This document shows positions 1 to 64,000 of a stretch of 64,000 bases of DNA, piece by piece; within the stretch, counting starts at the first letter, position 1, and each line of letters starts with the position of its first letter. The notes below the pieces were generated by a model. The model had not been told where the DNA came from, did no database searches, and worked only from the letters and a program-made list of their open reading frames with translations. This DNA comes from Caulobacteraceae bacterium (GTDB taxonomy: Bacteria; Pseudomonadota; Alphaproteobacteria; Caulobacterales; Caulobacteraceae). The position numbers and the translations under genes are program-made. The stretch spans positions 1 to 64,000 of the forward strand of contig CANJME010000001.1 in the NCBI GenBank assembly GCA_947475875.1, written 5' to 3'.

Positions 1-993
1 GGCGGCGAAGAACATGTAGCCGAGCTGCGAACAGGTCGAATAGGCGATCACCCGCTTGATGTCGTTTTGGGTGAAACCCACCGTGGCGGCGAAGAGCGCG
101 GTCACCGCGCCGATGATGGCCACCACGTCCTTGGCGACCGGCGCATACTCGAACATCGGCGACAAAAGACAGACCATGTACACGCCAGCGGTGACCATGG
201 TGGCGGCGTGGATCAGGGCCGAGACGGGTGTCGGGCCCTCCATGGCGTCCGGCAGCCAGGTGTGCAGAAAAAACTGCGCCGACTTGCCCATGGCGCCGAC
301 GAACAGCAGCACGCAGGCCAGATCAATGAGGCTCCAGTTGGCGCCGGCGAACCACCAGGTGTGACCGGCGGCGGCGGCGATCTGTGGGAATACGTCGGCG
401 AACTTGACCGAACCGAAGGCCCAGAAGGTGGTCATGATGCCGAGCGCGAAACCGAAATCGCCGACCCGGTTGACCACGAAGGCCTTGATGGCGGCTGCGT
501 TGGCGGTGGGTTTTTTGAACCAGAAACCGATCAGCAGGTACGACGCGACTCCCACCCCTTCCCAGCCGAAGAACAGCTGCATGAAGTCGGCGGCGGTGAC
601 CAACGCCAGCATGGCGAAGGAGAAGAACGACAGATAGGCGAAGAAGCGCGGCTTTGAATCGTCCTCGGCCATATAGCCCCAGCTATAGAGATGGACGAGC
701 GCCGAAACGGTGGTGACCACCACCAGCATAGTCGCTGACAGGGCGTCGATGCGGATCGACCAGTCGGAGATGAAATTACCGACGTGGATGAACGGGGCGA
801 GCGTGACCGTGAACGGCTCAAGCCCGCCCCAGGTCCACTTGGAAAAAACGTACCAGGAGAGGCCGCAGGCCAGGAACAGCGAGCCGGTGGTGATCGACTG
901 GCTGGCGACATTGCCGATCCGCCGGCCAACCAGTCCCGCGACGATCGCGGCGATCAACGGCGCCAGGACGATGACTGAAACGATACCTTCCAC
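1..993 (-). CDS. nuoL: NADH-quinone oxidoreductase subunit L (partial, N-terminal 331 residues)
   Basis: Proton-pumping antiporter-like subunit of the complex I membrane arm. The gene starts at a GTG (993) three bases after the nuoK stop and stays open to the window edge, so the C-terminal half is missing. Reading the minus strand gives the conserved core of the family: [19 protein letters not shown], then [26 protein letters not shown] and [18 protein letters not shown], in parts of 20 residues or fewer. These are the segments that carry the channel Glu, Lys and His residues in NuoL/M/N proteins. It is translated directly after nuoK in the same operon. Identification is secure; only the length is unknown. 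Confidence 0.96.
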
Positions 994-996
994 GCC

Positions 997-1305
997 CTAT
1001 CCCTTCATGACCGAGGCGTGGTCGACTTCAATGTCGCCGCGGTTGCGGAAGAAGGTGACGAGGATGGCCAGGCCCACGGCGGCCTCGGCGGCCGCGACGG
1101 TCAGGACGAACATGGCGAACACCTGGCCGGTGATGTCGTGCAGATAGGCCGAGAAGGCCACGAGATTGATGTTCACGGCGAGCAGGATCAGCTCGATCGA
1201 CATCAGAATGACGATGACGTTCTTGCGGTTCACGAAGATGCCGAACACCCCGATGGTGAACAGGATGGCGGCGACCGCGAGGTAATGGCCAAGACCGATC
1301 GTCAT
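997..1305 (-). CDS. nuoK: NADH-quinone oxidoreductase subunit K
   Basis: Small membrane subunit of complex I, 102 residues, the normal family length, with three hydrophobic helices. The segment [17 protein letters not shown] carries the conserved membrane Glu, and a second acidic residue lies in [11 protein letters not shown]; both are part of the proton path in this family. The ATG overlaps the nuoJ stop by four bases (ATGA), so translation is probably coupled. nuoL follows after three bases. Confidence 0.97.
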
Positions 1306-1916
1306 AGTTCGACTCCCGATCCGGATTTGATCTGCACGACTTCCATTCCAGTCCTGGTGTTCCGGGCCACCTGCTTGCCGATGTCCTGGCGCTTGACATG
1401 GGCCTTGTGGCGCATGGTCAGCACAATGGCGCCGATCATGGCGACCAGCAGCACGAGGCCCGCCGCCTCGAAGTAATAGGCGTAGTCGGTGTAGAGCACC
1501 TTGCCGATGGCCTCGATGTTGGAGGTTCCGCCGGCGTTGGCGTCGGGCAGCGCGTTGCCGGCCGCGGCGCCTTCCCTGGCGACCGTCAAGGCGACCAGCA
1601 CCATCTCGATGGCGAGTACGCCGGCCACCAGGCCGCCGATCGGCAGGTACTGGGCGAAACCCGCCTTCAGCTTTGCGAAGTCGATGTCCAGCATCATGAC
1701 GACGAACAGGAACAAGACCGCCACCGCGCCGACGTAGACGACGACCAGCAGCATGGCGAGGAACTCGGCGCCCAGCAGCACGAAGAGACCCGCGGCCGAG
1801 AAGAAGGCCGCGATCAGGAACAGCACCGAGTGCACGGGATTGCGCGCGCCCACGACCGCGAGGGCTGACAATAGCGTCACTCCCGCCATCAGGTAAAAGG
1901 CGATCGCCTGTAACAT
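1302..1916 (-). CDS. nuoJ: NADH-quinone oxidoreductase subunit J
   Basis: Membrane subunit of complex I, 204 residues from the ATG at 1916. The reading frame is open further upstream to 2156, but that part overlaps nuoI, is rich in Arg/Gly and has no family resemblance. The chosen start has a purine-rich AGGGG upstream and begins directly with the first hydrophobic helix. The segment [20 protein letters not shown] is the typical third helix with the pi-bulge region of NuoJ. It overlaps nuoK by ATGA and sits 53 bases after nuoI. Confidence 0.96.
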
Positions 1917-1969
1917 CAGCCCGTCCCGTCCCCTTTCAGAATCGCGTCTTCGCGCCGGCCATGCGGGCC

Positions 1970-2458
1970 TTAGCGGTAGGGCGCGTCCAACTCCAGATTT
2001 CTCGCAATTTCTCGTTCCCAGCGGTCGCCATTGGCGAGCAGCTTGGCCTTGTCGTAGTAGAGTTCTTCCCGCGTCTCGACCGCGAATTCGATGTTCGGCC
2101 CCTCGACGATGGCGTCCACCGGGCAGGCCTCCTGGCATAGGCCGCAGTAGATGCATTTGACCATGTCGATGTCGTAGCGGGTGGTGCGGCGCGAGCCGTC
2201 TTCGCGGGGTTCAGCCTCGATGGTGATGGCCTGGGCCGGGCAGACCGCTTCACAGAGCTTACAGGCGATGCAGCGTTCCTCGCCATTCGGATAGCGCCGC
2301 AGCGCATGTTCGCCGCGAAAGCGCGGGCTCTGCGGGTTGCGTTCGTTCGGATAGAGCACGGTCTTCTTGGGCCGCAGCATGTGTTTAATGCCGAGCATGA
2401 AGGCGCCGCCGAAATCCAGCAGGGCCGCGCCTTTGAGGGCCTGGACGATACGTTCCAT
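1970..2458 (-). CDS. nuoI: NADH-quinone oxidoreductase subunit I
   Basis: Peripheral-arm subunit carrying two [4Fe-4S] clusters (N6a and N6b) that pass electrons from NuoG towards NuoB. The 162-residue protein has two ferredoxin motifs: Cys63, 66, 69, 73 and Cys102, 105, 108, 112. The N-terminal amphipathic part, ending in the [15 protein letters not shown] stretch, anchors the protein to the membrane arm in this family. It starts three bases after the nuoH stop. All eight cluster ligands are present, so it should be functional. Confidence 0.98.
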
Positions 2459-2461
2459 GGT

Positions 2462-3556
2462 CTAGGCGACTCCCATGAATACGCGCCAGCCGGCGACGAT
2501 GGCGACGGCGGCCAGGCTGATCGGCAGGAAGACCTTCCAGCCCAGGCGCATCAACTGATCGTAGCGGTAGCGGGGCACGATGGCCTTGGCCATGGCGACC
2601 ATGAAGAACATGAAGACGATCTTGGCGATCATCACCAGGACGTAGAAGGTATCCAGGGTGTTGAAGGTGATCGGGTTGCCGAACAGCCATCCGGTCCACA
2701 CCGGGAACCAATCCGGATCAACCGGAAAGCCCGGGCTCCAGCCGCCGAGGAACAAGAGGCTGATCACCGCGCACATCAAGACGATGTTCGAGTACTCGGC
2801 CAGCATGAACAGCAGGTACCCGGTCGAGGAATATTCGACCTGGTAGCCGGCGACGATCTCGCTCTCGGCCTCGGGCAGGTCGAACGGAGGGCGGTTGGTC
2901 TCGGCCAGGAACGAGATGAAAAAGATCACGGTCATCGGGATCATGACGATAGCCAGCGGCAGGTTCTTGAGGCCGCCGCCGAGCCAATTCCAGCTCCAGA
3001 ACCAGCCCTGTTGCCTGGCGACGATCTCGCCGAGGTTCATCGACCCGGCCAGCAGGATCACCGTGATGATGATGAAGCCCAGCGAGACCTCGTAGGAGAC
3101 CATCTGCGCGGCCGAGCGCAGGGCGCCGAGGAACGGGTATTTCGAGTTGGACGCCCAACCACCCATGATGATGCCGTAAACGCCCAGGGACGAGACGGCG
3201 AAGAGGTACAGGACCCCCACATTGACGTTGGAGACCGCCAGGTGCGGCGCGAACGGGATCACCGCCCAGGCGCCCAGCGCCAGCATGGTGCTGATCAGCG
3301 GCGCGATCAGAAACACCGCCTTGTCGGCGCTGGAGGGGATGATGAATTCCTTGAGCACGAACTTGATCATGTCGGCGAAGGACTGCAGCAGGCCGAAGGG
3401 ACCTACGACATTGGGCCCTTTGCGCATCTGCACGCCCGCCCAGATCTTGCGGTCGGCCCAAATCAGGAAGGCAAGACCAACCAGCACAATCAGCACCACC
3501 GACAGGACGTGGCCGAGGGTGGCGAGGGTCCAACCGAGGGGTGTGGTCCAGTCCAT
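2462..3556 (-). CDS. nuoH: NADH-quinone oxidoreductase subunit H
   Basis: Membrane subunit at the junction of the two arms of complex I, forming the quinone chamber. It has 364 residues and about eight hydrophobic helices. Family signatures are [21 protein letters not shown] near residues 33-53 and the loop with [20 protein letters not shown], which is the strongly conserved acidic E-channel region. It starts three bases after the nuoG stop and precedes nuoI by three bases. No internal damage is visible. Confidence 0.98.
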
Positions 3557-3559
3557 GGC

Positions 3560-5596
3560 CTACTCCGCCGCCATCAGCTTGGCGCCCGACTTCAGGGCGG
3601 AGAGTTCGGACATGGTGACGCTGGCCCTGGCGATGGGGTTGGTCATGTAGAAGTCAGAAATCGGGCTCTTGAGCGGCGTTGTGGTGAGCGCACCCTTGGC
3701 GGTGAAAGCCGGTTTGAAGTCGGCCTTGCCTGGCGCAAAGCCTTGCCCGGCAAAGGTCGGATGGTCGGCGAAGAGCGCCACACGCAACTGGTCGTGGGTG
3801 TTGTAGGGTAAGGTGACGCCGAGGCGTTCGGAGAGCGCCCTTAAGATCGCCCAGTCCTCGCGGGCCTCGCCCTTGGGGTAGACCGCCCGGTCAGCGCGCT
3901 GCACGCGGCCCTCGGTATTGGCGTAGAGGCCGTTCTTTTCGGTCCAGGCCGCACCGGGCAGGATAATATCGGCGCGGTGGGCGCCGGCGTCGCCGTGGGT
4001 GCCGACATAGACGACGAAGGCCTTGGATTTGGAGAGGTCGATCTCGTCGGCGCCCAGCAGGAAGATGAGGTCCGCGCCGCCCTTGGCCGCCAGTTCCGGC
4101 GCGGTCTTGCCGCCGGCGCTGGGGATGAAGCCGAGATCAAGGCCCCCTACCCGGCTGGCCGCCGAATGCAGCACGTTCCAGCTGGCGCCCACCAAGGCCG
4201 CGACCTTGCCGGCCGCGGCCAGGATCGCCGCACCGTCGGTGCGCGCCATAGCGCCCGACCCGACGATAACCATCGGGTTCTTCGCTGCTTTAAATTTCTC
4301 CGCAAAGCCCTTCTTTGATTTCGAAAAAGTGGCGATCGCGTCCGCCCCGGCGCCGAGATTTTCGCACGGATAGGTGAGGTCCGCTTCCGCGCCGATCATG
4401 GCCACCGGCACGCCGCGGCTGGACCAGGCCCGTCGGATTCGCTGGTTGAGGATCGGCGCCTCAAGGCGCGGGTTGGTCCCGATCAGCAGGATGGCGTCGG
4501 CCTCGTCAATGCCGGCGATGGTGGCGTTGAAGAGGTATTCCTCGCGGGCCCCGCCCCCCACCTGCGCGCCATCCTGGCGGCAATCGAGGCTGGCGATACC
4601 CAGCTTGCCCCGGAAAAGGTCGAGCGCCGCCTTCATGGTCTCGGCGTCGGCCTGGTCGCCGGCGATGACGCCGGTGCGCTCAGGTTTGGTCTCGCGCACC
4701 TTCGCGACGACCGCGGCCAGGGCTTCTTCCCAGGTGGCGGGCTTCAGCTTGCCGCCTTCGCGGATGTAGGGGTGGTCGAGACGCTGGCGCAGCAGGCCGT
4801 CGCAGGCATAGCGCTGCTTGTCGTCCAGCCATTCCTCGTTGATGGCCTCATTGGTGCGCGGAAGCACTCGCATAACCTCGCTGCCCCGCGCGTCGATCCG
4901 CGTGGCCGAGCCGAGGGCGTCCATCACATCGATGCTCTGGGTGCGCTTCAGCTCCCACGGCCGGTAGTTGAAGGCCCACGGCTTGTGGGTCAGGGCGCCG
5001 ACCGGGCAGAGGTCATTCACATTGCCCGACAGCTCCGAGGCGCAGGCGCTTTCCAGATAGGTGGTGATTTCGACGTCTTCGCCTCGGGAAATCAGGCCGA
5101 TCTCGGGCACGCCCGCCACTTCAGTGATGAAGCGCACACAGCGGGTGCACTGGATGCACCGGTTCATCACGGTCTTGATGACCGGGCCCATATATTTGTC
5201 TTCAACGGCGCGCTTGTTTTCCTGATAGCGCGTCGCGTCGCGGCCATAGCCCATGGCCTGATCCTGCAGGTCGCACTCGCCGCCCTGGTCGCAGATCGGG
5301 CAATCCAGCGGATGGTTGATCAGCAGGAATTCCATGACGCCCTTGCGGGCCTTCTCGACCATGGGCGAGTTGGTGGTGATCTCCTGACCCTCGGCGGCCG
5401 GCAGGGCGCAGGAGGCCTGCGGCTTCGGCGGTCCGGGCTTCACTTCGACCAGGCACATGCGGCAGTTGCCGGCGATGCTGAGCCGTTCGTGGTAACAGAA
5501 GCGCGGGATTTCCTCACCCGCGAGTTCAGCCACCTGCAGGACCGTCATCCCGGGCTCAAACTCGATCTCCTTGCCGTTGACCTTGGCGATGGGCAT
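3560..5596 (-). CDS. nuoG: NADH-quinone oxidoreductase subunit G
   Basis: Large Fe-S subunit of the complex I peripheral arm, 678 residues. All N-terminal cluster ligands are visible: Cys34, 45, 48, 63 for the [2Fe-2S] N1b; His95, Cys99, 102, 108 for N5; Cys147, 150, 153, 197 for N4. The remainder is the molybdopterin-oxidoreductase fold, which has no cofactor in complex I. The extra cysteines of the N7 cluster seen in E. coli NuoG are not apparent, as expected for mitochondrial-type alphaproteobacterial enzymes. Its ATG shares one base with the stop of the thioredoxin-like gene upstream (TGATG). Confidence 0.98.
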   Translation of the reverse strand: MPIAKVNGKEIEFEPGMTVLQVAELAGEEIPRFCYHERLSIAGNCRMCLVEVKPGPPKPQASCALPAAEGQEITTNSPMVEKARKGVMEFLLINHPLDCPICDQGGECDLQDQAMGYGRDATRYQENKRAVEDKYMGPVIKTVMNRCIQCTRCVRFITEVAGVPEIGLISRGEDVEITTYLESACASELSGNVNDLCPVGALTHKPWAFNYRPWELKRTQSIDVMDALGSATRIDARGSEVMRVLPRTNEAINEEWLDDKQRYACDGLLRQRLDHPYIREGGKLKPATWEEALAAVVAKVRETKPERTGVIAGDQADAETMKAALDLFRGKLGIASLDCRQDGAQVGGGAREEYLFNATIAGIDEADAILLIGTNPRLEAPILNQRIRRAWSSRGVPVAMIGAEADLTYPCENLGAGADAIATFSKSKKGFAEKFKAAKNPMVIVGSGAMARTDGAAILAAAGKVAALVGASWNVLHSAASRVGGLDLGFIPSAGGKTAPELAAKGGADLIFLLGADEIDLSKSKAFVVYVGTHGDAGAHRADIILPGAAWTEKNGLYANTEGRVQRADRAVYPKGEAREDWAILRALSERLGVTLPYNTHDQLRVALFADHPTFAGQGFAPGKADFKPAFTAKGALTTTPLKSPISDFYMTNPIARASVTMSELSALKSGAKLMAAE

Positions 5597-6192
5597 CAGG
5601 CTTTGGTCTCCGTCGTCGGCGGCGTTTTGGCATACTGCGCCACCCAGTTGACCCAGGACTGGGGCGTGGCGTTGCCGATGTCCGTCCTGGTGATGTCATA
5701 GGAGCTGTGCAGCACCGTGCCGTCCGCCTCGGTCACGATCATCCAGGGAAAGTGGTCGGGGTCCTTGTCGAGCTTAAAACGTGCAAAAATGTGCTTGTTG
5801 ATATCGGTCGCGCCTTCCTTGGTGCTGATCGGCACATAGACGACCTCGAAGTGCTGATCGATGTAGGGCGAGACCTCCGGCCGGTGGAACGCGCCCGCCA
5901 GGCCCCGGCACCAGACGCACCAGTTACCACCAAGATCGACCACCACGCGCTTGCCACTCTGGCTGGCTCGCGAATAGGCCGCATCGATCATACCGGTGAT
6001 TTGTTCGGGGCTGGCCTTGTCATCATAGGGTGCAGGCGGATCCTTGATGTCGGCAAGGGCCTTCACCTGAACCAGTGGCGCGCCCAGGGCCGGCGGCGGC
6101 GGGATTTCTCCCTTTACTTTTTCCTTGGGCGCACACGCGCTCAGGCCCAGAATCGCGCCAAAAGTCACAGCGATGACAAGACCCTTGATCAT
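5596..6192 (-). CDS. Thioredoxin-fold lipoprotein inside the nuo operon
   Basis: 198 residues. The N-terminus is a lipoprotein signal with lipobox LSAC (lipidated Cys20). A Pro-rich linker is followed by a thioredoxin-like domain with the redox motif GGNWCVWCR around residues 87-96, and a second half with FPWMIV, which supplies the cis-Pro-like position. This resembles the thioredoxin_7/DUF255-type group whose members reduce or trap disulfides outside the cytoplasmic membrane. It lies between nuoF and nuoG, coupled by TGATG on both sides (6192 and 5596). A role in envelope redox or complex I maturation is inference from position only. Confidence 0.8.
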   Translation of the reverse strand: MIKGLVIAVTFGAILGLSACAPKEKVKGEIPPPPALGAPLVQVKALADIKDPPAPYDDKASPEQITGMIDAAYSRASQSGKRVVVDLGGNWCVWCRGLAGAFHRPEVSPYIDQHFEVVYVPISTKEGATDINKHIFARFKLDKDPDHFPWMIVTEADGTVLHSSYDITRTDIGNATPQSWVNWVAQYAKTPPTTETKA

Positions 6193-6644
6193 CAGAACCA
6201 GGTCCGCTTTCCGACCACGTAGTCCTGGTAGAACTGCTGATCACTCTTGGTCAGGTAAATGATGAATTCGACGAAGGCGATGACCCAGACCGCCATGCCC
6301 GGAAGGATCAGCAGCCAGCCAATCGTGCCGCACAAGAGCATGATGACGCCGGCGCCACTCATGTTCAGATAGAACTTGTGAACGCCAAACCCGCCGAGAA
6401 AAAAGGCCAGCAAGGCCGCGGCGATCTTGTTCTTTTCGCCGACCTGGCCGACCGCGGCGCCGCCCACGGTATAGATGTTGGTCGCCCGGATGCCGTCAAC
6501 CTGGAAGTCGACATCGGCGCCGGTCTGGATGAAACGCATGCCGTTTTGCAGGCCGCCGCGCACGAAGTCGTATCGTACGCCGTCATCGCCGCTGATGAGG
6601 CCCAGCCCGTCCAGATCGCTATAACTGAGAACCTTGCCTCTCAT
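6192..6644 (-). CDS. TM2-domain membrane protein with cold-shock-like N-terminal domain
   Basis: 150 residues in two parts. Residues 1-60 look like a short OB-fold of the cold-shock type (GKVLSYSDLDGLGLISGDDG, then VDFQVDGIRATNIY). Residues about 70-135 are a TM2 domain, with the characteristic FFLGGFGVHKFYLN segment and a second helix with GTIGWLLILPGMAVW. The C-terminus is cytoplasmic or periplasmic and ends in KRTWF. The function of TM2 proteins in bacteria is unknown. It starts 12 bases after the nuoF stop and is coupled to the next gene by TGATG. Confidence 0.75.
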   Translation of the reverse strand: MRGKVLSYSDLDGLGLISGDDGVRYDFVRGGLQNGMRFIQTGADVDFQVDGIRATNIYTVGGAAVGQVGEKNKIAAALLAFFLGGFGVHKFYLNMSGAGVIMLLCGTIGWLLILPGMAVWVIAFVEFIIYLTKSDQQFYQDYVVGKRTWF

Positions 6645-6656
6645 ACTCGCCTCCCC

Positions 6657-7973
6657 CTATTCCGCTGCCTCCAGGGTGTGACCCTGGACGTGCGGTTTGC
6701 CGGTACGGTACGCGGTAATGCGGTCTTCGACCTCGTGACGGAAATGGCGGAACAGGCCCTGGATCGGCCAGGCGGCCGCATCGCCAAGGGCGCAGATGGT
6801 GTGACCCTCGACCTGGGTGGTGACGTCGAGCAGGGTGTCGATCTCGCTCATTTCGGCCTCGCCCGAGGCCATGCGCTCCATGACCCGCCACATCCACCCC
6901 GTGCCTTCGCGGCATGGCGTGCACTGGCCGCAGCTCTCATGCTTGTAGAAATAGGAGAGCCGGGCGATGGCCTTGATAAGGTCGGTGGACTTGTCCATCA
7001 CGATGACGGCGGCGGTGCCCAGGCCCGATTTCAGGGCGGACAGGGAGTCGAAGTCCATCGGCAGGTCTTCGCAGGCTTCAGCCGGGATCATCCGCACCGA
7101 CGATCCACCCGGGATCACCGCCTTCAGATTGCCCCACCCGCCGCGCACGCCGCCGCAGTGATCCTCGATCAGCTGGCGGAATGGGATGCTCATGGTCTCT
7201 TCGACATTGCACGGAAGGTTCACGTGGCCCGAGACGCAGAAGAGCTTGGTGCCTGTGTTGTTGGGCCGCCCAAAGCCGGCGAACCACTGCGCGCCCCGGC
7301 GCAGGATCGTGCCGACGACGGCGATGCTCTCGACATTGTTGACGGTTGTCGGGCAGCCATAGACGCCGGATCCGGCCGGGAACGGCGGCTTGAGCCGCGG
7401 CTGGCCCTTCTTGCCTTCCAGGCTTTCCAGGAGGGCCGTTTCCTCGCCGCAGATATACGCGCCGGCGCCGTGATGGACGTAGCAGTCGAAGTCCCAGCCG
7501 TGGATGTTATTCTTGCCGATCAATTTGGCCGCGTAGGCCTGCTTGATGGCTTCCTCGAGCACCTCGCGCTCGCGCACATATTCGCCGCGGATATAGATGT
7601 AGCAAACGTGCGCCTTCATCGCGAAGGAGGCGATCAGGCAGCCCTCGATCAGCAGGTGCGGATCATGGCGCATGATCTCGCGGTCCTTGCAGGTGCCTGG
7701 CTCCGACTCGTCGGCGTTGACCACGAGATAGTGCGGCCGGTCCTTCACTTCCTTGGGCATGAACGACCACTTCAGCCCCGTGCCAAAGCCCGCCCCGCCC
7801 CGGCCGCGAAGGCCGGAGTTTTTGATCTGGTCGATGATCCAGGGACCGCCCATCTTCAGCATGTCGCGGGTGGCGTTCCAGCAGCCGCGCTTCTTCGCCG
7901 CCTCCAGACCCCAGTCGTGGAATCCGTACAGGTTGGTGAAGATGCGGTCCTTGTCCTCGAGAATGCCCACCAT
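6657..7973 (-). CDS. nuoF: NADH-quinone oxidoreductase subunit F
   Basis: NADH- and FMN-binding subunit where electrons enter complex I; 438 residues. The FMN/NADH glycine-rich loop [16 protein letters not shown] is at 54-69. The N3 [4Fe-4S] ligands are Cys348, 351, 354 (in [12 protein letters not shown]) and Cys394. It lies between two blocks of small extra genes: the 86-residue membrane protein ends upstream of its start with a nine-base gap, and the TM2 gene follows. Length and motifs match the alphaproteobacterial and mitochondrial 51-kDa type. Confidence 0.98.
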
Positions 7974-7982
7974 GTTTACGGC

Positions 7983-8243
7983 CTACGACTCAAACGGATG
8001 GGAGCGGACATAGCGGGTCCGGGCGAAAACCACGTAGGCAAACAGCCCCCAGCTGACGCCGATGACGACCAGGCCGGCCACCAGCTCCCAATGCGGAGCG
8101 CCGTCGCGGAACTCCGCCCAGGCCAGGATCAGGATACCCAGCAGGCAACCGAAAAGGCCGATGGCGCGCTTGCGCGGGTGGATCGAGCGGATGGCGTCGA
8201 TATAGGCGATCCGCCGTTTGATATAGTCGGGATCGTCGATCAT
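7983..8243 (-). CDS. Small two-helix membrane protein in the nuo operon
   Basis: 86 residues, not recognised. The charged N-terminus (DDPDYIKRRIAYID) is followed by two hydrophobic segments at about 28-45 and 52-72, and a basic C-terminus. The reading frame overlaps the stop of the preceding gene by ATGA, so it is most likely translated as part of the nuo transcript. It precedes nuoF by nine bases. High third-position GC supports coding. It may be an accessory or assembly protein of complex I, but nothing in the sequence shows this. Confidence 0.7.
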   Translation of the reverse strand: MIDDPDYIKRRIAYIDAIRSIHPRKRAIGLFGCLLGILILAWAEFRDGAPHWELVAGLVVIGVSWGLFAYVVFARTRYVRSHPFES

Positions 8244-8449
8244 TCGTCCCTCCCTGGCTGTTTGATGAATCCCAGCACGAACCAGATCTGCGCGCCGAAC
8301 CCGGCGATCAGCAGCATGAAGAATGCCGCCATCAGCCAGTTACTCTGAAACTTGATCGAGCCCACGAAGGCGACGATCGCGAAGAACAGGCACAGGCCCG
8401 TGATGACGAACATCGTCACCATGCGCTTCTTCTGCAGGGCGAGGCTCAT
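8240..8449 (-). CDS. Small two-helix membrane protein in the nuo operon
   Basis: 69 residues, not recognised. A short basic N-terminus (ALQKKRMV) is followed by two hydrophobic helices at about 10-30 and 38-60, and a polar tail (KQPGRDE). Four-base ATGA overlaps with nuoE upstream and with the 86-residue membrane protein downstream place it firmly in the operon. Two adjacent two-helix proteins of similar size could form a pair, but this is inference. Confidence 0.7.
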   Translation of the reverse strand: MSLALQKKRMVTMFVITGLCLFFAIVAFVGSIKFQSNWLMAAFFMLLIAGFGAQIWFVLGFIKQPGRDE

Positions 8450-9102
8450 CCCACCGGCTCCGTGTTGGGGAGCTTGATTTTCTTGGCCAGCGAACCGTCA
8501 TAGAGTTTCGGATCGAGCAGCGTCTGGACCTTGTCCTTGGGCTCGGACGAGCGGCGCAGGTCGTAGGACCCCGGCGTCGGCTTCTTGCCGGCGGCGAAAT
8601 CGTCGATGATGCGGCCCAGTTCGAAGGGCGTCAGGTCCTCGTAATAATAGTCGTTTATCTGGGCCATGGGTGCGTTACAGCAGGCGCCCAGGCACTCGAC
8701 TTCCTGCCAGGTGAACTTGCCGTCGGCCGAGAGGTGATCCTTGGCGCCAATCTTGTCCTTGCAGACGGCCATCAGCGCTTCGGAGCCGCGCAGCATGCAG
8801 GGCGTGGTGCCGCAGATCTGGATCAGCGCCGTCTTGCCCACCGGCTCCAGCATGAACATCGTGTAGAAGGTCACCACCTCCAGCACCCGGATCACCGGCA
8901 TCTCGAGCAGCTCGGCGATAGCGCGGATGGCCGGCTCGCACACCCAACCTTCCTGCTTTTGCACCAGCCAGAGGATCGGGATCACCGCCGACTGTTTGCG
9001 GTCGGCCGGATATTTGGCGATCCACCACTCGGCCGTCTTCATCGTCGCCTTGGAGAAGGCGAACGACTTCGGCTGGGTCTTGGAAAGGCGGCGCACGCTC
9101 AT
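8446..9102 (-). CDS. nuoE: NADH-quinone oxidoreductase subunit E
   Basis: 24-kDa-type subunit with the off-path [2Fe-2S] cluster N1a. Ligands are Cys97 and Cys102 (CGTTPC) and Cys137 and Cys141 (CLGAC). At 218 residues it is longer than the gammaproteobacterial protein because of a C-terminal tail from about residue 175 that is polar and basic, as in other alphaproteobacteria. Its ATG (9102) overlaps the stop of the SnoaL-like gene upstream by four bases, and its own stop overlaps the following small membrane gene. Confidence 0.97.
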   Translation of the reverse strand: MSVRRLSKTQPKSFAFSKATMKTAEWWIAKYPADRKQSAVIPILWLVQKQEGWVCEPAIRAIAELLEMPVIRVLEVVTFYTMFMLEPVGKTALIQICGTTPCMLRGSEALMAVCKDKIGAKDHLSADGKFTWQEVECLGACCNAPMAQINDYYYEDLTPFELGRIIDDFAAGKKPTPGSYDLRRSSEPKDKVQTLLDPKLYDGSLAKKIKLPNTEPVG

Positions 9103-9434
9103 TTGGCGAAGTCCACGCGGGCGATCTTGTCACCGCGGAAGGTGTAGATGGCGGCGACTTCGAAGGGTGGTGTCACGCCATCACCCCGATCGACATATTC
9201 GTGGTCGATGACGGTGTTGCCCAGCACGATGCGGTTCTTCAGGTCGGCGCGGTTCTTCGGAAACTTGGCGAAGGCGCCGGCGTAACGCTCCCGCAGCGCG
9301 GCGTTGCCCTCAGTGCTCACCGCGCCACCCACGTCCGCGATGACCACGTCGTCGGTGTAGAACGCACAATAGGCGTCGAGGTCCTGGGCGTTGTAGGCGT
9401 CAAGCTGGGCTTGCGCGATCGCTTCAACGGACAT
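9099..9434 (-). CDS. SnoaL-like / NTF2-fold protein in the nuo operon
   Basis: 111 residues from the ATG at 9434, chosen because GGAGGG lies just upstream. The longer open frame to 9593 is Arg/Pro/Ser-rich and overlaps the neighbouring membrane gene. The sequence AQLDAYNAQDLDAYCAFYTDDV and the closing AIYTFRGDKIARVDF are typical of the SnoaL/NTF2-like cone fold that includes ketosteroid isomerases and many uncharacterised small proteins. Without catalytic residues that I can assign, no reaction can be given. It overlaps the upstream membrane gene by 11 bases and nuoE by four. Confidence 0.78.
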   Translation of the reverse strand: MSVEAIAQAQLDAYNAQDLDAYCAFYTDDVVIADVGGAVSTEGNAALRERYAGAFAKFPKNRADLKNRIVLGNTVIDHEYVDRGDGVTPPFEVAAIYTFRGDKIARVDFAK

Positions 9435-9789
9435 TCCGGCCCTCCAGGGGATAGTGAGCGCGCATGATTCGAGTGCTGGCGCGGCGGAAGGGCGGCAACA
9501 CGGCCAGCGCCACGCCGAGACCAAGAGCGATCGGTGCGATGAAAAGATAGACGGCGAGCCCGTACTGTCCGGCCAGGGCGGCGGCGAGCGCAAGGCCGAG
9601 CACCAGGAAGCTCAGCGGCAGGGCCAGCAGCAGGCAATCGCGCCGGTAACCGGCGCTGCCGCCCTCATGCGTCTGCCAGTAGAGCCGCGCCATCCGCCAG
9701 CGCAGCAGTCCCGCCGGCAGCACCACCAGGCAGGACAGCGCCAGACCCACAACCAAAGCCAGCGTCACGACCACGATCACCTCGATCAT
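9424..9789 (-). CDS. Hypothetical membrane protein in the nuo operon
   Basis: 121 residues with about three hydrophobic segments (about 5-28, 53-72 and 78-98), separated by a polar loop with WRMARLYWQTHEGGS. Not recognised. The ATG overlaps the stop of the preceding 115-residue gene by four bases, and its 3' end overlaps the SnoaL-like gene by 11 bases. It is the second of three extra genes between nuoD and nuoE. Confidence 0.65.
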   Translation of the reverse strand: MIEVIVVVTLALVVGLALSCLVVLPAGLLRWRMARLYWQTHEGGSAGYRRDCLLLALPLSFLVLGLALAAALAGQYGLAVYLFIAPIALGLGVALAVLPPFRRASTRIMRAHYPLEGRNVR

Positions 9790-10133
9790 CGGACCGCTCC
9801 CCTGGTCGCAGCCACACGCGCGTGGGCCCGCCGTATGGCGCCGATCGGCAGGCCGAGCGTGACGACGACAATCCCGATCCCGACGCCAGCCAGCGGGGCA
9901 ATCCGGGCAAGGCCGAAGGTCTCGGCCAGGGGCGCGACCGCCCAGACGAGGGCGAAGGCCAGAATGAACGGCTCATTGGCCACAAAGGTGTCGCGCAAAT
10001 AGCCAACGAAGCGCTGCGGATGACGCCGGAAGCGCCACGGAAGAGCGAGCGCCGCCACGCCGAGCCGCCACGCGCCCCAGACGATGGCGAGAAGCCAGGT
10101 CAGCCGCACAAGGATTTCCACCGCGGCTATCAC
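9786..10133 (-). CDS. Hypothetical membrane protein in the nuo operon
   Basis: 115 residues, starting at a GTG that overlaps the nuoD stop (GTGA). Hydrophobic segments at about 5-30, 55-72 and 78-98 suggest an integral membrane protein; a basic amphipathic stretch ([16 protein letters not shown]) lies between the first two. Not recognised. The direct translational coupling to nuoD suggests it is made at the same time as the core of the quinone module, but no function can be read from the sequence. Confidence 0.65.
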
Positions 10134-11335
10134 CGGTCGATCTCCCCGAACACGATGTCGAGCGAGCCGAGAATAGCCGAGACATCGGCCAGCAGGTGCC
10201 CGCGGTTCATCCAGTCCATGGCCGCCAGATGCGGGAAGCCGGGCGCGCGGATCTTGCAGCGGTACGGCCGGTTGGTGCCGTCAGAGACCAGATAGACGCC
10301 GAACTCGCCCTTGGGCGCCTCGATGGCGGCATAGACCTCGCCCGCGGGGGTGTGGAAGCCCTCGGTATAGAGCTTGAAGTGATGGATCATGGCTTCCATC
10401 GAGCGCTTCATTTCGCTCCGGCGGGGCGGAGCGACCTTGTGGTCGTCGGAGAGCACCAGTTCGCCCTGGCTCTTCCGCAGCGCCTCGCAGCATTGCTTCA
10501 TGATGCGGATCGACTGGCGCATCTCTTCGACACGGCAAAGGTAGCGGTCGTAACAGTCGCCGTTCTTGCCCAGCGGGATGTCGAACTCATAGTCGTCGTA
10601 GCATTCGTAGGGCTGGTTGCGGCGCAGGTCCCAGGCCACGCCCGATCCCCGCAACATCACGCCGGTGAAGGCCCAGTCCAGCGCCTGCTGTTGCGAGACG
10701 ACGCCGATATTGACGTTGCGCTGCTTGAAGATGCGGTTGCCGGTGACCAGGCCCTCGATGTCTTTCAGCACGCCAGGGAATGAGTCGCACCAGGCGTCGA
10801 TGTCGTTGATCAGGGCGTAGGGCAGGTCCTGGCGCACGCCGCCGGGGCGGAAATAGTTGGCGTGCATCCGCGCGCCACAGGCCCGCTCATAGAACACCAT
10901 CAGCTTTTCGCGCTCTTCGAAACCCCAGAGCGGCGGGGTGAGCGCGCCCACGTCCATGGCCTGGGTGGTGACGTTGAGCAGATGGTTGAGGATGCGGCCG
11001 ATCTCGGAATAGAGCACCCGGATGACCTGGCCGCGCTTGGGCACCACAAGGTTCATCAGCTTTTCGATGGCCAGGACGAAGGCGTGCTCCTGGTTCATCG
11101 GGGCGACGTAATCGAGGCGGTCGAAGTAGCCGATGTTTTGCAGATAGGGCCGGTATTCGATCAGCTTCTCGGTGCCGCGGTGCAGAAGGCCGATGTGCGG
11201 GTCGACCCGCTCGACGATCTCGCCGTCCAGTTCGAGCACAAGGCGCAGAACGCCGTGCGCCGCCGGATGCTGCGGGCCGAAGTTGATGGTGAACTTGCCA
11301 TCCTCGGTCGGAAGGACTTGAGCGTCGTCAGCCAT
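10130..11335 (-). CDS. nuoD: NADH-quinone oxidoreductase subunit D
   Basis: 49-kDa-type subunit forming the quinone-reduction site with NuoB; 401 residues, a separate NuoD rather than the NuoCD fusion of enterobacteria. Family signatures are [15 protein letters not shown] near residues 19-33, [17 protein letters not shown] near 49-65, and the C-terminal DIVFGEIDR. The conserved His of the HGV loop and the Tyr of the second motif are present. It starts one base inside the nuoC stop region (TGATG) and is followed by a coupled small membrane gene. Confidence 0.98.
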
Positions 11336-11973
11336 CAGGCCTTCCCCGCCTTATCATCGCCCGGAATCACATAGGGGTAGCCTTCGCCCGGCTTGGCGTA
11401 TTCGGCGCCTTCCCACGGGCTGAGGAAATCCCAGTGGCGGTATTCGACGGCTTTCACCGGCTCATAGACCACGCGCTTTTGTTCATCGTCGTAGCGAACC
11501 TCGACGTGGCCGGTCATCGGGAAGTCTTTGCGTAAGGGATAGCCCTCAAAACCGTAGTCGGTCAGCAGGCGGCGCAGGTCCGGGTGGCCGGCGAAGGCAA
11601 CGCCATACATGTCGAAGGCTTCGCGCTCGAACCAGTCGGCGACGGGATAGACAGGTATCACCGACGGAACCGGCGTCGCCTCATCGGTCTGCACCTTGAC
11701 GCGGACCCGGCGGTTTTTGGTCATCGATAGCAGATGGTAGACGACGTCGAAGCGTTTGGCCCGGGTCGGATAGTCGGCGCCGCAGAGATCGATCATCTGC
11801 TGGAACTGGAAGGCCGCACCGTCCTTCAGCTGGGTCAGAACCGAGACGATCGCGCCGGCCTCGGCCTCCAGCGTCACTTCGCCAAAGGCCACGGCATAGC
11901 CCGTAACGCCCTTCAGCTTGGCGGCCGCCTTGCCGAGCTTTTCCAGCTCCTTGTCCGAGACGCGCCAGGTCAC
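11335..11973 (-). CDS. nuoC: NADH-quinone oxidoreductase subunit C
   Basis: 30-kDa-type subunit of the complex I connecting module; 212 residues. It begins with a GTG that overlaps the nuoB stop (GTGA). The signature [19 protein letters not shown] followed by [17 protein letters not shown] is diagnostic of the family. It has no cofactor; it holds NuoD and NuoB together. The Lys/Ala-rich N-terminus is slightly longer than in some homologues. Confidence 0.97.
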
Positions 11974-12533
11974 CGCTCGATGGTCCCCGTGCGGCGGATC
12001 TTTTTCTGCAGTTGCAGCACGCCATAGACAAGCGCCTCAGCGGTCGGCGGACAGCCCGGCACATAGATGTCGACCGGCACGATGCGGTCGCAGCCGCGCA
12101 CAACGGAATAGCTGAAATAGTAGTAACCGCCGCCGTTGGCGCAGGACCCCATGCTGATCACATAGCGGGGCTCTGGCATCTGGTCGTAGACCTTGCGCAG
12201 GGCCGGAGCCATCTTGTTGGTGAGAGTGCCGGCGACGATCATCACGTCCGACTGGCGCGGGCTGGCGCGTGGGGCAAACCCGTACCGCTCCAGATCAAAG
12301 CGCGGCATAGCCGAATGCATCATCTCGACCGCGCAGCAGGCGAGGCCAAACGTCATCCACATCAGCGAGCCGGTGCGGGCCCAAGTGATCAGGTCGTCGG
12401 CGGCGGCGACCACGAAGCCCTTGTCGGCCAGCTCGTCGCGGAACCCGTCGAAATAGGGATCGTGCAGCTTAGCGTCATAGCCTTGCGTCAGCACGCGGCT
12501 CGCCTCGCCGTGGGAAGGTTTGATCACTCCCAT
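11970..12533 (-). CDS. nuoB: NADH-quinone oxidoreductase subunit B
   Basis: PSST-type subunit carrying the terminal [4Fe-4S] cluster N2 that reduces quinone. Ligands Cys66, Cys67, Cys131 and Cys161 are all present ([24 protein letters not shown]). 187 residues. Its start overlaps the nuoA 3' end by 10 bases, and the next start (nuoC) overlaps its stop. Confidence 0.98.
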
Positions 12534-12901
12534 TCCAGCGCGCCCTTCTTCCAGACGTAGACGTAGCCGAGGGCCAATTCAGCCAGAAACACCATCATCG
12601 CGCCGAAGGCGAAGATCTGCGAGCCGTGTTCCATCTTCATCAGCGTCACCGCCCAAGGGAACAGGAAGGCCACTTCGAGGTCGAATATGATGAACAGGAT
12701 CGAGACCAGATAGAACCGGATGTCGAATTTCATCCGTGAATCTTCAAAGGCCGGAAACCCGCACTCATAGGCCGAGAGTTTTTCCGCATCGGGCGCCTTG
12801 GGCGCCAGGACCATCGGAACGACCAGGAAAACAATACCGACAACGAGCGCGATGCCCATGAAGATGGCGATCGGCAGGTACTGAAGAAGGAACGCGTTCA
12901 T
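12524..12901 (-). CDS. nuoA: NADH-quinone oxidoreductase subunit A
   Basis: First gene of the complex I operon: 125 residues, three hydrophobic helices, with the conserved [21 protein letters not shown] loop in parts (Cys of YECGF lies in the quinone-channel loop). The ATG at 12901 has only a weak GAG upstream. The operon promoter must lie in the 77-base gap to 12979 or overlap the beginning of the divergent gene; I could not identify a clear -35/-10 pair. Confidence 0.97.
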
Positions 12902-12978
12902 GATATCTCGGCGTCAGGAGTCGCGCGCCTTCTAGACCACCCGCCGCCGCCTTTCCAGCATTTCCCGGGTGGCGCGCG

Positions 12979-13791
12979 ATGATGAATTGTGATGTAGCCG
13001 CCGCAATGCCCAAGGCCGCCCAAAAGTCAGCGGATTTAGCCCCCTCCAGGGTCAATGTGATCTGCATGAAATGGGGGACCAAGTACGGTCCCGAGTACGT
13101 CAATCGCCTCTATCGCGGCGTTTCGCGGCATCTGGCGCGGCCGCACCGATTCGTTTGCTTCACAGACGATGCGGCCGGCATCGACCCGAGCGTTGAGAGC
13201 CGCCCCCTGCCCGACCTTGGCCTACCTCCGTCGCCGGAACGTGGCTGGTTCAAGTTGGCGACCTTTCGGCCGGAGCTGTCGGACCTGACCGGCCCGACTC
13301 TATTTCTTGACCTCGATCTGGTGATCGTCGCGAGCCTGGACGTATTCTTCGAGCTCCCGGGCAGGTTCTACATAATGCGCGACTTCAAGCGCCCGGGCAG
13401 CAAGGTGGGCAATTCCTCAGTCTACCGGTTCGAGGTCGGCGACCTGCCACAAATCCTTTCCAACTTCGTGGCCGACTTCGAGGGCGTCCGCCGCCGCCAT
13501 CGCAACGAGCAAGAGTATCTGACCCAGGCCGCCGAGGACCTTGGCGTACTCGCCTATTGGCCGCCTGATCTGGCGGTAAGCTACAAGAAGCGCTGCGTGC
13601 CACCCTTCCCGCTCAATTTCTGGAAGGCGCCCACCTGCCCGGCCGACACGCGCATCGTCGTTTTCCACGGCCGGCCGAAGCCTGAGGAGGCCGCGATCGG
13701 AACCGGTAACAAGTGGTATCGCCACGCTCTGGCCGCACCCTGGATCGGCGATGCCTGGTATGCGGGCGAAGACAGCAGCGGCCCGGGTTGA
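12979..13791 (+). CDS. Glycosyltransferase-like protein (GT-A type)
   Basis: About 270 residues. The strand-loop VNVICMKWGTKYGPEYVNRL at the start of the domain and TLFLDLDLVIVASLD near residue 110 (a DxD-like acidic motif) resemble GT-A fold glycosyltransferases that use nucleotide sugars and a divalent metal. The C-terminal part contains VVFHGRPKPEE, as in many such proteins, where the His binds the diphosphate. The start is uncertain: ATGs at 12979, 12982 and 13006 lack good ribosome-binding sites, and the domain itself only begins near residue 25. It is divergent from nuoA and stands alone before tRNA-Asp. Confidence 0.7.
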   Translation: MMNCDVAAAMPKAAQKSADLAPSRVNVICMKWGTKYGPEYVNRLYRGVSRHLARPHRFVCFTDDAAGIDPSVESRPLPDLGLPPSPERGWFKLATFRPELSDLTGPTLFLDLDLVIVASLDVFFELPGRFYIMRDFKRPGSKVGNSSVYRFEVGDLPQILSNFVADFEGVRRRHRNEQEYLTQAAEDLGVLAYWPPDLAVSYKKRCVPPFPLNFWKAPTCPADTRIVVFHGRPKPEEAAIGTGNKWYRHALAAPWIGDAWYAGEDSSGPG

Positions 13792-13844
13792 CGGCGCCGC
13801 GCCCGCGCCCTATCTCACGCGCCTTGCTAGGCCCCAGGTCCTAC

Positions 13845-13921
13845 GCGGATGTAGCTCAGTTGGTTAGAGCGCCGCCCTGTCACGGCGGAGGTCGCGGGTT
13901 CGAGTCCCGTCATTCGCGCCA
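13845..13921 (+). tRNA. tRNA-Asp (anticodon GTC)
   Basis: Complete cloverleaf with encoded CCA. The acceptor arm GCGGATG pairs with CATTCGC (one G-U pair), the D-loop reads AGCTCAGTTGGTTAGAGC, the anticodon stem CGCCC/GGCGG region encloses CTGTCAC with anticodon GTC, and the T-loop is GGTTCGAGTCC. The discriminator is G, as expected for tRNA-Asp. Confidence 0.97.
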
Positions 13922-14164
13922 CTTTCCACCGAAAAGCGGCGCACATCTTACTTCTTCCGGCAACGGCAACGCACGCAGGTTACATAGCCTGGCCTCGAAT
14001 GGCTGGTGGTGAACTGATGATCTCGCATCAGGCAGCGCGGCAAGGCGAGATATCGCACGGTTGTGTTCCCCGGCGTTCAATGCGTGTCGCTCAAGCCTAA
14101 GCGTTCAAGGTTACAATTGTTTCCTGCACAGTGGAGAAATCGTCCCGACCGTGCGCCGTTGCCC

Positions 14165-14344
14165 TCAAATCCCTCGCCAGAGCCGCCGTACACGGCAGTG
14201 GCGGCAGGTCATGTACCCCTTGAGAGATTTGCTGTTTGTCCAGCTGTGGCCGCGATCGAAGATGCAGCGCAGGAACTCCAGAGGCCGGAACGCTGACGGA
14301 ATACGCTCGGTCCTCGACCGATCGGTTTCAGAATCTGGTGTCAT
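14165..14344 (-). CDS. 59-residue Cys/His protein coupled to the secreted protein gene
   Basis: A short frame below usual gene-calling limits. Its ATG (14344) overlaps the stop of the upstream secreted-protein gene in an ATGA junction, the same coupling seen throughout this genome. The C-terminal half has Cys27, His33, Cys47 and Cys50, with spacing Cys-x5-His and CRHC, like a compact zinc-binding knuckle, followed by a basic tail (RVRRLWRGI). The N-terminus is polar. I do not recognise a family. The zinc-binding idea is inference; the alternative is a chance open frame. Confidence 0.5.
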   Translation of the reverse strand: MTPDSETDRSRTERIPSAFRPLEFLRCIFDRGHSWTNSKSLKGYMTCRHCRVRRLWRGI

Positions 14345-14823
14345 GGCACCTTCTTCGCCGGAGAGGCGCCGGCAATCAACTCCAGCACGCCGCCCTCGCT
14401 GTCACCGGGACCGGTCTGGCAGCCCAGTGGCCCAGCATCGAAACTGTAGGTGGAGCCGCCATGGGTGGCGCAAGCCGCCACGCGCGGCGCGACCAGATTG
14501 CGGCAACCAAGATCGCGGCTGACGGCGTGAAAGGTCAACTCGCCCCCACCAGGCGTCTTGAGCACTTCGCTTCGGCCACTGACTCGCGCGGTTAGGCTCG
14601 CGGGGGTGCAGACCTGGCTTTTTGACGGAACGGCCCGGACAGTGACCGCGTCGTATGAGCAGCCCTCGGCGATGCACTCAAACAGGAGCCCCTGGATGAG
14701 CCGGGCGATGCGCCAGCGTGAGGCGTCATAGGCGATGTCGAGATCGCCGATGCGCGCCACCGCGGACCGCGCAACCAGAGGAGCCTGTACTACAAGCAAC
14801 AAGACCAACAAGGCTCGGAACAT
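14341..14823 (-). CDS. Secreted hypothetical protein
   Basis: 160 residues with a clear N-terminal signal peptide (FRALLVLLLVVQAPLVARSA, cleavage probably near residue 20-22), so it is exported. The mature part has six cysteines, among them FECIAEGCSYD, QVCTP, LGCRN and LGCQTGP, which could form disulfides in the periplasm. No family is recognised. It is translationally coupled to the 59-residue Cys/His gene. It stands between two tRNA genes on the minus strand. Confidence 0.65.
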   Translation of the reverse strand: MFRALLVLLLVVQAPLVARSAVARIGDLDIAYDASRWRIARLIQGLLFECIAEGCSYDAVTVRAVPSKSQVCTPASLTARVSGRSEVLKTPGGGELTFHAVSRDLGCRNLVAPRVAACATHGGSTYSFDAGPLGCQTGPGDSEGGVLELIAGASPAKKVP

Positions 14824-14900
14824 GGGTCAACCTACGAAACCACGCACGCATTGAACAGGCAGGATGGCCTCGAAGGATCCGCCTGGCTTGCCTAGCCGTA

Positions 14901-14915
14901 GCCTGCTGAGCAGGC
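14901..14915 (-). terminator. Possible terminator hairpin of tRNA-Val
   Basis: A perfect six-base stem, GCCTGC and GCAGGC, with a three-base loop lies seven bases after the 3' end of the tRNA-Val gene. There is no T-run behind it, so an intrinsic terminator is only a suggestion; it may simply be a processing or chance hairpin. Confidence 0.25.
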
Positions 14916-14921
14916 GAAGGC

Positions 14922-14998
14922 TGGTGGGCGGCGAGGGATTCGAACCCCCGACCCCCTCGGTGTAAACGAGGTGCTCTAACCAGCTGAGCTAGCCGCCC
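14922..14998 (-). tRNA. tRNA-Val (anticodon TAC)
   Basis: Full cloverleaf on the minus strand with encoded CCA. The acceptor GGGCGGC pairs with GCCGCCC; the D-arm reads TAGCTCAGCTGGTTAGAGCA; the anticodon stem CCTCG/CGAGG holds the loop TTTACAC, anticodon TAC. T-loop GGTTCGAATCC. Discriminator A, as in tRNA-Val. Confidence 0.97.
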
Positions 14999-15057
14999 GA
15001 AAAAGCCGAACGTGGCCTAGCCCGGGGGCCGTCACATCGCAAGCCGCCACACGACAA

Positions 15058-15081
15058 GGGCGGACGCTCGCGCGCCCGCCC
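15058..15081 (-). terminator. Probable terminator of the HU gene
   Basis: About 30 bases after the HU stop there is a 10-base stem (GGGCGGGCGC with GCGTCCGCCC on the minus strand, one G-U pair) with a GCGA loop. The following bases are TTGTCGTG, only weakly T-rich. Position and strength fit an intrinsic terminator; the missing T-run lowers confidence. Confidence 0.4.
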
Positions 15082-15112
15082 CTCAAAAATCGAAACTTGA
15101 GATTCGCCCTGC

Positions 15113-15388
15113 CTAGTTGAGAGCGTTCTTCAGGCCTTCGCCGACCCGGAACCGCGCCGTCTTGGAGGCCGCACGCTTGACGGTTTCACCGGTGCGCGGA
15201 TTGCGCGCCGTCCCCGCCGCCCGCTTCACGGGCACAAAGCTACCAAAGCCGACGAGGCGAACCTCCTGGCCCTTCTTAAGCGATTCCGTGACCGAGGCAG
15301 TGAACGCTTCCAGAGCGTCTTTTGCCTGGGTCTTGTTAAGCCCCGCCTTGTCGGCGATCGAAGCAACCAGCTCAGCTTTCGTTGTCAT
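15113..15388 (-). CDS. hupB: DNA-binding protein HU
   Basis: Small nucleoid protein that bends and compacts DNA. From the ATG at 15388 it has 91 residues, the normal HU length, and GGGAGA lies upstream at the right spacing. The frame is open five residues further but with no ribosome-binding site. Signatures: GFGSFVPVKRAAGTARNP, the beta-arm with the Arg-Asn-Pro tip that inserts into the minor groove. It is followed by lon on the same strand after a gap, as in many alphaproteobacteria. Confidence 0.96.
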   Translation of the reverse strand: MTTKAELVASIADKAGLNKTQAKDALEAFTASVTESLKKGQEVRLVGFGSFVPVKRAAGTARNPRTGETVKRAASKTARFRVGEGLKNALN

Positions 15389-15521
15389 TTGTCTTTCTCC
15401 CAACCCTGTTTTGGACGGCGGGAATTGGAACCATCGCCGCTCGCCTCGCAGAGTAAGACACTCCCGTGACCGTCCGTAAAGCCACTACCGCAAAGGAAAT
15501 TGCAGAATTGAAGCAAATGGA

Positions 15522-15537
15522 GCGGCGGGTGCGCCGC
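15522..15537 (-). terminator. Weak hairpin just after lon
   Basis: A six-base stem, GCGGCG/CGCCGC with a four-base loop, directly follows the lon stop codon on the minus strand. The downstream sequence (TCCATTTGCTTC) is only mildly T-rich. It could be the lon terminator; low confidence. Confidence 0.3.
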
Positions 15538-15542
15538 CGCCC

Positions 15543-17939
15543 CTAGTGCGTCATCACCGCCTCGTCACCGTCAGCGTCCAGGGCCGGGCTCGCCAATGGC
15601 TCGGCGTCCTCATTCCACTCGATCGGCGTGAGCGGTCCGGCCAGGGCGTGCGCCAGCGCTTCATCGACAGTCGACATCGGAATCACAGTCAGATTTGACT
15701 TAACGTTTTCAGGCACATCCGCCAAATCCTTCTCGTTCTCCTGAGGAATCAATACGGTCTTGACGCCCGAACGCAGGGCGGCCAGCAGCTTTTCCTTGAG
15801 GCCGCCGATCGCAAGAACCCGGCCGCGCAAGGTGATCTCGCCGGTCATGGCGACTTCCTTGCGGATGGGCACACCGGTCAAAACCGAGGTCAGGGCAACG
15901 GCCATAGCGACGCCCGCCGAAGGACCGTCTTTTGGCGTAGCGCCCTCCGGAACGTGCACGTGGACGTCAGTTTTGTCGAAGATCGGCGGTTTGATGCCGA
16001 ATCGAGTCGCGTTGGCGCGGACGTAGGAATTGGCCGCGCTGATCGATTCCTTCATCACGTCCTTGAGGTTGCCGGTGACCGTTATCCGGCCCTTGCCCGG
16101 CATCTTCACCGCCTCGATGGTCAGGATGTCGCCGCCGAACTCTGTCCAGGCCAGCCCCGTGACGATGCCGACCTGATCTTCCTCGTCGGTCTCGCCATAG
16201 CGGTATTTGCGCACGCCCGCGTAGTCAGCCAGGCGCTTGTCATCGATGGTGATCGAAATGACTTTTTCACGGGCCAGGTCGCGCACCGTCTTGCGGGCCA
16301 GACGCCCCAGTTCGCGCTCCAGCGAACGAACGCCGGCCTCGCGGGTGTAGTAGCGGATCAGATCGCGGATGGCCGCATCGGGCACTACCCACTCGCCGGC
16401 TTTCAGACCGTGGTTTTCGAGCAGCTTGGGCAGCAGGTGTCGCTTGGCGATCTCGATCTTCTCCTCCTCGGTGTAGCCGGGGATACGGATAATCTCCATG
16501 CGGTCCAGCAATGGCTGGGACATGTTGAGACTATTGGCGGTGGTGACGAACATCACCTGGGAGAGGTCATAGTCGACCTCCAGATAGTGGTCGTTGAACG
16601 TGCCGTTCTGTTCCGGATCGAGCACCTCAAGCAGCGCGCTTGACGGATCACCGCGATAGTCGGCGCCCAGCTTGTCGATCTCGTCCATCAGGAAGAACGG
16701 ATCGACCGTCTTGGCCTTCTTCATCGATTGGACGATCTTGCCAGGCATGGAGCCGATATAGGTGCGCCGGTGGCCACGGATTTCGGCTTCGTCATGCACG
16801 CCGCCCAGTGACAGGCGCACAAACTCTCGGCCCGTGGCTTTCGCGACCGACTTGCCGAGCGAGGTCTTGCCTACGCCGGGAGGACCGACCAGGCACAGGA
16901 TCGGGCCTTTCAGCGAATTGGTCCGAGCCTGGACCGCCAGATATTCCAGGATCCTTTCCTTGACCTTTTCCAGACCATAGTGGTCCTCGTCGAGAATGCG
17001 CTCGGCCTTCTCGATGTCGATCTTCTTGGACTTGGCCTTGCCCCAGGGAATGGACAGCAGCCAGTCGAGGTAGTTACGCACGACCGTCGATTCCGCCGAC
17101 ATCGGGCTCATGTTGCGCAGCTTCTTCAGCTCTGCGTCGGCCTTGGTGCGCGCCTCTTTCGACAGCTTGGTTTTCTTGATGCGCTTTTCCAGTTCGAACA
17201 GTTCGTCGCGCTGGTCGTCCTGGTCGCCCAGCTCGCGCTGGATCGCCTTCATCTGTTCGTTCAGATAGTACTCGCGCTGGGTCTTCTCCATCTGACGCTT
17301 GACGCGTGAGCGGATCTTCTTTTCGACCTGCAGCACCGAGATCTCGCCCTCCATCAGGGCGTAGACCTTCTCCAGGCGCTTGATCACGCTGGTCAGTTCC
17401 AGCAACGCCTGTTTGTCGGTGATCTTCACGGCGAGATGGCTGGCAATGGAATCGGCCAGCTTGCCGGGCTCGGTGATCTGCGGGATCGCCGCCAGGGCCT
17501 CGGGCGGGATTTTCTTGTTGAGCTTGATGTAGTTTTCGAACTGCTCGATCACCGCACGCGACAGGGCCTCGGCCTCGTGCGCCGCGCCGCCTTCGTCGTC
17601 CGTAGGAATGACCTCGGCTTCGTAGTAGGCCGACTGTTCGGTGAAGCGAACAATCGAGGCCCGGCCCGTTCCCTCAACCAGCACCTTGACGGTGCCGTCC
17701 GGCAATTTCAGCAGCTGCAGAACGCTCGCTACCACGCCGATGTCATAAATCGCCTCAGGGGCCGGATCGTCGTCGGTCGAGTTCTTCTGGGTAGCAAGCA
17801 GGATCTGCTTGTCGCCGCGCATCACCTCTTCCAGAGCGCGCACCGATTTGTCCCGCCCGACGAACAGCGGCACGACCATATGGGGAAACACCACGATGTC
17901 CCGAAGCGGCAACACCGGCAGCGTACGAATATCTACCAT
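15543..17939 (-). CDS. lon: ATP-dependent protease Lon
   Basis: Cytoplasmic AAA+ serine protease that degrades misfolded and regulatory proteins (in Caulobacter also DnaA and CcrM). 798 residues, full length. Order of domains: N-terminal substrate domain, coiled-coil region about 190-275, AAA+ module with Walker [10 protein letters not shown] at 352-360, and a C-terminal protease domain with the catalytic dyad Ser674 (KDGPSAGVA) and Lys717 (GGLKEK). A strong AAGGAG precedes the ATG. A heat-shock-like promoter lies about 70 bases upstream (18008-18039), fitting stress induction. Confidence 0.98.
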
Positions 17940-18007
17940 TCTCTACTCCTTGGGCGCGTTCGAAGAGAACGCCCCTGCCCCCGGCAAAGGTCCGGGAGTT
18001 ACTTCGC

Positions 18008-18039
18008 AAATATGTGGCGTTTCGGCGCGGTCATTCAAG
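18008..18039 (-). promoter_or_regulatory. Sigma-32-like promoter of lon
   Basis: On the minus strand, CTTGAA (18039-18034) and CCACATATTT (18017-18008) are separated by 16 bases. This matches the heat-shock sigma factor pattern (CTTGAA, about 13-17 bases, CCCCATnT) closely. Transcription would start near 18000, leaving a leader of about 60 bases before lon. lon is a known heat-shock gene in related bacteria; the site itself is an inference from sequence. Confidence 0.55.
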
Positions 18040-18069
18040 CGCGGCGGGAAAAGCGCTCACAGGAAGCGC

Positions 18070-18290
18070 CTAAAGCGTGACCCCGACGTTTGGATAAGCC
18101 GTCTTGATATCCGACTTCAGCGGCACCGCCGTGTCGGCGTCGGTGCGTGCGCCCTGGTCGTCACCCAGCGCCTTGCGGGCCAGGGCCCGGCCGTCATGGG
18201 ACCAAGAGTAGCGCCGTGTCGAACAGTACGGTAGGGCCGGCCAGCGCCGGCCTGGCGACCGGCGAAGCCATAGTAAAACAAATGCACCTC
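18070..18290 (-). pseudogene. Possible gene remnant in the lon-clpX gap
   Basis: The gap from 17940 to 18448 has no complete gene. Within it, reading the minus strand, a frame ending in TAG at 18070 shows strong coding-like codon use for about 55 codons, including SWSHDGRALARKALG and then DIKTAYPNVGVTL at the end. There is no plausible start codon with a ribosome-binding site, and upstream codons become Arg-rich, so this may be the 3' remnant of a decayed gene. I do not recognise the family. The rest of the gap (18291-18448) shows nothing I can name. Confidence 0.3.
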
Positions 18291-18448
18291 AGCCAGCGCA
18301 TCGCGCCCCCCAACACCGGAGTCCAGATCAGGCGGACACGTACGGTTCTTCAGGTAATCTCAATCGCCGGCGGCGGACTGCGGGCGACGAGGCCAAATGC
18401 AGGGCCGCCAATCCGCACCTGTCAGGTGCGAAGCCGTCTTCAGGATGG

Positions 18449-19711
18449 CTACGCCGCGCCGTCCTTCTTGGCTTTCTCGGCATAGATCAGCAGAGGCTGG
18501 GCGCGGCCTTCGACGACCTCGGCGTTGACCACCACTTCCTCTACACCATCGAAGGTCGGTAGTTCGAACATGGTCTCCAGGAGGATGGCCTCCATAATCG
18601 AGCGCAGGCCGCGAGCGCCGGTCCGCCGGGCGATCGCCTTGCGGGCCACGGCGTTCATGGCGTCGTCGGTGAAGGTAAGGCCGACGTTCTCCATCTCGAA
18701 CAGGCGCTGGTACTGTTTGACCAGGGCGTTCTTGGGCTCGGTCAGGATCTTGACCAGGGCCTCTTCGTCGAGATCTTCCAGCGTCGCCAACACCGGCAGA
18801 CGGCCGATGAATTCCGGGATCAGGCCAAAGCGCTGCAGATCGTCAGGCTCAACGCCGCGCAGGATTTCGCCCGTGCGCCGCTCGTCCGGATCGGTGACCT
18901 TGGCGCCGAAGCCTATGGAGGTGCCCTGCCCGCGGCTGGAGATGATCTTTTCCAGGCCCGCGAAAGCGCCGCCGCAGATGAACAGCATATTGGCGGTGTC
19001 GACCTGCAGGAATTCCTGCTGCGGGTGTTTGCGCCCGCCCTGGGGCGGCACCGAGGCGACCGTGCCTTCCATGATCTTCAGCAAAGCCTGCTGCACGCCC
19101 TCGCCCGAGACGTCGCGGGTGATCGAGGGGTTGTCAGACTTGCGGCTGATCTTGTCGATTTCGTCGATGTAGACGATGCCCCTCTGTGCCCGCTCGACAT
19201 TGTAGTCGGCGGCCTGCAGCAGCTTCAGGATGATATTCTCGACGTCTTCACCCACATAACCGGCTTCGGTCAGGGTGGTGGCGTCGGCCATGGTGAAGGG
19301 CACGTCGATGATGCGCGCCAGCGTCTGGGCCAGCAGGGTCTTGCCGACGCCGGTGGGGCCGATCAGCAGGATGTTGGACTTGGCCAGTTCGACGTCGTTG
19401 TTCTTCGAAGCGTGGTTCAAGCGCTTGTAGTGGTTGTGCACCGCGACCGAGAGCACCTTTTTCGCGTGGTCCTGGCCGATGACATAATCATCGAGAACCG
19501 TGCGGATCTCCTTGGGCGTCGGAACGCCGTCCTTGGATTTGACGAAGGTGATTTTCTGCTCTTCACGGATGATATCCATGCAGAGCTCGACGCATTCATC
19601 GCAGATGAACACGGTGGGTCCAGCGATAAGCTTGCGCACCTCATGCTGACTCTTTCCGCAAAAAGAGCAGTACAAAGTACTCTTGGTGTCGCCTCCGGCG
19701 GCCTTGGTCAT
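18449..19711 (-). CDS. clpX: ATP-dependent Clp protease ATP-binding subunit ClpX
   Basis: AAA+ unfoldase that feeds substrates to ClpP; in Caulobacterales it drives cell-cycle proteolysis. 420 residues from the ATG at 19711 (GGGAAG upstream; an in-frame GTG at 19723 would add four residues). The N-terminal zinc-binding domain has Cys15, 18, 37 and 40 (YCSFCGK, FICDEC). Walker A GPTGVGKT is near 118-125, and the Arg-finger region and C-terminal small domain are complete. clpP and tig lie further along on the same strand, separated by the convergent HAD gene, so clpX probably has its own promoter in 19712-20008. Confidence 0.98.
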
Positions 19712-20008
19712 ATCACTTCCCACTCTCGAGGGGCTTTTGGCCCGTATCGCAGAGCACCCTTGTTACGGGGCCTCCCTGCGCCTTGATCATGCAGGATATG
19801 CGCCGCAGGTTGTCTAATCCTTGACAATCCACGATCCTGAACACGTTCACAAGCTTGGCAAGCCCAAACTGCACCATTCATAACGCTTTGCGGGGCCCTT
19901 CGAGCTCGAATTTCATCGTACATTGTCTCAAATAGGAACACCAAAGGGTGAATGCGAGCTATTCTGCGGCAAGGTTGACGCAAGCGATTCGGTTTTTAGA
20001 CCCGCCCC

Positions 20009-20671
20009 ATGTTCCAGCGCCACAGACCGCCAGTCCATCTAGCCGACTCCGACGATCCCATTGAGGGACCGGAGGTTTTGATTGCCTTTGATTTCGACGG
20101 CACCATGACCACCAAGGATAGTTTCCTCGCCTTCCTGCGCTGGCGAGCGGGCTGGTTCGGGTACAACTGGAACATGTTCAGGCTGCTGCCGGCCGCCATC
20201 AGCTATGTCTTTCACCGGGATCGCGGGCGGCTCAAATCGGCCGCCGCGCGGATGTTTTTGCGAGGCGTTCATCGCGAGACCCTGGAAAAGGACGCGGCGG
20301 CTTTCGCCTCGGAGGTCAACTGGTCGTTGTTTCGCCCCGACGCCCTGCGCACCTGGCGCCACTGGCGCGGCAAGGGCGCCCGGGTGGTGATTGTCACAGC
20401 CTCGCCCGAAACGACCGTGGCCCCGTTCGCCCGCTCGCTGGGAGCCTACAAGCTTATCGCCACGGCGCTGGAATTCGACGCCAGCGACCGGGTGACCGGC
20501 GCCTTCGCCACGCCCAACTGCCGGGGCAGGGAAAAGGTGCGCCGCCTGCGTGAAGTGTTCGGCGATGATGTGACCCTGACCGCGGCCTATGGCGATACGC
20601 CCGGCGACAAGGACATGATCTCAATGGCCGAAGAGCGCGGCTATCGCGTCTTCAGCGGCAAGCCGGCCTAG
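20009..20671 (+). CDS. HAD-superfamily phosphatase (HAD-IB type)
   Basis: 220 residues. Motif I is [14 protein letters not shown] near residues 26-39 with the nucleophile Asp and general acid Asp; motif [10 protein letters not shown] near 126; motif [17 protein letters not shown] near 192-203. The overall pattern resembles phosphoserine-phosphatase-like HAD-IB hydrolases, which cleave small phosphate esters; the substrate cannot be read. It sits between clpX (divergent, upstream) and clpP (convergent), and its TAG overlaps the clpP stop codon in a shared CTAG. Confidence 0.82.
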
Positions 20672-21312
20672 CTCGCCGCTTCCGCCGCCTCGCGCGTCTC
20701 ATACACGTGGTCGACGATGCCCCAGGCCTGTGCCTCAGTGGCCGACATGAAATGGTCGCGGTCGAGAGTCTTTTCGACGTCCTCCAGCGTGCGGCCGCAA
20801 TGTTTGACGTAGATCTCGTTGAGGCGACGCTTCAGCTTGATGATATCCTCGGCGTGACGCTCGATGTCCGATGCCTGTCCGCGGAAGCCGCCCGACGGCT
20901 GGTGAACCATGACCCGCGCGTTCGGCAGGGCGACCCGGTGACCGGCCGCGCCGGCGCAGAGGAGCAACGAGCCCATAGAGGCCGCCATGCCCATGCAAAC
21001 GGTCGAAACCGGGCTCTTGATGTACTGCATGGTGTCGTAGATCGCGAGACCGCTGGTCACCACGCCGCCCGGCGAGTTGATGTACATGGAGATCTCTTTT
21101 TTCGGGTTCTCGCTCTCGAGGAACAAGAGCTGCGCGCAGACCAGGGCCGAGACATTGTCGTCCACGGGGCCATTCAGGAACACGATCCGTTCGCGCAACA
21201 GCCGCGAGAAAATGTCGAACGAGCGCTCGCCCCGGCTCGACTGCTCGACGACCATGGGGACGAGGCCAAAGCCCGTGTCATGATCGCGGATTGCCATGTC
21301 CTGTTCGCGCAT
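20668..21312 (-). CDS. clpP: ATP-dependent Clp protease proteolytic subunit ClpP
   Basis: Serine peptidase of the Clp complex. From the ATG at 21312, preceded by GGAAGGAA, it has 214 residues. The catalytic triad is visible: Ser112 (MGMAASMGS), His137 (VMVHQPSGG) and Asp186 (DRDHFMS). A short N-terminal propeptide-like segment of about 15 residues precedes the usual mature start. The open frame to 21456 is not family-like. A CTTGAA element lies 50 bases upstream. Together with clpX and tig it forms the usual chaperone-protease neighbourhood. Confidence 0.97.
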
Positions 21313-21339
21313 TGCCGTTCCTTCCGAATTCGTCCGCCT

Positions 21340-21369
21340 GATATTGCGCCGCGAGGGGGCGCTTTCAAG
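21340..21369 (-). promoter_or_regulatory. Possible sigma-32-like promoter of clpP
   Basis: On the minus strand CTTGAA (21369-21364) is followed after 15 bases by CGCAATATC (21348-21340). The -35 part is perfect for heat-shock sigma factors; the -10 part is a partial match. It lies in the tig-clpP gap, 28 bases before the clpP start, so clpP could be heat-inducible independently of tig. Confidence 0.4.
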
Positions 21370-21427
21370 GCGTACTAGACCCGATTCTGGAGGCGATGGG
21401 TTAACGGCGAGGCGATCGGCCCAAAGG

Positions 21428-22804
21428 CTACTCGCCGTAGCCTTCCGGCAGTTCATCGTCCTTCAGCAGTTCAGCCTTGCTGACCTTTTTGTCCTTGACG
21501 CTGGCCAAACCGAACAGAAGCTCGACCACCTTGGTTTCGAAGATAGGGGCGCGGGCCTGGGTCAGATAGTTCTGATCCTTGACCAGCATGTCGAACACCG
21601 CCTGCGGCTCCATATTATACTGGCGGGCCATGTTGACGGCGTCGCGCTGCAGAGCCTGGGTCAGTTCCTGGTCGGTGACCTGCACACCCTTTTCCCGGCC
21701 GACTTCAGCCAGGACGAGCCCCAGGCGCACCCGACGCTCGGCGATCTTGCGATATTCGCTCTTCAGCTGGTCCTCGGTCTTGTTCTGATCCTCTTCGGAA
21801 CGCCCTTCGCGGGCTTCGTCTTCCAGCACCTGGTTCCAGATGCCCTGGAACTCACCCTCGACCATGCGCGGCGGCAGATCGAACTTATGGCCGCTGTCGA
21901 GCGCATCCAGAAGGGCACGCTTGAGCTTGAACTTTGAGGTTTCTTCGTACTGGCCGGCCAGGTTGCCGCTGATGACTTCCTTCAGCTTTTCCAGGTTTTC
22001 CAGCCCGGCGGCCTTGGCCAGCTCGTCGTCGATGGCCCGGGCCACCGGCGCCTTGACGTCGTGCACGGTCACGTCGAATTCGGCGTCCTTGCCCTTCAGG
22101 TTTTCAGCGCCGTAGTTGGCGGGGAAAGTCACCTTGACCGTCAGGGTGGCGCCCGGCTTGGCGCCAATCAACTGGTCCTCAAACCCCGGGATAAACTGAC
22201 CCGAACCCAGCACCAACGGCGTGGACTGGGCCGAGCCGCCCTCAAACAGCTTGCCGTCGACCTTGCCGACGAAATCGATAACGACCTGGTCGTCCTTCTT
22301 GGCCTTGACCGACTTGCCAGTGCGGCTTTCGTAGTTGGCGTTCATCTTCGCCAGCTCGGCCACCGTCTCGTCGACGTCCTTGTCGGTCGGCGCATAGACC
22401 GGCTTCTCAAGCTTGATCTTGGTCACATCCATCAACTTGATGTCCGGCATCAGCTCGACGGCGAATTCGTAGGTCAGGTCGGCCTTGCCCGACAGCACCT
22501 CTTCGAAGTCCGAAACCGCCTTGATCTCGGGGTTGCCGGCGGGGCGCAGGTTGTTGTCGTTGAGGACCTTTTCATTGGTGCTGGCCAGCACTTCCTGAAC
22601 GATTTCGTTCATCAGGCCCTTGCCGTACAGGCGGCGCACGTGCGCGGCCGGCACCTTGCCCGGACGGAAGCCCTTGATCTGCATAGTCGGCGCAACTTCG
22701 GCGATCTTGGCATCGAGTCGCTGCGACAGATCGTTCGCCGGGATCGTCACGTCATAGACGCGGCTAAGGCCTTCACCAGCCTTTTCAACGATTTGTGCAG
22801 TCAT
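21428..22804 (-). CDS. tig: Trigger factor
   Basis: Ribosome-bound chaperone and peptidyl-prolyl isomerase. 458 residues. The N-terminal ribosome-binding domain contains the signature [19 protein letters not shown] near residues 43-61 (GFRxGKxP). The middle FKBP-type domain has [19 protein letters not shown] near 160-180. The long helical C-terminal arms follow. The C-terminus is acidic and slightly extended ([11 protein letters not shown]). It is upstream of clpP on the same strand with a 115-base gap, a conserved order in bacteria. Confidence 0.97.
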
Positions 22805-22939
22805 GTTAAGTCTCTACGTAAAGGGGCCGGCCAATTTGAGCGCCCTTATGTCACGCCAACCCCGTCCATCCAAGGGCGCCGCGACAAATCCCGGACGACA
22901 TGTCGCGGCCGGCGCGCGCGACGCAACCTCCGGTCAAGA

Positions 22940-22967
22940 TTGACTTTACGGCGCTAAGGCCTATGCA
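22940..22967 (+). promoter_or_regulatory. Candidate promoter of the DEAD-box helicase
   Basis: TTGACT (22940-22945) and TATGCA (22962-22967) are separated by 16 bases in the divergent gap between tig and the helicase gene. The -35 is good and the -10 moderate for a housekeeping sigma factor. It would give a leader of about 75 bases. Confidence 0.35.
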
Positions 22968-23051
22968 TCCGGCCACCTCGAAGCAGGTCAGGCGAATCCG
23001 CGCCGCCCGCTCGCCCACGCACGGGCGGCTTCGGGGCTTGATCCGAGTAGC

Positions 23052-24631
<1,580 letters not shown>

Positions 24632-24635
<4 letters not shown>

Positions 24636-25528
24636 TTGACGATCTCGGTCCCGGCGGCGCGGTCGTCCCGAGCCCGGCGGAATTCCAGCAGTCTCACGAC
24701 CCAGATCGAAATCTCGTAGAGCAACACCAGCGGGATCGCCAGCGACAGCTGGCTGATCGGGTCGGGCGGGGTGAAGATTGCGGCGATCACAAAGACGATG
24801 ACGATGGCGAATCGTCGGAAGCTCGAAAGCTGTTTGGACGTGACCAGCCCCGCCATACCGACAAGCGCCAACACCACCGGCAGCTGGAAGCAGATACCGA
24901 AGGCCAGGATCAGCTTGATGGAGATCGCCAGATACTCCGATATCTTGGGCGTCATGTGGATGGTAATGGCGCCCAGCTGCTGCTGGTTGAGGCTGAACCA
25001 CAAAACGAACGGCAGCATCAGGAAATAGACCAGCGCCGCGCCCATGACGAACAGCACCGGCGAGGCGATCAGGAACGGCGCAAACGCCAGCCGCTCTTTC
25101 TTGTAGAGACCCGGAGCCACGAAACGATAGAGCTGCCAGCCCAGGATCGGGAAGGTAAGGACGATGGCGCCGAAAGCGGCGATCTTCACCTTGACCAGGA
25201 AGGTTTCCAGCACGGCCGTCGAGATCGTTTCCAGCTCCTGGCCGGGAAGTGGCGGCGGCAGAGTCGTCAGCCCGAGGACGCCCTTGAGCATCGCCAGATT
25301 GAACGGGTTGCTGTGACCCAGCTGATGCTGCAGGGCGATCAGGCCCTGGGCGATCCCCAGCGGGCGCAGCAGAAACTCCAGGATCGGATTGACGAAGGCG
25401 AACGACAGAAAAAAGCCCAGGATCAGCGCGATCACGCAGATGAACAGCCGTCCGCGAAGCTCGATCAGGTGTTCGAGCAGCGGCGCGCGCGAGCGCTCGA
25501 CATAGGCTTCGTCATCCGGCGCGCTCAT
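24632..25528 (-). CDS. tatC: Sec-independent protein translocase TatC
   Basis: Core membrane component that recognises twin-arginine signal peptides. 298 residues, six hydrophobic helices. The family signature LLEHLIELRGRLF near residues 18-30 and FMLPFVLWFS-type later helices are present. The C-terminus is longer than in E. coli, with a charged tail (RRARDDRAAGTE). The ATG overlaps the tatB stop by four bases. Order on the minus strand is tatA, tatB, tatC. Confidence 0.97.
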
Positions 25529-25971
25529 GTGACCGTCGCCTTTTTCGCGCGGGGCTTTTTCGGCCTGGGCGCCGGGGACTCAAGTTCAAGGGGAGCGCCG
25601 TTGGCCTCGGCGGTCGCGACCTCACCCATCCAGGCGGCTGGATCATAGATCGCTTCGCCGGTCGGATCGTGGATTCCCTGGCTGATCTGGTCGGCCGTGT
25701 CTGTCATGGCCTCGGCAATGCCGCTGACCGGATCGGTGGCCATCTGCGTGGCCTTGGCCTTCATCGCCTCGACCTCCTTGCGAAGGGTGTCGAGCTCGGA
25801 CTGGCGGGCCATGTCGTCGAAGCTGGCGCGGAAATCGGCCGCCATGCGCCGGGCGCTGCCCAGGAACTGACCCACGCGCTTCATGATCGCCGGCAGATCC
25901 TGCGGCTTGAATACGATCAGCGCGACCACCGCGATGATCAGGTATTCGGTTCCGCCAATATCAGGAAACAT
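25525..25971 (-). CDS. tatB: Sec-independent protein translocase TatB
   Basis: 148 residues. One N-terminal transmembrane helix (MFPDIGGTEYLIIAVVALIVF) with a conserved Glu near residue 9, the hinge FKPQDLP, and then a long amphipathic helix (ARRMAADFRASFDDMARQSE). The C-terminus is Pro/Lys/Ala-rich (RPKKPRAKKATVT). Works with TatC in signal-peptide recognition. It is coupled to tatC by a four-base overlap. Confidence 0.94.
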   Translation of the reverse strand: MFPDIGGTEYLIIAVVALIVFKPQDLPAIMKRVGQFLGSARRMAADFRASFDDMARQSELDTLRKEVEAMKAKATQMATDPVSGIAEAMTDTADQISQGIHDPTGEAIYDPAAWMGEVATAEANGAPLELESPAPRPKKPRAKKATVT

Positions 25972-26036
25972 GCGTCGGGCAGGCCTTTTGAGCCAGACGT
26001 GTCAGGGCCTGGCGTGAACTTCAGTGGGGTCGGAGA

Positions 26037-26240
26037 CTAGCTCTCTTTGTCTTTGTCTGCCGGCGGCAGGGCGGTGTCGGCCTTCTCGGCCGGCTTGTCG
26101 TCGTCCTTCAGTCCTTCCTTGAAGGCCTTGATGCCCTTGGCCGCGTCGCCCATCAGGCCAGACAGCTTGCCGCGGCCGCCGAAGACAACCGCCACGATGA
26201 GAAGCACGATAAGCCAGTGCCAGATGCTCAGACCACCCAT
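26037..26240 (-). CDS. tatA: Sec-independent protein translocase TatA
   Basis: 67 residues: a single N-terminal membrane helix ([16 protein letters not shown]), a short hinge with Gly, then the amphipathic helix [17 protein letters not shown], and an acidic/Lys tail. It forms the pore-like assembly of the Tat pathway. AGGAG lies 12 bases before the ATG, slightly far. It is first of tatA-tatB-tatC; the 216-base upstream gap to scpB contains four TTGTTACA repeats (26341-26443). Confidence 0.95.
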
Positions 26241-26279
26241 AGTGTTTTATTACTCCTGCTCGCGCGGACCTGACCCGCG

Positions 26280-26291
26280 ACGAAATTTCGT
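26280..26291. promoter_or_regulatory. 12-base perfect palindrome upstream of tatA
   Basis: ACGAAATTTCGT is a perfect palindrome 40 bases before the tatA start codon, in the likely leader or promoter region. It is operator-like, but I cannot assign a regulator. Chance occurrence is possible. Confidence 0.25.
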
Positions 26292-26340
26292 GATGTTGGG
26301 TACATCATAGGTCATCTGCTATCCGCATGCCACCAAAGCA

Positions 26341-26443
26341 TTGTTACAACTGGCTGGGGCAAATTGTTACAACTCGGAGGGCGAACATCGGCGCCTCCAG
26401 GGCGCCTGTTGTTACAGCCTCGCGGCGGGCGCGTTGTTACAGC
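26341..26443. repeat. Four spaced TTGTTACA[A/G]C repeats in the scpB-tatA gap
   Basis: Four direct copies of a ten-base word: 26341-26350 and 26364-26373 (TTGTTACAAC), 26409-26418 and 26434-26443 (TTGTTACAGC). Start-to-start distances are 23, 45 and 25 bases, so the copies come as two pairs, each with its own final variant. They lie in the 216-base gap between scpB and tatA, 100-200 bases upstream of tatA. The array is AT-rich islands in GC-rich spacer. A regulator-binding array for the tat operon is the simplest idea; no known regulator is recognised. Confidence 0.6.
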
Positions 26444-26456
26444 CAGGCGGGCACCC

Positions 26457-27092
26457 CTAGGTGTCTTCTTCCAGAAAATCGCGGTGGAATTCGGGGTTCT
26501 CGCCGGGCTCCAGGGGATCTTCGGCGTCGGTATCGGCCCGCGAGGGGTCCGGCAGGGCAAAACCGGGCGGCAGTTCGGCGTCGAGCAGGCCCAGCTGCCG
26601 CATCTCGGCCGCGCCGGGCAGATCCCCAAGGCTCGCCAGGCCATAGTGTTCCAAGAAGGCGTCGGTGGTGCCGAAGGTTACCGGCCGGCCGGGCGTCCGC
26701 CGCCGGCCGCGCATCTTGACGAGGTCGAGTTCAAGCAGGGTGTCCAGGGTGCCGCGGCTGGCTTGAACGCCGCGGATGGCCTCGATCTCGGCGCGGGTGA
26801 CCGGCTGGTGGTAGGCGACGATGGCCAGCGTCTCCTGGGCGGCTTTCGAGAGCTTGCGCGGTTCCTCCCGCTCCAGCGTCATCAGGAAGGCCAGATCGGC
26901 GGCGGTCTGGAAGCGCCAGCGACCGGCTACCTCGACCAGTTCGACGCCGCGCCCGGTATAGGCCTCTTTCAACCCGTCGATGGCGGCCAGAATGTCCGCG
27001 TTGGCCGGCAGGCGGTCGGCCAGATCCTTGACGCTCAGGGGTTCGGCCGCGGCGAACAACAGCGCCTCGACCATGCGCTCGGCCTCGCTCAC
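26457..27092 (-). CDS. scpB: Segregation and condensation protein ScpB
   Basis: Winged-helix partner of the SMC condensin complex. 211 residues, starting with GTG that overlaps the scpA stop (GTGA). Signatures: MVEALLFAAAEPLSVKDLA near the start, and ETLAIVAYHQPVTRAEIEAI with RGVQASRGTLDTLLE in the second winged helix. The acidic C-terminus (EEDT) is variable in the family. It follows scpA directly, as in most bacteria. Confidence 0.95.
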   Translation of the reverse strand: MSEAERMVEALLFAAAEPLSVKDLADRLPANADILAAIDGLKEAYTGRGVELVEVAGRWRFQTAADLAFLMTLEREEPRKLSKAAQETLAIVAYHQPVTRAEIEAIRGVQASRGTLDTLLELDLVKMRGRRRTPGRPVTFGTTDAFLEHYGLASLGDLPGAAEMRQLGLLDAELPPGFALPDPSRADTDAEDPLEPGENPEFHRDFLEEDT

Positions 27093-27892
27093 TCCGCGGC
27101 CTCCAGCATGCGGGCGCGCAGGTAGATCTCGGCGAAATGCTCCAGCTGTTGGGCTTCCAGCGAGCCCTCCTTCACCAGCTCCAGGCCCGCCGACAAAGTC
27201 GAGGCGACAAACGAAGCCCGGCTCGGGCTACCCTCGGTGGCCGAGGGCGCCAGGCGTCCCAGCGCCGTCCAGGTGCGCAGGCGTGGCAAGGCGCCGCGCA
27301 GTTGCTCGCGCGCATCGTCCAGCGCGTATACCCTTGGGGCCGCCGGGTGATAATGCCGCGCCGCCTCGCGCTTCACCTGGGCTGAATAGGCCTGGACCAG
27401 GGCGAACAGATTTCCCTCAAACCGCGTGGACGAGACGATCTTGACCTCCTGCGGATCACCGCGCGGGAAAACGTCACGCTTCAACTGCGACCGATCCTTG
27501 AGCGCGTCAGACGCTTTGCGGATCGCATCCAGGCGGGCCAGGCGGAAGGCCAGCTGCGCAGCGATTTCCTCGGCCGGCGCCTCATCGCCTGAAGCCTTGT
27601 CAGCCTTGGGCAGCATCAGGCGCGATTTCAGATACGCGAGCCAGGCGGCCATCACCAGATAATCAGCCGCCAGGGAAAACCGCAGCGAACGGGCCGTCTG
27701 AATGAACGCGAGGTACTGTTCGGCCAGTTTCAGCACCGACAGCTTCAGAAGGTCGACCTTCTGGTTGCGGGCGAGCGCCAGCAAAAGGTGCAGCGGGCCT
27801 TCAAAGCCATCGATATCGACGACCAGAGCTTGTCCGTCCTCGGCCGCTTCGCCGGCGGCCGAAAAATCGAGGTCGTTGTCTTCCTTCTTCAT
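27089..27892 (-). CDS. scpA: Segregation and condensation protein ScpA
   Basis: Kleisin that bridges the SMC heads. 267 residues; signature FEGPLHLLLALARNQKVDLL near residues 29-48, followed by the DYLVMAAWLAYLKSRLMLP helix. The C-terminal winged-helix part is present (SLEAQQLEHFAEIYLRARML). Overlaps nagZ upstream and scpB downstream by four bases each, so the three genes are translated together. Confidence 0.95.
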   Translation of the reverse strand: MKKEDNDLDFSAAGEAAEDGQALVVDIDGFEGPLHLLLALARNQKVDLLKLSVLKLAEQYLAFIQTARSLRFSLAADYLVMAAWLAYLKSRLMLPKADKASGDEAPAEEIAAQLAFRLARLDAIRKASDALKDRSQLKRDVFPRGDPQEVKIVSSTRFEGNLFALVQAYSAQVKREAARHYHPAAPRVYALDDAREQLRGALPRLRTWTALGRLAPSATEGSPSRASFVASTLSAGLELVKEGSLEAQQLEHFAEIYLRARMLEAAE

Positions 27893-28893
27893 GCAAACGC
27901 CGCCGAAAATCTGGCCCTGCCGGCCTCGACATCGAAAGGCTCCGGCGATTTGGCAAGCCTGGCAAGCGCGGCCTGGGCGCGCACCTTCGCCTTGCCGGAA
28001 AGGGCGGGCGTTTCACGGACAATCGCCTTCATCTCAGCCATGTCGCCATTGCAGTGGAGCACGACGTCGCAACCGGCGTTCAGCGCCGCGGCCGTCCGCT
28101 CGCCGAAATCGCCGCCCAGGGCCTTCATGGAAAGGTCATCGCTCATGATCAGGCCGGAAAAACCGATCACCTCGCGGATCAGGCGGATGGCCTTTTTCGA
28201 GGTCGTCGCCGGCCGTTTGGCGTCGATCGCGCCATAGACAACGTGCGCTGTCATGGCCAGCGGCATATCCGACAGCACCTTGAAGGGGGCGAAGTCCACT
28301 GCCTCCAGCTCATCGTAGGGCGTGTTCACCACCGGCAACTCAAGGTGACTGTCGGCCTTGGCCCGGCCGTGGCCGGGGATGTGTTTGATCACCGGCAGAA
28401 CGCCGCCCGCGATCAGGCCTTCGGCGGCGGCGCGGCCCAGGCGCGCCACGCTGGCTACGTCCATGTCATAGGCCCGGTCGCCGATGATCTCGTGACCGTC
28501 GGCGGCGGGCACGTCCAGCACCGGGACGCAGTCGACATTGATCCCGACGCTGACGAGGTCATGGGCCATCAGACGCGCCCCGAGGCGGACCAATTCGCGC
28601 CGCACCAGCGGGTCGTTGGTCGAGAGCTCGCCGAATTTCCGGGCGGCAGGATACTTCGGCCAGTTCGGCGGACCCATCCGCTGCACTCGCCCGCCCTCCT
28701 GATCGATCAGAATGGGCGCGTCGGCCCGGCCGACCGTGTCGCGCAACGCTGCCGTCAGCGCCCTTACCTGCTCAGGCGTATCGACATTGCGCTTGAAGAG
28801 GATGAACCCCCACGGATCGACTTTGCGGAAGAAAGCCTTCTCCGCGGTCGATAGCGTCAGGCCTTCGCAGCCGAGGATACAGGCGCTCGGCAT
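27889..28893 (-). CDS. nagZ: Beta-N-acetylhexosaminidase NagZ
   Basis: Cytoplasmic glycoside hydrolase family 3 enzyme that removes GlcNAc from muropeptides in cell-wall recycling. 334 residues from the ATG at 28893; the longer frame to 29079 lies inside the SPOR gene. Active-site features: KHIPGHGRAKADSH at 170-183, with the His used as acid/base, and the nucleophile Asp252 in SDDLSM. The ATG shares a base with the SPOR stop (TGATG). Linked to scpA by an ATGA overlap. Confidence 0.95.
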   Translation of the reverse strand: MPSACILGCEGLTLSTAEKAFFRKVDPWGFILFKRNVDTPEQVRALTAALRDTVGRADAPILIDQEGGRVQRMGPPNWPKYPAARKFGELSTNDPLVRRELVRLGARLMAHDLVSVGINVDCVPVLDVPAADGHEIIGDRAYDMDVASVARLGRAAAEGLIAGGVLPVIKHIPGHGRAKADSHLELPVVNTPYDELEAVDFAPFKVLSDMPLAMTAHVVYGAIDAKRPATTSKKAIRLIREVIGFSGLIMSDDLSMKALGGDFGERTAAALNAGCDVVLHCNGDMAEMKAIVRETPALSGKAKVRAQAALARLAKSPEPFDVEAGRARFSAAFA

Positions 28894-29657
28894 CAGTTTC
28901 GGGCGAAGCAGTCCCGGCCCTGGGCTTTCATCTTGCCGCAAAAGGCGTCGGCCTCGGCCCTGGAGGAGAATCCGGCGATCAGGCCGCGGTACATGGTATT
29001 TCCGTTCACCTGCACCTGCTCCGTCCGCTTCGACTTGCCGACCATGTCGGCCGGGAAAGCGCCGGCGACCTGACTCCATTGCTGGTCGGCCAGGGCTTGC
29101 GAACTGAAGGCGCCGATCTGCACCATGGAGGCGCCTGCGGCGGCTGGCGCGGCAGCCGTCGCCTTGGCTACTGCGGCCGGGGTTGCGGCAGGCGCGGCGG
29201 GCGGTGTGGTCTTGACGGGAGCCGGCGCCGGCGGGGTCTTCAGCGCGGCGATCTTGTCGCCGATCGGATCCTTTGCTTTGGCCACCGGGGCCTGAGCCGC
29301 CGCTACTGGCTGAGCAGCGACAGGACCACCGGCCACCGGCCGGGCCTGTGGTTGTTCGGGCGGTGCGGCGAAGGTGGGCGTTCCGTCGATCGCTCCAGGC
29401 AATGGCGCGGTCTCGACGGTGAGGCCGGTCTGCTGGGCGGGCGGCGTAGTTTCGGCCGGCGCCTTCATGGTCTCGATGGTCGTGGGCTGTTCGCCCTCAC
29501 CGCCGCCGCGGGTCAGCAGGAACACCGCCACGGCGACAACCAGCACCACCAGGATGACCGCGCTGATCAGCAGCAGGCCCGACCTCGGCCGCTCCTGGGG
29601 GCCGCTCGAGCGTCGCGCATCGAAGGTCAGCGGCGGTTCGCGGTCATAATCGCTCAT
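28893..29657 (-). CDS. SPOR-domain cell-envelope protein
   Basis: 254 residues with a bitopic layout: short cytoplasmic N-terminus, one transmembrane helix at about 28-48 (LLLISAVILVVLVVAVAVFL), a long Pro/Ala/Thr-rich periplasmic linker, and a C-terminal SPOR domain (SMVQIGAFSSQALADQQWSQ and the closing FCGKMKAQGRDCFARN, whose two Cys may form a disulfide). SPOR domains bind denuded septal peptidoglycan, so a role at the division site is likely. Coupled to nagZ (wall recycling) by TGATG. Confidence 0.9.
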   Translation of the reverse strand: MSDYDREPPLTFDARRSSGPQERPRSGLLLISAVILVVLVVAVAVFLLTRGGGEGEQPTTIETMKAPAETTPPAQQTGLTVETAPLPGAIDGTPTFAAPPEQPQARPVAGGPVAAQPVAAAQAPVAKAKDPIGDKIAALKTPPAPAPVKTTPPAAPAATPAAVAKATAAAPAAAGASMVQIGAFSSQALADQQWSQVAGAFPADMVGKSKRTEQVQVNGNTMYRGLIAGFSSRAEADAFCGKMKAQGRDCFARN

Positions 29658-29717
29658 CGGCGTGTCGGTCCTGTCACAAGGGCGAATCGCCCCTGCCCTT
29701 CTGGGCAGTTTAGCGAC

Positions 29718-29757
29718 GTGGAAGGACTCTTTCGAAGCCCCGGGCTCTTCCTTCCAC
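29718..29757 (-). terminator. Large stem-loop between the dNTPase gene and the SPOR gene
   Basis: Perfect nine-base arms GTGGAAGGA (29718-29726) and TCCTTCCAC (29749-29757) enclose an inner hairpin AGCCC/GGGCT. It lies 30 bases after the dNTPase stop and 61 bases before the SPOR start. No T-run follows on the minus strand, so termination would be imperfect; partial attenuation or mRNA protection are alternatives. Confidence 0.4.
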
Positions 29758-29786
29758 AGCTTTGAGTCCGAAATTCGGTGGAAAGG

Positions 29787-30983
29787 TTAAAATTCCAGAG
29801 GAAATTCAGTGTGGAACAGGCGCCGGTACTCCTCGATGGCGTAGCGGTCGGTCATGCCGGCGATGTAGTCGCAGATCACCCGCGCCCGCTCTGTCTCCGG
29901 CACGTTGCGCTGCCGCTCGCGCCACTCCAGCGGCAGGGTGGAGGGATCTTTCAGGAAGACGTCAAAAAGCTCGCCCAAAAGCCGGGTCGCTTCCCCGCGC
30001 GTACGCTTGACCCGGTCGTGCCGGTACATGTGCTCGTGCAGGAAGGAGCGAAGCAGCGCCAGGTCTTCCATCATGTCCGGCGAGAAGGCGACCAGCGCCC
30101 GACCCAACGCCCTGACCTCGTCAGCGGATCCGGGTTTGGCTTCCGCCGCTCGCCGCGCGGTCTCGGCCAGCACATCGCCCACCATGGCTCCGATCAATCG
30201 CCGCACTGCCTCCAGCCGCAGCATGCGGTCGTCCAGTTCGGGCCAATCCGCGCGCACCTGCGCAAGCACCGGTCCGATCAACGGCACCTCCAGCAGATCG
30301 TCAATGCGGAAGAGGCCGGCCTGCAGACCATCGTCTACGTCGTGGTTGTTATAGGCGATATCGTCGGCCAGCGCCGCGACCTGAGCCTCCGCCGAGGCCC
30401 AGCTATCCAGCCGCAGATCGTAGATGGCGTTGAACGCTTCGACCGCGCGCCAGGAGGGCCGCTCCAGACGGTTGGTCACCGGCCCGTTGTGCTTGACGAT
30501 GCCTTCCAGCGTCTCCCAGGTCAGGTTCAAACCCGCCCAGGCGGGATACCGGACCTCGAGTTCGGTCACGACCCGTAGGGTCTGGACATTGTGATCAAAG
30601 CCGCCAAACGGGGCCATGCGCTCGGCCAGGGCGTCTTCGCCGGAATGGCCGAACGGTGGATGGCCCAGGTCGTGGGCGAGCGCGATGGTTTCGGCGAGGT
30701 CCGAGTCCAGTCCCAGGGCGAAAGCGATCGAGCGGGCGATCTGGGCGACTTCCAGGCTGTGGGTCAGACGGGTGCGGAAGTGGTCGCCCTCGTGGGCCAC
30801 GAACACCTGGGTCTTTTCCTTCAGCCGCCGGAAGGCCTGACAATGAATGATCCTGTCGCGGTCGCGGGCGAAGGGCGTGCGGGTCCGGCTCTGCGGTTCA
30901 AAGTGGAGTCGGCCCCTCGATTTTTCCGGGTTCTCGGCGAACCGCGCCCGCTCGGGGGTGTGGAAACTTGGCGAGTCGGCCAT
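29787..30983 (-). CDS. dgt: Deoxyguanosinetriphosphate triphosphohydrolase-like protein
   Basis: HD-domain dNTPase that splits dNTPs into deoxynucleoside and triphosphate. 398 residues. HD motif residues are [17 protein letters not shown] and [19 protein letters not shown] (His-His-Asp metal site), and a third Asp further on ([13 protein letters not shown]). The N-terminal [17 protein letters not shown] is typical. It is divergent from erpA with a 20-base gap, an arrangement common in alphaproteobacteria. Confidence 0.93.
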
Positions 30984-31003
30984 GCGGCCTCATATAGAGG
31001 ACC

Positions 31004-31336
31004 ATGACCACCGCGCCCATAACCCTCACCGACGCCGCAGCCGCGCGCCTGGCCGCCCTTTCCGCGGTGGAAGGCCACCCGGTGATGCTGCGCGTCGCGG
31101 TCGACGGCGGCGGCTGCTCGGGCTTCCAGTACCGCTTCGATCTGATCGCTTCTCCGGAAACTGACGACATCCGCATCGAAAACGCCGGTCAGGCCGCTGT
31201 GGTCGATGAAATGTCGCTTGTCCTGCTGAAGGGCTCGCAGATCGACTATGTCGACGAACTGGCCGGGGCCGAGTTCAAGGTCCGCAATCCCAACGCCCGC
31301 TCCAGCTGCGGCTGTGGGGTCAGTTTTTCGATCTAG
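31004..31336 (+). CDS. erpA: A-type iron-sulfur cluster carrier (ErpA/IscA/HesB)
   Basis: 110 residues. The three cluster-binding cysteines are Cys38 (GGGCSGF), Cys102 and Cys104 (SSCGCGVSF), the full A-type pattern. It delivers Fe-S clusters to apoproteins in the cytoplasm. In this window the many Fe-S subunits of complex I and CysI/CysH are obvious clients, though no direct link is shown. Divergent from dgt; only 20 bases separate the two starts, so promoters must overlap the coding ends. Confidence 0.94.
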   Translation: MTTAPITLTDAAAARLAALSAVEGHPVMLRVAVDGGGCSGFQYRFDLIASPETDDIRIENAGQAAVVDEMSLVLLKGSQIDYVDELAGAEFKVRNPNARSSCGCGVSFSI

Positions 31337-31344
31337 GGGGCGCG

Positions 31345-32628
31345 ATGCGCACATTTCTGATCGGCAGCGTGCTGGCTCTAGTCGGCCTCTCGACGTCCGC
31401 CGCCCAGGTTCCAGACCATCTGAAGGGGGACTGGACCGGGGCGCTGACCCCGCAGCTGCCGCTCATCCTGCACATCGGCAAGGACGTCACCCTCACCAGC
31501 GTGGCCCAGAGCAATACCCCGATGCCTGCCACGCTAAGGCAGACGGAAGGCCACATCATCATTGAACTGCCCGCCTTTGGTGTGAAGTACGACGCCACTC
31601 TGTCGGCGGACGGCAGGCAACTCAGCGGCGGGTTTCAGCAGGGCGCCTCCACACGGCCGGTCATCCTCACGCTCGGCGCGCCGGTCCCGGCCGCAGCCCC
31701 TGCGGCGCCTGTCGCGACCTCGCCGCCACTCAGGCAGGACCGCGAAGTCTCCATCAGCGGAGGACAGGCGCACCTCTACGGCTCGCTCACGACCCCCGAT
31801 CAGCCCCGCGCCGGACCGGCCGTGCTGATTATCGCCGGCTCGGGTCCGACTGATCGCGACAGCAATTCATCCATTCCCGGCCTCCGTTCGGACACATACA
31901 AAATGCTCGCGGCGGCGCTCGCCGAGCGGGGCATATCCAGTCTGCGCTATGACAAGCGCGGCATCGCCAAAAGCGGCCCTGCCATGGTGCGCGAGGAGGA
32001 CCTGCGCCTCTCCACCTATGTTGATGACGCGATCGCCTGGGCGCGCTTTCTGAAGAATCAGCCCGGCGTCACTTGCGTGGCCATTCTCGGCCATTCCGAA
32101 GGCGCACTGATCGCCGCCATGGCGGCCCAGAAGACACCCGTCTGCGGCCTGATCTCGGTATCGGGCGCGGGCCGCACCATGGGCGCGGTGATGCGCGAAC
32201 AATACGCCGCGACGGATCTGCCGCTGCCCACCGTCCTGCAGATCAACAGCGTGATCAACGAGCTGGAGCACGGCCGCCTGGTTCCCGACATTCCCGTCAC
32301 CGACGCGGCCTTCAATCCCAGCGTGCAGCCCTATCTGATTTCCGAGCTCTCGGTCGATCCGAGCGTGGAGATCAAAAAAACAGCCACGCCCCTGCTGATC
32401 ATCCAGGGCGACAATGACGTGCGGGTCACCGTGCCAGACGCCCGCCTCCTCTCCGCCGCCCGGCCTGACGCCAAGCTCGTCATCCTGCCCGGCGTCAATC
32501 ACGTGCTGAAAACCGCGCCTCGCGACCGGAACGGCAATGTCGCCACCTATGCCAACCCGGCCCTGCCGCTCGCCCCTGGCCTGGTCGATCCCATCGTGGA
32601 GTTTGTGAGCGGCCTCGCACCGCGCTAA
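31345..32628 (+). CDS. Secreted alpha/beta hydrolase
   Basis: 427 residues with an N-terminal signal peptide (FLIGSVLALVGLSTSAAQ). Residues about 20-105 form a small beta-rich domain (DHLKGDWTGALTPQLPLIL), and after a Pro/Ala linker an alpha/beta hydrolase domain begins, with oxyanion loop GSGPTDRDSNS and nucleophile motif ILGHSEGALIA. The C-terminal His is probably in ILPGVNHVLK. Likely an esterase or acyl hydrolase in the periplasm; the substrate is unknown. It starts eight bases after erpA. Confidence 0.82.
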   Translation: MRTFLIGSVLALVGLSTSAAQVPDHLKGDWTGALTPQLPLILHIGKDVTLTSVAQSNTPMPATLRQTEGHIIIELPAFGVKYDATLSADGRQLSGGFQQGASTRPVILTLGAPVPAAAPAAPVATSPPLRQDREVSISGGQAHLYGSLTTPDQPRAGPAVLIIAGSGPTDRDSNSSIPGLRSDTYKMLAAALAERGISSLRYDKRGIAKSGPAMVREEDLRLSTYVDDAIAWARFLKNQPGVTCVAILGHSEGALIAAMAAQKTPVCGLISVSGAGRTMGAVMREQYAATDLPLPTVLQINSVINELEHGRLVPDIPVTDAAFNPSVQPYLISELSVDPSVEIKKTATPLLIIQGDNDVRVTVPDARLLSAARPDAKLVILPGVNHVLKTAPRDRNGNVATYANPALPLAPGLVDPIVEFVSGLAPR

Positions 32629-32637
32629 TCAGGCGCC

Positions 32638-33417
32638 ATGCGCATCGCCACCTGGAACGTCAATTCGATCAACGCCCGGCTGGAGAACGTGCTGGCCTGG
32701 TTCGAGGCCGAGCAGCCGGATGTCGCCGCTTTGCAGGAAATCAAGTGCATCGATGAGAATTTTCCTGCCGAACCTTTTGAAACGCTTGGATATAATGTCG
32801 CCGTGCATGGCCAGAAAACCTACAATGGCGTGGCCCTGCTCTCCAAAACCCCGCTGGAGGACGTTCGCCGCGGCCTGCCGGAAGTCCCGGGCGACGATCA
32901 CGCCCGCTACATCGAGGCGGTGACGGGCGGCGCAACGCCGGTGCGCGTGGGCGGCATTTACCTGCCCAATGGCAATCCGATCGGCACGGAAAAGTTCACC
33001 TACAAGCTGAACTGGTTCTCGCGCCTGCGCGACCACGCCATCAATCTGCTGGCGCTGGAAGAGCCCCTCGTCCTCCTGGGCGACTACAACGTCATTCCGG
33101 GGCCCGACGACGCCGACAAGCCGGAGGGATGGCTAGGCGATGCCCTCTTCCAGCCCGAAAGCCGCGCCGCCTGGCGGGCCCTGAAGAATCTCGGCCTAAC
33201 CGACGCCTACGAGCAGGTCGACGGCAGCCCAGGCGGCTTCACCTTTTGGGACTATCAGGCTGGCGCCTGGCAGCGGAATCACGGCATCCGCATCGACCAC
33301 GCCCTGCTCTCGCCCCAGGCCGCCGACGTGCTGCAAAGCGTCATCATTCATCGCGATGTGCGCGACACCGAGAAGCCCTCCGACCACGTGCCGGTGGTGA
33401 TCGAGCTGGCGCTGTGA
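32638..33417 (+). CDS. xthA: Exodeoxyribonuclease III
   Basis: AP endonuclease and 3' repair diesterase of the base-excision pathway. 259 residues. Metal and catalytic motifs: IATWNVNSINARL near residue 3-15 (Asn), LQEIK near 34-38 (Glu), LLGDYNVIPGPDD near 144-157 (Asp, Asn) and the C-terminal KPSDHVPV (Asp-His). Follows the hydrolase gene with a nine-base gap and overlaps the next gene by four bases (GTGA). Confidence 0.95.
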   Translation: MRIATWNVNSINARLENVLAWFEAEQPDVAALQEIKCIDENFPAEPFETLGYNVAVHGQKTYNGVALLSKTPLEDVRRGLPEVPGDDHARYIEAVTGGATPVRVGGIYLPNGNPIGTEKFTYKLNWFSRLRDHAINLLALEEPLVLLGDYNVIPGPDDADKPEGWLGDALFQPESRAAWRALKNLGLTDAYEQVDGSPGGFTFWDYQAGAWQRNHGIRIDHALLSPQAADVLQSVIIHRDVRDTEKPSDHVPVVIELAL

Positions 33418-34007
33418 CCGACACGGTCCGCCTGCTGCTCACCCTGCTGCTTGCCGGCGCGGCCCTGACCCTCGGCGCCGCGATCTGGTCGTGGTGGGCC
33501 GACCGCGAACGCGCCCTGACTCGCCTCGCCGGGCGCGTGCTGGGCGGCGCGCCCGATGCGCTCTGTATCTCGCCGCCCCGCAACGCCGCCGTCGCTCTGC
33601 GCGTAGAGACCGGCAAGATCCTGCTGCTCTGGAACGGCGGGGCGGGCGCCTTGCTCTACCCGATCGAAGCTCTGGAAGGCGCCGAGATCATCGTCGATCA
33701 AACCGTTGTCGCCCGCGCCTGGCGGGGCGAACCGCGGCGGGCCCTCGACCAGATCAACCATGAGGCCCGCCAGGTCGCCCTGCGCCTGCAGTTCGACAAC
33801 CCTCGCAGTCCCGAATTCGTGCTCGACCTGTGGCTGCCTGAAGACGCCCGGCGGCGCGGCGATCAGGGACCCGCCGCCGCCATCGAGGAAGGCAGGGCGT
33901 GGCTCGCCCGCACCGAATCCCTCGTCCGCCGCCAGCGCATCGAGCCCTCTGTCGCCCGCCCGGCCGCGCCCGCCGGCGATGACGAACAGGACGACCTGCC
34001 CTTCTGA
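33414..34007 (+). CDS. Hypothetical membrane-anchored protein
   Basis: 197 residues, starting at a GTG that overlaps the xthA stop. The frame is open upstream inside xthA but has no family sense there. Residues about 3-25 form one hydrophobic helix (RLLLTLLLAGAALTLGAAIW). The remainder is soluble, with a beta-rich part (LRVETGKILLLWNGGAGALL) and a C-terminal acidic end (DDEQDDLPF). Not recognised. Coupled to both xthA and the pseudouridine synthase (TGATG), so all three are translated together. Confidence 0.7.
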   Translation: MTDTVRLLLTLLLAGAALTLGAAIWSWWADRERALTRLAGRVLGGAPDALCISPPRNAAVALRVETGKILLLWNGGAGALLYPIEALEGAEIIVDQTVVARAWRGEPRRALDQINHEARQVALRLQFDNPRSPEFVLDLWLPEDARRRGDQGPAAAIEEGRAWLARTESLVRRQRIEPSVARPAAPAGDDEQDDLPF

Positions 34008-34783
34008 TGGCCTGGACTCGCCGCTACAACGGACCTGATCCCCAGCGCGTCAACAAATGGCTGGCGCAGAGCGGCGTGTGCTCGCGACGCGAGGCCGAGG
34101 CGCTGATCGGCCAGGGTCTGGTTTCCATCGACGGCGAGACCGTCACCGACGCCGGGCGGAAGATCGAAACCGGGCAGACTCTGACCCTGGCCGACGCCGC
34201 GACGACCGCACTGGCGGACTCGATCAGCATCGTCCTGCACAAGCCCGTCGGCATCGTCTCGGCCCAACCGGAAAAGGGTGAAATCCCCGCCGCCCGTTTA
34301 CTGACCGCCGAAGCGCTCTGGGGGCCGGTGGGCGCCGCACCTCCCCGCAAGGATGAAAGTCTGCCGGCCCTGGGCCGCCTCGACAAGGACTCGCGCGGCC
34401 TGTTGATCCTCTCCAACGACGGGGTGCTCGCCAAGGCATTGATCGGCCCGGACTCGGCCCTCGATAAGGAGTACCGCGTCTTCGTCATCGGCGAGGTTAC
34501 GCCCGAGAAAGTCGCCCTGCTGCGTCATGGTCTGGAACTGGACGGCCGCAAGCTGCGCCCCGCCGAAGTCGATCTCATCGCCGACCGGCGCCTGCGCATC
34601 GTCCTGCGCGAAGGCCGCAACCGCCAGATCCGCCGCATGTGCGAACTGGTCGAATTGAAAGTCGTCGACCTTTTCCGCGTGCGTGTGGGGCCGCTGAACC
34701 TCGGCGAGTTGCCGGAGGGCCGCTGGCGGCCAATAACTCCCATCGAGCGGGAATTTCTGATCGGCCATTCGATCGCCAACTAG
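34007..34783 (+). CDS. RsuA/RluB/RluF-type pseudouridine synthase
   Basis: Modifies uridine in ribosomal RNA. 258 residues: an S4 RNA-binding domain at about 12-60 (VNKWLAQSGVCSRREAEALI) and the catalytic domain with GRLDKDSRGLLILSNDG, nucleophile Asp126. The ending LFRVRVGPLNLGELPEGRWR is typical. The KDS variant of the catalytic loop is closer to RluF (23S rRNA) than to RsuA or RluB, but the target cannot be decided here. Its stop codon is in the left arm of an inverted repeat shared with ilvD. Confidence 0.92.
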   Translation: MAWTRRYNGPDPQRVNKWLAQSGVCSRREAEALIGQGLVSIDGETVTDAGRKIETGQTLTLADAATTALADSISIVLHKPVGIVSAQPEKGEIPAARLLTAEALWGPVGAAPPRKDESLPALGRLDKDSRGLLILSNDGVLAKALIGPDSALDKEYRVFVIGEVTPEKVALLRHGLELDGRKLRPAEVDLIADRRLRIVLREGRNRQIRRMCELVELKVVDLFRVRVGPLNLGELPEGRWRPITPIEREFLIGHSIAN

Positions 34784-34837
34784 ACGCGTTTGGCCTTCGA
34801 CAAAGTCATCGACCCGGCCAGCGTCAATCGCGTCTAG
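34780..34837. terminator. Inverted repeat spanning both stop codons of the pseudouridine synthase and ilvD genes
   Basis: CTAGACGCG (34780-34788) and CGCGTCTAG (34829-34837) are perfect nine-base inverted repeats, 40 bases apart. The left arm contains the TAG of the upstream plus-strand gene; the right arm contains the TAG of ilvD on the minus strand. Inner partial pairing (TTGGCC/GGCCAG) would strengthen the fold. A bidirectional terminator is likely, though no T-run is present. Confidence 0.4.
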
Positions 34838-36567
34838 ATATCCGCGTAGACGCTCTTCTCGCCCTTCGCCCCCGGATGGGTCACCGCGCCGAGATGCGCA
34901 GGGCCGACTCCCTTGGCGAACTTCCAGAGGGCGCCTGAGCCATAGCCGGTTTCGCGCGGCTTCCAGCTCTTGCGGCGTTCGGCCAGTTCGGCTTCGGAAA
35001 CCTCCAGTTCGATGGTCCCGGCCACGGCGTCGACGCTGATGATGTCGCCGTCGCGGATCAGGCCGATAGGGCCGCCTTCCTGGGCTTCGGGGCCGACGTG
35101 GCCGATGCAAAGGCCTCGCGTAGCGCCGGAGAAACGGCCATCGGTGATCAGGCAAAGCTTGTCCGTCCGTCCCTGGCCATAGAGGGCCGCCGTGGTCGAC
35201 AGCATTTCGCGCATGCCCGGCCCGCCCTTGGGGCCCTCGTAGCGGATCACGATCACGTCGTTGTCTCTGTAGTCTTCCTTCTGGACGGCGGCGAAACAGG
35301 CTTCCTCACCGTCGAAGACGCGGGCCGGTCCCCGGTGTTTCAGGTGGCTGAGGCCCGCGACCTTGACGATGGCGCCGTCGGGGGCGAGCGAGCCCCACAG
35401 GCCCACCACGCCGCCGGTCGGCGACAGCGGCCGGCTGATCGGCCGGATCACGTCCTGATCGTCGCGCCATTTCACATCGGCCAGGTTCTCGGCCAGAGTC
35501 TTGCCGGTGACGGTCATGCAATCGCCATGCAGGAAGCCGCCCTCCAGCAGGGTCTTGAGCAGCATGGGAACGCCGCCCGCCTCACCCATGTCTTTCGCCA
35601 CATAACGGCCGCCCGGCTTCAGGTCAGCCAGATAGGGCGTGCGCTGCATGATCTCGGCGACGTCGCGCAGCGTGAATTCAATGCCGCACTCGTGGGCCAT
35701 GGCGGGCAGGTGCAGGCCGCCGTTAGTCGAGCCGCCGGTGGCCGCCACAACCACGGCCGCGTTCTCAAAGGCCTTGCGGGTGCAGATGTCGCGCGGACGG
35801 ATGTTCTGTTCGAGCAGGCGCATCACCGCCTCGCCTGAGGCCACCGCATAGGCGTCACGCGACAGGTAAGGCGCCGGCAGGGCGGACGAGAGCGGCAGGG
35901 CCAGGCCGATGACTTCCGAGACGCAGGCCATGGTGTTGGCGGTGTACTGGCCGCCGCACGCCCCGTCGCCTGGGCAGGCGTGCTGTTCGACCTGGCAGAG
36001 ACGCTCCGCGGTGATCGTGCCGGCCGAATACTGGCCGACGGCCTCGAAGACGTCCTGAACGGTGAGGTCCTTGCCATCAAGCCGCCCCGGCAGGATCGAG
36101 CCGCCATAAAGAAAGACGCTGGGCACATTCAGCCGCAGCATGGCCATCATCATGCCCGGCAGGGACTTGTCGCAGCCGGCCACGCCAACCAGGGCGTCAT
36201 ACGAGTGGCCGCGCATGGTCAGCTCGACCGAGTCGGCGATCACGTCGCGGCTGGCCAGCGACGAGCGCATGCCCTCGTGGCCCATGGCGATGCCGTCTGT
36301 GACGGTGATGGTGCAAAACTCACGCGGCGTGCCGCCAGCCGCCTTCACCCCCTCGCTGACCGCGTGGGCCTGGCGCATCAGCGCGGTGTTGCACGGCGCG
36401 GCCTCGTTCCAGCACGACGCGACCCCCACGAACGGCTGGTTGATCTCCTTCGTGCCCAGACCCATGGCGTAGAGGTAGGACCGGTGCGGCGCGCGGCTCG
36501 GACCTTCAGTCACGTGCCGGCTTGGAAGGCGGGATTTATCCCAGCTGCCGTCGGGTTTCTTGTGCAT
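34834..36567 (-). CDS. ilvD: Dihydroxy-acid dehydratase
   Basis: Fe-S enzyme of the branched-chain amino acid pathway. From the ATG at 36567, with AGGAG upstream, it has 577 residues; the open frame to 36687 is non-coding leader. Conserved features: Cys52 and Cys59 ([12 protein letters not shown]), [11 protein letters not shown] with Cys132 and Lys134 (carbamylated Lys position), and [19 protein letters not shown] with Cys198 and Cys204. The PGDGACGG form suggests a [2Fe-2S] IlvD rather than the E. coli [4Fe-4S] type. Sugar-acid dehydratases of the same family are the alternative. Confidence 0.9.
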
Positions 36568-36646
36568 GGTGAGCTCCTGGACGAAGGCGCAGGGCAATAG
36601 CGCGGCGGGCGGCTGGATGCCAGAGCTTCCCGATTCGATCTCCCAA

Positions 36647-36681
36647 CCGGATTCGGTGACTTCGATTTCAGTGAAATCCGG
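36647..36681. promoter_or_regulatory. Nested inverted repeats in the ilvD leader
   Basis: Outer arms CCGGATT (36647-36653) and AATCCGG (36675-36681); inside them GATTTC (36664-36669) and GAAATC (36673-36678) with a three-base loop. The site lies 80-114 bases upstream of the ilvD start, near or just after its likely transcription start. It may be an operator or an RNA hairpin in the leader. Confidence 0.35.
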
Positions 36682-36804
36682 ACACAATCGGAGACGTTGA
36701 CTATATATTGCACCGCAGCATCACAATAGTGGCCACTTAACGCCACAATTGCGTAAACATAACGGTTTTCTCGCTTTTTGCGGTGCGGTATAGACTTGTA
36801 AAAC

Positions 36805-36821
36805 TTATCGCAATTCGATAA
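36805..36821. promoter_or_regulatory. Operator-like palindrome TTATCG-N5-CGATAA
   Basis: Perfect six-base arms with a five-base centre, 55 bases before the start of the PRC-like protein gene and between the elements of its weak candidate promoter. The geometry fits a dimeric repressor or activator site. No regulator is encoded nearby. Confidence 0.4.
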
Positions 36822-36876
36822 CGACTTTCGCTAACCCGCGCCACCTCCCTGAGCCGGGGTATTTGGAGTGCTACCA

Positions 36877-37215
36877 ATGAAAGTCATGATTATCGGCCTG
36901 TCGTTCGCCGCCCTGACCGCCGGCGCCGCCCTGGCAGCGGAAAACAGCGTGACCCCGCCGACCACCCCCGCCACGAGCGCCCCGGCGGCTCCGACGGTGC
37001 GTGTCGGCGCCCTTGTGAAGGATGTGAATGGCCAGAGCCTCGGCAGGGTCTCGCGCGTCACCCCGGCGACCGCGACCGAGTCGGCCAAGGTCGCCATACG
37101 CATCGGCGACGAAATCCGCACCGTCCCGCAGGACCAACTGGCCGCCAAGGACACCTTCTTCGTCTACACGCCGAAGGGCGTGGTGAAGGCCGTGCTGCCC
37201 TTCTCCAACCAGTAG
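36877..37215 (+). CDS. Periplasmic protein with PRC-barrel-like domain
   Basis: 112 residues from the ATG at 36877, with GGAG upstream at nine bases; an in-frame GTG nine bases earlier has none. The signal peptide (KVMIIGLSFAALTAGAALA) should be cleaved near residue 20-22. The mature part starts with a Thr/Pro/Ala linker and then has VGALVKDVNGQSLGRVSRV and EIRTVPQDQL, reminiscent of PRC-barrel sequences. Function unknown. A strong terminator follows at 37239-37269, so it is monocistronic. Confidence 0.72.
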   Translation: MKVMIIGLSFAALTAGAALAAENSVTPPTTPATSAPAAPTVRVGALVKDVNGQSLGRVSRVTPATATESAKVAIRIGDEIRTVPQDQLAAKDTFFVYTPKGVVKAVLPFSNQ

Positions 37216-37238
37216 TCACCAACGCAGTCGCCATTAAG

Positions 37239-37269
37239 GGCCGGTCGCCATCAGGCGGCCGGCCTTTTT
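37239..37269 (+). terminator. Rho-independent terminator
   Basis: Eleven-base stem GGCCGGTCGCC / GGCGGCCGGCC (one G-U pair) with an ATCA loop and a run of five T directly after. It ends the periplasmic protein gene on the plus strand, and it is the clearest intrinsic terminator in the window. Confidence 0.92.
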
Positions 37270-37308
37270 CGTTTTGAGTGCGATGAGACGTTGAGAGTGG
37301 GCGCGTGC

Positions 37309-38208
37309 CTACCCGCCTTTGATGGCCTGCTCCACGGCGAGGGTCACATCCAGCGCCTTGGCCGCTTCCTCACCCGTCACCAGCGGCCTCGGCGAGGTTC
37401 CGCGCACCGCCGCCAGGAAGGCCGACACACTGGCTTCCAGCGGGTCCTTACCTGCTGGGGTGTCGGCGAAGTTGGGATCGAGATCGTACGGGGTGGAGTT
37501 CTTGAATTCGCGGGTCAGGAAATCGATTTCCACCACGCCGAACGAATAGACCACCTTCATGGTCCGCTTGCGCTCGGCCGCCACTCGGCTGACTTCGAAA
37601 TTGGCGACGAGGCCGGAATCGAACGTCACCTCGGCCCTGGCGGCGTCGTCGTCACCGTCAGCCTCCACTGTCAGGGGCTCGCCCTTGGCCAGGCTCAGCG
37701 CCAGGTCGATGTCGTGCACCATGAGATCGAGCGTCACCGACACATCGCGGTTGCGCTCCGACGGCGTTCCCAGCCGCACAGCCTCCAACCGGATCGGTTC
37801 TTCAGGAATATCGAGCAGGCCCATAGCCTGGAACACGGCCCGCTCCTGGTGGCCGACCGCCACCACCAGCTTTCGCTTGGCGGCCTCGGCCAGGATCTTG
37901 TCGGCGGTCTCCAGGTCCGTCGCCAGCGGCTTTTCCACATAGATGTGACAACCGGCCTGCACGGCCATCAGCGCCGCCCGTCCATGGTGGATCGCCGGGG
38001 AAGCGATGGTGACGATATCCGACGAGGCGATCACGCCGGTCAGGTGGTGCAGGGCCGCCGCGCCGACCTCGCCAGCCAGCTTTTTGGCCGCCTCATAGTC
38101 GGCGTCGTAGATGCCCTTCAGTTCCACATCAGGCAGGGACGCGTATTTTCGGGCGTGGATGCCGCCGAAAACCCCCGCGCCGATTACCCCTGCCACCAGC
38201 CTGGTCAT
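37309..38208 (-). CDS. Gfo/Idh/MocA-type oxidoreductase
   Basis: 299 residues from the ATG at 38208, with GGGAG upstream. Rossmann fold at the N-terminus (AGVIGAGVFGGIHARKYASL, GxGxxG-like) and the EKPLA signature (CHIYVEKPLATDLETA) near residue 90-105, with the catalytic Lys. The second domain contains HDIDLALSLA. These enzymes oxidise or reduce sugars and related compounds with NAD(P); the substrate cannot be read. It is divergent from the CurA-like gene and convergent with the terminator at 37239. Confidence 0.88.
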   Translation of the reverse strand: MTRLVAGVIGAGVFGGIHARKYASLPDVELKGIYDADYEAAKKLAGEVGAAALHHLTGVIASSDIVTIASPAIHHGRAALMAVQAGCHIYVEKPLATDLETADKILAEAAKRKLVVAVGHQERAVFQAMGLLDIPEEPIRLEAVRLGTPSERNRDVSVTLDLMVHDIDLALSLAKGEPLTVEADGDDDAARAEVTFDSGLVANFEVSRVAAERKRTMKVVYSFGVVEIDFLTREFKNSTPYDLDPNFADTPAGKDPLEASVSAFLAAVRGTSPRPLVTGEEAAKALDVTLAVEQAIKGG

Positions 38209-38292
38209 GGAAACTCCCGTCCGAATGAGATAGCGCCCGGCGCGCTTTTGCGGCAAGACGCGTCGCCCATATCAGACTAACGGAGAAACGCC

Positions 38293-39294
38293 ATGACCCA
38301 GTCCCGCGAAGTGCGGCTGAAAGCCTACCCGCCCGCCATGCCGGACCCCAGCCACTTCGAGATGGCTACGGTCGACGTGCCCGCCCCCGGGGCCGGCGAG
38401 GTCCAGGTGCGCAATCATTGGATGAGCGTCGATCCCTACATGCGCGGCCGCATGCGTGACGTGAAAAGCTACGCCGCCCCGTTCGCTCTCGGCGCGCCCA
38501 TGGGCGGCGGCGCGGTGGGCGAGGTGATCGCCTCGAACGATCCGTCGCTGAAAGTCGGCGACATGGTCCAGTCGATGAACGGTTGGCGCGAGGTGTTCAA
38601 CGCCCCGGCCATGTCGCTGCAAAAGGTCGACGCCGCGCGCATCCCCGCCCAGGCCTATCTGGGTGTCGCAGGCATGCCCGGCATGACCGCCTATGTCGGC
38701 CTGATCCACATGGCCAGCCTCAAGCCCGGCGACGTGGTGTTCGTCTCGGCCGCGGCCGGCGCGGTCGGCCAGATCGTCTGCCAGATCGCCAAGATCAAGA
38801 GCCACAAGGTCATCGGCTCGGCCGGCGGTGCGGAAAAATGCGCCTGGCTGAAGTCGATCGGCGTCGATGAGGTTATCGACTACCGCGCCGAGGAAAACCT
38901 CACCAAGGCTCTGATGAAGGCCGCGCCCGAAGGCATCGATGTCTATTTCGAAAATGTCGGCGGCAAGCACATGGACGCGGCCCTCGCCGCCGCCAACCCG
39001 TTCGCGCGCTTTGCGCTGTGCGGCATGATCGCCGGCTATAACGATCCGCAAGGCGCGGCGGTGAACAACCTGATGATGGCGGTCGGCAAATCGATCCGCC
39101 TGCAGGGCTTCATCGTCTCGAACCACTTCGCCCAGTACGGCGCCGACTTCCAGCGCGACATGGTGGGCTGGATCGCTTCCGGTCAGATCAAGTGGCAGGA
39201 AACGGTGGAGGACGGCATCGACAACGCCGTCACTGCGTTCCTGAAACTGTTCTCCGGTGAGAACAACGGCAAGATGCTGGTCAAGCTCTCCTAG
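38293..39294 (+). CDS. NADP-dependent medium-chain reductase (CurA/LTB4DH-like)
   Basis: 333 residues, zinc-independent medium-chain dehydrogenase/reductase of the enone-reductase group. Typical features: SVDPYMRGRM near residues 44-53, GMTAYVGLIHMASLKPGD near 130-147, nucleotide motif SAAAGAVGQIVCQIAKI near 153-169, and YFENVGGKHMDAAL. These enzymes saturate alpha,beta-unsaturated ketones with NADPH; the physiological substrate is open. CGGAGAAACGCC before the ATG. The next gene follows after 16 bases. Confidence 0.9.
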   Translation: MTQSREVRLKAYPPAMPDPSHFEMATVDVPAPGAGEVQVRNHWMSVDPYMRGRMRDVKSYAAPFALGAPMGGGAVGEVIASNDPSLKVGDMVQSMNGWREVFNAPAMSLQKVDAARIPAQAYLGVAGMPGMTAYVGLIHMASLKPGDVVFVSAAAGAVGQIVCQIAKIKSHKVIGSAGGAEKCAWLKSIGVDEVIDYRAEENLTKALMKAAPEGIDVYFENVGGKHMDAALAAANPFARFALCGMIAGYNDPQGAAVNNLMMAVGKSIRLQGFIVSNHFAQYGADFQRDMVGWIASGQIKWQETVEDGIDNAVTAFLKLFSGENNGKMLVKLS

Positions 39295-39310
39295 AAGGAC
39301 GTCACCTCAA

Positions 39311-40216
39311 GTGCCCCGGCTTTTTTCCGCCTATGTCATGGTCGACTGGAGCGCTTCGGCGAGCCCAAAGACCGGCAAGGATTCCATCTGGATCGGCGTT
39401 CTGAAAAAGGACGTCCGCTTCCGGCTGGCCTTCGAGGCGCACAATCCGGCCACCCGGGCCGAGGCGATGAAACTGCTGGGCGCGGTGCTCACCGAGCTAA
39501 AGCGTAAAGGCGAGCGCACCCTTGTGGGCTTCGACTTCAACTTCGGTTTCCCGCGCGGCACGGCCAGGGCCCTGCAACTGAAGCAGGCCGACTGGTCCGG
39601 CCTCTGGACCTTTCTCGGCAAGGAGCTGGTTGACAAGCCGAACAACGTCAACAATCGCTTCGGCATCGCCAACAAGATGAACCGGCTGATGACCAATAAG
39701 GGCCTGCCCTTCTGGGGCTGCCCGCCCAAGGACGCCCAGACCTGGCTTTCGGTCACCAAGCCGGACGGCTGGCCGGGTGAGACCCCGGCGCTCCGCCACA
39801 CCGAAACCGCTTGCGCCGGTCCCGGCCGTCCGCCCGCCAAGAGCGTCTGGCAGCTGTTTGGGGCCGGCTCGGTCGGCAGCCAGACCCTGGTGGGCATTCC
39901 GCACGTCAAGGCGCTGCTGGATGAGCGCGGCGCCGCGGCCAGGGTCTGGCCGTTCCAGACGGGGTGGAAGGCGCTGAAGGAAGAGGACCTCGAAGGCCTC
40001 GAAGTGCTGTTCGCCGAAATCTACCCGCCTCTGGTCGACCCCAAGGCCGAGGCCGGCGAAATCGTCGACAAGGCCCAGGTCCGCGCCCTGTGCGAGCACT
40101 TCGCGCGCCTCGATGAAGCCGACAAACTGGGCGCGGCCTTCGGACCGAAGGACGCCAAGCAGGAAAAACTGCGCGAGGTCGTCGAGACCGAAGAGGGCTG
40201 GGTCCTGGGCTGCTAG
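39311..40216 (+). CDS. Hypothetical protein, possibly DUF429-like (RNase H fold)
   Basis: 301 residues if started at GTG 39311 (AAGGA upstream), 293 if at ATG 39335. The opening VMVDWSASASPKTGKDSIWIG followed by GERTLVGFDFNFGFPRGTA shows two acidic strands typical of an RNase H-like/DUF429 core. A Cys pair in FWGCPPK and GAGSVGSQTLVGIPHV are also visible. No reaction can be assigned. It follows the CurA-like gene by 16 bases, so they may share a transcript. Its TAG overlaps the MATE stop (CTAG). Confidence 0.6.
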   Translation: MPRLFSAYVMVDWSASASPKTGKDSIWIGVLKKDVRFRLAFEAHNPATRAEAMKLLGAVLTELKRKGERTLVGFDFNFGFPRGTARALQLKQADWSGLWTFLGKELVDKPNNVNNRFGIANKMNRLMTNKGLPFWGCPPKDAQTWLSVTKPDGWPGETPALRHTETACAGPGRPPAKSVWQLFGAGSVGSQTLVGIPHVKALLDERGAAARVWPFQTGWKALKEEDLEGLEVLFAEIYPPLVDPKAEAGEIVDKAQVRALCEHFARLDEADKLGAAFGPKDAKQEKLREVVETEEGWVLGC

Positions 40217-41568
40217 AGCCTCCGGGCCATCCACCAGAACCGGCCCAGCAGCAGCCCGGCTGACAGGACACTGGCGATGATCACGGCCGCGAGGATGCCC
40301 CACAGGCCCAGCGGCGTTCTCAGCGCCAAAAACCCGGCCAGCGGGATCATCACCACGGCATAGCTGAAGATATGGGTCAGGGTCGGGGCCAACACATCGC
40401 TCCGCGCCCGCAGCGCCTGGGCCGCCACGCCCTGGAGGCCATCGGCCGCAAAGTACAGGCAGCCGATGGTCAGCCCCGTGGCGGCGATTTCGATCAGCGC
40501 CGGATCAGGCGTGTAGAGCCCTGCGATGTTTCTGGCGCCGAAGAGGACAAAGATAGCCACAAGCACCTGGGCGGCCATGCAAACCGCAAAGCCCAGGTTG
40601 CCGGCCCGAACCAGCCCTGCGCGGTCCTTCGCCCCATAGGCCCGCCCGACCAGCACTGCCGTCGCCGCCGACAGGCCCAGCGGGATCATGAAGATCATCG
40701 CCGTGACGTTCAGCACCAGGGTCCAGCCGGCGATGGCCATGGTTCCCAGATAGCCGGCAATGATGTTCATCGTCGAAAAGGCGCCGGCCTCGACGAAATA
40801 GGACGCCCCGCCGCCGAACCCGACGACCAGCTGGTCGACCGCATCCTTGCGGGTGTCGATGGGCTTTTTAAAAATCCCCAGCGCCCGGGCATCGCTCATC
40901 CGCGCGATATAGATTCCCAGCCAGACGCAGAGGATGGCGCGCGAGATCAGCGTCGCCCAACTGGCGCCCACCGCCCCCATGGCCGAAAGGCCGAACGTGC
41001 CCGGCACCAGGATCAGATTGACGGCCAGGTTGATCAGGTTGCAGCCCCACATGGCCAGCGTTGCCGGTTTGGGGCGCGACAGGGCTTCGAGAAAATAGGT
41101 CTGCGAGGTCGAGATCAGATGGAAGGGCAGCGAGAGCGCCAGGACCTGCAAGACCAGCCCGGCGCCTCGCGCGAGATCCGGCGCAAGACCAATGTGTGTC
41201 AGCGCCCAAGGGCCGGCAGCGTAAAGCAGGGCCGCGAGGGCCAGGCCTAGCCAGGTGGAATAGACAAGGCCCCGGCGTAGCACCCCGCCCGTCGCTTCCA
41301 GCCGTCCCTCGCCGATATGGCGGGCGGTGATGATCTGCACACCGGCCAGAAGACCCGCGCCGGTCATGATGACCACACCCGTCGGAGTCCAGCCCAGCGC
41401 CTGGTAGCCGATCTCCTGCGTTGAATAGTGGCTGACCACCATCACATCCGTCAGGCCCATGGTCATGATGCCCAGGCGAGACAGGACGACCGGCCAGGAG
41501 AGCTGGATCAGCTCGGCCAGGTCACGGCGGATCAGGCTCCGCTCGGTGATGGAATCGGTCTGGGTCAT
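40213..41568 (-). CDS. MATE-family efflux transporter
   Basis: Na+ or H+-driven multidrug exporter of the inner membrane. About 451 residues from the ATG at 41568; a further ATG at 41592 is possible and neither has a convincing ribosome-binding site. Twelve hydrophobic segments in two halves; the first half has QLSWPVVLSRLGIMTMGLTD and ALGWTPTGVVIMTGAGLL, the second PLGLSAATAVLVGRAYGA. Follows the DAHP synthase gene by about 70 bases on the same strand. Substrates unknown. Confidence 0.9.
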   Translation of the reverse strand: MTQTDSITERSLIRRDLAELIQLSWPVVLSRLGIMTMGLTDVMVVSHYSTQEIGYQALGWTPTGVVIMTGAGLLAGVQIITARHIGEGRLEATGGVLRRGLVYSTWLGLALAALLYAAGPWALTHIGLAPDLARGAGLVLQVLALSLPFHLISTSQTYFLEALSRPKPATLAMWGCNLINLAVNLILVPGTFGLSAMGAVGASWATLISRAILCVWLGIYIARMSDARALGIFKKPIDTRKDAVDQLVVGFGGGASYFVEAGAFSTMNIIAGYLGTMAIAGWTLVLNVTAMIFMIPLGLSAATAVLVGRAYGAKDRAGLVRAGNLGFAVCMAAQVLVAIFVLFGARNIAGLYTPDPALIEIAATGLTIGCLYFAADGLQGVAAQALRARSDVLAPTLTHIFSYAVVMIPLAGFLALRTPLGLWGILAAVIIASVLSAGLLLGRFWWMARRL

Positions 41569-41638
41569 GGGCGCAAAAAAGCCGGCGACCATGGTTGAGG
41601 CTGGCCTTCTTGGCAACCCGCCAAATAACCTCGTTTGC

Positions 41639-43018
41639 CTAGCTCGCCTCGGCCTGCTTCTCGCTTTTGCCGTCGCGCAGACGTTCGGCGATCAGGAAAG
41701 CCAGTTCCAGCGACTGGTCGGCGTTGAGCCGGGGGTCACAGTGGGTGTGATAGCGATCCATCAGGTCGGCCTCGGTGAGCGCGTTTGACGGCCCGCCGGT
41801 GCATTCGGTGACGTTCTGGCCGGTCATCTCCAGGTGCACGCCGCCAGGATGCACGCCTTCGGCTTCGGCCACCTCAACGAAGGATTTCACTTCCGAGAGG
41901 ATGCGATCAAACGGCCGGGTCTTGTAGCCGTTGGCGGCAGTGATGACGTTGCCGTGCATGGGATCTGACGCCCACACCACGTTGCGCCCGGCCTTCTTGG
42001 TCGCGGCCATCAGGGCCGGCAAGCGGCTCGCAATTTTGTCCGAACCGAAGCGTCCGTAGAGCGTCAGGCGCCCGGCCTCATTCTGTGGATTGAGCGCGTC
42101 GATCAGGCCAAGCAGTTCGTCAGGCTCCAGCGTCGGGCCGACCTTGAGGCCGATCGGGTTCTTGATGCCTTTCATGTATTCGATATGCGCCCCGTCGAGC
42201 TGGCGGGTCCGCTCGCCGATCCAGACCAGGTGCGCCGAGGTGTCGTACCAGTCGCCCGATGTGGAATCGACGCGGGTCATCGCCTCCTCGTAGCCCAGCA
42301 GCAGGGCCTCGTGGCTGGTGAAGAACTCGACCTGGTGCATGGCCGGGAAGGTGTTCGAATTGACGCCCACGGCGGCCATGAAGTCCAGCGTCTCACTGAT
42401 CTTGTCCGACAGCTTGCGATAGCGCTGGCCCAGCGGGCTCTTGGCCACGAACCCTAGCGTCCAGCGGTGGACGTTGTGCAGGTCGGCGTAACCGCCGCTG
42501 GCGAAGGCGCGCAGCAGGTTCAGCGTCGCCGCCGACTGGTTGTAGGCCTGCAAGAGGCGCTGCGGATCGGGCGTGCGGCTTTCGGCCGTGAAGTCCATGC
42601 CGTTGATGTTGTCGCCGCGATAGGAAGGCAGCGTCACCGTCCCTTGCGTCTCCACGGGCGAGGATCGCGGCTTGGCGAACTGACCGGCCACGCGGCCGAC
42701 CTTCACCACCGGCTTGCCGCCGGCGAACGTCAGCACCACCGCCATCTGCAGGATCAGGCGGAAGGTGTCGCGGATATTGTCGGCGGAAAAGTCGCGGAAG
42801 CTCTCGGCGCAGTCCCCGCCCTGCAGCAGGAAGGCCTTGCCCTGGCTCACATCGGCCAGCAGCGATTTCAGACGGCGCGCCTCGCCTGCAAAAACCAGCG
42901 GCGGCATCTTGCGAAGGGTTTTCTCCACGGCCGCCAGCGCCGCAGGATCGGGATAATCCTCCGGGATATGCTTGGCCGGTTTCGCCCTCCAGGATGAGGG
43001 GCTCCAACGCTCGGTCAT
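41639..43018 (-). CDS. Class II 3-deoxy-7-phosphoheptulonate (DAHP) synthase
   Basis: First enzyme of the shikimate pathway (phosphoenolpyruvate plus erythrose 4-phosphate). 459 residues, the plant/Mycobacterium-like class II type. Signatures: [12 protein letters not shown] near residues 63-74 (metal-binding Cys), [34 protein letters not shown]-type region, [21 protein letters not shown] and the acidic [15 protein letters not shown]. It lacks no visible metal or substrate residue. Located after the acyltransferase gene with a 36-base gap that contains a run of six T on the transcript. Confidence 0.94.
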
Positions 43019-43054
43019 TTGTCTCGCCTAGAAAAAAGAGCCGCGGGGTTTAGC

Positions 43055-44080
43055 TCAATCGGCTCCAGAAGGCAAAGCGCGCTCACTGCGCCCGCGGAAC
43101 AACGCGATCAGGGGCCGCTCCAGCAGGAAATAGCAGGCGATGCCGCCGGCGACGGATGCAGCCACGGCGATGGGAACGAAGGAGAGGTGGCTGACCTTCA
43201 AGGGATGGCTCAGCACCTGCACGATGATCACATGGGCCAGATAGATCGAATAGGACGCATCTCCCAGCAGGATCAGCGGGCGGATTGACGGAATGCCGCC
43301 GCGATATTCCGCCGTCACCAGCCCGGCGACGAGCAGGAAGGCCGGAACGCCCCACCAGAACGGCCGGAACAGATTCTCGAACAGTCCCAACGGGCTGAGC
43401 GCCGCGAACAAGGCAAGCCCCGCAAAAGCCATTTGCCAGCCAATGGCGCGGGACGGCAGCTTGCCGTGCAGTCTGGCCTCGGCCAGCCAGACGCCAGCGA
43501 TGAACTGTACGAACATCAGATTGGCGCCGAGGAAATAGGCCGGCCGCACGACCATGCCGAACAGCGGCACAGCCAGAAGGCCAAGTGTCAGCGCATGGAT
43601 CCGCCAGCGAAGCGAGACCAGAAGGCTGGCCGCGAAGATCAGATAGAACACCGCCTCATAGTTCAGTGACCAGCCCGGGGTGATCACCGGAAACGGCTGG
43701 CCGTCCGGGTTGAGGTGCTGGATGAAGCCCAGCGAAAGCAGCAGGTGCCTGGGCGTCACATGCGCATCCCAGATCAGGTCCGGCCAGCGCAACGCCAGCG
43801 CCCCCACAGCCAGCGTCAGCAGCCAGTAGAGCGGCGCCACCCTCACCCACCGCCGGCCCAGGAACACCCCCGTGCTCATCGGCCGCTCGCGGGCGATGGT
43901 CCACAGGATGAAACCCGAGATGACGAAAAACACGTCCACCCCCGCCGCCCCGATCTCAAAGCTCGGCCTGGTCCAGCGCATGGCGTGATAGACCACCACC
44001 ATCAGCGCCGCGAAAGCGCGCAGGTACTGGATGGAATAAAGCCGCCCGGCCCCGGCAACGGTTGGCGCTGGAGGGCTCAA
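43055..44080 (-). CDS. Membrane acyltransferase (acyltransferase-3 family)
   Basis: 341 residues, about ten hydrophobic helices. YLRAFAALMVVVYHAMRW near residues 19-36 carries the conserved His of the family; SGFILWTIARERP follows. These enzymes acylate sugars or envelope polymers (O-antigen, exopolysaccharide). The start is a TTG overlapping the gor stop (TTGA), with AGGA a little too close; no other start is available before the first helix. It interrupts otherwise metabolic genes. Confidence 0.85.
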   Translation of the reverse strand: MSPPAPTVAGAGRLYSIQYLRAFAALMVVVYHAMRWTRPSFEIGAAGVDVFFVISGFILWTIARERPMSTGVFLGRRWVRVAPLYWLLTLAVGALALRWPDLIWDAHVTPRHLLLSLGFIQHLNPDGQPFPVITPGWSLNYEAVFYLIFAASLLVSLRWRIHALTLGLLAVPLFGMVVRPAYFLGANLMFVQFIAGVWLAEARLHGKLPSRAIGWQMAFAGLALFAALSPLGLFENLFRPFWWGVPAFLLVAGLVTAEYRGGIPSIRPLILLGDASYSIYLAHVIIVQVLSHPLKVSHLSFVPIAVAASVAGGIACYFLLERPLIALFRGRSERALPSGAD

Positions 44081-45465
44081 TTCCTACCCGCCACTTCGTT
44101 CGGCACGTATTTCTCGCGCATGGTGACCAGTTCCTCCGCCGCGGTGGGGTGCAGGGCGCAGGTGTCGTCCCACTGGGCTTTGGTGCAGCCCATCTTTACC
44201 GCCACGGCGGCCAGCTGGATCATTTCGGGCGCGTCTGGGCCGACAATGTGAACGCCGACCAACTTCTGGGTTTTTTCCTCCACCACCAGCTTCATCAGCG
44301 TCTGATCTCGCCCCCCGGTGAAGGTTACCTTCATGGGCCGAAATTTCGCCCGGTAGATATCGACCTTGCCGTAGAGGTGGCGCGCGGTCGCCTCGCTCAC
44401 TCCTACCGTCCCCACCGGCGGCTGCGAGAACACCGCCGTCGGCACTAGCGCATGATCAAACGCCGTCGGTTTGTCGTGGAAGACGGTGTCGGCGAATGCC
44501 ACCGCCTCACGGATCGCCACCGGCGTCAGGTTGAGCCGGCCGGTCACATCGCCGATCGCCCAGATGTGCGGCGCATTGGTCTGCGAGAACTTGTCTACAC
44601 AGACCGTGCCGTCGGGGTTTTCCTTCACGCCGGCCGCCTTCAGGTTCAGGCCACCGGACGAGGCCCGCCGGCCGGTGGCGAACATCACCGTTTCGGTCGG
44701 ACAGGGCGGATGACTGTCGCCGAAATGGCTGACCAGGCCCTTGTCCGTCTTCTCGATCTTCGCATGCGCCGCGCCCAGGATGATGCGGATGCCGCGCTTT
44801 TCCATCTCGCCGGCCAGATGGGTCCGTACATCGTCGTCAAAGCCGCGCAGTATGTTGTCGCCGCGATAGGCGAGCGTGGTCTCGACGCCCAGGCCTGCGA
44901 AAATCCCGGCGAACTCCACCGCGATATAGCCGCCGCCGGCGATCAGAATGGATTTCGGCAAGGTCCTCAGATGGAATGCCTCATCCGAAGTGATGGCGTG
45001 TTCGATGCCGTCGATGTCGGGGCGGTGGACGTGGCCGCCGGTGGCGATCAGTATCTTGTCGGCGGTGATTTCCTTCGAGCCATCGGGTCCGGAAACCTTG
45101 AGCGTGTGCGGGCCGGTGAACGCCGCAAAGCCGTGCATCAACAGCGCGCCGGCTTTGTTGAGGTTTGTCGTGTAAATCCCTGAAAGACGGGCAATTTCGT
45201 CGTCTTTCCGCGCCAGGAATTTTACCCAGTCGAATGTCGCGGCCGGCACGTTCCAGCCAAACGCGCGCGCATCCTCGAACCCGTGGCTGAACTCCGATGC
45301 ATAGACCATGAACTTCTTGGGCACGCAGCCGCGGATCACGCAGGTGCCGCCCACCCGGTCGGCCTCGGCGACGGCCACCCGCGCGCCGGTCATGGCCGCT
45401 AGCCGCGCGGCGCGCACGCCCCCCGAACCGGCGCCGATAACAAACAGGTCGTAGTCGTAGGCCAT
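44077..45465 (-). CDS. gor: Glutathione-disulfide reductase
   Basis: FAD and NADPH enzyme that regenerates glutathione in the cytoplasm. 462 residues. FAD-binding FVIGAGSGGVRAARLAA near the start, redox pair Cys42 and Cys47 in GGTCVIRGCVPKK, NADPH domain with IAGGGYIAVEFAGIFAGLG, and the C-terminal interface motif CALHPTAAEELVTMR with the catalytic His and Glu. The NADPH loop has Arg-type residues (TLAYRGDNIL). rpiA ends 13 bases upstream. Confidence 0.94.
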   Translation of the reverse strand: MAYDYDLFVIGAGSGGVRAARLAAMTGARVAVAEADRVGGTCVIRGCVPKKFMVYASEFSHGFEDARAFGWNVPAATFDWVKFLARKDDEIARLSGIYTTNLNKAGALLMHGFAAFTGPHTLKVSGPDGSKEITADKILIATGGHVHRPDIDGIEHAITSDEAFHLRTLPKSILIAGGGYIAVEFAGIFAGLGVETTLAYRGDNILRGFDDDVRTHLAGEMEKRGIRIILGAAHAKIEKTDKGLVSHFGDSHPPCPTETVMFATGRRASSGGLNLKAAGVKENPDGTVCVDKFSQTNAPHIWAIGDVTGRLNLTPVAIREAVAFADTVFHDKPTAFDHALVPTAVFSQPPVGTVGVSEATARHLYGKVDIYRAKFRPMKVTFTGGRDQTLMKLVVEEKTQKLVGVHIVGPDAPEMIQLAAVAVKMGCTKAQWDDTCALHPTAAEELVTMREKYVPNEVAGRN

Positions 45466-45478
45466 CTGCGGCCCTTTC

Positions 45479-46162
45479 CTAAGGCGTCAGGCGCTTGACG
45501 CCACTATCGGTTCCGATGATCGCCTCATCGGCCAGGTCGATGAAGAGCCCGTGCTCGACCACGCCCGTGACCAGTTTCAGGGCGTCGGCCAGCATGGCCG
45601 AGTCCGTGATCTCGCGGCAGGCGGCGTCGTATACATAGTTGCCGCCGTCGGTTCTGACAGGCTCTCCGTCCTTTTTTCGCCAGCGCGGCGCGATCTCGAT
45701 GTCGCAGCTGGCCAGCGCGTCGCACAGCCGCGCCTGGGTGTGGATATGCCCGAAGGCCACCACTTCGATGGGCAGGGCGAACGCCCCCAGCACCGGCACG
45801 ACCTTGGCCGCATCGGCGATGACGACGCAGCGCTTCGAAGCCTCCCAGACCAGCTTTTCACGCAGCAGCGCCGCGCCACCGCCCTTGATCAGGGTCAGGC
45901 CCGGCCCGATCTCATCGGCCCCGTCGACAGTCAAGTCGATGCCTTTGACCTCGTCCAGCGTCGCCAGCTTCATGCCTAACGAGACCGCCAGGTCCGCCGT
46001 CGCAACGGATGTGGGCACGCCGCGGATATCGAGCCCCCTGCCCGCCAGCGCCTTGACGAACCACGCGGCCGTCGAGCCGGTGCCAAGGCCCACCGTCATA
46101 CCCGCCTCAACCAGCGCTGCGGCCGCTTCACCGGCGATGCGCTTCTGGTCATCGGCGCTCAT
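45479..46162 (-). CDS. rpiA: Ribose-5-phosphate isomerase A
   Basis: Interconverts ribose 5-phosphate and ribulose 5-phosphate. 227 residues from the ATG at 46162, which overlaps the glmU stop (ATGA); the open frame to 46207 lies in glmU. Signatures: [20 protein letters not shown] near residues 25-44, [14 protein letters not shown] with the active-site Asp, [14 protein letters not shown]. Supplies pentose phosphates next to gor (NADPH use) and the DAHP synthase (erythrose 4-phosphate use). Confidence 0.95.
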
Positions 46163-47493
46163 TTGGCCTTCGCCGCCTTCTTGCGTTCGCGGAACTTCGC
46201 CGCCCAACCTTCCTTGTTGACCTGGCTTCCGCGCGCCAGAGCCAGGGCGTCGGCCGGCACGTCCTCGGTGATCACCGATCCAGAACCGGTCATCGCGCCG
46301 TCACCCACCCTCACCGGCGCCACCAGGGCCGTATCAGAGCCGATGAAAGCGCCTTCGCCGATGTGGGTGTCGTACTTGTCGAAGCCGTCGTAGTTGCAGA
46401 AGATCGTGCCGGCTCCGATGTTGGCCTTCGCGCCCACCGTGCCGTCGCCCAGATAGGACAGGTGGTTGGCCTTGGCGCCCTTGCCGACCTTGACCTTTTT
46501 CACCTCGACGAAATTGCCGATATGGGCGTCCTCACCGATGTCGGCGCCGGGCCGCAACCGTGCATAGGGTCCGATGATCGCGCCAGGCCGCACGATACAG
46601 CCCTCCAGGTGCGAGAACGCCCGGATCACAGCCCCGCCGTCTACCGTCACGCCTGGGCCGAACACCACGTAAGGCTCGATAGTCGCGCCCGCGCCGATGA
46701 CGGTGTCGTGGCTGAGGTGCACCGTATCCGGCGCGCTCATTGAGACGCCCGCCTCCATCAGGCGGGCCCTTGCCCCCGCCTGCCAAACGGCTTCGGCCTC
46801 GGCCAGCTGTCCTTGCGAATTGACCCCCAACATCACCTCCTCGGGTGCGAATGCGGCGCGCACGGTAAGGCCCGCCGCATTGGCGAGGCCAACCACGTCG
46901 GTCAGATAGTATTCTTGTTTGGCGTTGGCGTTGCCGACCTTCGACAGGAGGTCAAACAAAACGCTCGCCTTTGCCGCGATGACGCCGGAATTGCTGGCCG
47001 TGATCGCCCGTTGCGCCTCGCTGGCGTCCTTTTCCTCGACAATGGCGGTCAACTGGTCGCCCTGAACGATCAGCCGGCCGTAGCCGAACGGATCGGCGGC
47101 CTCGAAGCCCAGCACCGCGACATCGGCCTCGACATCCAGCAGCGGGTCGATGGCCATAGCGTCCATCAGCGGTGTGTCGGCATAGGTGACCAGCACGTCT
47201 CCCTCGAACCCCGCAAGCGCGCCCTTGGCTGCCAGCACCGCATGGCCCGTGCCGAGCGGTGGGTCCTGCACGGCAACCGCGCCCGCCCCCAGCCGTTTCG
47301 TGACGTGCTCGCCGACAGCCGGACTGTGAGCGCCGACCACCACCACGATCTTCTCGCAGCCCAGCCCTTCAGCCGCATCGATGGCGCGATCCAGCAAGGT
47401 CCGCCCGCCCACCTTGTGCAGCACCTTGGGCAGGGGCGATTTCATCCGGGTTCCGGCGCCAGCGGCGAGGATGATAGCGGCCCGCTTGATCAT
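46159..47493 (-). CDS. glmU: Bifunctional GlmU (UDP-GlcNAc synthesis)
   Basis: Acetylates glucosamine 1-phosphate and couples it to UTP, giving UDP-GlcNAc for peptidoglycan and lipid A. 444 residues. N-terminal uridylyltransferase with [21 protein letters not shown]-terminal left-handed beta-helix with hexapeptide repeats and the acetyltransferase active site around [20 protein letters not shown]. The Lys-rich tail (REKKAAKAK-like) is typical. First gene of the glmU-rpiA-gor run; divergent from gph with 74 bases between. Confidence 0.96.
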
Positions 47494-47567
47494 GATTGGC
47501 TATGGTCTTTGGAATCGGTCATTGCGCTCACCACCGATCTAACCCAAACGCCGCCCAGGAGCCACGT

Positions 47568-48251
47568 TTGCCAAACCTCGACCTTTCCGGCTGGACCATC
47601 GCCTTCGACCTCGACGGCACCCTGGTCGAGAGCGCGCCCGATCTGATCGCGGCGCTGAACGTGATTATGACCCAGGAAGGCCTGCCCACCGTGCCGGTGG
47701 AAGCGGCGCGCCACATGGTCGGCCACGGCGCCATCGCCATGACGCGCAAGGGTTTTGAAGCGGGCGGGCGGCCATTTCCCGAAGATCGCGCCAAGGAAAT
47801 CCTTGAAAGCTTCATCGACGCCTATCTGCCGATCATCGCCCGCGAGACGCGGCCCTTCGATGGTTGTCTGGAAACCCTGCAGGCCCTGAAGGACGCCGGC
47901 GCCACCCTCGTCGTCTGCACCAACAAACGCACCGGCCTTTCCAACGCCCTGCTCAAAGGACTGGATATGGATGGCTATTTCGCCGCCGTGGTCGGCGCGG
48001 ATGACGCCCCGGCCCCCAAGCCGGACGCCCGGCACCTGCTCTTCTCCATCGAGGAGGCGGACGGTGACCCCGACATGGCCCTGATGATAGGCGACTCGCG
48101 GGCCGATGTCGGGGCGGCGCGCAACGCCGGCATCCCGGTGGCGGTGATGAGCTTCGGCTATTCCGACGTGCCGCAGAGCGAGCTTGGCGCGGACGTGGTC
48201 CTGGACCACTATGACCAGCTCATTGGCTGGGTGGCGGAACAAACCAAATGA
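47568..48251 (+). CDS. gph: Phosphoglycolate phosphatase
   Basis: HAD-family enzyme that removes phosphoglycolate. The most likely start is TTG at 47568, because CCAGGAG lies seven bases before it and the domain starts there; 227 residues result. Upstream in-frame ATGs fall in the glmU promoter region without such a site. Motif I FDLDGTLVES, motif II VVCTNKRTG, motif III/IV KPDARHLL and MIGDSRADVGAARNAG. Overlaps the next gene by ATGA. Confidence 0.88.
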   Translation: MPNLDLSGWTIAFDLDGTLVESAPDLIAALNVIMTQEGLPTVPVEAARHMVGHGAIAMTRKGFEAGGRPFPEDRAKEILESFIDAYLPIIARETRPFDGCLETLQALKDAGATLVVCTNKRTGLSNALLKGLDMDGYFAAVVGADDAPAPKPDARHLLFSIEEADGDPDMALMIGDSRADVGAARNAGIPVAVMSFGYSDVPQSELGADVVLDHYDQLIGWVAEQTK

Positions 48252-49225
48252 AAGCCTGGATCGGAGGGGCGAACGGCCCCGAACTGACCGACGTCGCCGC
48301 GCCCACGGCCGGAGCCTCCGACGTTGTCGTCCGCGTCCACGCCAGCGGCCTGAACCGCGCTGACCTCTTCATGGCCGGCGGCGGAACCCACGGAACGCTC
48401 GGCGGCGCCGGCGCGATCATCGGCCTCGAATGGGCCGGCGAGATCACCGAAGTCGGCTCTGACGTCACCGCCTTCAAGTTGGGCCAGCGGGTGATGGGAT
48501 CCGGCGGTTCATCCTTCGCCGAATACGCCAAAGCGGATTCAGGCCGCGTCACCGCCATTCCCGACGGCATGAGCTACGAAATAGCCGCCGGCCTGCCCGT
48601 CGCCATCCAGACCATGCACAATGCCCTGGTCACCGAAGGCGCGCTCGAACGCGGCCAGTCCGTGCTGATCCACGGCGCCAGCTCCGGCGTCGGCCTGATG
48701 GGCCTGAAGATCGCCCGGCTGTTGGGCGCGGCCACCGTCATCGGTTCAGCCCGCAATCCGGGTCGCCGGGCCCGCCTGGCGGAATTCGGCGCCGACCTGG
48801 CTGTCGATCCCGACAGCGAAAACTGGGTTGAGGAAATCAAGGAAGCCACAAGCGGCGCCGGCGTTGATCTCGTCGTCGATCAGATCTCCGGCCCTGGCAT
48901 CAACGACACCCTGCGTGCGGTGCGCGTGAAGGGCCGCATCGTCAATGTCGGACGGCTCGGCGGCAATGTCGCGCCCATGGATTTCAACCTGCATGCCCTG
49001 CGGCGGATCACCTACACCGGCGTCACCTTCCGCAGCCGCAGCGTCCAGGAAGTCCGCGACATCGTTACCCTGGCCGCCGCTGATCTCGCCGGCCCGCTGG
49101 CCGAGGGCAAACTGCACCTACCCATCGACCGAACCTATGCCTTCAACGACCTCGTGGCGGCGTTAGCCCACATGGAAGCCAACCAGCACTTTGGAAAGAT
49201 CGTGCTGAAGGGGATGGCGGGTTAG
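48248..49225 (+). CDS. NAD(P)H-quinone oxidoreductase-like MDR protein
   Basis: 325 residues, zinc-independent medium-chain reductase of the quinone-reductase (QOR/PIG3) group. Features: HASGLNRADLFMAGG near residues 31-45, IIGLEWAGEITEVG near 58-71, nucleotide motif VLIHGASSGVGLMGLKIARL near 139-158. It lacks the zinc-binding Cys cluster of alcohol dehydrogenases. Coupled to gph by ATGA. Its TAG overlaps the stop of the following minus-strand gene (TTAG). Confidence 0.9.
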   Translation: MKAWIGGANGPELTDVAAPTAGASDVVVRVHASGLNRADLFMAGGGTHGTLGGAGAIIGLEWAGEITEVGSDVTAFKLGQRVMGSGGSSFAEYAKADSGRVTAIPDGMSYEIAAGLPVAIQTMHNALVTEGALERGQSVLIHGASSGVGLMGLKIARLLGAATVIGSARNPGRRARLAEFGADLAVDPDSENWVEEIKEATSGAGVDLVVDQISGPGINDTLRAVRVKGRIVNVGRLGGNVAPMDFNLHALRRITYTGVTFRSRSVQEVRDIVTLAAADLAGPLAEGKLHLPIDRTYAFNDLVAALAHMEANQHFGKIVLKGMAG

Positions 49226-49437
49226 GCCTCCGGCAGCTCCAACGGGTAGCCATCCGGGTCCACGGTCCATCTCGCCTCGGGCGCCCCGTCGGCCAGCGCC
49301 GCCTCGATAGCCTCGATCTTGGCCTGGGTGGTGAGCAGGCGCTGCTGCACCATCGATCCCGACCTCGAACTGGACAGCAGGTGAATGTCCCGCCAGCGCA
49401 TCTGCTTCAGCATGGCGAGGTAATCAGTTGGGGTCAT
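49222..49437 (-). CDS. Small hypothetical protein
   Basis: 71 residues, not recognised. It looks soluble, with an amphipathic N-terminal part (TPTDYLAMLKQMRWRDIHLL), a central helix (RLLTTQAKIEAIEAALA) and an acidic end (DPDGYPLELPEA). Codon use is similar to its neighbours and ATG is preceded by GGAGAAC. It overlaps the 3' end of the convergent MDR gene by four bases. The MFS gene lies upstream on the same strand, 38 bases before. Confidence 0.6.
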   Translation of the reverse strand: MTPTDYLAMLKQMRWRDIHLLSSSRSGSMVQQRLLTTQAKIEAIEAALADGAPEARWTVDPDGYPLELPEA

Positions 49438-49475
49438 AGCGTTCTCCGGCGCCCACTCTGGCGCCGGTTGGACCC

Positions 49476-50819
49476 CTAGGAAACAGCCTTCAGCGATCTC
49501 GGCTCGCGAACCCCCATCAACAGCACGATCAACGACGCCAGTTGCAGACCCATGGCGATGGCGAAGGCCGGGGGATATCCTACCGCCACGCCGATTAGCC
49601 CGCCTATCAGCGGGGCCGCCGAGGAGACCACGCCTTCGATCGTCGCCGAAATGCCCAGCCGCATGGCGATGTCCTGCCGCGCGCCAAACTCAAGGATCAA
49701 CGTCTGAGCCGACATCTGATAGCCGGCGTTCGACGCCCCCAGCGCGACGAAGGCCAGCAGGAACACGGGCTCCGAGTGCGCAAATATCATCGCGCCCAAC
49801 CCCAGAGCGCCCAGCGCCATGGCGCCGACGAAGTTCGAGCGAAAACCGCCCCGGTCTCCCATGTGCCCCCAGGCCAGGTTCGAGGCGGTGTCTGCCCCCA
49901 GATAGACCAGGCTGAACAGCCCCAGCGAGGCGCCCGTCAGCCCCACCCGCTGGGCGGCGTGCAGCACATAGAGCGGCGCCGCCATCCGCCCGCCGACCGC
50001 CAGCGCCTGGGCGACCAGGAAATTCCGATAGTTCGGATCGGCATGGATCAGCCCGTCGAAATCCTTCAGCCGTTCGCGAAGGCGGGTGCGCGGTCGCAAA
50101 GCCGGCGGCTCGGGCTCAATCATCAAGAGGCGAAGCGCGGTCAGCCCCAGGCTGGTCAGCACAAAGACGATCAGGAACGTCACCGCATAGCCGTTGCCCA
50201 GCACATTGTGCTGGATCAGGAACCGCCCGGCGAACCACGACAGCACCGCCGCAATCGCCCCGCCGGTCATATTGCGATAGGCTTGGAGCCGCCCGCGCCG
50301 TTCAATCGGAATGGCCTTGGCGAGCAGAAGCTGAAACACCACCCGCTGCGCGCCCTGGAAAAATCCGTAGGCGAACAGCAGCGCCAGAACGACGACCGCA
50401 AGGGTTTTCCCGTCCAGAAACCACGCCGCGACCGCCAGCAACAGGATCGCCGCCCGCATCAGGCTGCCCATCAGGGTCGCGGCCGGCAGCACCCGCTTGC
50501 GATGCTCGACCAGATTGGCCCCGATGACCGGCGAGATGATCTGTCCGGCCTGTTGCAGCGCCAGGCCCAGCCCCACGAAGGCGCTGGCTGAGGCGGCGGG
50601 CGCCAGGGTGGCCAGGAAGGCCGGGAGCAAGGTCGGCGCCGCCAGCACCCGAAACCCCGTCATTCCCAGCATGCCGTGCAGATAGTGCCCCAGGTAATTG
50701 CGGCGCAGGTGCTTGCGGACAAAGGCGTCGTAATCGGCCTCGGCGTCAGCCGGGTCCGCGGGCGTGGCGTCCTCTGGTATCTCTGAGGTCAATGGCGGGC
50801 GCTCTCTCGACGAGAGCAT
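49476..50819 (-). CDS. MFS transporter
   Basis: 447 residues from the ATG at 50819 (GGAGAA upstream at nine bases); the open frame to 50891 has no support. Twelve hydrophobic segments and a cytoplasmic N-terminus of about 45 residues rich in Asp and Pro. Typical MFS features such as GANLVEHRKRVLPAATLMG and WGHMGDRGGFRSN loops are seen between helices. Substrate unknown. Single gene, possibly cotranscribed with the 71-residue gene. Confidence 0.85.
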   Translation of the reverse strand: MLSSRERPPLTSEIPEDATPADPADAEADYDAFVRKHLRRNYLGHYLHGMLGMTGFRVLAAPTLLPAFLATLAPAASASAFVGLGLALQQAGQIISPVIGANLVEHRKRVLPAATLMGSLMRAAILLLAVAAWFLDGKTLAVVVLALLFAYGFFQGAQRVVFQLLLAKAIPIERRGRLQAYRNMTGGAIAAVLSWFAGRFLIQHNVLGNGYAVTFLIVFVLTSLGLTALRLLMIEPEPPALRPRTRLRERLKDFDGLIHADPNYRNFLVAQALAVGGRMAAPLYVLHAAQRVGLTGASLGLFSLVYLGADTASNLAWGHMGDRGGFRSNFVGAMALGALGLGAMIFAHSEPVFLLAFVALGASNAGYQMSAQTLILEFGARQDIAMRLGISATIEGVVSSAAPLIGGLIGVAVGYPPAFAIAMGLQLASLIVLLMGVREPRSLKAVS

Positions 50820-50960
50820 TGGGCCGATTCTCCGGCGCGAGCCCACGACTGGACGTTGTGGAGATTTCGCGGGTTCCCGTGGACAACCCATTATGGGCTA
50901 TCGTTTGAGTAACCATCTCGCTTCACTCGACCTTAAAGGCAGTCATGCAACCTGGCAGCG

Positions 50961-51161
50961 ATGACCGCAAGCATTCCCCCATCGCCTGACCTGGACGAGC
51001 CGGTCAACCCCGAGCGGCTGGAGATCCTGCGGCTACAATTCGCCAGGATCTCCGAACGCAGCATCCATCCCGTCGATGAGGCCCTGCGCATTGTCTACGG
51101 TGCGGCGGTTTTCGTCGCCATCGTGCTCGGCGCGCGCCTGGTGCTGGGCTCGCTCTTCTAG
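50961..51161 (+). CDS. Small single-helix membrane protein
   Basis: 66 residues: a polar N-terminus (PPSPDLDEPVNPERLEILRL) and one C-terminal transmembrane helix (VYGAAVFVAIVLGARLVLGS). Only a weak ribosome-binding site (GGCAG) precedes it. Not recognised. It is divergent from the MFS gene with a 141-base gap and precedes the 26-residue microprotein gene by 81 bases. Confidence 0.5.
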   Translation: MTASIPPSPDLDEPVNPERLEILRLQFARISERSIHPVDEALRIVYGAAVFVAIVLGARLVLGSLF

Positions 51162-51242
51162 AAGGGCCCGCCAGCCCACCGCGCAACTTTCCTTGCCCGA
51201 GCGCATTGGTTTTTGAACCGGCAACCCGCTCAGGAAAGTCCA

Positions 51243-51323
51243 ATGCGTTCAATTTTGCTTCTCGTTCTCGGGGTTCCGATCCCGATCATCCTGCTTTTGG
51301 CCTTCTGCACCCACCATTTGTAG
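51243..51323 (+). CDS. 26-residue hydrophobic microprotein
   Basis: A tiny frame beginning ATG CGT with AGGAAAG six to seven bases upstream, the best ribosome-binding site in the vicinity. The peptide is a single hydrophobic helix with a Pro-x-Pro kink (MRSILLLVLGVPIP at the start) and a polar end (FCTHH). Similar short peptides with a VPIP segment occur in other proteobacteria as far as I recall, so it may be a conserved membrane microprotein. Function unknown. Confidence 0.55.
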   Translation: MRSILLLVLGVPIPIILLLAFCTHHL

Positions 51324-51341
51324 GTAGGCTGGGCGGTTTCC

Positions 51342-51371
51342 CGTGGCTGCGCCACGTGAAGCCCGCAGGGC
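51342..51371. terminator. Two adjacent hairpins between the microprotein gene and tRNA-Val
   Basis: CGTGGC/GCCACG with a three-base loop at 51342-51356, followed by GCCC/GGGC at 51361-51371. They lie between two convergent transcripts and could stop both. No T-run is present. Confidence 0.3.
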
Positions 51372-51377
51372 GAAGCG

Positions 51378-51452
51378 TGGTGGACGCGGTAGGGATTGAA
51401 CCTACGACCCCGCCCGTGTGAAGGGCGTGCTCTCCCGCTGAGCTACGCGTCC
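51378..51452 (-). tRNA. tRNA-Val (anticodon CAC)
   Basis: Complete cloverleaf with encoded CCA on the minus strand. Acceptor GGACGCG/CGCGTCC; D-arm TAGCTCAGCGGGAGAGCA; anticodon stem CGCCC/GGGCG with loop TTCACAC, anticodon CAC; T-loop GGTTCAATCC. Second valine tRNA in the window, with a different anticodon from that at 14922. Confidence 0.97.
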
Positions 51453-51505
51453 GTGCCGTTTTTCAGAGCGCAGGCCTATATCCCCGCCCCCTGCCTGCGG
51501 CAAGC

Positions 51506-52726
51506 CTACTGGTGGTCCAAAAGGCCCAGCACGCGCTTGGCCACGACGTTCAGGTTCACCTCCGAGGTGCCGCCCTCGATCGAATTGCCTTTCGAACGCA
51601 GAAAGGCGCGCGTCTGGGCGAGCTCTGAGGGGGTGAATCCCTCGCCTTCCCAGCCCAGGCCCTGCAGGCCCATGGCCTCGACCAGGAGTTCGTTGCGCTC
51701 CATGCCGATGGTCGCGCCGGCGTATTTGATGATCGAGGTCGCCGCCGACGGCCCGCCGCTCCTGACTTCGTCGTTCAGCCGCCGCTGAGTCAGGTTGAAG
51801 GCGTGGCTCGCCATCTTGTTGGCGGTGATCCGCGCGCGCAATTCGCCGTCGAGCAGGCGGCCGTCATCGCCGAGGCCGACGTACTCGCGTGCGATGTCGG
51901 CGAGGTCGCCGGCGCCGCCAAGGCCGAGGCTGGCGTTGCCGGTCCCCGATGAGACCATGCTGCCCGAAATGTTCTGGCGCTCGTACTGCAGCAGCCGCTT
52001 GGCGATGTCCCAGCCGCCGCCGACCTTGCCGACCAGCTGGTCCTTCGGAACCTTCACATCGGTCAGGAAGGTCTCGCAGAACGGCGAGGCGCCGGAGATC
52101 AGCTTGATCGGCTTGGGCTCGACGCCCGGCGTCTGCATGTCGATCAGCAGGAAGCTGATGCCCTCGTGCTTCTTGTCGGTGCTGGTGCGCACCAGGCAGA
52201 AGATCCAGTCGGCCTTGTCGGCGTAGGAAGTCCAGACCTTCTGGCCATTGACCAGCCAGTGATCGCCTTTGTCCTCGCAGCGGGTTTGCAAGCCGGCCAG
52301 GTCCGAGCCTGCGCCCGGCTCGGAATAGCCCTGGCACCAGCGAATTTCGCCGCGGCAGATCTCCGGCAGGAAGCGCTTCTTCTGCTCCTCGTTGGCGTAC
52401 TCCAGCAGTACGGGTCCGAGCATCCACAGGCCGAACGAGGCCAGCGGCGTGCGATAGCCGCCCTTGGTCATTTCGCTGGCCAGAACCTTGGCCTCGGCGT
52501 GGGAAAGCCCGCCGCCGCCGTATTCGGTCGGCCAGGTAGGCGCCGTCCAGCCTCTGGACGCCATACGGTTGATCCACACCTTGATCGGCGCATCGGAGTT
52601 CAGATAGGCCTGCCCGCCCCAGATGGCCTCTTCGTCGAGTTTGGCCTTGGGGTCCTTCAATTCCAGCGGATAGTTGGCGGCCAGCCAGCTTTTGACGTCG
52701 CTGCGGAAGGCGTCGAGATCGCTCAT
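51506..52726 (-). CDS. Acyl-CoA dehydrogenase
   Basis: FAD enzyme that oxidises an acyl-CoA at the alpha-beta bond. 406 residues from the ATG at 52726; an upstream in-frame TTG would add six. Typical segments: WCQGYSEPGAGSDLAGLQTR near residues 124-143 (FAD/substrate loop), VWTSYADKADW, and the C-terminal TIGMERNELLVEAMG and EGGTSEVNLNVVAKRVLGL. The catalytic Glu position of classic enzymes cannot be assigned with certainty. The substrate may be a steroid or branched acyl group, as with other proteins of this subtype. No partner genes adjacent. Confidence 0.9.
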   Translation of the reverse strand: MSDLDAFRSDVKSWLAANYPLELKDPKAKLDEEAIWGGQAYLNSDAPIKVWINRMASRGWTAPTWPTEYGGGGLSHAEAKVLASEMTKGGYRTPLASFGLWMLGPVLLEYANEEQKKRFLPEICRGEIRWCQGYSEPGAGSDLAGLQTRCEDKGDHWLVNGQKVWTSYADKADWIFCLVRTSTDKKHEGISFLLIDMQTPGVEPKPIKLISGASPFCETFLTDVKVPKDQLVGKVGGGWDIAKRLLQYERQNISGSMVSSGTGNASLGLGGAGDLADIAREYVGLGDDGRLLDGELRARITANKMASHAFNLTQRRLNDEVRSGGPSAATSIIKYAGATIGMERNELLVEAMGLQGLGWEGEGFTPSELAQTRAFLRSKGNSIEGGTSEVNLNVVAKRVLGLLDHQ

Positions 52727-52835
52727 GGATCGGGTCTCACTCAAACGGGCGTTCGAGGCGGGATAACCTCACCCCGCGCGATCGGCAAGCGGCGCCATCT
52801 TGCATCCCCCGCCTTGCCCTTTCATAAGCGCGCCC

Positions 52836-53714
52836 ATGGCGAGACTCATCGACGGCAAGGCCTTCGGCGAAACCGTGCGCGAAAAGGTGGCGGCCGAGGT
52901 GGCGCGCCTCAAGGCGGAGCACAATCTGACACCGGGCCTGGCTGTGGTGCTGGTCGGCGAGGACCCGGCCAGCCAGGTCTATGTCCGCAACAAGGGCGAG
53001 CAGACCGAGGCCGCCGGCATGTTGTCGGTCACCCACCGCCTGCCGGCCGAAACCAGCCAGGCGGCCCTGCTGAAACTGGTTGCCGAGCTCAACGCCGACA
53101 AGGACATTCACGGTATCCTGGTGCAGTTCCCGGTGCCTGATCACATCGACCAGGGCGACGTCATCGCCGCCATCAATCCCGACAAGGACGTCGACGGCCT
53201 GACCGTGCTGAGCGCCGGGCGCCTGGCCAGTGGTCTGCCGGGCCTGGTGCCGTGCACGCCCACCGGCTGCGTCATGCTGATCAAGGACGTGATGGGCGAC
53301 AATCTCAGCGGCAAGCGCGCTGTGGTCATCGGCCGCTCGAACCTGGTGGGCAAGCCGGTCGCCCAGCTGCTGCTGGCCGAGAACTGCACGGTCACCATCG
53401 CCCATTCGAAGACGACCGACCTGCCCGCCGTGTGCCGCGAAGCCGACATTCTCGTCGCCGCCGTGGGCCGCCCGGAAATGGTGAAAGCCGACTGGATCAA
53501 GCCCGGCGCCGTGGTCATCGACGTCGGCATGAACCGCGTCCCCTCGATCAAGAACCCGGGCAAGACTCGCCTGGTGGGCGATGTCGCCTTCGACGAATGC
53601 GAAAAGGTCGCCGGCGCCATCACGCCTGTTCCCGGAGGCGTCGGCCCGATGACCGTCGCCTGCCTGCTCTACAACACTGTCACCGCGGCGAAGCTGTCGG
53701 CGGGGCTGGCGTAA
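52836..53714 (+). CDS. folD: Methylenetetrahydrofolate dehydrogenase/cyclohydrolase
   Basis: Bifunctional one-carbon enzyme. 292 residues from the ATG at 52836. Signatures: the catalytic Lys in [15 protein letters not shown] (YVxxK), [24 protein letters not shown] and [16 protein letters not shown] in the NADP domain, and the closing [12 protein letters not shown]. The ribosome-binding site is weak. A palindromic repeat directly follows the stop codon (53715-53758). Confidence 0.96.
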
Positions 53715-53758
53715 GCGCTTTCAGGCGAAGTGGAGACCGGTTCGCCGTCCGAAAGCGC
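53715..53758. repeat. Palindromic intergenic repeat after folD
   Basis: Arms GCGCTTTC (53715-53722) and GAAAGCGC (53751-53758), with inner GGCGAA/TTCGCC and an intervening segment containing GTGGAGACCGG. This closely follows the pattern of a family of repeated palindromes known in alphaproteobacteria (ending in ACCGGTTCGC). It begins on the base after the folD stop codon, so it may also act as terminator or mRNA stabiliser between the convergent genes. Confidence 0.65.
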
Positions 53759-53772
53759 GACCAACTAAGAAC

Positions 53773-54477
53773 CTAGGGCGACGGTTTTGGCCCGGCCAAA
53801 ACCGGACTCGGCCTAGCGGGCGGCGGCGGCAGGCTCTCGGCCCAGGTGACCAGGCCATTCAACACCTGGCTCGTCGCCGCGTCATAGGCCGTCACGATCG
53901 AAGCAACACGGTTTTCGCTGGCCGGAACCTCGGCGCGGAGGAATTTCTCCGCCACGCGGGTTGAATCGGCCGGATAAGTCATGGTGGCCTTGATCTCCAC
54001 CACCACCGTCGGCGCGGCGCGCTGGTCGAAGGCTTTGGCGTCGGTCTTGGCTTTGGACTTGGCGACGATTGGCGCATCGGAATAGCGCGCCTCAAAAGTG
54101 CGCACCTCGACCCGCAAAGACGCATCGGGCGCTGAGGCACTTGCGCGGGTCAGAAGGCGCAGCTTCGACGAGACGTCAAAGGCCGCGATGATCTGCTCGT
54201 CGAACATGATCGGCGCCGGCGCGGCCCACCTGGCGCCCGCGATCGAGGCGGTTTCCGCGCCGCTGATGGTAACGATCTGGTCCCCGCTCGACATTCTCGG
54301 AAACGTGGTCGGCGCGCGCAGGATACTGACCTTCATGCCCGCGTCCGACTGGCCGGACCGCAGTGCATCGATCGCCAGCTTGTAGGTCGCCGACGGCTCG
54401 GCCTTGGGAAACACGGTCACGCAGGCGCTTAAGCCAGCGCAGGCCAGAACGACCGGTATCAGCGAACGAAGGTTCAT
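53773..54477 (-). CDS. ABC-transport auxiliary lipoprotein of the MCE system
   Basis: 234 residues, with lipoprotein signal LSAC (Cys19). The mature part resembles the ABC-type transport auxiliary component (PqiC-like) often found beside MCE proteins: KVSILRAPTTFPRM near residue 49 and APAPIMFDEQIIAAF near 86. The C-terminus is Pro-rich. Probably links the MCE protein to the outer membrane. Its ATG overlaps the mlaD stop by four bases. Confidence 0.82.
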   Translation of the reverse strand: MNLRSLIPVVLACAGLSACVTVFPKAEPSATYKLAIDALRSGQSDAGMKVSILRAPTTFPRMSSGDQIVTISGAETASIAGARWAAPAPIMFDEQIIAAFDVSSKLRLLTRASASAPDASLRVEVRTFEARYSDAPIVAKSKAKTDAKAFDQRAAPTVVVEIKATMTYPADSTRVAEKFLRAEVPASENRVASIVTAYDAATSQVLNGLVTWAESLPPPPARPSPVLAGPKPSP

Positions 54478-55412
54478 GGCGCCACCCTGATTTGCTGGGC
54501 GGGCTCTTTGGTGATCAGCCCGCGGGGGTCCCGTTCGATTTCATTGGCCAGCCGGTCCAGGGAATCGGCGGCCGACTGCAGGCTGGTGATGGCGCTCTGT
54601 ACCTGCGGCAGGGTGTTGGTGGCGAAATCCGTGGTCGGCCCACGAAGCGCCGAGACCGTGGAACGGATGTCCGTGGCGGCCGCCTTCAGCTCGTCTATCG
54701 CACTGTTGGCGTTGTTCAGCGTCGCCGCGCCCTTGCCGTTGACCAGTTCCTTGGCCGAGTTGCTGAGGCTCGAAACATCCTTGGCCGCCTGATCCAGGCT
54801 CTTGATGGCCTCGTCCGCGTTCTGGAAGACCTGGCTGTTCTCACGCGCCGAGGCCACCACCAGATTAAGATCTTCGAGAATACCCGAGAAATTGGCGACA
54901 TTTTCCTTGGACAGCACCGAGGACACTCGATCCAGAGTCTCCACCGCCCGCGCCAGCACCGTGCCGCCACCCTTCAGCAGGTCCTGAAGAACACTGGCCT
55001 GGGTGTGGATCACCGGAACGACACCGGATTTGGCCGTCGTCTTGAGCAGCGGATTGGTCGCCGTTCCCGCCGTCAGCTGAATGAAATTGACGCCGGTGAT
55101 GCCCAGCGGCTCCATGGTGGCGAAGCTGTCGGTGCGGACAGGAACCCAGGACGAGACCCGGATGCGGGCAACCACCTTGTTGGGGTCGGTGGGATCGAGC
55201 GTCAGGTTCTTTACCTCGCCCACCTTGATGCCGTTGAACTGCACCTCGCCGCCCTCCGGCAGGCCGCTGACCGAGCCGGTGAACACAACGTCGTATTTGT
55301 CATTGTCCCGCGCGAACGTCGCCTTGCCCAGCCAGATAGCGAAGACCGCCAGACCCACCAGCAGCGCCAAGGTGACAAATCCGACCAGGGTGTAGTTGGC
55401 GTTACGCTCCAC
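54474..55412 (-). CDS. mlaD: MCE-domain phospholipid-transport substrate-binding protein (MlaD-like)
   Basis: 312 residues. One N-terminal membrane helix (TLVGFVTLALLVGLAVFAIWL), then an MCE domain with YDVVFTGSVSGLPEGGEVQF and KVGEVKNLTLDP, followed by a long helical region with heptad-like spacing (about 150-290). It holds lipids in the periplasm for transfer between membranes. It begins with GTG inside the 3' end of mlaF (11-base overlap) and is followed by the coupled lipoprotein gene. Confidence 0.9.
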   Translation of the reverse strand: MERNANYTLVGFVTLALLVGLAVFAIWLGKATFARDNDKYDVVFTGSVSGLPEGGEVQFNGIKVGEVKNLTLDPTDPNKVVARIRVSSWVPVRTDSFATMEPLGITGVNFIQLTAGTATNPLLKTTAKSGVVPVIHTQASVLQDLLKGGGTVLARAVETLDRVSSVLSKENVANFSGILEDLNLVVASARENSQVFQNADEAIKSLDQAAKDVSSLSNSAKELVNGKGAATLNNANSAIDELKAAATDIRSTVSALRGPTTDFATNTLPQVQSAITSLQSAADSLDRLANEIERDPRGLITKEPAQQIRVAP

Positions 55413-56259
55413 GGGTCGCGCCTCCGCCTGATCTGGCGCCGAATCTGGCGCCGCCTTCGGCGTGCTCGGCCGCGCGCCCGCGAGGGCCCAGGAAATACTC
55501 CCGGATCCACGGGTGATCGGATTTCTCCAGCTCTTTGATCGGCGCTACCGCCACGATCTTCTTGTCCGCCAGCACCGCCACGCGGTCACAAATAGCATAG
55601 AGGCTGTCGATGTCGTGTGTGATCATGAACACGGTAAGGCCCAGACTGTCGGAAAGATCCTTGATCAATTCGTCAAAGGCGGCCGCCCCAATCGGATCGA
55701 GACCGGACGTCGGCTCGTCCAGGAACAAAAGCTCCGGATCGAGGGCGAGGGCGCGGGCCAGTCCGGCCCGCTTGCGCATGCCGCCGGACAGCTCCGACGG
55801 CCGCTTGATGGCCGCTTCCGGCGGCAGGCCCACAAGCGCGATCTTGACGTCGGCCAGCCGGCGGATTTCGCCCTTGCTGAGCCGGGTGTGTTCGACCATG
55901 GGCGCGGCGACGTTCTCGCGCACCGTCAGGTTGGAAAACAGCGCCGCGGACTGAAACAGCACGCCCCAGCGGCGTTCCATGTCGTCCCACTGCCGGTTGG
56001 ACGTGCGCCGCAAGTCGCGGCCGAACAGGCGAACCGAACCGCCGTCAGGCGCCTTCAGCCCGATCAAGGTGTTGAGCAGGACAGATTTTCCAGAACCGGA
56101 GCCGCCCACCACGCCCAGCACCTCGCCGCGCCGGACCGTCAGGTCGATCCCGTCATGGACGACGTTGCTGCCGAATTTGGAGACAAGTCCGCGCACCTCA
56201 ATGACCGGCACGCCGTCTTCGAGTTCCTCGTTCTCGGGAATGTCGAACTCCAGGCTCAA
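55402..56259 (-). CDS. mlaF: ABC transporter ATPase of the MCE/Mla system
   Basis: 285 residues. Walker A GGSGSGKS at 52-59, signature LSGGM at 157-161, Walker B LLFLDEP at 177-183, and the D-loop SGLDPI. This is the MlaF type, with a C-terminal extension after residue 240 (GPRGRAAEHAEGGARFG). Start is TTG overlapping the mlaE stop (TTGA); no better start is seen. Energises the MlaE permease. Confidence 0.94.
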   Translation of the reverse strand: MSLEFDIPENEELEDGVPVIEVRGLVSKFGSNVVHDGIDLTVRRGEVLGVVGGSGSGKSVLLNTLIGLKAPDGGSVRLFGRDLRRTSNRQWDDMERRWGVLFQSAALFSNLTVRENVAAPMVEHTRLSKGEIRRLADVKIALVGLPPEAAIKRPSELSGGMRKRAGLARALALDPELLFLDEPTSGLDPIGAAAFDELIKDLSDSLGLTVFMITHDIDSLYAICDRVAVLADKKIVAVAPIKELEKSDHPWIREYFLGPRGRAAEHAEGGARFGARSGGGATRGA

Positions 56260-57362
56260 ACGTCGAGCTCCAGGAAAATCAGGGCGAAGATGGCGTCCAG
56301 CACGATGATCGAGAAGATGGAATGCACCACCGCGGTCGTCACCCGCCGGCCCAGCGATTCAACATCGCCGCCGACCATCAGACCCTGACGGCAACCGATG
56401 CCGGCGACCGCGAGCGCCATGAACGGCGCCTTGATCATCGAAAGGCCGAACTGGGTGATGCCGACGTTCCGCTGGATCGTCTCGATGAAATAGGTTGGCG
56501 ACAGATCCAGCGTCCACCACAGGATCACGCCGCCCGCAAAGAGGCCGGCCACCGCACCGAGGAACGTCAGAAGAAACACCATGACGAACAGGGCGATGAA
56601 TCTGGGCAGCACGATCGCCTCGAAGGGATCTACGCCCATGGTCTGCATGGCGTCGATCTCCTGCTGCATCTTCATGGCCCCGATTTCGGCGGCGAAGCTC
56701 GAAGCCGAACGCCCGGCCAGCAGCACCGCGGTGATCACCACGGCGAATTCCCGCAAGACGCCGAAGCCCACCGTCTCGACCGAAAAGATCTGGAAGCCGA
56801 CATCCGCCAGCATGCTGGATGCCAGAAACGCGATCACGGCCCCGATGAAGAAATTGGTGATCATCACGATCGGGATGGCGTCGATCCCGGCCCGCTCGGT
56901 GATGTTGATCACCGTCGCCCAGCGAACGCGCCCAGGATTGATAACAGCGCGCGCCAGCGTGGCCAGCAGATACCCGATGAAGCCGAAGCTCTCCCCGGCC
57001 TCGAAAAACAGGTTCACCACGCCTTTCCCCAGGCGGTACATGAGAGCGTTAACCGACAAGGGGCGTTTGGCGACCGGCGTTTCGGTGTGGATCGCCTCGA
57101 CCACCCGGCCCAGCAGACGCAGGGTTTCTGGCCGTCCCTCGACCTGATTGTCGTTCAGCTTGCCGCCCAGGGCCTCAATCAGGGCCATGGCTCCGGCCGT
57201 GTCGAACCGGCCAACCTGGCGAAGATCGATGCTGGAGGATCCGCCGCGCAGGGCTTCGGTCAGGCGCACCGGCGCATCGCCCAGACAGATGGCGCTCCAG
57301 TCGCCGGTCAGGACGACCGGGCCGGCCTCATCTTCACGCTTGAAATTGGCCGGGGTATCCAT
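56256..57362 (-). CDS. mlaE: MlaE-type permease with fused STAS domain
   Basis: 368 residues. The N-terminal about 100 residues form a STAS/MlaB-like domain (VVLTGDWSAICLGDA, SIDLRQVGRFDTAGAMALIE), normally a separate protein in E. coli. The membrane part contains the family core VETVGFGVLREFAVVITAVL and LAGRSASSFAAEIGAMKMQQ, which corresponds to the MlaE coupling helix region with the conserved Glu. First gene of the MCE operon. Confidence 0.94.
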   Translation of the reverse strand: MDTPANFKREDEAGPVVLTGDWSAICLGDAPVRLTEALRGGSSSIDLRQVGRFDTAGAMALIEALGGKLNDNQVEGRPETLRLLGRVVEAIHTETPVAKRPLSVNALMYRLGKGVVNLFFEAGESFGFIGYLLATLARAVINPGRVRWATVINITERAGIDAIPIVMITNFFIGAVIAFLASSMLADVGFQIFSVETVGFGVLREFAVVITAVLLAGRSASSFAAEIGAMKMQQEIDAMQTMGVDPFEAIVLPRFIALFVMVFLLTFLGAVAGLFAGGVILWWTLDLSPTYFIETIQRNVGITQFGLSMIKAPFMALAVAGIGCRQGLMVGGDVESLGRRVTTAVVHSIFSIIVLDAIFALIFLELDV

Positions 57363-57454
57363 GATGCGGCGTCAACCGCCCCTTTTGCGACCCAACTGCT
57401 GCGCTGCAACGTGCCTGCCCCGGCAATGGTTGCCAAGACGCCGTTACGCGAATT

Positions 57455-57910
57455 CTAGCCGTTGTTGCGCAACCACACACAAACCGCCCACGCCTGGGCC
57501 TCGTGGCGGGCTTTCTGGACAAAGTCCGTAGGGCTCATCCAGACCAGTTCGTGGTCGTCTTCGATCTTCAATGCGGGGTCTTCAGTCAAGACACTGGCCG
57601 CATAAAAGGCGCCGTGGTTGTTCACCGCGCGGCCTTCCGGACTGATGTAGCGCTGTCGGGCGCGCATGAGAAAGGCGCCGGGGGCGATGTTCAGGCCTGC
57701 TTCCTCGCCGAACTCGCGGACCATGGCTTCAAGCTCGGTTTCACCAGGATCAATGCCGCCGCCTGGCAAGTCGAACACGGGCGGTTCGCCGGCGCGGATG
57801 GTGATCGCCGCCACCGCAAGCAGGCCATCGCGGACCACCACGCCGAAGGTCGCCGGCCGGTCGACGTAAGTACGGCCTTCGACGATCTCACCGAATTGCA
57901 AGTCAGCCAT
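57455..57910 (-). CDS. NUDIX hydrolase
   Basis: 151 residues from the ATG at 57910. The Nudix box is GGGIDPGETELEAMVREFGEEAG around residues 50-72 and matches Gx5Ex7REUxEExGU in full. The longer frame to 58030 lies within fpr. The final part (DDHELVWMSPTDFVQKARHE) is typical of nucleotide-diphosphate hydrolases. Substrate unknown; a house-cleaning role is likely. It shares a TGATG junction with fpr. Confidence 0.88.
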   Translation of the reverse strand: MADLQFGEIVEGRTYVDRPATFGVVVRDGLLAVAAITIRAGEPPVFDLPGGGIDPGETELEAMVREFGEEAGLNIAPGAFLMRARQRYISPEGRAVNNHGAFYAASVLTEDPALKIEDDHELVWMSPTDFVQKARHEAQAWAVCVWLRNNG

Positions 57911-58722
57911 CAGCTCTCGACGAACGCCCGCTCCAGCACGAAATCGCCGGGGCTGGCGATGGAGCCTTCCTGGAAGCCCCGGTCGAGCATGATCTGTTTC
58001 AGGTCGACCAGCACCGACGGCCCGCCGCACATCATCACCCTGTCGACCGCCGGATCGAGTGGCGGCAAACCCAGGTCCGAGAACACCTGGCCTGAAGTGA
58101 TCAGGTTGGTGATGCGGCCGCGGGTAGGAAACTCCTCGCGCGTCACGGTGGGGTAGTAGCGCAGTTTGCCGCCGATGACGTCTTTCAGCAGTTCGTCGTT
58201 CGGCCAGTCGTGCGACAACTCCTGGCGATAGTTGAGATCGGCGACCTCCCGCACGGTGTGGGTGACCACCACAGTGTCGAACCGCTCATAGACCTCCGGA
58301 TCGCGGGCCAGCGACAGCCAGGGCGCAAGGCCCGTGCCGGTGCCCAGCATATAGAGGGTGCGGCCGGGCTTCAGGGCGTCCAGCACCAGGGTGCCGGTGG
58401 GTTTCTTGCCGATCAACAGGTCATCGCCGACCTGGATCTTTTGCAGCCGCGAGGTCAGGGGGCCGTCCTGAACCTTGATCGAGTAGAACTCCAGTTCTTC
58501 CGACCAGTTGGGCGAGGCGATAGAATAGGCGCGCAGCAGCGGTTTGCCGTCTTCCTTGGGCAAGCCCAGCATGACGAACTGACCGTTCTCGAAGCGGAAC
58601 GAAGGGTCGCGCGTCGTGCGGAACGAGAACAGCTCACTGGTCCAGTGCTGGACCCATGTCACCTTTTCCGCGAAGAAGGCGGCGCCGGCCTTGACGGGCG
58701 GAATGACGGCGGTTTCTGACAT
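57910..58722 (-). CDS. fpr: Ferredoxin-NADP reductase
   Basis: Flavoenzyme passing electrons between NADPH and ferredoxin. 270 residues. FAD-binding RAYSIASPNW near 64-73, NADP-binding LGTGTGLAPWLSLARDPE near 126-143, CGGPSV near 223, and the C-terminal ERAFVES, which is characteristic of the bacterial (subclass I) enzymes. It lies 31 bases after cysH, so it probably supplies reduced ferredoxin for the ferredoxin-type CysI of the same operon. Confidence 0.94.
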   Translation of the reverse strand: MSETAVIPPVKAGAAFFAEKVTWVQHWTSELFSFRTTRDPSFRFENGQFVMLGLPKEDGKPLLRAYSIASPNWSEELEFYSIKVQDGPLTSRLQKIQVGDDLLIGKKPTGTLVLDALKPGRTLYMLGTGTGLAPWLSLARDPEVYERFDTVVVTHTVREVADLNYRQELSHDWPNDELLKDVIGGKLRYYPTVTREEFPTRGRITNLITSGQVFSDLGLPPLDPAVDRVMMCGGPSVLVDLKQIMLDRGFQEGSIASPGDFVLERAFVES

Positions 58723-58753
58723 TACGAAAGTGGCCTATCTATTTCTTGTTGCA

Positions 58754-59497
58754 CTATATATCGCCGCCAACTTCGAGGGTCGGACGCGTGGCGCGATCTA
58801 CGTGGATGCCGCACTCGGACTTGTCCTGCCCCGCCCAGCGGCCCGAGCGGACATCGCCGCCCTCTTCCACCGGCTTGGTGCACGGCCAACAGCCGATCGA
58901 GGGAAAGCCCTGAGCCACCAGCGGGTGAGCCGGCAGGTCGTGCTCGGCGGCGTAGTCGTCGAGACCTTCCTTGGTCATGTTGGCCAGCGGATTGAACTTG
59001 ATCTTGCCGTCGGACGAGCGCTCCACCACCGGCAGGCGCAGCCGATCCCCGCCCTGGAAGCGCTTGCGGCCCGTGATCCAGGCGTCGAACTCGCCCAACG
59101 CCCGGTCGAGCGGCAGCACTTTTCGAATATTGCAGCACCCGTCGACATCGGTTTTCCACAGGTTCGCCGAAGGATCGTTGACCGCCAGGTCCGCATAGGC
59201 CGGACGCAGGTCGCGCACGCCGGTCAGGCCCAGCTTGGCGGCGAGGTTTTGCCGGTAGTCCAGCGTCTGGCCAAACAGCATGCCGGTGTCCAGGAACAGC
59301 ACCGGAATGGCCGGATTCACCTGCGCGGCCATGTGCAAAAGCACTGCCGATTCCGCCCCGAAGGACGAAACCAGCGCCAGCTTGTCGCCAAAGGTCTCAT
59401 GGGCCACGCGCAGGATCTCATTGGGCGTCGCGTCGCGCAGGCGCTCGTTCAACCCCGCGACGATATCGCGTTCAGCGGCTTGATCGTAAGCCATCAT
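58754..59497 (-). CDS. cysH: Phosphoadenylyl- or adenylyl-sulfate reductase
   Basis: Reduces activated sulfate to sulfite in the cytoplasm. 247 residues. PP-loop SSFGAES at 44-50; [4Fe-4S] cysteines 121, 122, 203 and 206 (DGCCN, GCWPC); catalytic Cys229 in ECGIH. The cluster cysteines indicate the APS-reductase type rather than the cluster-free E. coli PAPS reductase; use of PAPS as well cannot be excluded. Start at ATG 59497 overlaps the stop of the DUF934 gene (ATGA); a second ATG follows directly. Confidence 0.94.
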   Translation of the reverse strand: MMAYDQAAERDIVAGLNERLRDATPNEILRVAHETFGDKLALVSSFGAESAVLLHMAAQVNPAIPVLFLDTGMLFGQTLDYRQNLAAKLGLTGVRDLRPAYADLAVNDPSANLWKTDVDGCCNIRKVLPLDRALGEFDAWITGRKRFQGGDRLRLPVVERSSDGKIKFNPLANMTKEGLDDYAAEHDLPAHPLVAQGFPSIGCWPCTKPVEEGGDVRSGRWAGQDKSECGIHVDRATRPTLEVGGDI

Positions 59498-59997
59498 TGG
59501 GTCCTCTCGATGAAGGCCGGATCGCGGTCATCGGCGCCGCGTTGATAGACGTGACGAAAACGGCCGGCCGCCGCCATCCACTGTTCAGGGGTCGAACCGT
59601 CGGCCGGCTCAAAGGCGTCGAAGCCGCAACGCACGAAGAACACCGCCTGCTCACGCAGCACCTCGCCCACGGCGCGGATCTCGCCGTCATAGCCAAACCG
59701 CTCGCGCAGCAGCCGGGCGGAGGTGTAGTGCCGCCCGTCGCGGAATTTGGGAAAACTCAGCGCCACCAGCGACAGCCGGGTCAGATCCTGTGCAATGTCC
59801 TCGATCGCCTGGTCTGACGCCAGCAGCACCCCGACATTACGGCCATTAGAAAGCAAGACCTCGCCCTCGGTCCTGAAGCGCTCCAGCGGCAGGATCACAT
59901 CGCCGCTCGCGGGCGTTTCGTCTTCATCCGCCACCGTGACGTAGGCGTCGTTGGCGAAGGCCGCGTGACCGTCATGCAGCCTAATGAGCTTCGGCAT
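59494..59997 (-). CDS. DUF934 family protein of the sulfur operon
   Basis: 167 residues, with LPLERFRTEGEVLLSNGRNV and the well-conserved FPKFRDGRHYTSARLLRERFG segment near 93-115. DUF934 proteins are found almost only beside cysI/cysH and are thought to assist sulfite reductase (oxidoreductase accessory, sometimes called CysX-like); the mechanism is unknown. The start overlaps the cysI 3' end by 17 bases and its stop overlaps cysH. Confidence 0.9.
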   Translation of the reverse strand: MPKLIRLHDGHAAFANDAYVTVADEDETPASGDVILPLERFRTEGEVLLSNGRNVGVLLASDQAIEDIAQDLTRLSLVALSFPKFRDGRHYTSARLLRERFGYDGEIRAVGEVLREQAVFFVRCGFDAFEPADGSTPEQWMAAAGRFRHVYQRGADDRDPAFIERTQ

Positions 59998-61636
59998 AAA
60001 CGGCCTCCTTGAAGGGGACCAAACCGACTCTACGATAGGTGTCGATGAAGCGCTCGCCGGCGTGGCGCTCGCGCAGGTAAACCTCGATCATCTGGTCGAC
60101 GGCGTCGGTGACCTTGTCGGCGGGAACCGCGGGGCCGAGAATCTTGCCGACCTCGGCGTCCTCGGCGGCCGAGCCACCCAGACTGAGCTGGTAGAATTCC
60201 TCGCCTTTCTTGTCGACGCCCAGGATGCCGATGTGGCCGACGTGGTGGTGGCCGCAGGCGTTGATGCAGCCGGAAATCTTGATCTTCAGCTCACCGATCT
60301 TCTCAGCCGTTTCGGCGTTGGCAAAGCGCACGGCGATATCCTGAGCGATCGGAATGGCCCTGGCGTTGGCGAGCGCGCAGTAATCCAGGCCTGGGCAAGC
60401 GATGATATCGCTGACCAGGTTGATGTTGGCGGACGCGAGGCCGATGGCCTTCAACCCTGCGAACACCGCCGCCACATCGTCCAGCTTCACATGGGCCAAA
60501 ACGAGGTTCTGTTCGTGCGTCACCCGCACCTCGCCAAAGCTGTAGGCGTCGGCCAGGTCGGCAATCGCATCCATCTGATCGCCTGTGGCGTCGCCCGGGG
60601 TTTCGCCCGGCGCCTTCAGAGAGATATCGACGATGGCATAGCCCGGCTGTTTGTGCGGATGGACATTGTTGCGGGCAAAGCGCGCCAGGGCGTAGTCGGC
60701 GGCCTTGGCGGCCTCAAAGGCATCGGAGCGGCCCGGCAGGGTCTCGAACGCCGGGGCCGCAAAGCCCGCCCGCACGCGCTCGATTTCGGCCTGCGGCAAA
60801 TCAAGCGACGGTCTGTCGATAGCCTCCCACTCAGCCTCGACCTGGCGGGCGAATTCCTCGGCTCCCAGCTGGGCGACCAGGATCTTGATCCGCGCCTTGT
60901 AGATATTGTCGCGGCGGCCATGGCGATTGTAGATGCGGAGGATCGCCTCCAGGTAGCTCATCAGGTGCTCGGCGGGCAGGAACTCGCGGATGGTAGGGCC
61001 CACATAGGGCGTGCGCCCCATGCCGCCGCCGACGATGACCTCAAAACCCAGGCCTTCACGGCCCTTGCGCATCAACAGGCCGATATCGTGCAGCCGCGCG
61101 GCGGTGCGATCGTGCGGCGAAGCGGTGACGGCGATCTTGAACTTCCTCGGCAGGAACGAAAACTCGGGATGCAGCGCGGCCCACTGGCGGATCAGTTCGG
61201 ACCACACGCGCGGGTCTTCGATCTCCTCGGCCGTGGCGCCGGCGCGCGGGTCGGATGTCACATTGCGGATGCAATTGCCGCTGGTCTGCAGGGCGTGCAT
61301 CTCGACTGACGCCAGGTGGTCCAGGATGTCGGGCACATCGCGCAGCTTGATCCAGTGGAACTGCAGGTTCTGGCGCGTGGTGAAGTGACCGTAGCCCTTG
61401 TCATAGGTGCGCGCGATCCACGCGAGCTTCCTCAACTGCGTTGTAGACAGCGTTCCATAAGGGATTGAGATCCGCAGCATATAGGCATGCAGCTGCAGAT
61501 AGAGGCCGTTCATCAGCCGCAACGGCTTGAACTGGTCCTCGCTGATTTCGCCGGCCAGACGGCGGGCCACCTGCGCCTTGAACTGGGCGGCGCGGTCTTC
61601 GACGAAGGCCCTGTCGATGGCATCGTACCGGTACAT
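59981..61636 (-). CDS. cysI: Sulfite reductase hemoprotein (ferredoxin-type)
   Basis: Reduces sulfite to sulfide with six electrons. 551 residues. The siroheme/[4Fe-4S] ligands are Cys414, Cys420, Cys457 and Cys461 (CPGLDYC and CINACGHHHVG). The N-terminal half contains the typical HFTTRQNLQFHWIKL. The form is shared by sulfite and nitrite reductases of this family; the sulfur operon (cysH, DUF934, cobA) decides for sulfite. Starts four bases after the DUF2849 gene. Confidence 0.93.
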   Translation of the reverse strand: MYRYDAIDRAFVEDRAAQFKAQVARRLAGEISEDQFKPLRLMNGLYLQLHAYMLRISIPYGTLSTTQLRKLAWIARTYDKGYGHFTTRQNLQFHWIKLRDVPDILDHLASVEMHALQTSGNCIRNVTSDPRAGATAEEIEDPRVWSELIRQWAALHPEFSFLPRKFKIAVTASPHDRTAARLHDIGLLMRKGREGLGFEVIVGGGMGRTPYVGPTIREFLPAEHLMSYLEAILRIYNRHGRRDNIYKARIKILVAQLGAEEFARQVEAEWEAIDRPSLDLPQAEIERVRAGFAAPAFETLPGRSDAFEAAKAADYALARFARNNVHPHKQPGYAIVDISLKAPGETPGDATGDQMDAIADLADAYSFGEVRVTHEQNLVLAHVKLDDVAAVFAGLKAIGLASANINLVSDIIACPGLDYCALANARAIPIAQDIAVRFANAETAEKIGELKIKISGCINACGHHHVGHIGILGVDKKGEEFYQLSLGGSAAEDAEVGKILGPAVPADKVTDAVDQMIEVYLRERHAGERFIDTYRRVGLVPFKEAVYAEAH

Positions 61637-61640
61637 GGGC

Positions 61641-62000
61641 TTACTTCTTCAACTTGATCAGGTTGTGGCGGCCCGCCGAGCGGGCGATGCCGTGCGCCTG
61701 TTTGATGAGTTCGATGTCGTGTCCGCCCTCGGCCTGCTTGCCGTGCTGCGGATGGTTTTGCGGCCCGGTCGCCTTGACCCGCTCGCGAAAGGCCGTCGGC
61801 GCATAGCCGTCCGCCTCGGGCGCAACGTCAATCAGATAGCAATCGACCACCTGGGTCGGCACATTGGCCTGGGCGACAGCGGCCTCGGCGGCGTCATCGG
61901 CCTCGAACAGCTCCGCCTCGCCAAAGCGCGTCTTCCACGCGCCGTGGTTCCAATAGACGACCTCGCCGTCGATCAGCCGATTGGCGACAATGGCTTTCAT
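61641..62000 (-). CDS. DUF2849 family protein of the sulfur operon
   Basis: 119 residues; IDGEVVYWNHGAWKTRFGEAEL and VDCYLIDV are typical of the small DUF2849 proteins placed between cobA/cysG and cysI in alphaproteobacteria. Function unknown. The ATG overlaps the cobA stop (ATGA). Its ribosome-binding site GGGGAGAG (62016-62009) lies within the palindromic repeat that forms the cobA 3' end. Confidence 0.85.
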   Translation of the reverse strand: MKAIVANRLIDGEVVYWNHGAWKTRFGEAELFEADDAAEAAVAQANVPTQVVDCYLIDVAPEADGYAPTAFRERVKATGPQNHPQHGKQAEGGHDIELIKQAHGIARSAGRHNLIKLKK

Positions 62001-62872
62001 GATTTTCGCTCTCCCCTGCGCAGGCGAGGGCCCATGCTGACGAACGATTGAGGCTCGGTAAGTCGCGATGGATCCCCGCCTTCGCGGGGACGCTCGGAAG
62101 ACAGAGCAGCCACCTCGCCAATGAGCAGGATCGCCGGACCATCCAGGCCTTCGACGGCCTCACCCAAACCGCCCAGCGTCGTCAGCACCCGCCGCTCGTC
62201 CGGCAGGCTCGCGCCTTCCACGACAAGAACCGGCGTCGAACCTGCCCGGCCCGCTTCGATCAGCTTGGCAGCAATCACCGGCGCAGTCGACAGACCCATG
62301 TAGACCACCACCGACTGGTTGCCGCGGGCCAGGCTCGCCCAGTCCAGATCGGGCTCCTCGCCCTTGGCCGCATGGCCGGTGACAAAGGTGACGGTCTGGG
62401 CCATGCCGCGATGGGTCAGGGGCGCGCCGGCCGAAGCCGCGGCGGCGAAGGCGGCGGTGACGCCGGGGACCACGTGGGTCGGAATATTGACGGCGCGCAG
62501 GGTGGCCAGTTCCTCGCCGCCGCGTCCGAACACGAACGGATCGCCGCCTTTGAGGCGCACCACGCGCTTGCCATCGAGGGCGAGCGCCACCATCAGGCTG
62601 TTGATGTCGTCCTGCGGCAGGGTGTGGCGCGACTTGCGCTTGCCCACATCGATCAGGCTGGCTGACGGGTTCGCCAGGTCCAGGATCGCCTGAGGCGTCA
62701 GCCGGTCATGCACCACGACGTCGGCGGCTTGTAGCGCCTTCAGGGCCTTGATTGTTAGAAGTTCTGGGTCCCCTGGACCCGCGCCGACCAGCCAGACTTC
62801 GCCCACGCGCCCTTGCGCCGCCCCGGACAGGGCGGTCAAACGCGCCTTTCGGCGGTGCCTGGGTGATGTCAC
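61997..62872 (-). CDS. cobA: Uroporphyrinogen-III C-methyltransferase (siroheme synthesis)
   Basis: SUMT that adds two methyl groups on the way to siroheme, the cofactor of CysI. The start is GTG 62872 with AGAGGA nine bases upstream, giving 291 residues; GTG 62893 is less likely. Motifs: VGAGPGDPELLTIKA near residue 28-42, RLKGGDPFVFGRGGEE near 110-125, and PGVTAAFAAAASAGAPLTHR. It has no N-terminal CysG dehydrogenase domain. The last 30 or so residues are encoded by a palindromic repeat (62009-62098) and are not family sequence. Confidence 0.92.
   Translation of the reverse strand: MTSPRHRRKARLTALSGAAQGRVGEVWLVGAGPGDPELLTIKALKALQAADVVVHDRLTPQAILDLANPSASLIDVGKRKSRHTLPQDDINSLMVALALDGKRVVRLKGGDPFVFGRGGEELATLRAVNIPTHVVPGVTAAFAAAASAGAPLTHRGMAQTVTFVTGHAAKGEEPDLDWASLARGNQSVVVYMGLSTAPVIAAKLIEAGRAGSTPVLVVEGASLPDERRVLTTLGGLGEAVEGLDGPAILLIGEVAALSSERPREGGDPSRLTEPQSFVSMGPRLRRGERKS
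62009..62098. repeat. Palindromic repeat inside the 3' end of cobA
   Basis: Two hairpins in about 90 bases: CCCCGC/GCGGGG with a four-base loop at 62074-62090, and CTCCCCTGCGCAGG at 62010-62023 with a self-complementary CCTGCGCAGG. Read on the minus strand it gives RPREGGDPSRL and SMGPRLRRGER, peptides commonly produced by the extragenic palindromic repeats of alphaproteobacteria. It seems to have inserted near the end of cobA and extended the reading frame to the DUF2849 start. Confidence 0.65.
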
Positions 62873-62912
62873 GCTTTCAGGTCCTCTAAACACGGTCTAT
62901 AGATCAGAACGC

Positions 62913-62945
62913 TTGCAAAATGGGCTTCTCAGGCCCACTTCGCAA
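62913..62945. promoter_or_regulatory. Dyad-symmetric site in the cobA/LysR divergent region
   Basis: TGGGC (62921-62925) and GCCCA (62933-62937) with a seven-base centre, flanked by TTGC (62913-62916) and GCAA (62942-62945) at equal distance. It lies midway between the two divergent genes. It is probably the operator of the LysR-type regulator, which typically binds near its own gene; no experimental support. Confidence 0.5.
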
Positions 62946-62982
62946 ACAAGAACTACTGCCTGACCCTTTAGGAAATCTTCTC

Positions 62983-63927
62983 GTGGATCGCCGCCGGTTG
63001 CCGCCGCTGAATGCGCTTCGAGCCTTCGAAGCCGCCGCGCGCCACCTGAATTTCAGCAGGGCGGCCGACGAGCTCTCGGTCACCCCCGGCGCCGTGAGCC
63101 AGCAGATTCAGAACCTCGAGGACTACATCGGCGCGGCCCTTTTCAAGCGCACGCCCAAAGGCCTTCTCCTTACCGACGCCGCCCAGATCGCCCTCCCCGC
63201 CCTGCGCGACGCCTTTGACAGGCTGGGAGAAGCCGCCTCCTTGCTGACCGCGGCCGTCGACGGGCGCCGTCTCACCGTGTCCGTCGCCCCGTCCTTCGCC
63301 GCCAAGTGGCTGGTCCCGCGCCTCGGCCGCTTCGAGGCCGCCCACCCGCAGGTCGACGTCTGGGTTTCGGCCGGCATGGAGCTGGTGGATTTCGCCAATG
63401 GCGAAGTCGACGTCGCCATCCGCTACGGCGGCGGGCGCTATCCGGGCCTGGAAGTCCACAAGTTGATGCGCGAGTCGGTGATCCCGGTGGCCGGCCCGGA
63501 GATGATCGCCGCCAACGAATTGAAGTCACTGGAAGATCTGAAGCACCACATCCTCCTCCATGACGGCTCGCCGGACGCCGATGAAAGCTGCCCCGACTGG
63601 TCGATGTGGCTGGCGGCCCGCGGCATGAAGGATATCGACGGCCAGCGGGGACCGCGCTTCAACCAGTCCAGCCTGGTGATCGAGGCCGCCGTTCAGGGAC
63701 GCGGCGTCGCCCTCGCCAAACGCACCCTCGCCCAGGCCGACCTGGACGCCGGGCGCCTGGTCATTCCATTTGAAATCTCGACCGACGTCGATTTTGCCTA
63801 TCACCTGGTCTATCCGAAAGCCAAGGGCCGCTTGCCGCAGGTGAAAGCCTTCGTAAAGTGGCTGACGGATGAGGCGAAATTACATGAAGATTTCGTCGCA
63901 AGCCTCGATATTGGAGCGGGAATCTAG
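62983..63927 (+). CDS. LysR-type transcriptional regulator (GcvA-like)
   Basis: 314 residues from the GTG at 62983 (TAGGAAA upstream); the earlier ATG at 62920 lies inside a palindrome and has no ribosome-binding site. The helix-turn-helix is LNALRAFEAAARHLNFSRAA with DELSVTPGAVSQQIQNLEDY, close to the GcvA group. The C-terminal effector domain is complete (VSVAPSFAAKWLVPRLGRFE). Divergent from cobA, it could regulate the sulfur operon, but GcvA-like proteins have various targets, so this is a guess from position. Confidence 0.9.
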   Translation: MDRRRLPPLNALRAFEAAARHLNFSRAADELSVTPGAVSQQIQNLEDYIGAALFKRTPKGLLLTDAAQIALPALRDAFDRLGEAASLLTAAVDGRRLTVSVAPSFAAKWLVPRLGRFEAAHPQVDVWVSAGMELVDFANGEVDVAIRYGGGRYPGLEVHKLMRESVIPVAGPEMIAANELKSLEDLKHHILLHDGSPDADESCPDWSMWLAARGMKDIDGQRGPRFNQSSLVIEAAVQGRGVALAKRTLAQADLDAGRLVIPFEISTDVDFAYHLVYPKAKGRLPQVKAFVKWLTDEAKLHEDFVASLDIGAGI

Positions 63928-63939
63928 AATTTTTCTTGG

Positions 63940-63967
63940 CGTCATCCCTGCTTAAGCCAGGATGACG
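63940..63967. repeat. Interrupted palindrome after the LysR gene
   Basis: CGTCATCC and GGATGACG form perfect eight-base arms around a 12-base centre with a self-complementary GCTTAAGC core. The CGTCATCC...GGATGACG pattern belongs to a common repeated palindrome of alphaproteobacterial intergenic regions. It lies 13 bases after the LysR stop and could help end transcription. Confidence 0.6.
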
Positions 63968-64000
63968 GTTCTGATTGAAGCTAATTCCCCGGCCGCAACG

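Follow-up and report, generated by a model that had tools for sequence, protein, structure and literature searches.

A lineage-restricted cluster of repeated words upstream of tatA, a candidate operator array for tatABC in Caulobacteraceae

Genes and features of the scpB-tatA gap

The window, i.e., the whole stretch of 64,000 nucleotides analysed here, comes from the Caulobacteraceae genome G000 and carries a tat cluster on its minus strand, composed of tatC (298 aa, 24632..25528, Pfam PF00902), tatB (148 aa, 25525..25971, PF02416), which is the second TatA/B/E-family protein of the cluster, and tatA (67 aa, 26037..26240, PF02416). The upstream neighbour on the same strand is scpB (211 aa, 26457..27092, PF04079), and ScpA is also found among the neighbours by Pfam assignment. 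In the gap between scpB and tatA, the plus strand holds four copies of TTGTTACARC, at 26341, 26364, 26409, and 26434, exactly where an earlier note on this DNA had placed them and, as that note had seen, in two variants, one per pair: TTGTTACAAC at 26341-26350 and 26364-26373, and TTGTTACAGC at 26409-26418 and 26434-26443. Read in the direction of the genes, the distal pair is GCTGTAACAAC and the proximal pair GTTGTAACAAT, and 12 bases are common to both copies within each pair. The copies start 23 bases apart in the first pair and 25 in the second, with 45 bases from copy 2 to copy 3; the 23- and 25-base spacings had been described as close to two helical turns, but at 10.5 bases per turn, 23, 45, and 25 bases amount to 2.2, 4.3, and 2.4 turns, so the array is not strictly in phase.

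The gap had also been described as holding little else, which is not the case. A consensus scan of 26200-26500 returned a single candidate promoter, GTGGCA-N18-TATGAT on the minus strand (26304..26333, 9 of 12 consensus matches, against a mean of 0.1 in shuffles), and a GC-rich inverted repeat lies between the two pairs (26390..26406, consensus scan, shuffle mean 0.2); the latter is terminator-like by pattern alone, and on the plus strand only. Counted back from the -10 element, itself assigned by pattern, the core of the copy nearest to the promoter (GTTGTAACAA in gene direction, minus strand, 26341..26350) starts at 39 bases and that of the second proximal copy (again GTTGTAACAA, 26364..26373) at 62, while the distal copies (GCTGTAACAA, 26409..26418 and 26434..26443, minus strand) lie 107 and 132 bases away. 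The nearest copy stops before the -35 element, and all four lie clear of the -35, the -10, and the start region. The core, TTGT-A-ACAA, is near-palindromic. Counting the two copies found in the related genome G001 (see below), symmetry extends to 15 bases in a single tat copy out of six, which is from G001, the other five having no extended dyad symmetry, and the centre base is A (gene direction) in all six, which makes a directional and a symmetric site equally likely.

We fetched 110 scpB loci (30, scpB being present in 60 of 60 genomes searched, plus 80 of 134), of which 91 had scpB together with a recognisable tatA match and 19 had no tatA match; the 91 correspond to 84 unique gaps. Under a lenient threshold and without a control, 82 of 89 gaps (duplicates L036 and L037 left out) have a hexamer that matches TTGGCG at four or more of six positions, 17-19 bases before a TAT element. 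The family form reads TTGGCG-N18-TATATT, with a spacer of 18 in most of the gaps displayed, and on these grounds we take it to be the tatA promoter of the family. Likeness of the -35 to TTGGCG is 4/6 in G000 (GTGGCA), 5/6 in G001 (TTGGCC), and 6/6 in G002, another member of the genus. As a separate observation, TTGTAACGA, which differs from the array core by one base, is present in the tatA start region of 18 of the 84 unique gaps (L010, L038, and other Caulobacter); it sits 15-17 bases past the point where TATATT begins in 17 of these 18 gaps (the distance could not be measured in the remaining one) and never upstream of the -35.

Rarity and clustering of the word

The earlier note had proposed searching the genome for clusters of the motif. 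In such a search, the exact word TTGTTACARC is found five times in the G000 assembly (2,853,523 bases, 49 contigs), four of them in the array, against eight occurrences of the reversed control word. Allowing up to one mismatch, the window holds five places against a shuffle mean of 1.41, five being reached in 2 of 100 shuffles; the four exact matches in the window are the array itself. Pairs of TGTAACA with a spacer of 9-38 bases occur in G000 at the tat array only (none for the control), once in G001, before the same gene, and not at all in G002.

One has to keep in mind that the array was picked out by eye from 64 kb and that local repeats do arise by chance: in order-3 Markov simulations, 8-mers present three times within 110 bases came up at a mean of 0.7 per simulated window, compared with 5 in the real one. 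However, no 8-mer reached four copies within 110 bases in any of the 100 simulations, whereas one did in the real window, namely the array word, and the probability of finding four of the five copies within 110 bases is about 1e-12 by a rough estimate. An independent pair also stands at the corresponding position of a sister species, and we consider it extremely unlikely that the array is a product of chance.

Conservation in relatives

G000 and G001 are sisters in the ScpB tree (support 99/84; 53 rows, with loci up to L060 only), G002 being a deeper member of the same genus. Among the 84 unique scpB-tatA gaps, TGTWACA is found in two, that of the window and that of G001; the array words are absent from the gap of G002, where the tatA promoter is present, and from the other 81 unique gaps scanned in the family, the word scan having also taken in 14 gaps of at least 330 bases. 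Conservation of the array before tatA, which had been put forward as a check, thus holds in one of the two other genus members and fails in the 82 other unique gaps of the family.

In G001 there are two copies, which precede the -10 by 39 and 63 bases and match the proximal pair of G000 at 39 and 62; the distal copies have no counterpart there. When both gaps are aligned, all 18 core columns are identical, compared with 28 of the 48 other columns upstream of the -10, a contrast that is somewhat inflated since the alignment was anchored by the array words; from the -10 onward, 45 of 62 columns are identical. The equal distance of 39 bases is the cleaner argument, with the reservation that it is counted from a -10 assigned by pattern. 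As three genomes of the genus were compared, conservation rests on one comparison, G000 with G001. The earlier note had held that a motif neither conserved in relatives nor clustered, and common genome-wide, would be chance; the word proved rare, and the array is kept in G001.

Search for a regulon

We then looked for the word elsewhere in the three genomes. Degenerate sites (RTTGTWACAAY, up to one mismatch) were found at 15, 10, and 9 places in G000, G001, and G002, respectively, versus 37, 34, and 27 for the reversed control, and exact TTGTNACAA at 7, 5, and 3 versus 8, 9, and 9. In G000, the 11 RTTGTWACAAY places outside the array comprise 7 in open frames and 4 in gaps (C2, C6:113857, C10, C23), and of the 8 such places in G001, the 5 inspected comprise 4 in frames and 1 in a gap (C27), where open frames are longest-ORF pictures and not gene calls; this tally excludes C1, C6:489, and C11 of G001 as well as all 9 places of G002, and all exact TTGTNACAA places were inspected. 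G002 has a single TTGTTACAA (L187, G002:C49:12150), located in a gap some 58 bases ahead of a frame that starts like a signal peptide. The earlier note had also suggested iterated sites for a structural, nucleoid-type protein, a suggestion that finds no support here, as many sites would then be expected elsewhere and near-matches are no commoner than those of the reversed control.

Individual candidates for regulon membership were considered and set aside. The isolated site G000:C2:109534 is symmetric over 17 bases and lies downstream of an amidase-like gene, but no site follows the same gene in G001 or G002. The amidase-like gene is followed by a PAS-like gene in G001 (L172, C3), which appears, by eye, broken and shortened in G000 (L171, C2). 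Another site, before a TetR-glycosyltransferase gene, looks by eye like a part of that gene's own promoter. The gene itself (G000:C6, L143:4878-6278) is one frame of 466 aa joining a TetR-type N-terminal HTH (PF00440) to a family 4/group 1 glycosyltransferase, an unusual regulator-enzyme fusion, the N-terminal part of which is matched by frames of similar length in G001 (L175) and G002 (L176).

A further candidate was a group of redoxin-type paralogues. Sites with at most one mismatch stand in 2 of 23 upstream stretches, exact at -91 in G001:C27 and with one mismatch at -88 in G000:C23, and are suggestive of co-regulation. The other 21 stretches have no site. The comparison was post hoc, and we do not make co-regulation of the paralogues our main account. 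The G000 orthologue of the G001:C27 gene has no upstream site. These stretches belong to 23 of the 24 family matches, G002:C140 being left out and one stretch being truncated; the matches come from six genomes (9 in G000, 9 in G001, 5 in G002, 1 in G003, and none in G004 or G006). Members of this family (L138:490-2511, G001:C27) have AhpC-TSA/Redoxin as their sole Pfam match and a long C-terminal part beyond it.

On a wider scale, TTGTAACA-N12-20-TGTAACAA was found in 3 of 199 family genomes (G000, G001, and G098, the G098 match being inside an open frame) versus 1 of 199 for the control, and the paired words in 9 of 385 genomes across the class versus 10 of 385 for the control (counted from the table). 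Apart from G000, the eight class pairs are all in stretches of 28-46% GC, seven inside open frames and one in a gap, and no tatA was recognised by eye beside them. In an unrelated alphaproteobacterial genome, three close TGTWACA words stand in a gap between two frames (L211, G331:C6:414019), at 43% GC, and may be there by chance. A regulator of tatABC could have a single target.

Interpretation

The earlier note had read the four words as a binding array for a regulator, and on the sequence this is still the best reading, given the rarity of the word, its clustering next to the promoter, and the distances of 39 and 62/63 bases kept in G001. We put at about even the chances that a sequence-specific DNA-binding protein, a putative regulator of tatABC, uses the four words as its operator array, because a rare word is clustered just upstream of the promoter and kept in register in the sister species. 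The protein would bind the near-palindromic TTGT-A-ACAA core. Since the nearest copy ends before reaching the -35 and leaves it uncovered, the protein would most likely activate tatABC, by aiding polymerase to use a promoter with a -35 (GTGGCA) that deviates from the one typical of the family. With the -10 taken to start at -12, the proximal copies would be centred at about -48 and -71, positions that we take to favour an activator over a repressor. A weak -35 needing help would not be common to both species, since that of G001 is 5/6 family-like.

The same evidence of rarity, clustering, and conservation would apply if the words were repressor operators, the bound protein, perhaps by spreading or bending the DNA, shutting the tatA promoter. 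Several operator copies can serve cooperative repression. However, the position of all four copies clear of the promoter elements speaks against it, and Tat is reported to be essential in Caulobacter crescentus (PMC12911857), which makes strong repression less likely; we regard this account as unlikely. It is also rather doubtful that the copies are neutral short repeats born of local duplication, with no protein reading them: the 12 bases shared within each pair, the different copy number in G000 and G001, the restriction to one lineage, and the motif scan that returned no regulon would all fit, but the sequence between the copies is unrelated, and G001 has retained both the words and their spacing from the -10, against a background of 20 differences in the 48 other columns upstream of that element.

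An element acting on readthrough from scpAB, as a barrier or an RNA signal placed between scpAB and the tat unit, would suit the location of the array, which takes up the gap separating these two same-strand units and contains the inverted repeat. The terminator-like match is on the plus strand, however, opposite to the gene direction, no Rfam match was obtained in 25900-27200 up to an E value of 1, and the RNA fold is no better than that of shuffled sequences (z 0.03, equalled or beaten by 98 of 200), so that we hold such an element to be very unlikely. A structured RNA leader or riboswitch in the tatA transcript was discarded on the same Rfam and folding results (no match, z 0.03) and on the position of the array, upstream of the promoter.

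Coming back to the putative operator array, it is probably functional and, as far as seen, restricted to G000 and G001. It would have arisen in their common ancestor or been lost from G002, with a copy number now at four versus two, and recent acquisition is the best reading of this distribution. Going one step further, a lineage-restricted regulator may have taken over tatABC by way of an array dating from the G000-G001 ancestor, with tatABC perhaps as its sole target, a proposal that we make only tentatively and would not bet on; if true, a probably essential export machine would have been rewired recently. Should the array be a case of real regulation, tatABC would not be simply constitutive in the G000-G001 lineage; the copy numbers of 0, 2, and 4 in three related species would then form a small natural series on the origin and growth of an operator array.

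Comparison with known systems

TatA, TatB, and TatC have been reported as essential in Caulobacter crescentus, with the export of PBP2 proposed as a reason, in a paper of which the part available does not address the native regulation of the tat genes (PMC12911857). An envelope-related alphaproteobacterial regulator that also reads repeated words is CenR of Rhodobacter sphaeroides, whose motif is given as TGA-N8-TGA in the part of the source available (PMC9275681). By eye, neither TGA nor TCA is present in 26341-26443, and we did not retain the CenR regulon as an explanation, with the caveat that its motif comes from Rhodobacter.

In the open-licence literature, we found no work on a tatABC promoter, regulon, or ChIP-seq in Caulobacter, which does not imply its absence from print, and none on transcriptional regulation of tatA or the Tat translocase by a response regulator in alphaproteobacteria. 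Searches with TTGTAACAA gave nothing that looked relevant among the matches listed (judged from the listing), TGTAACA alongside regulatory terms gave no match, and the matches listed for “tatA promoter” concern TATA promoters or promoter prediction.

Two other known sites were compared with the array. The CtrA box is TTAA-N7-TTAA, and no TTAA is present, by eye, in 26341-26443. FadR-type GntR operators follow TNGT-N3-ACNA and resemble the tat copies in that an odd centre is flanked by TTGT and ACAA, but all six tat copies have one base, not three, between GT and AC. Further known boxes considered, and not favoured here, are those of PhoB, DnaA, RstA, AraC-type regulators, and Rex, together with ECF-sigma -35 elements. 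Iterated operator arrays upstream of bacterial sigma-70-type promoters are a known kind of element in general, which the tat array resembles by its several copies of a short word in the same orientation just upstream of a -35, and from which it differs by its restriction, as seen so far, to two sister species and by a copy number of four in one and two in the other; it is, in that sense, a new example of a familiar kind of element.
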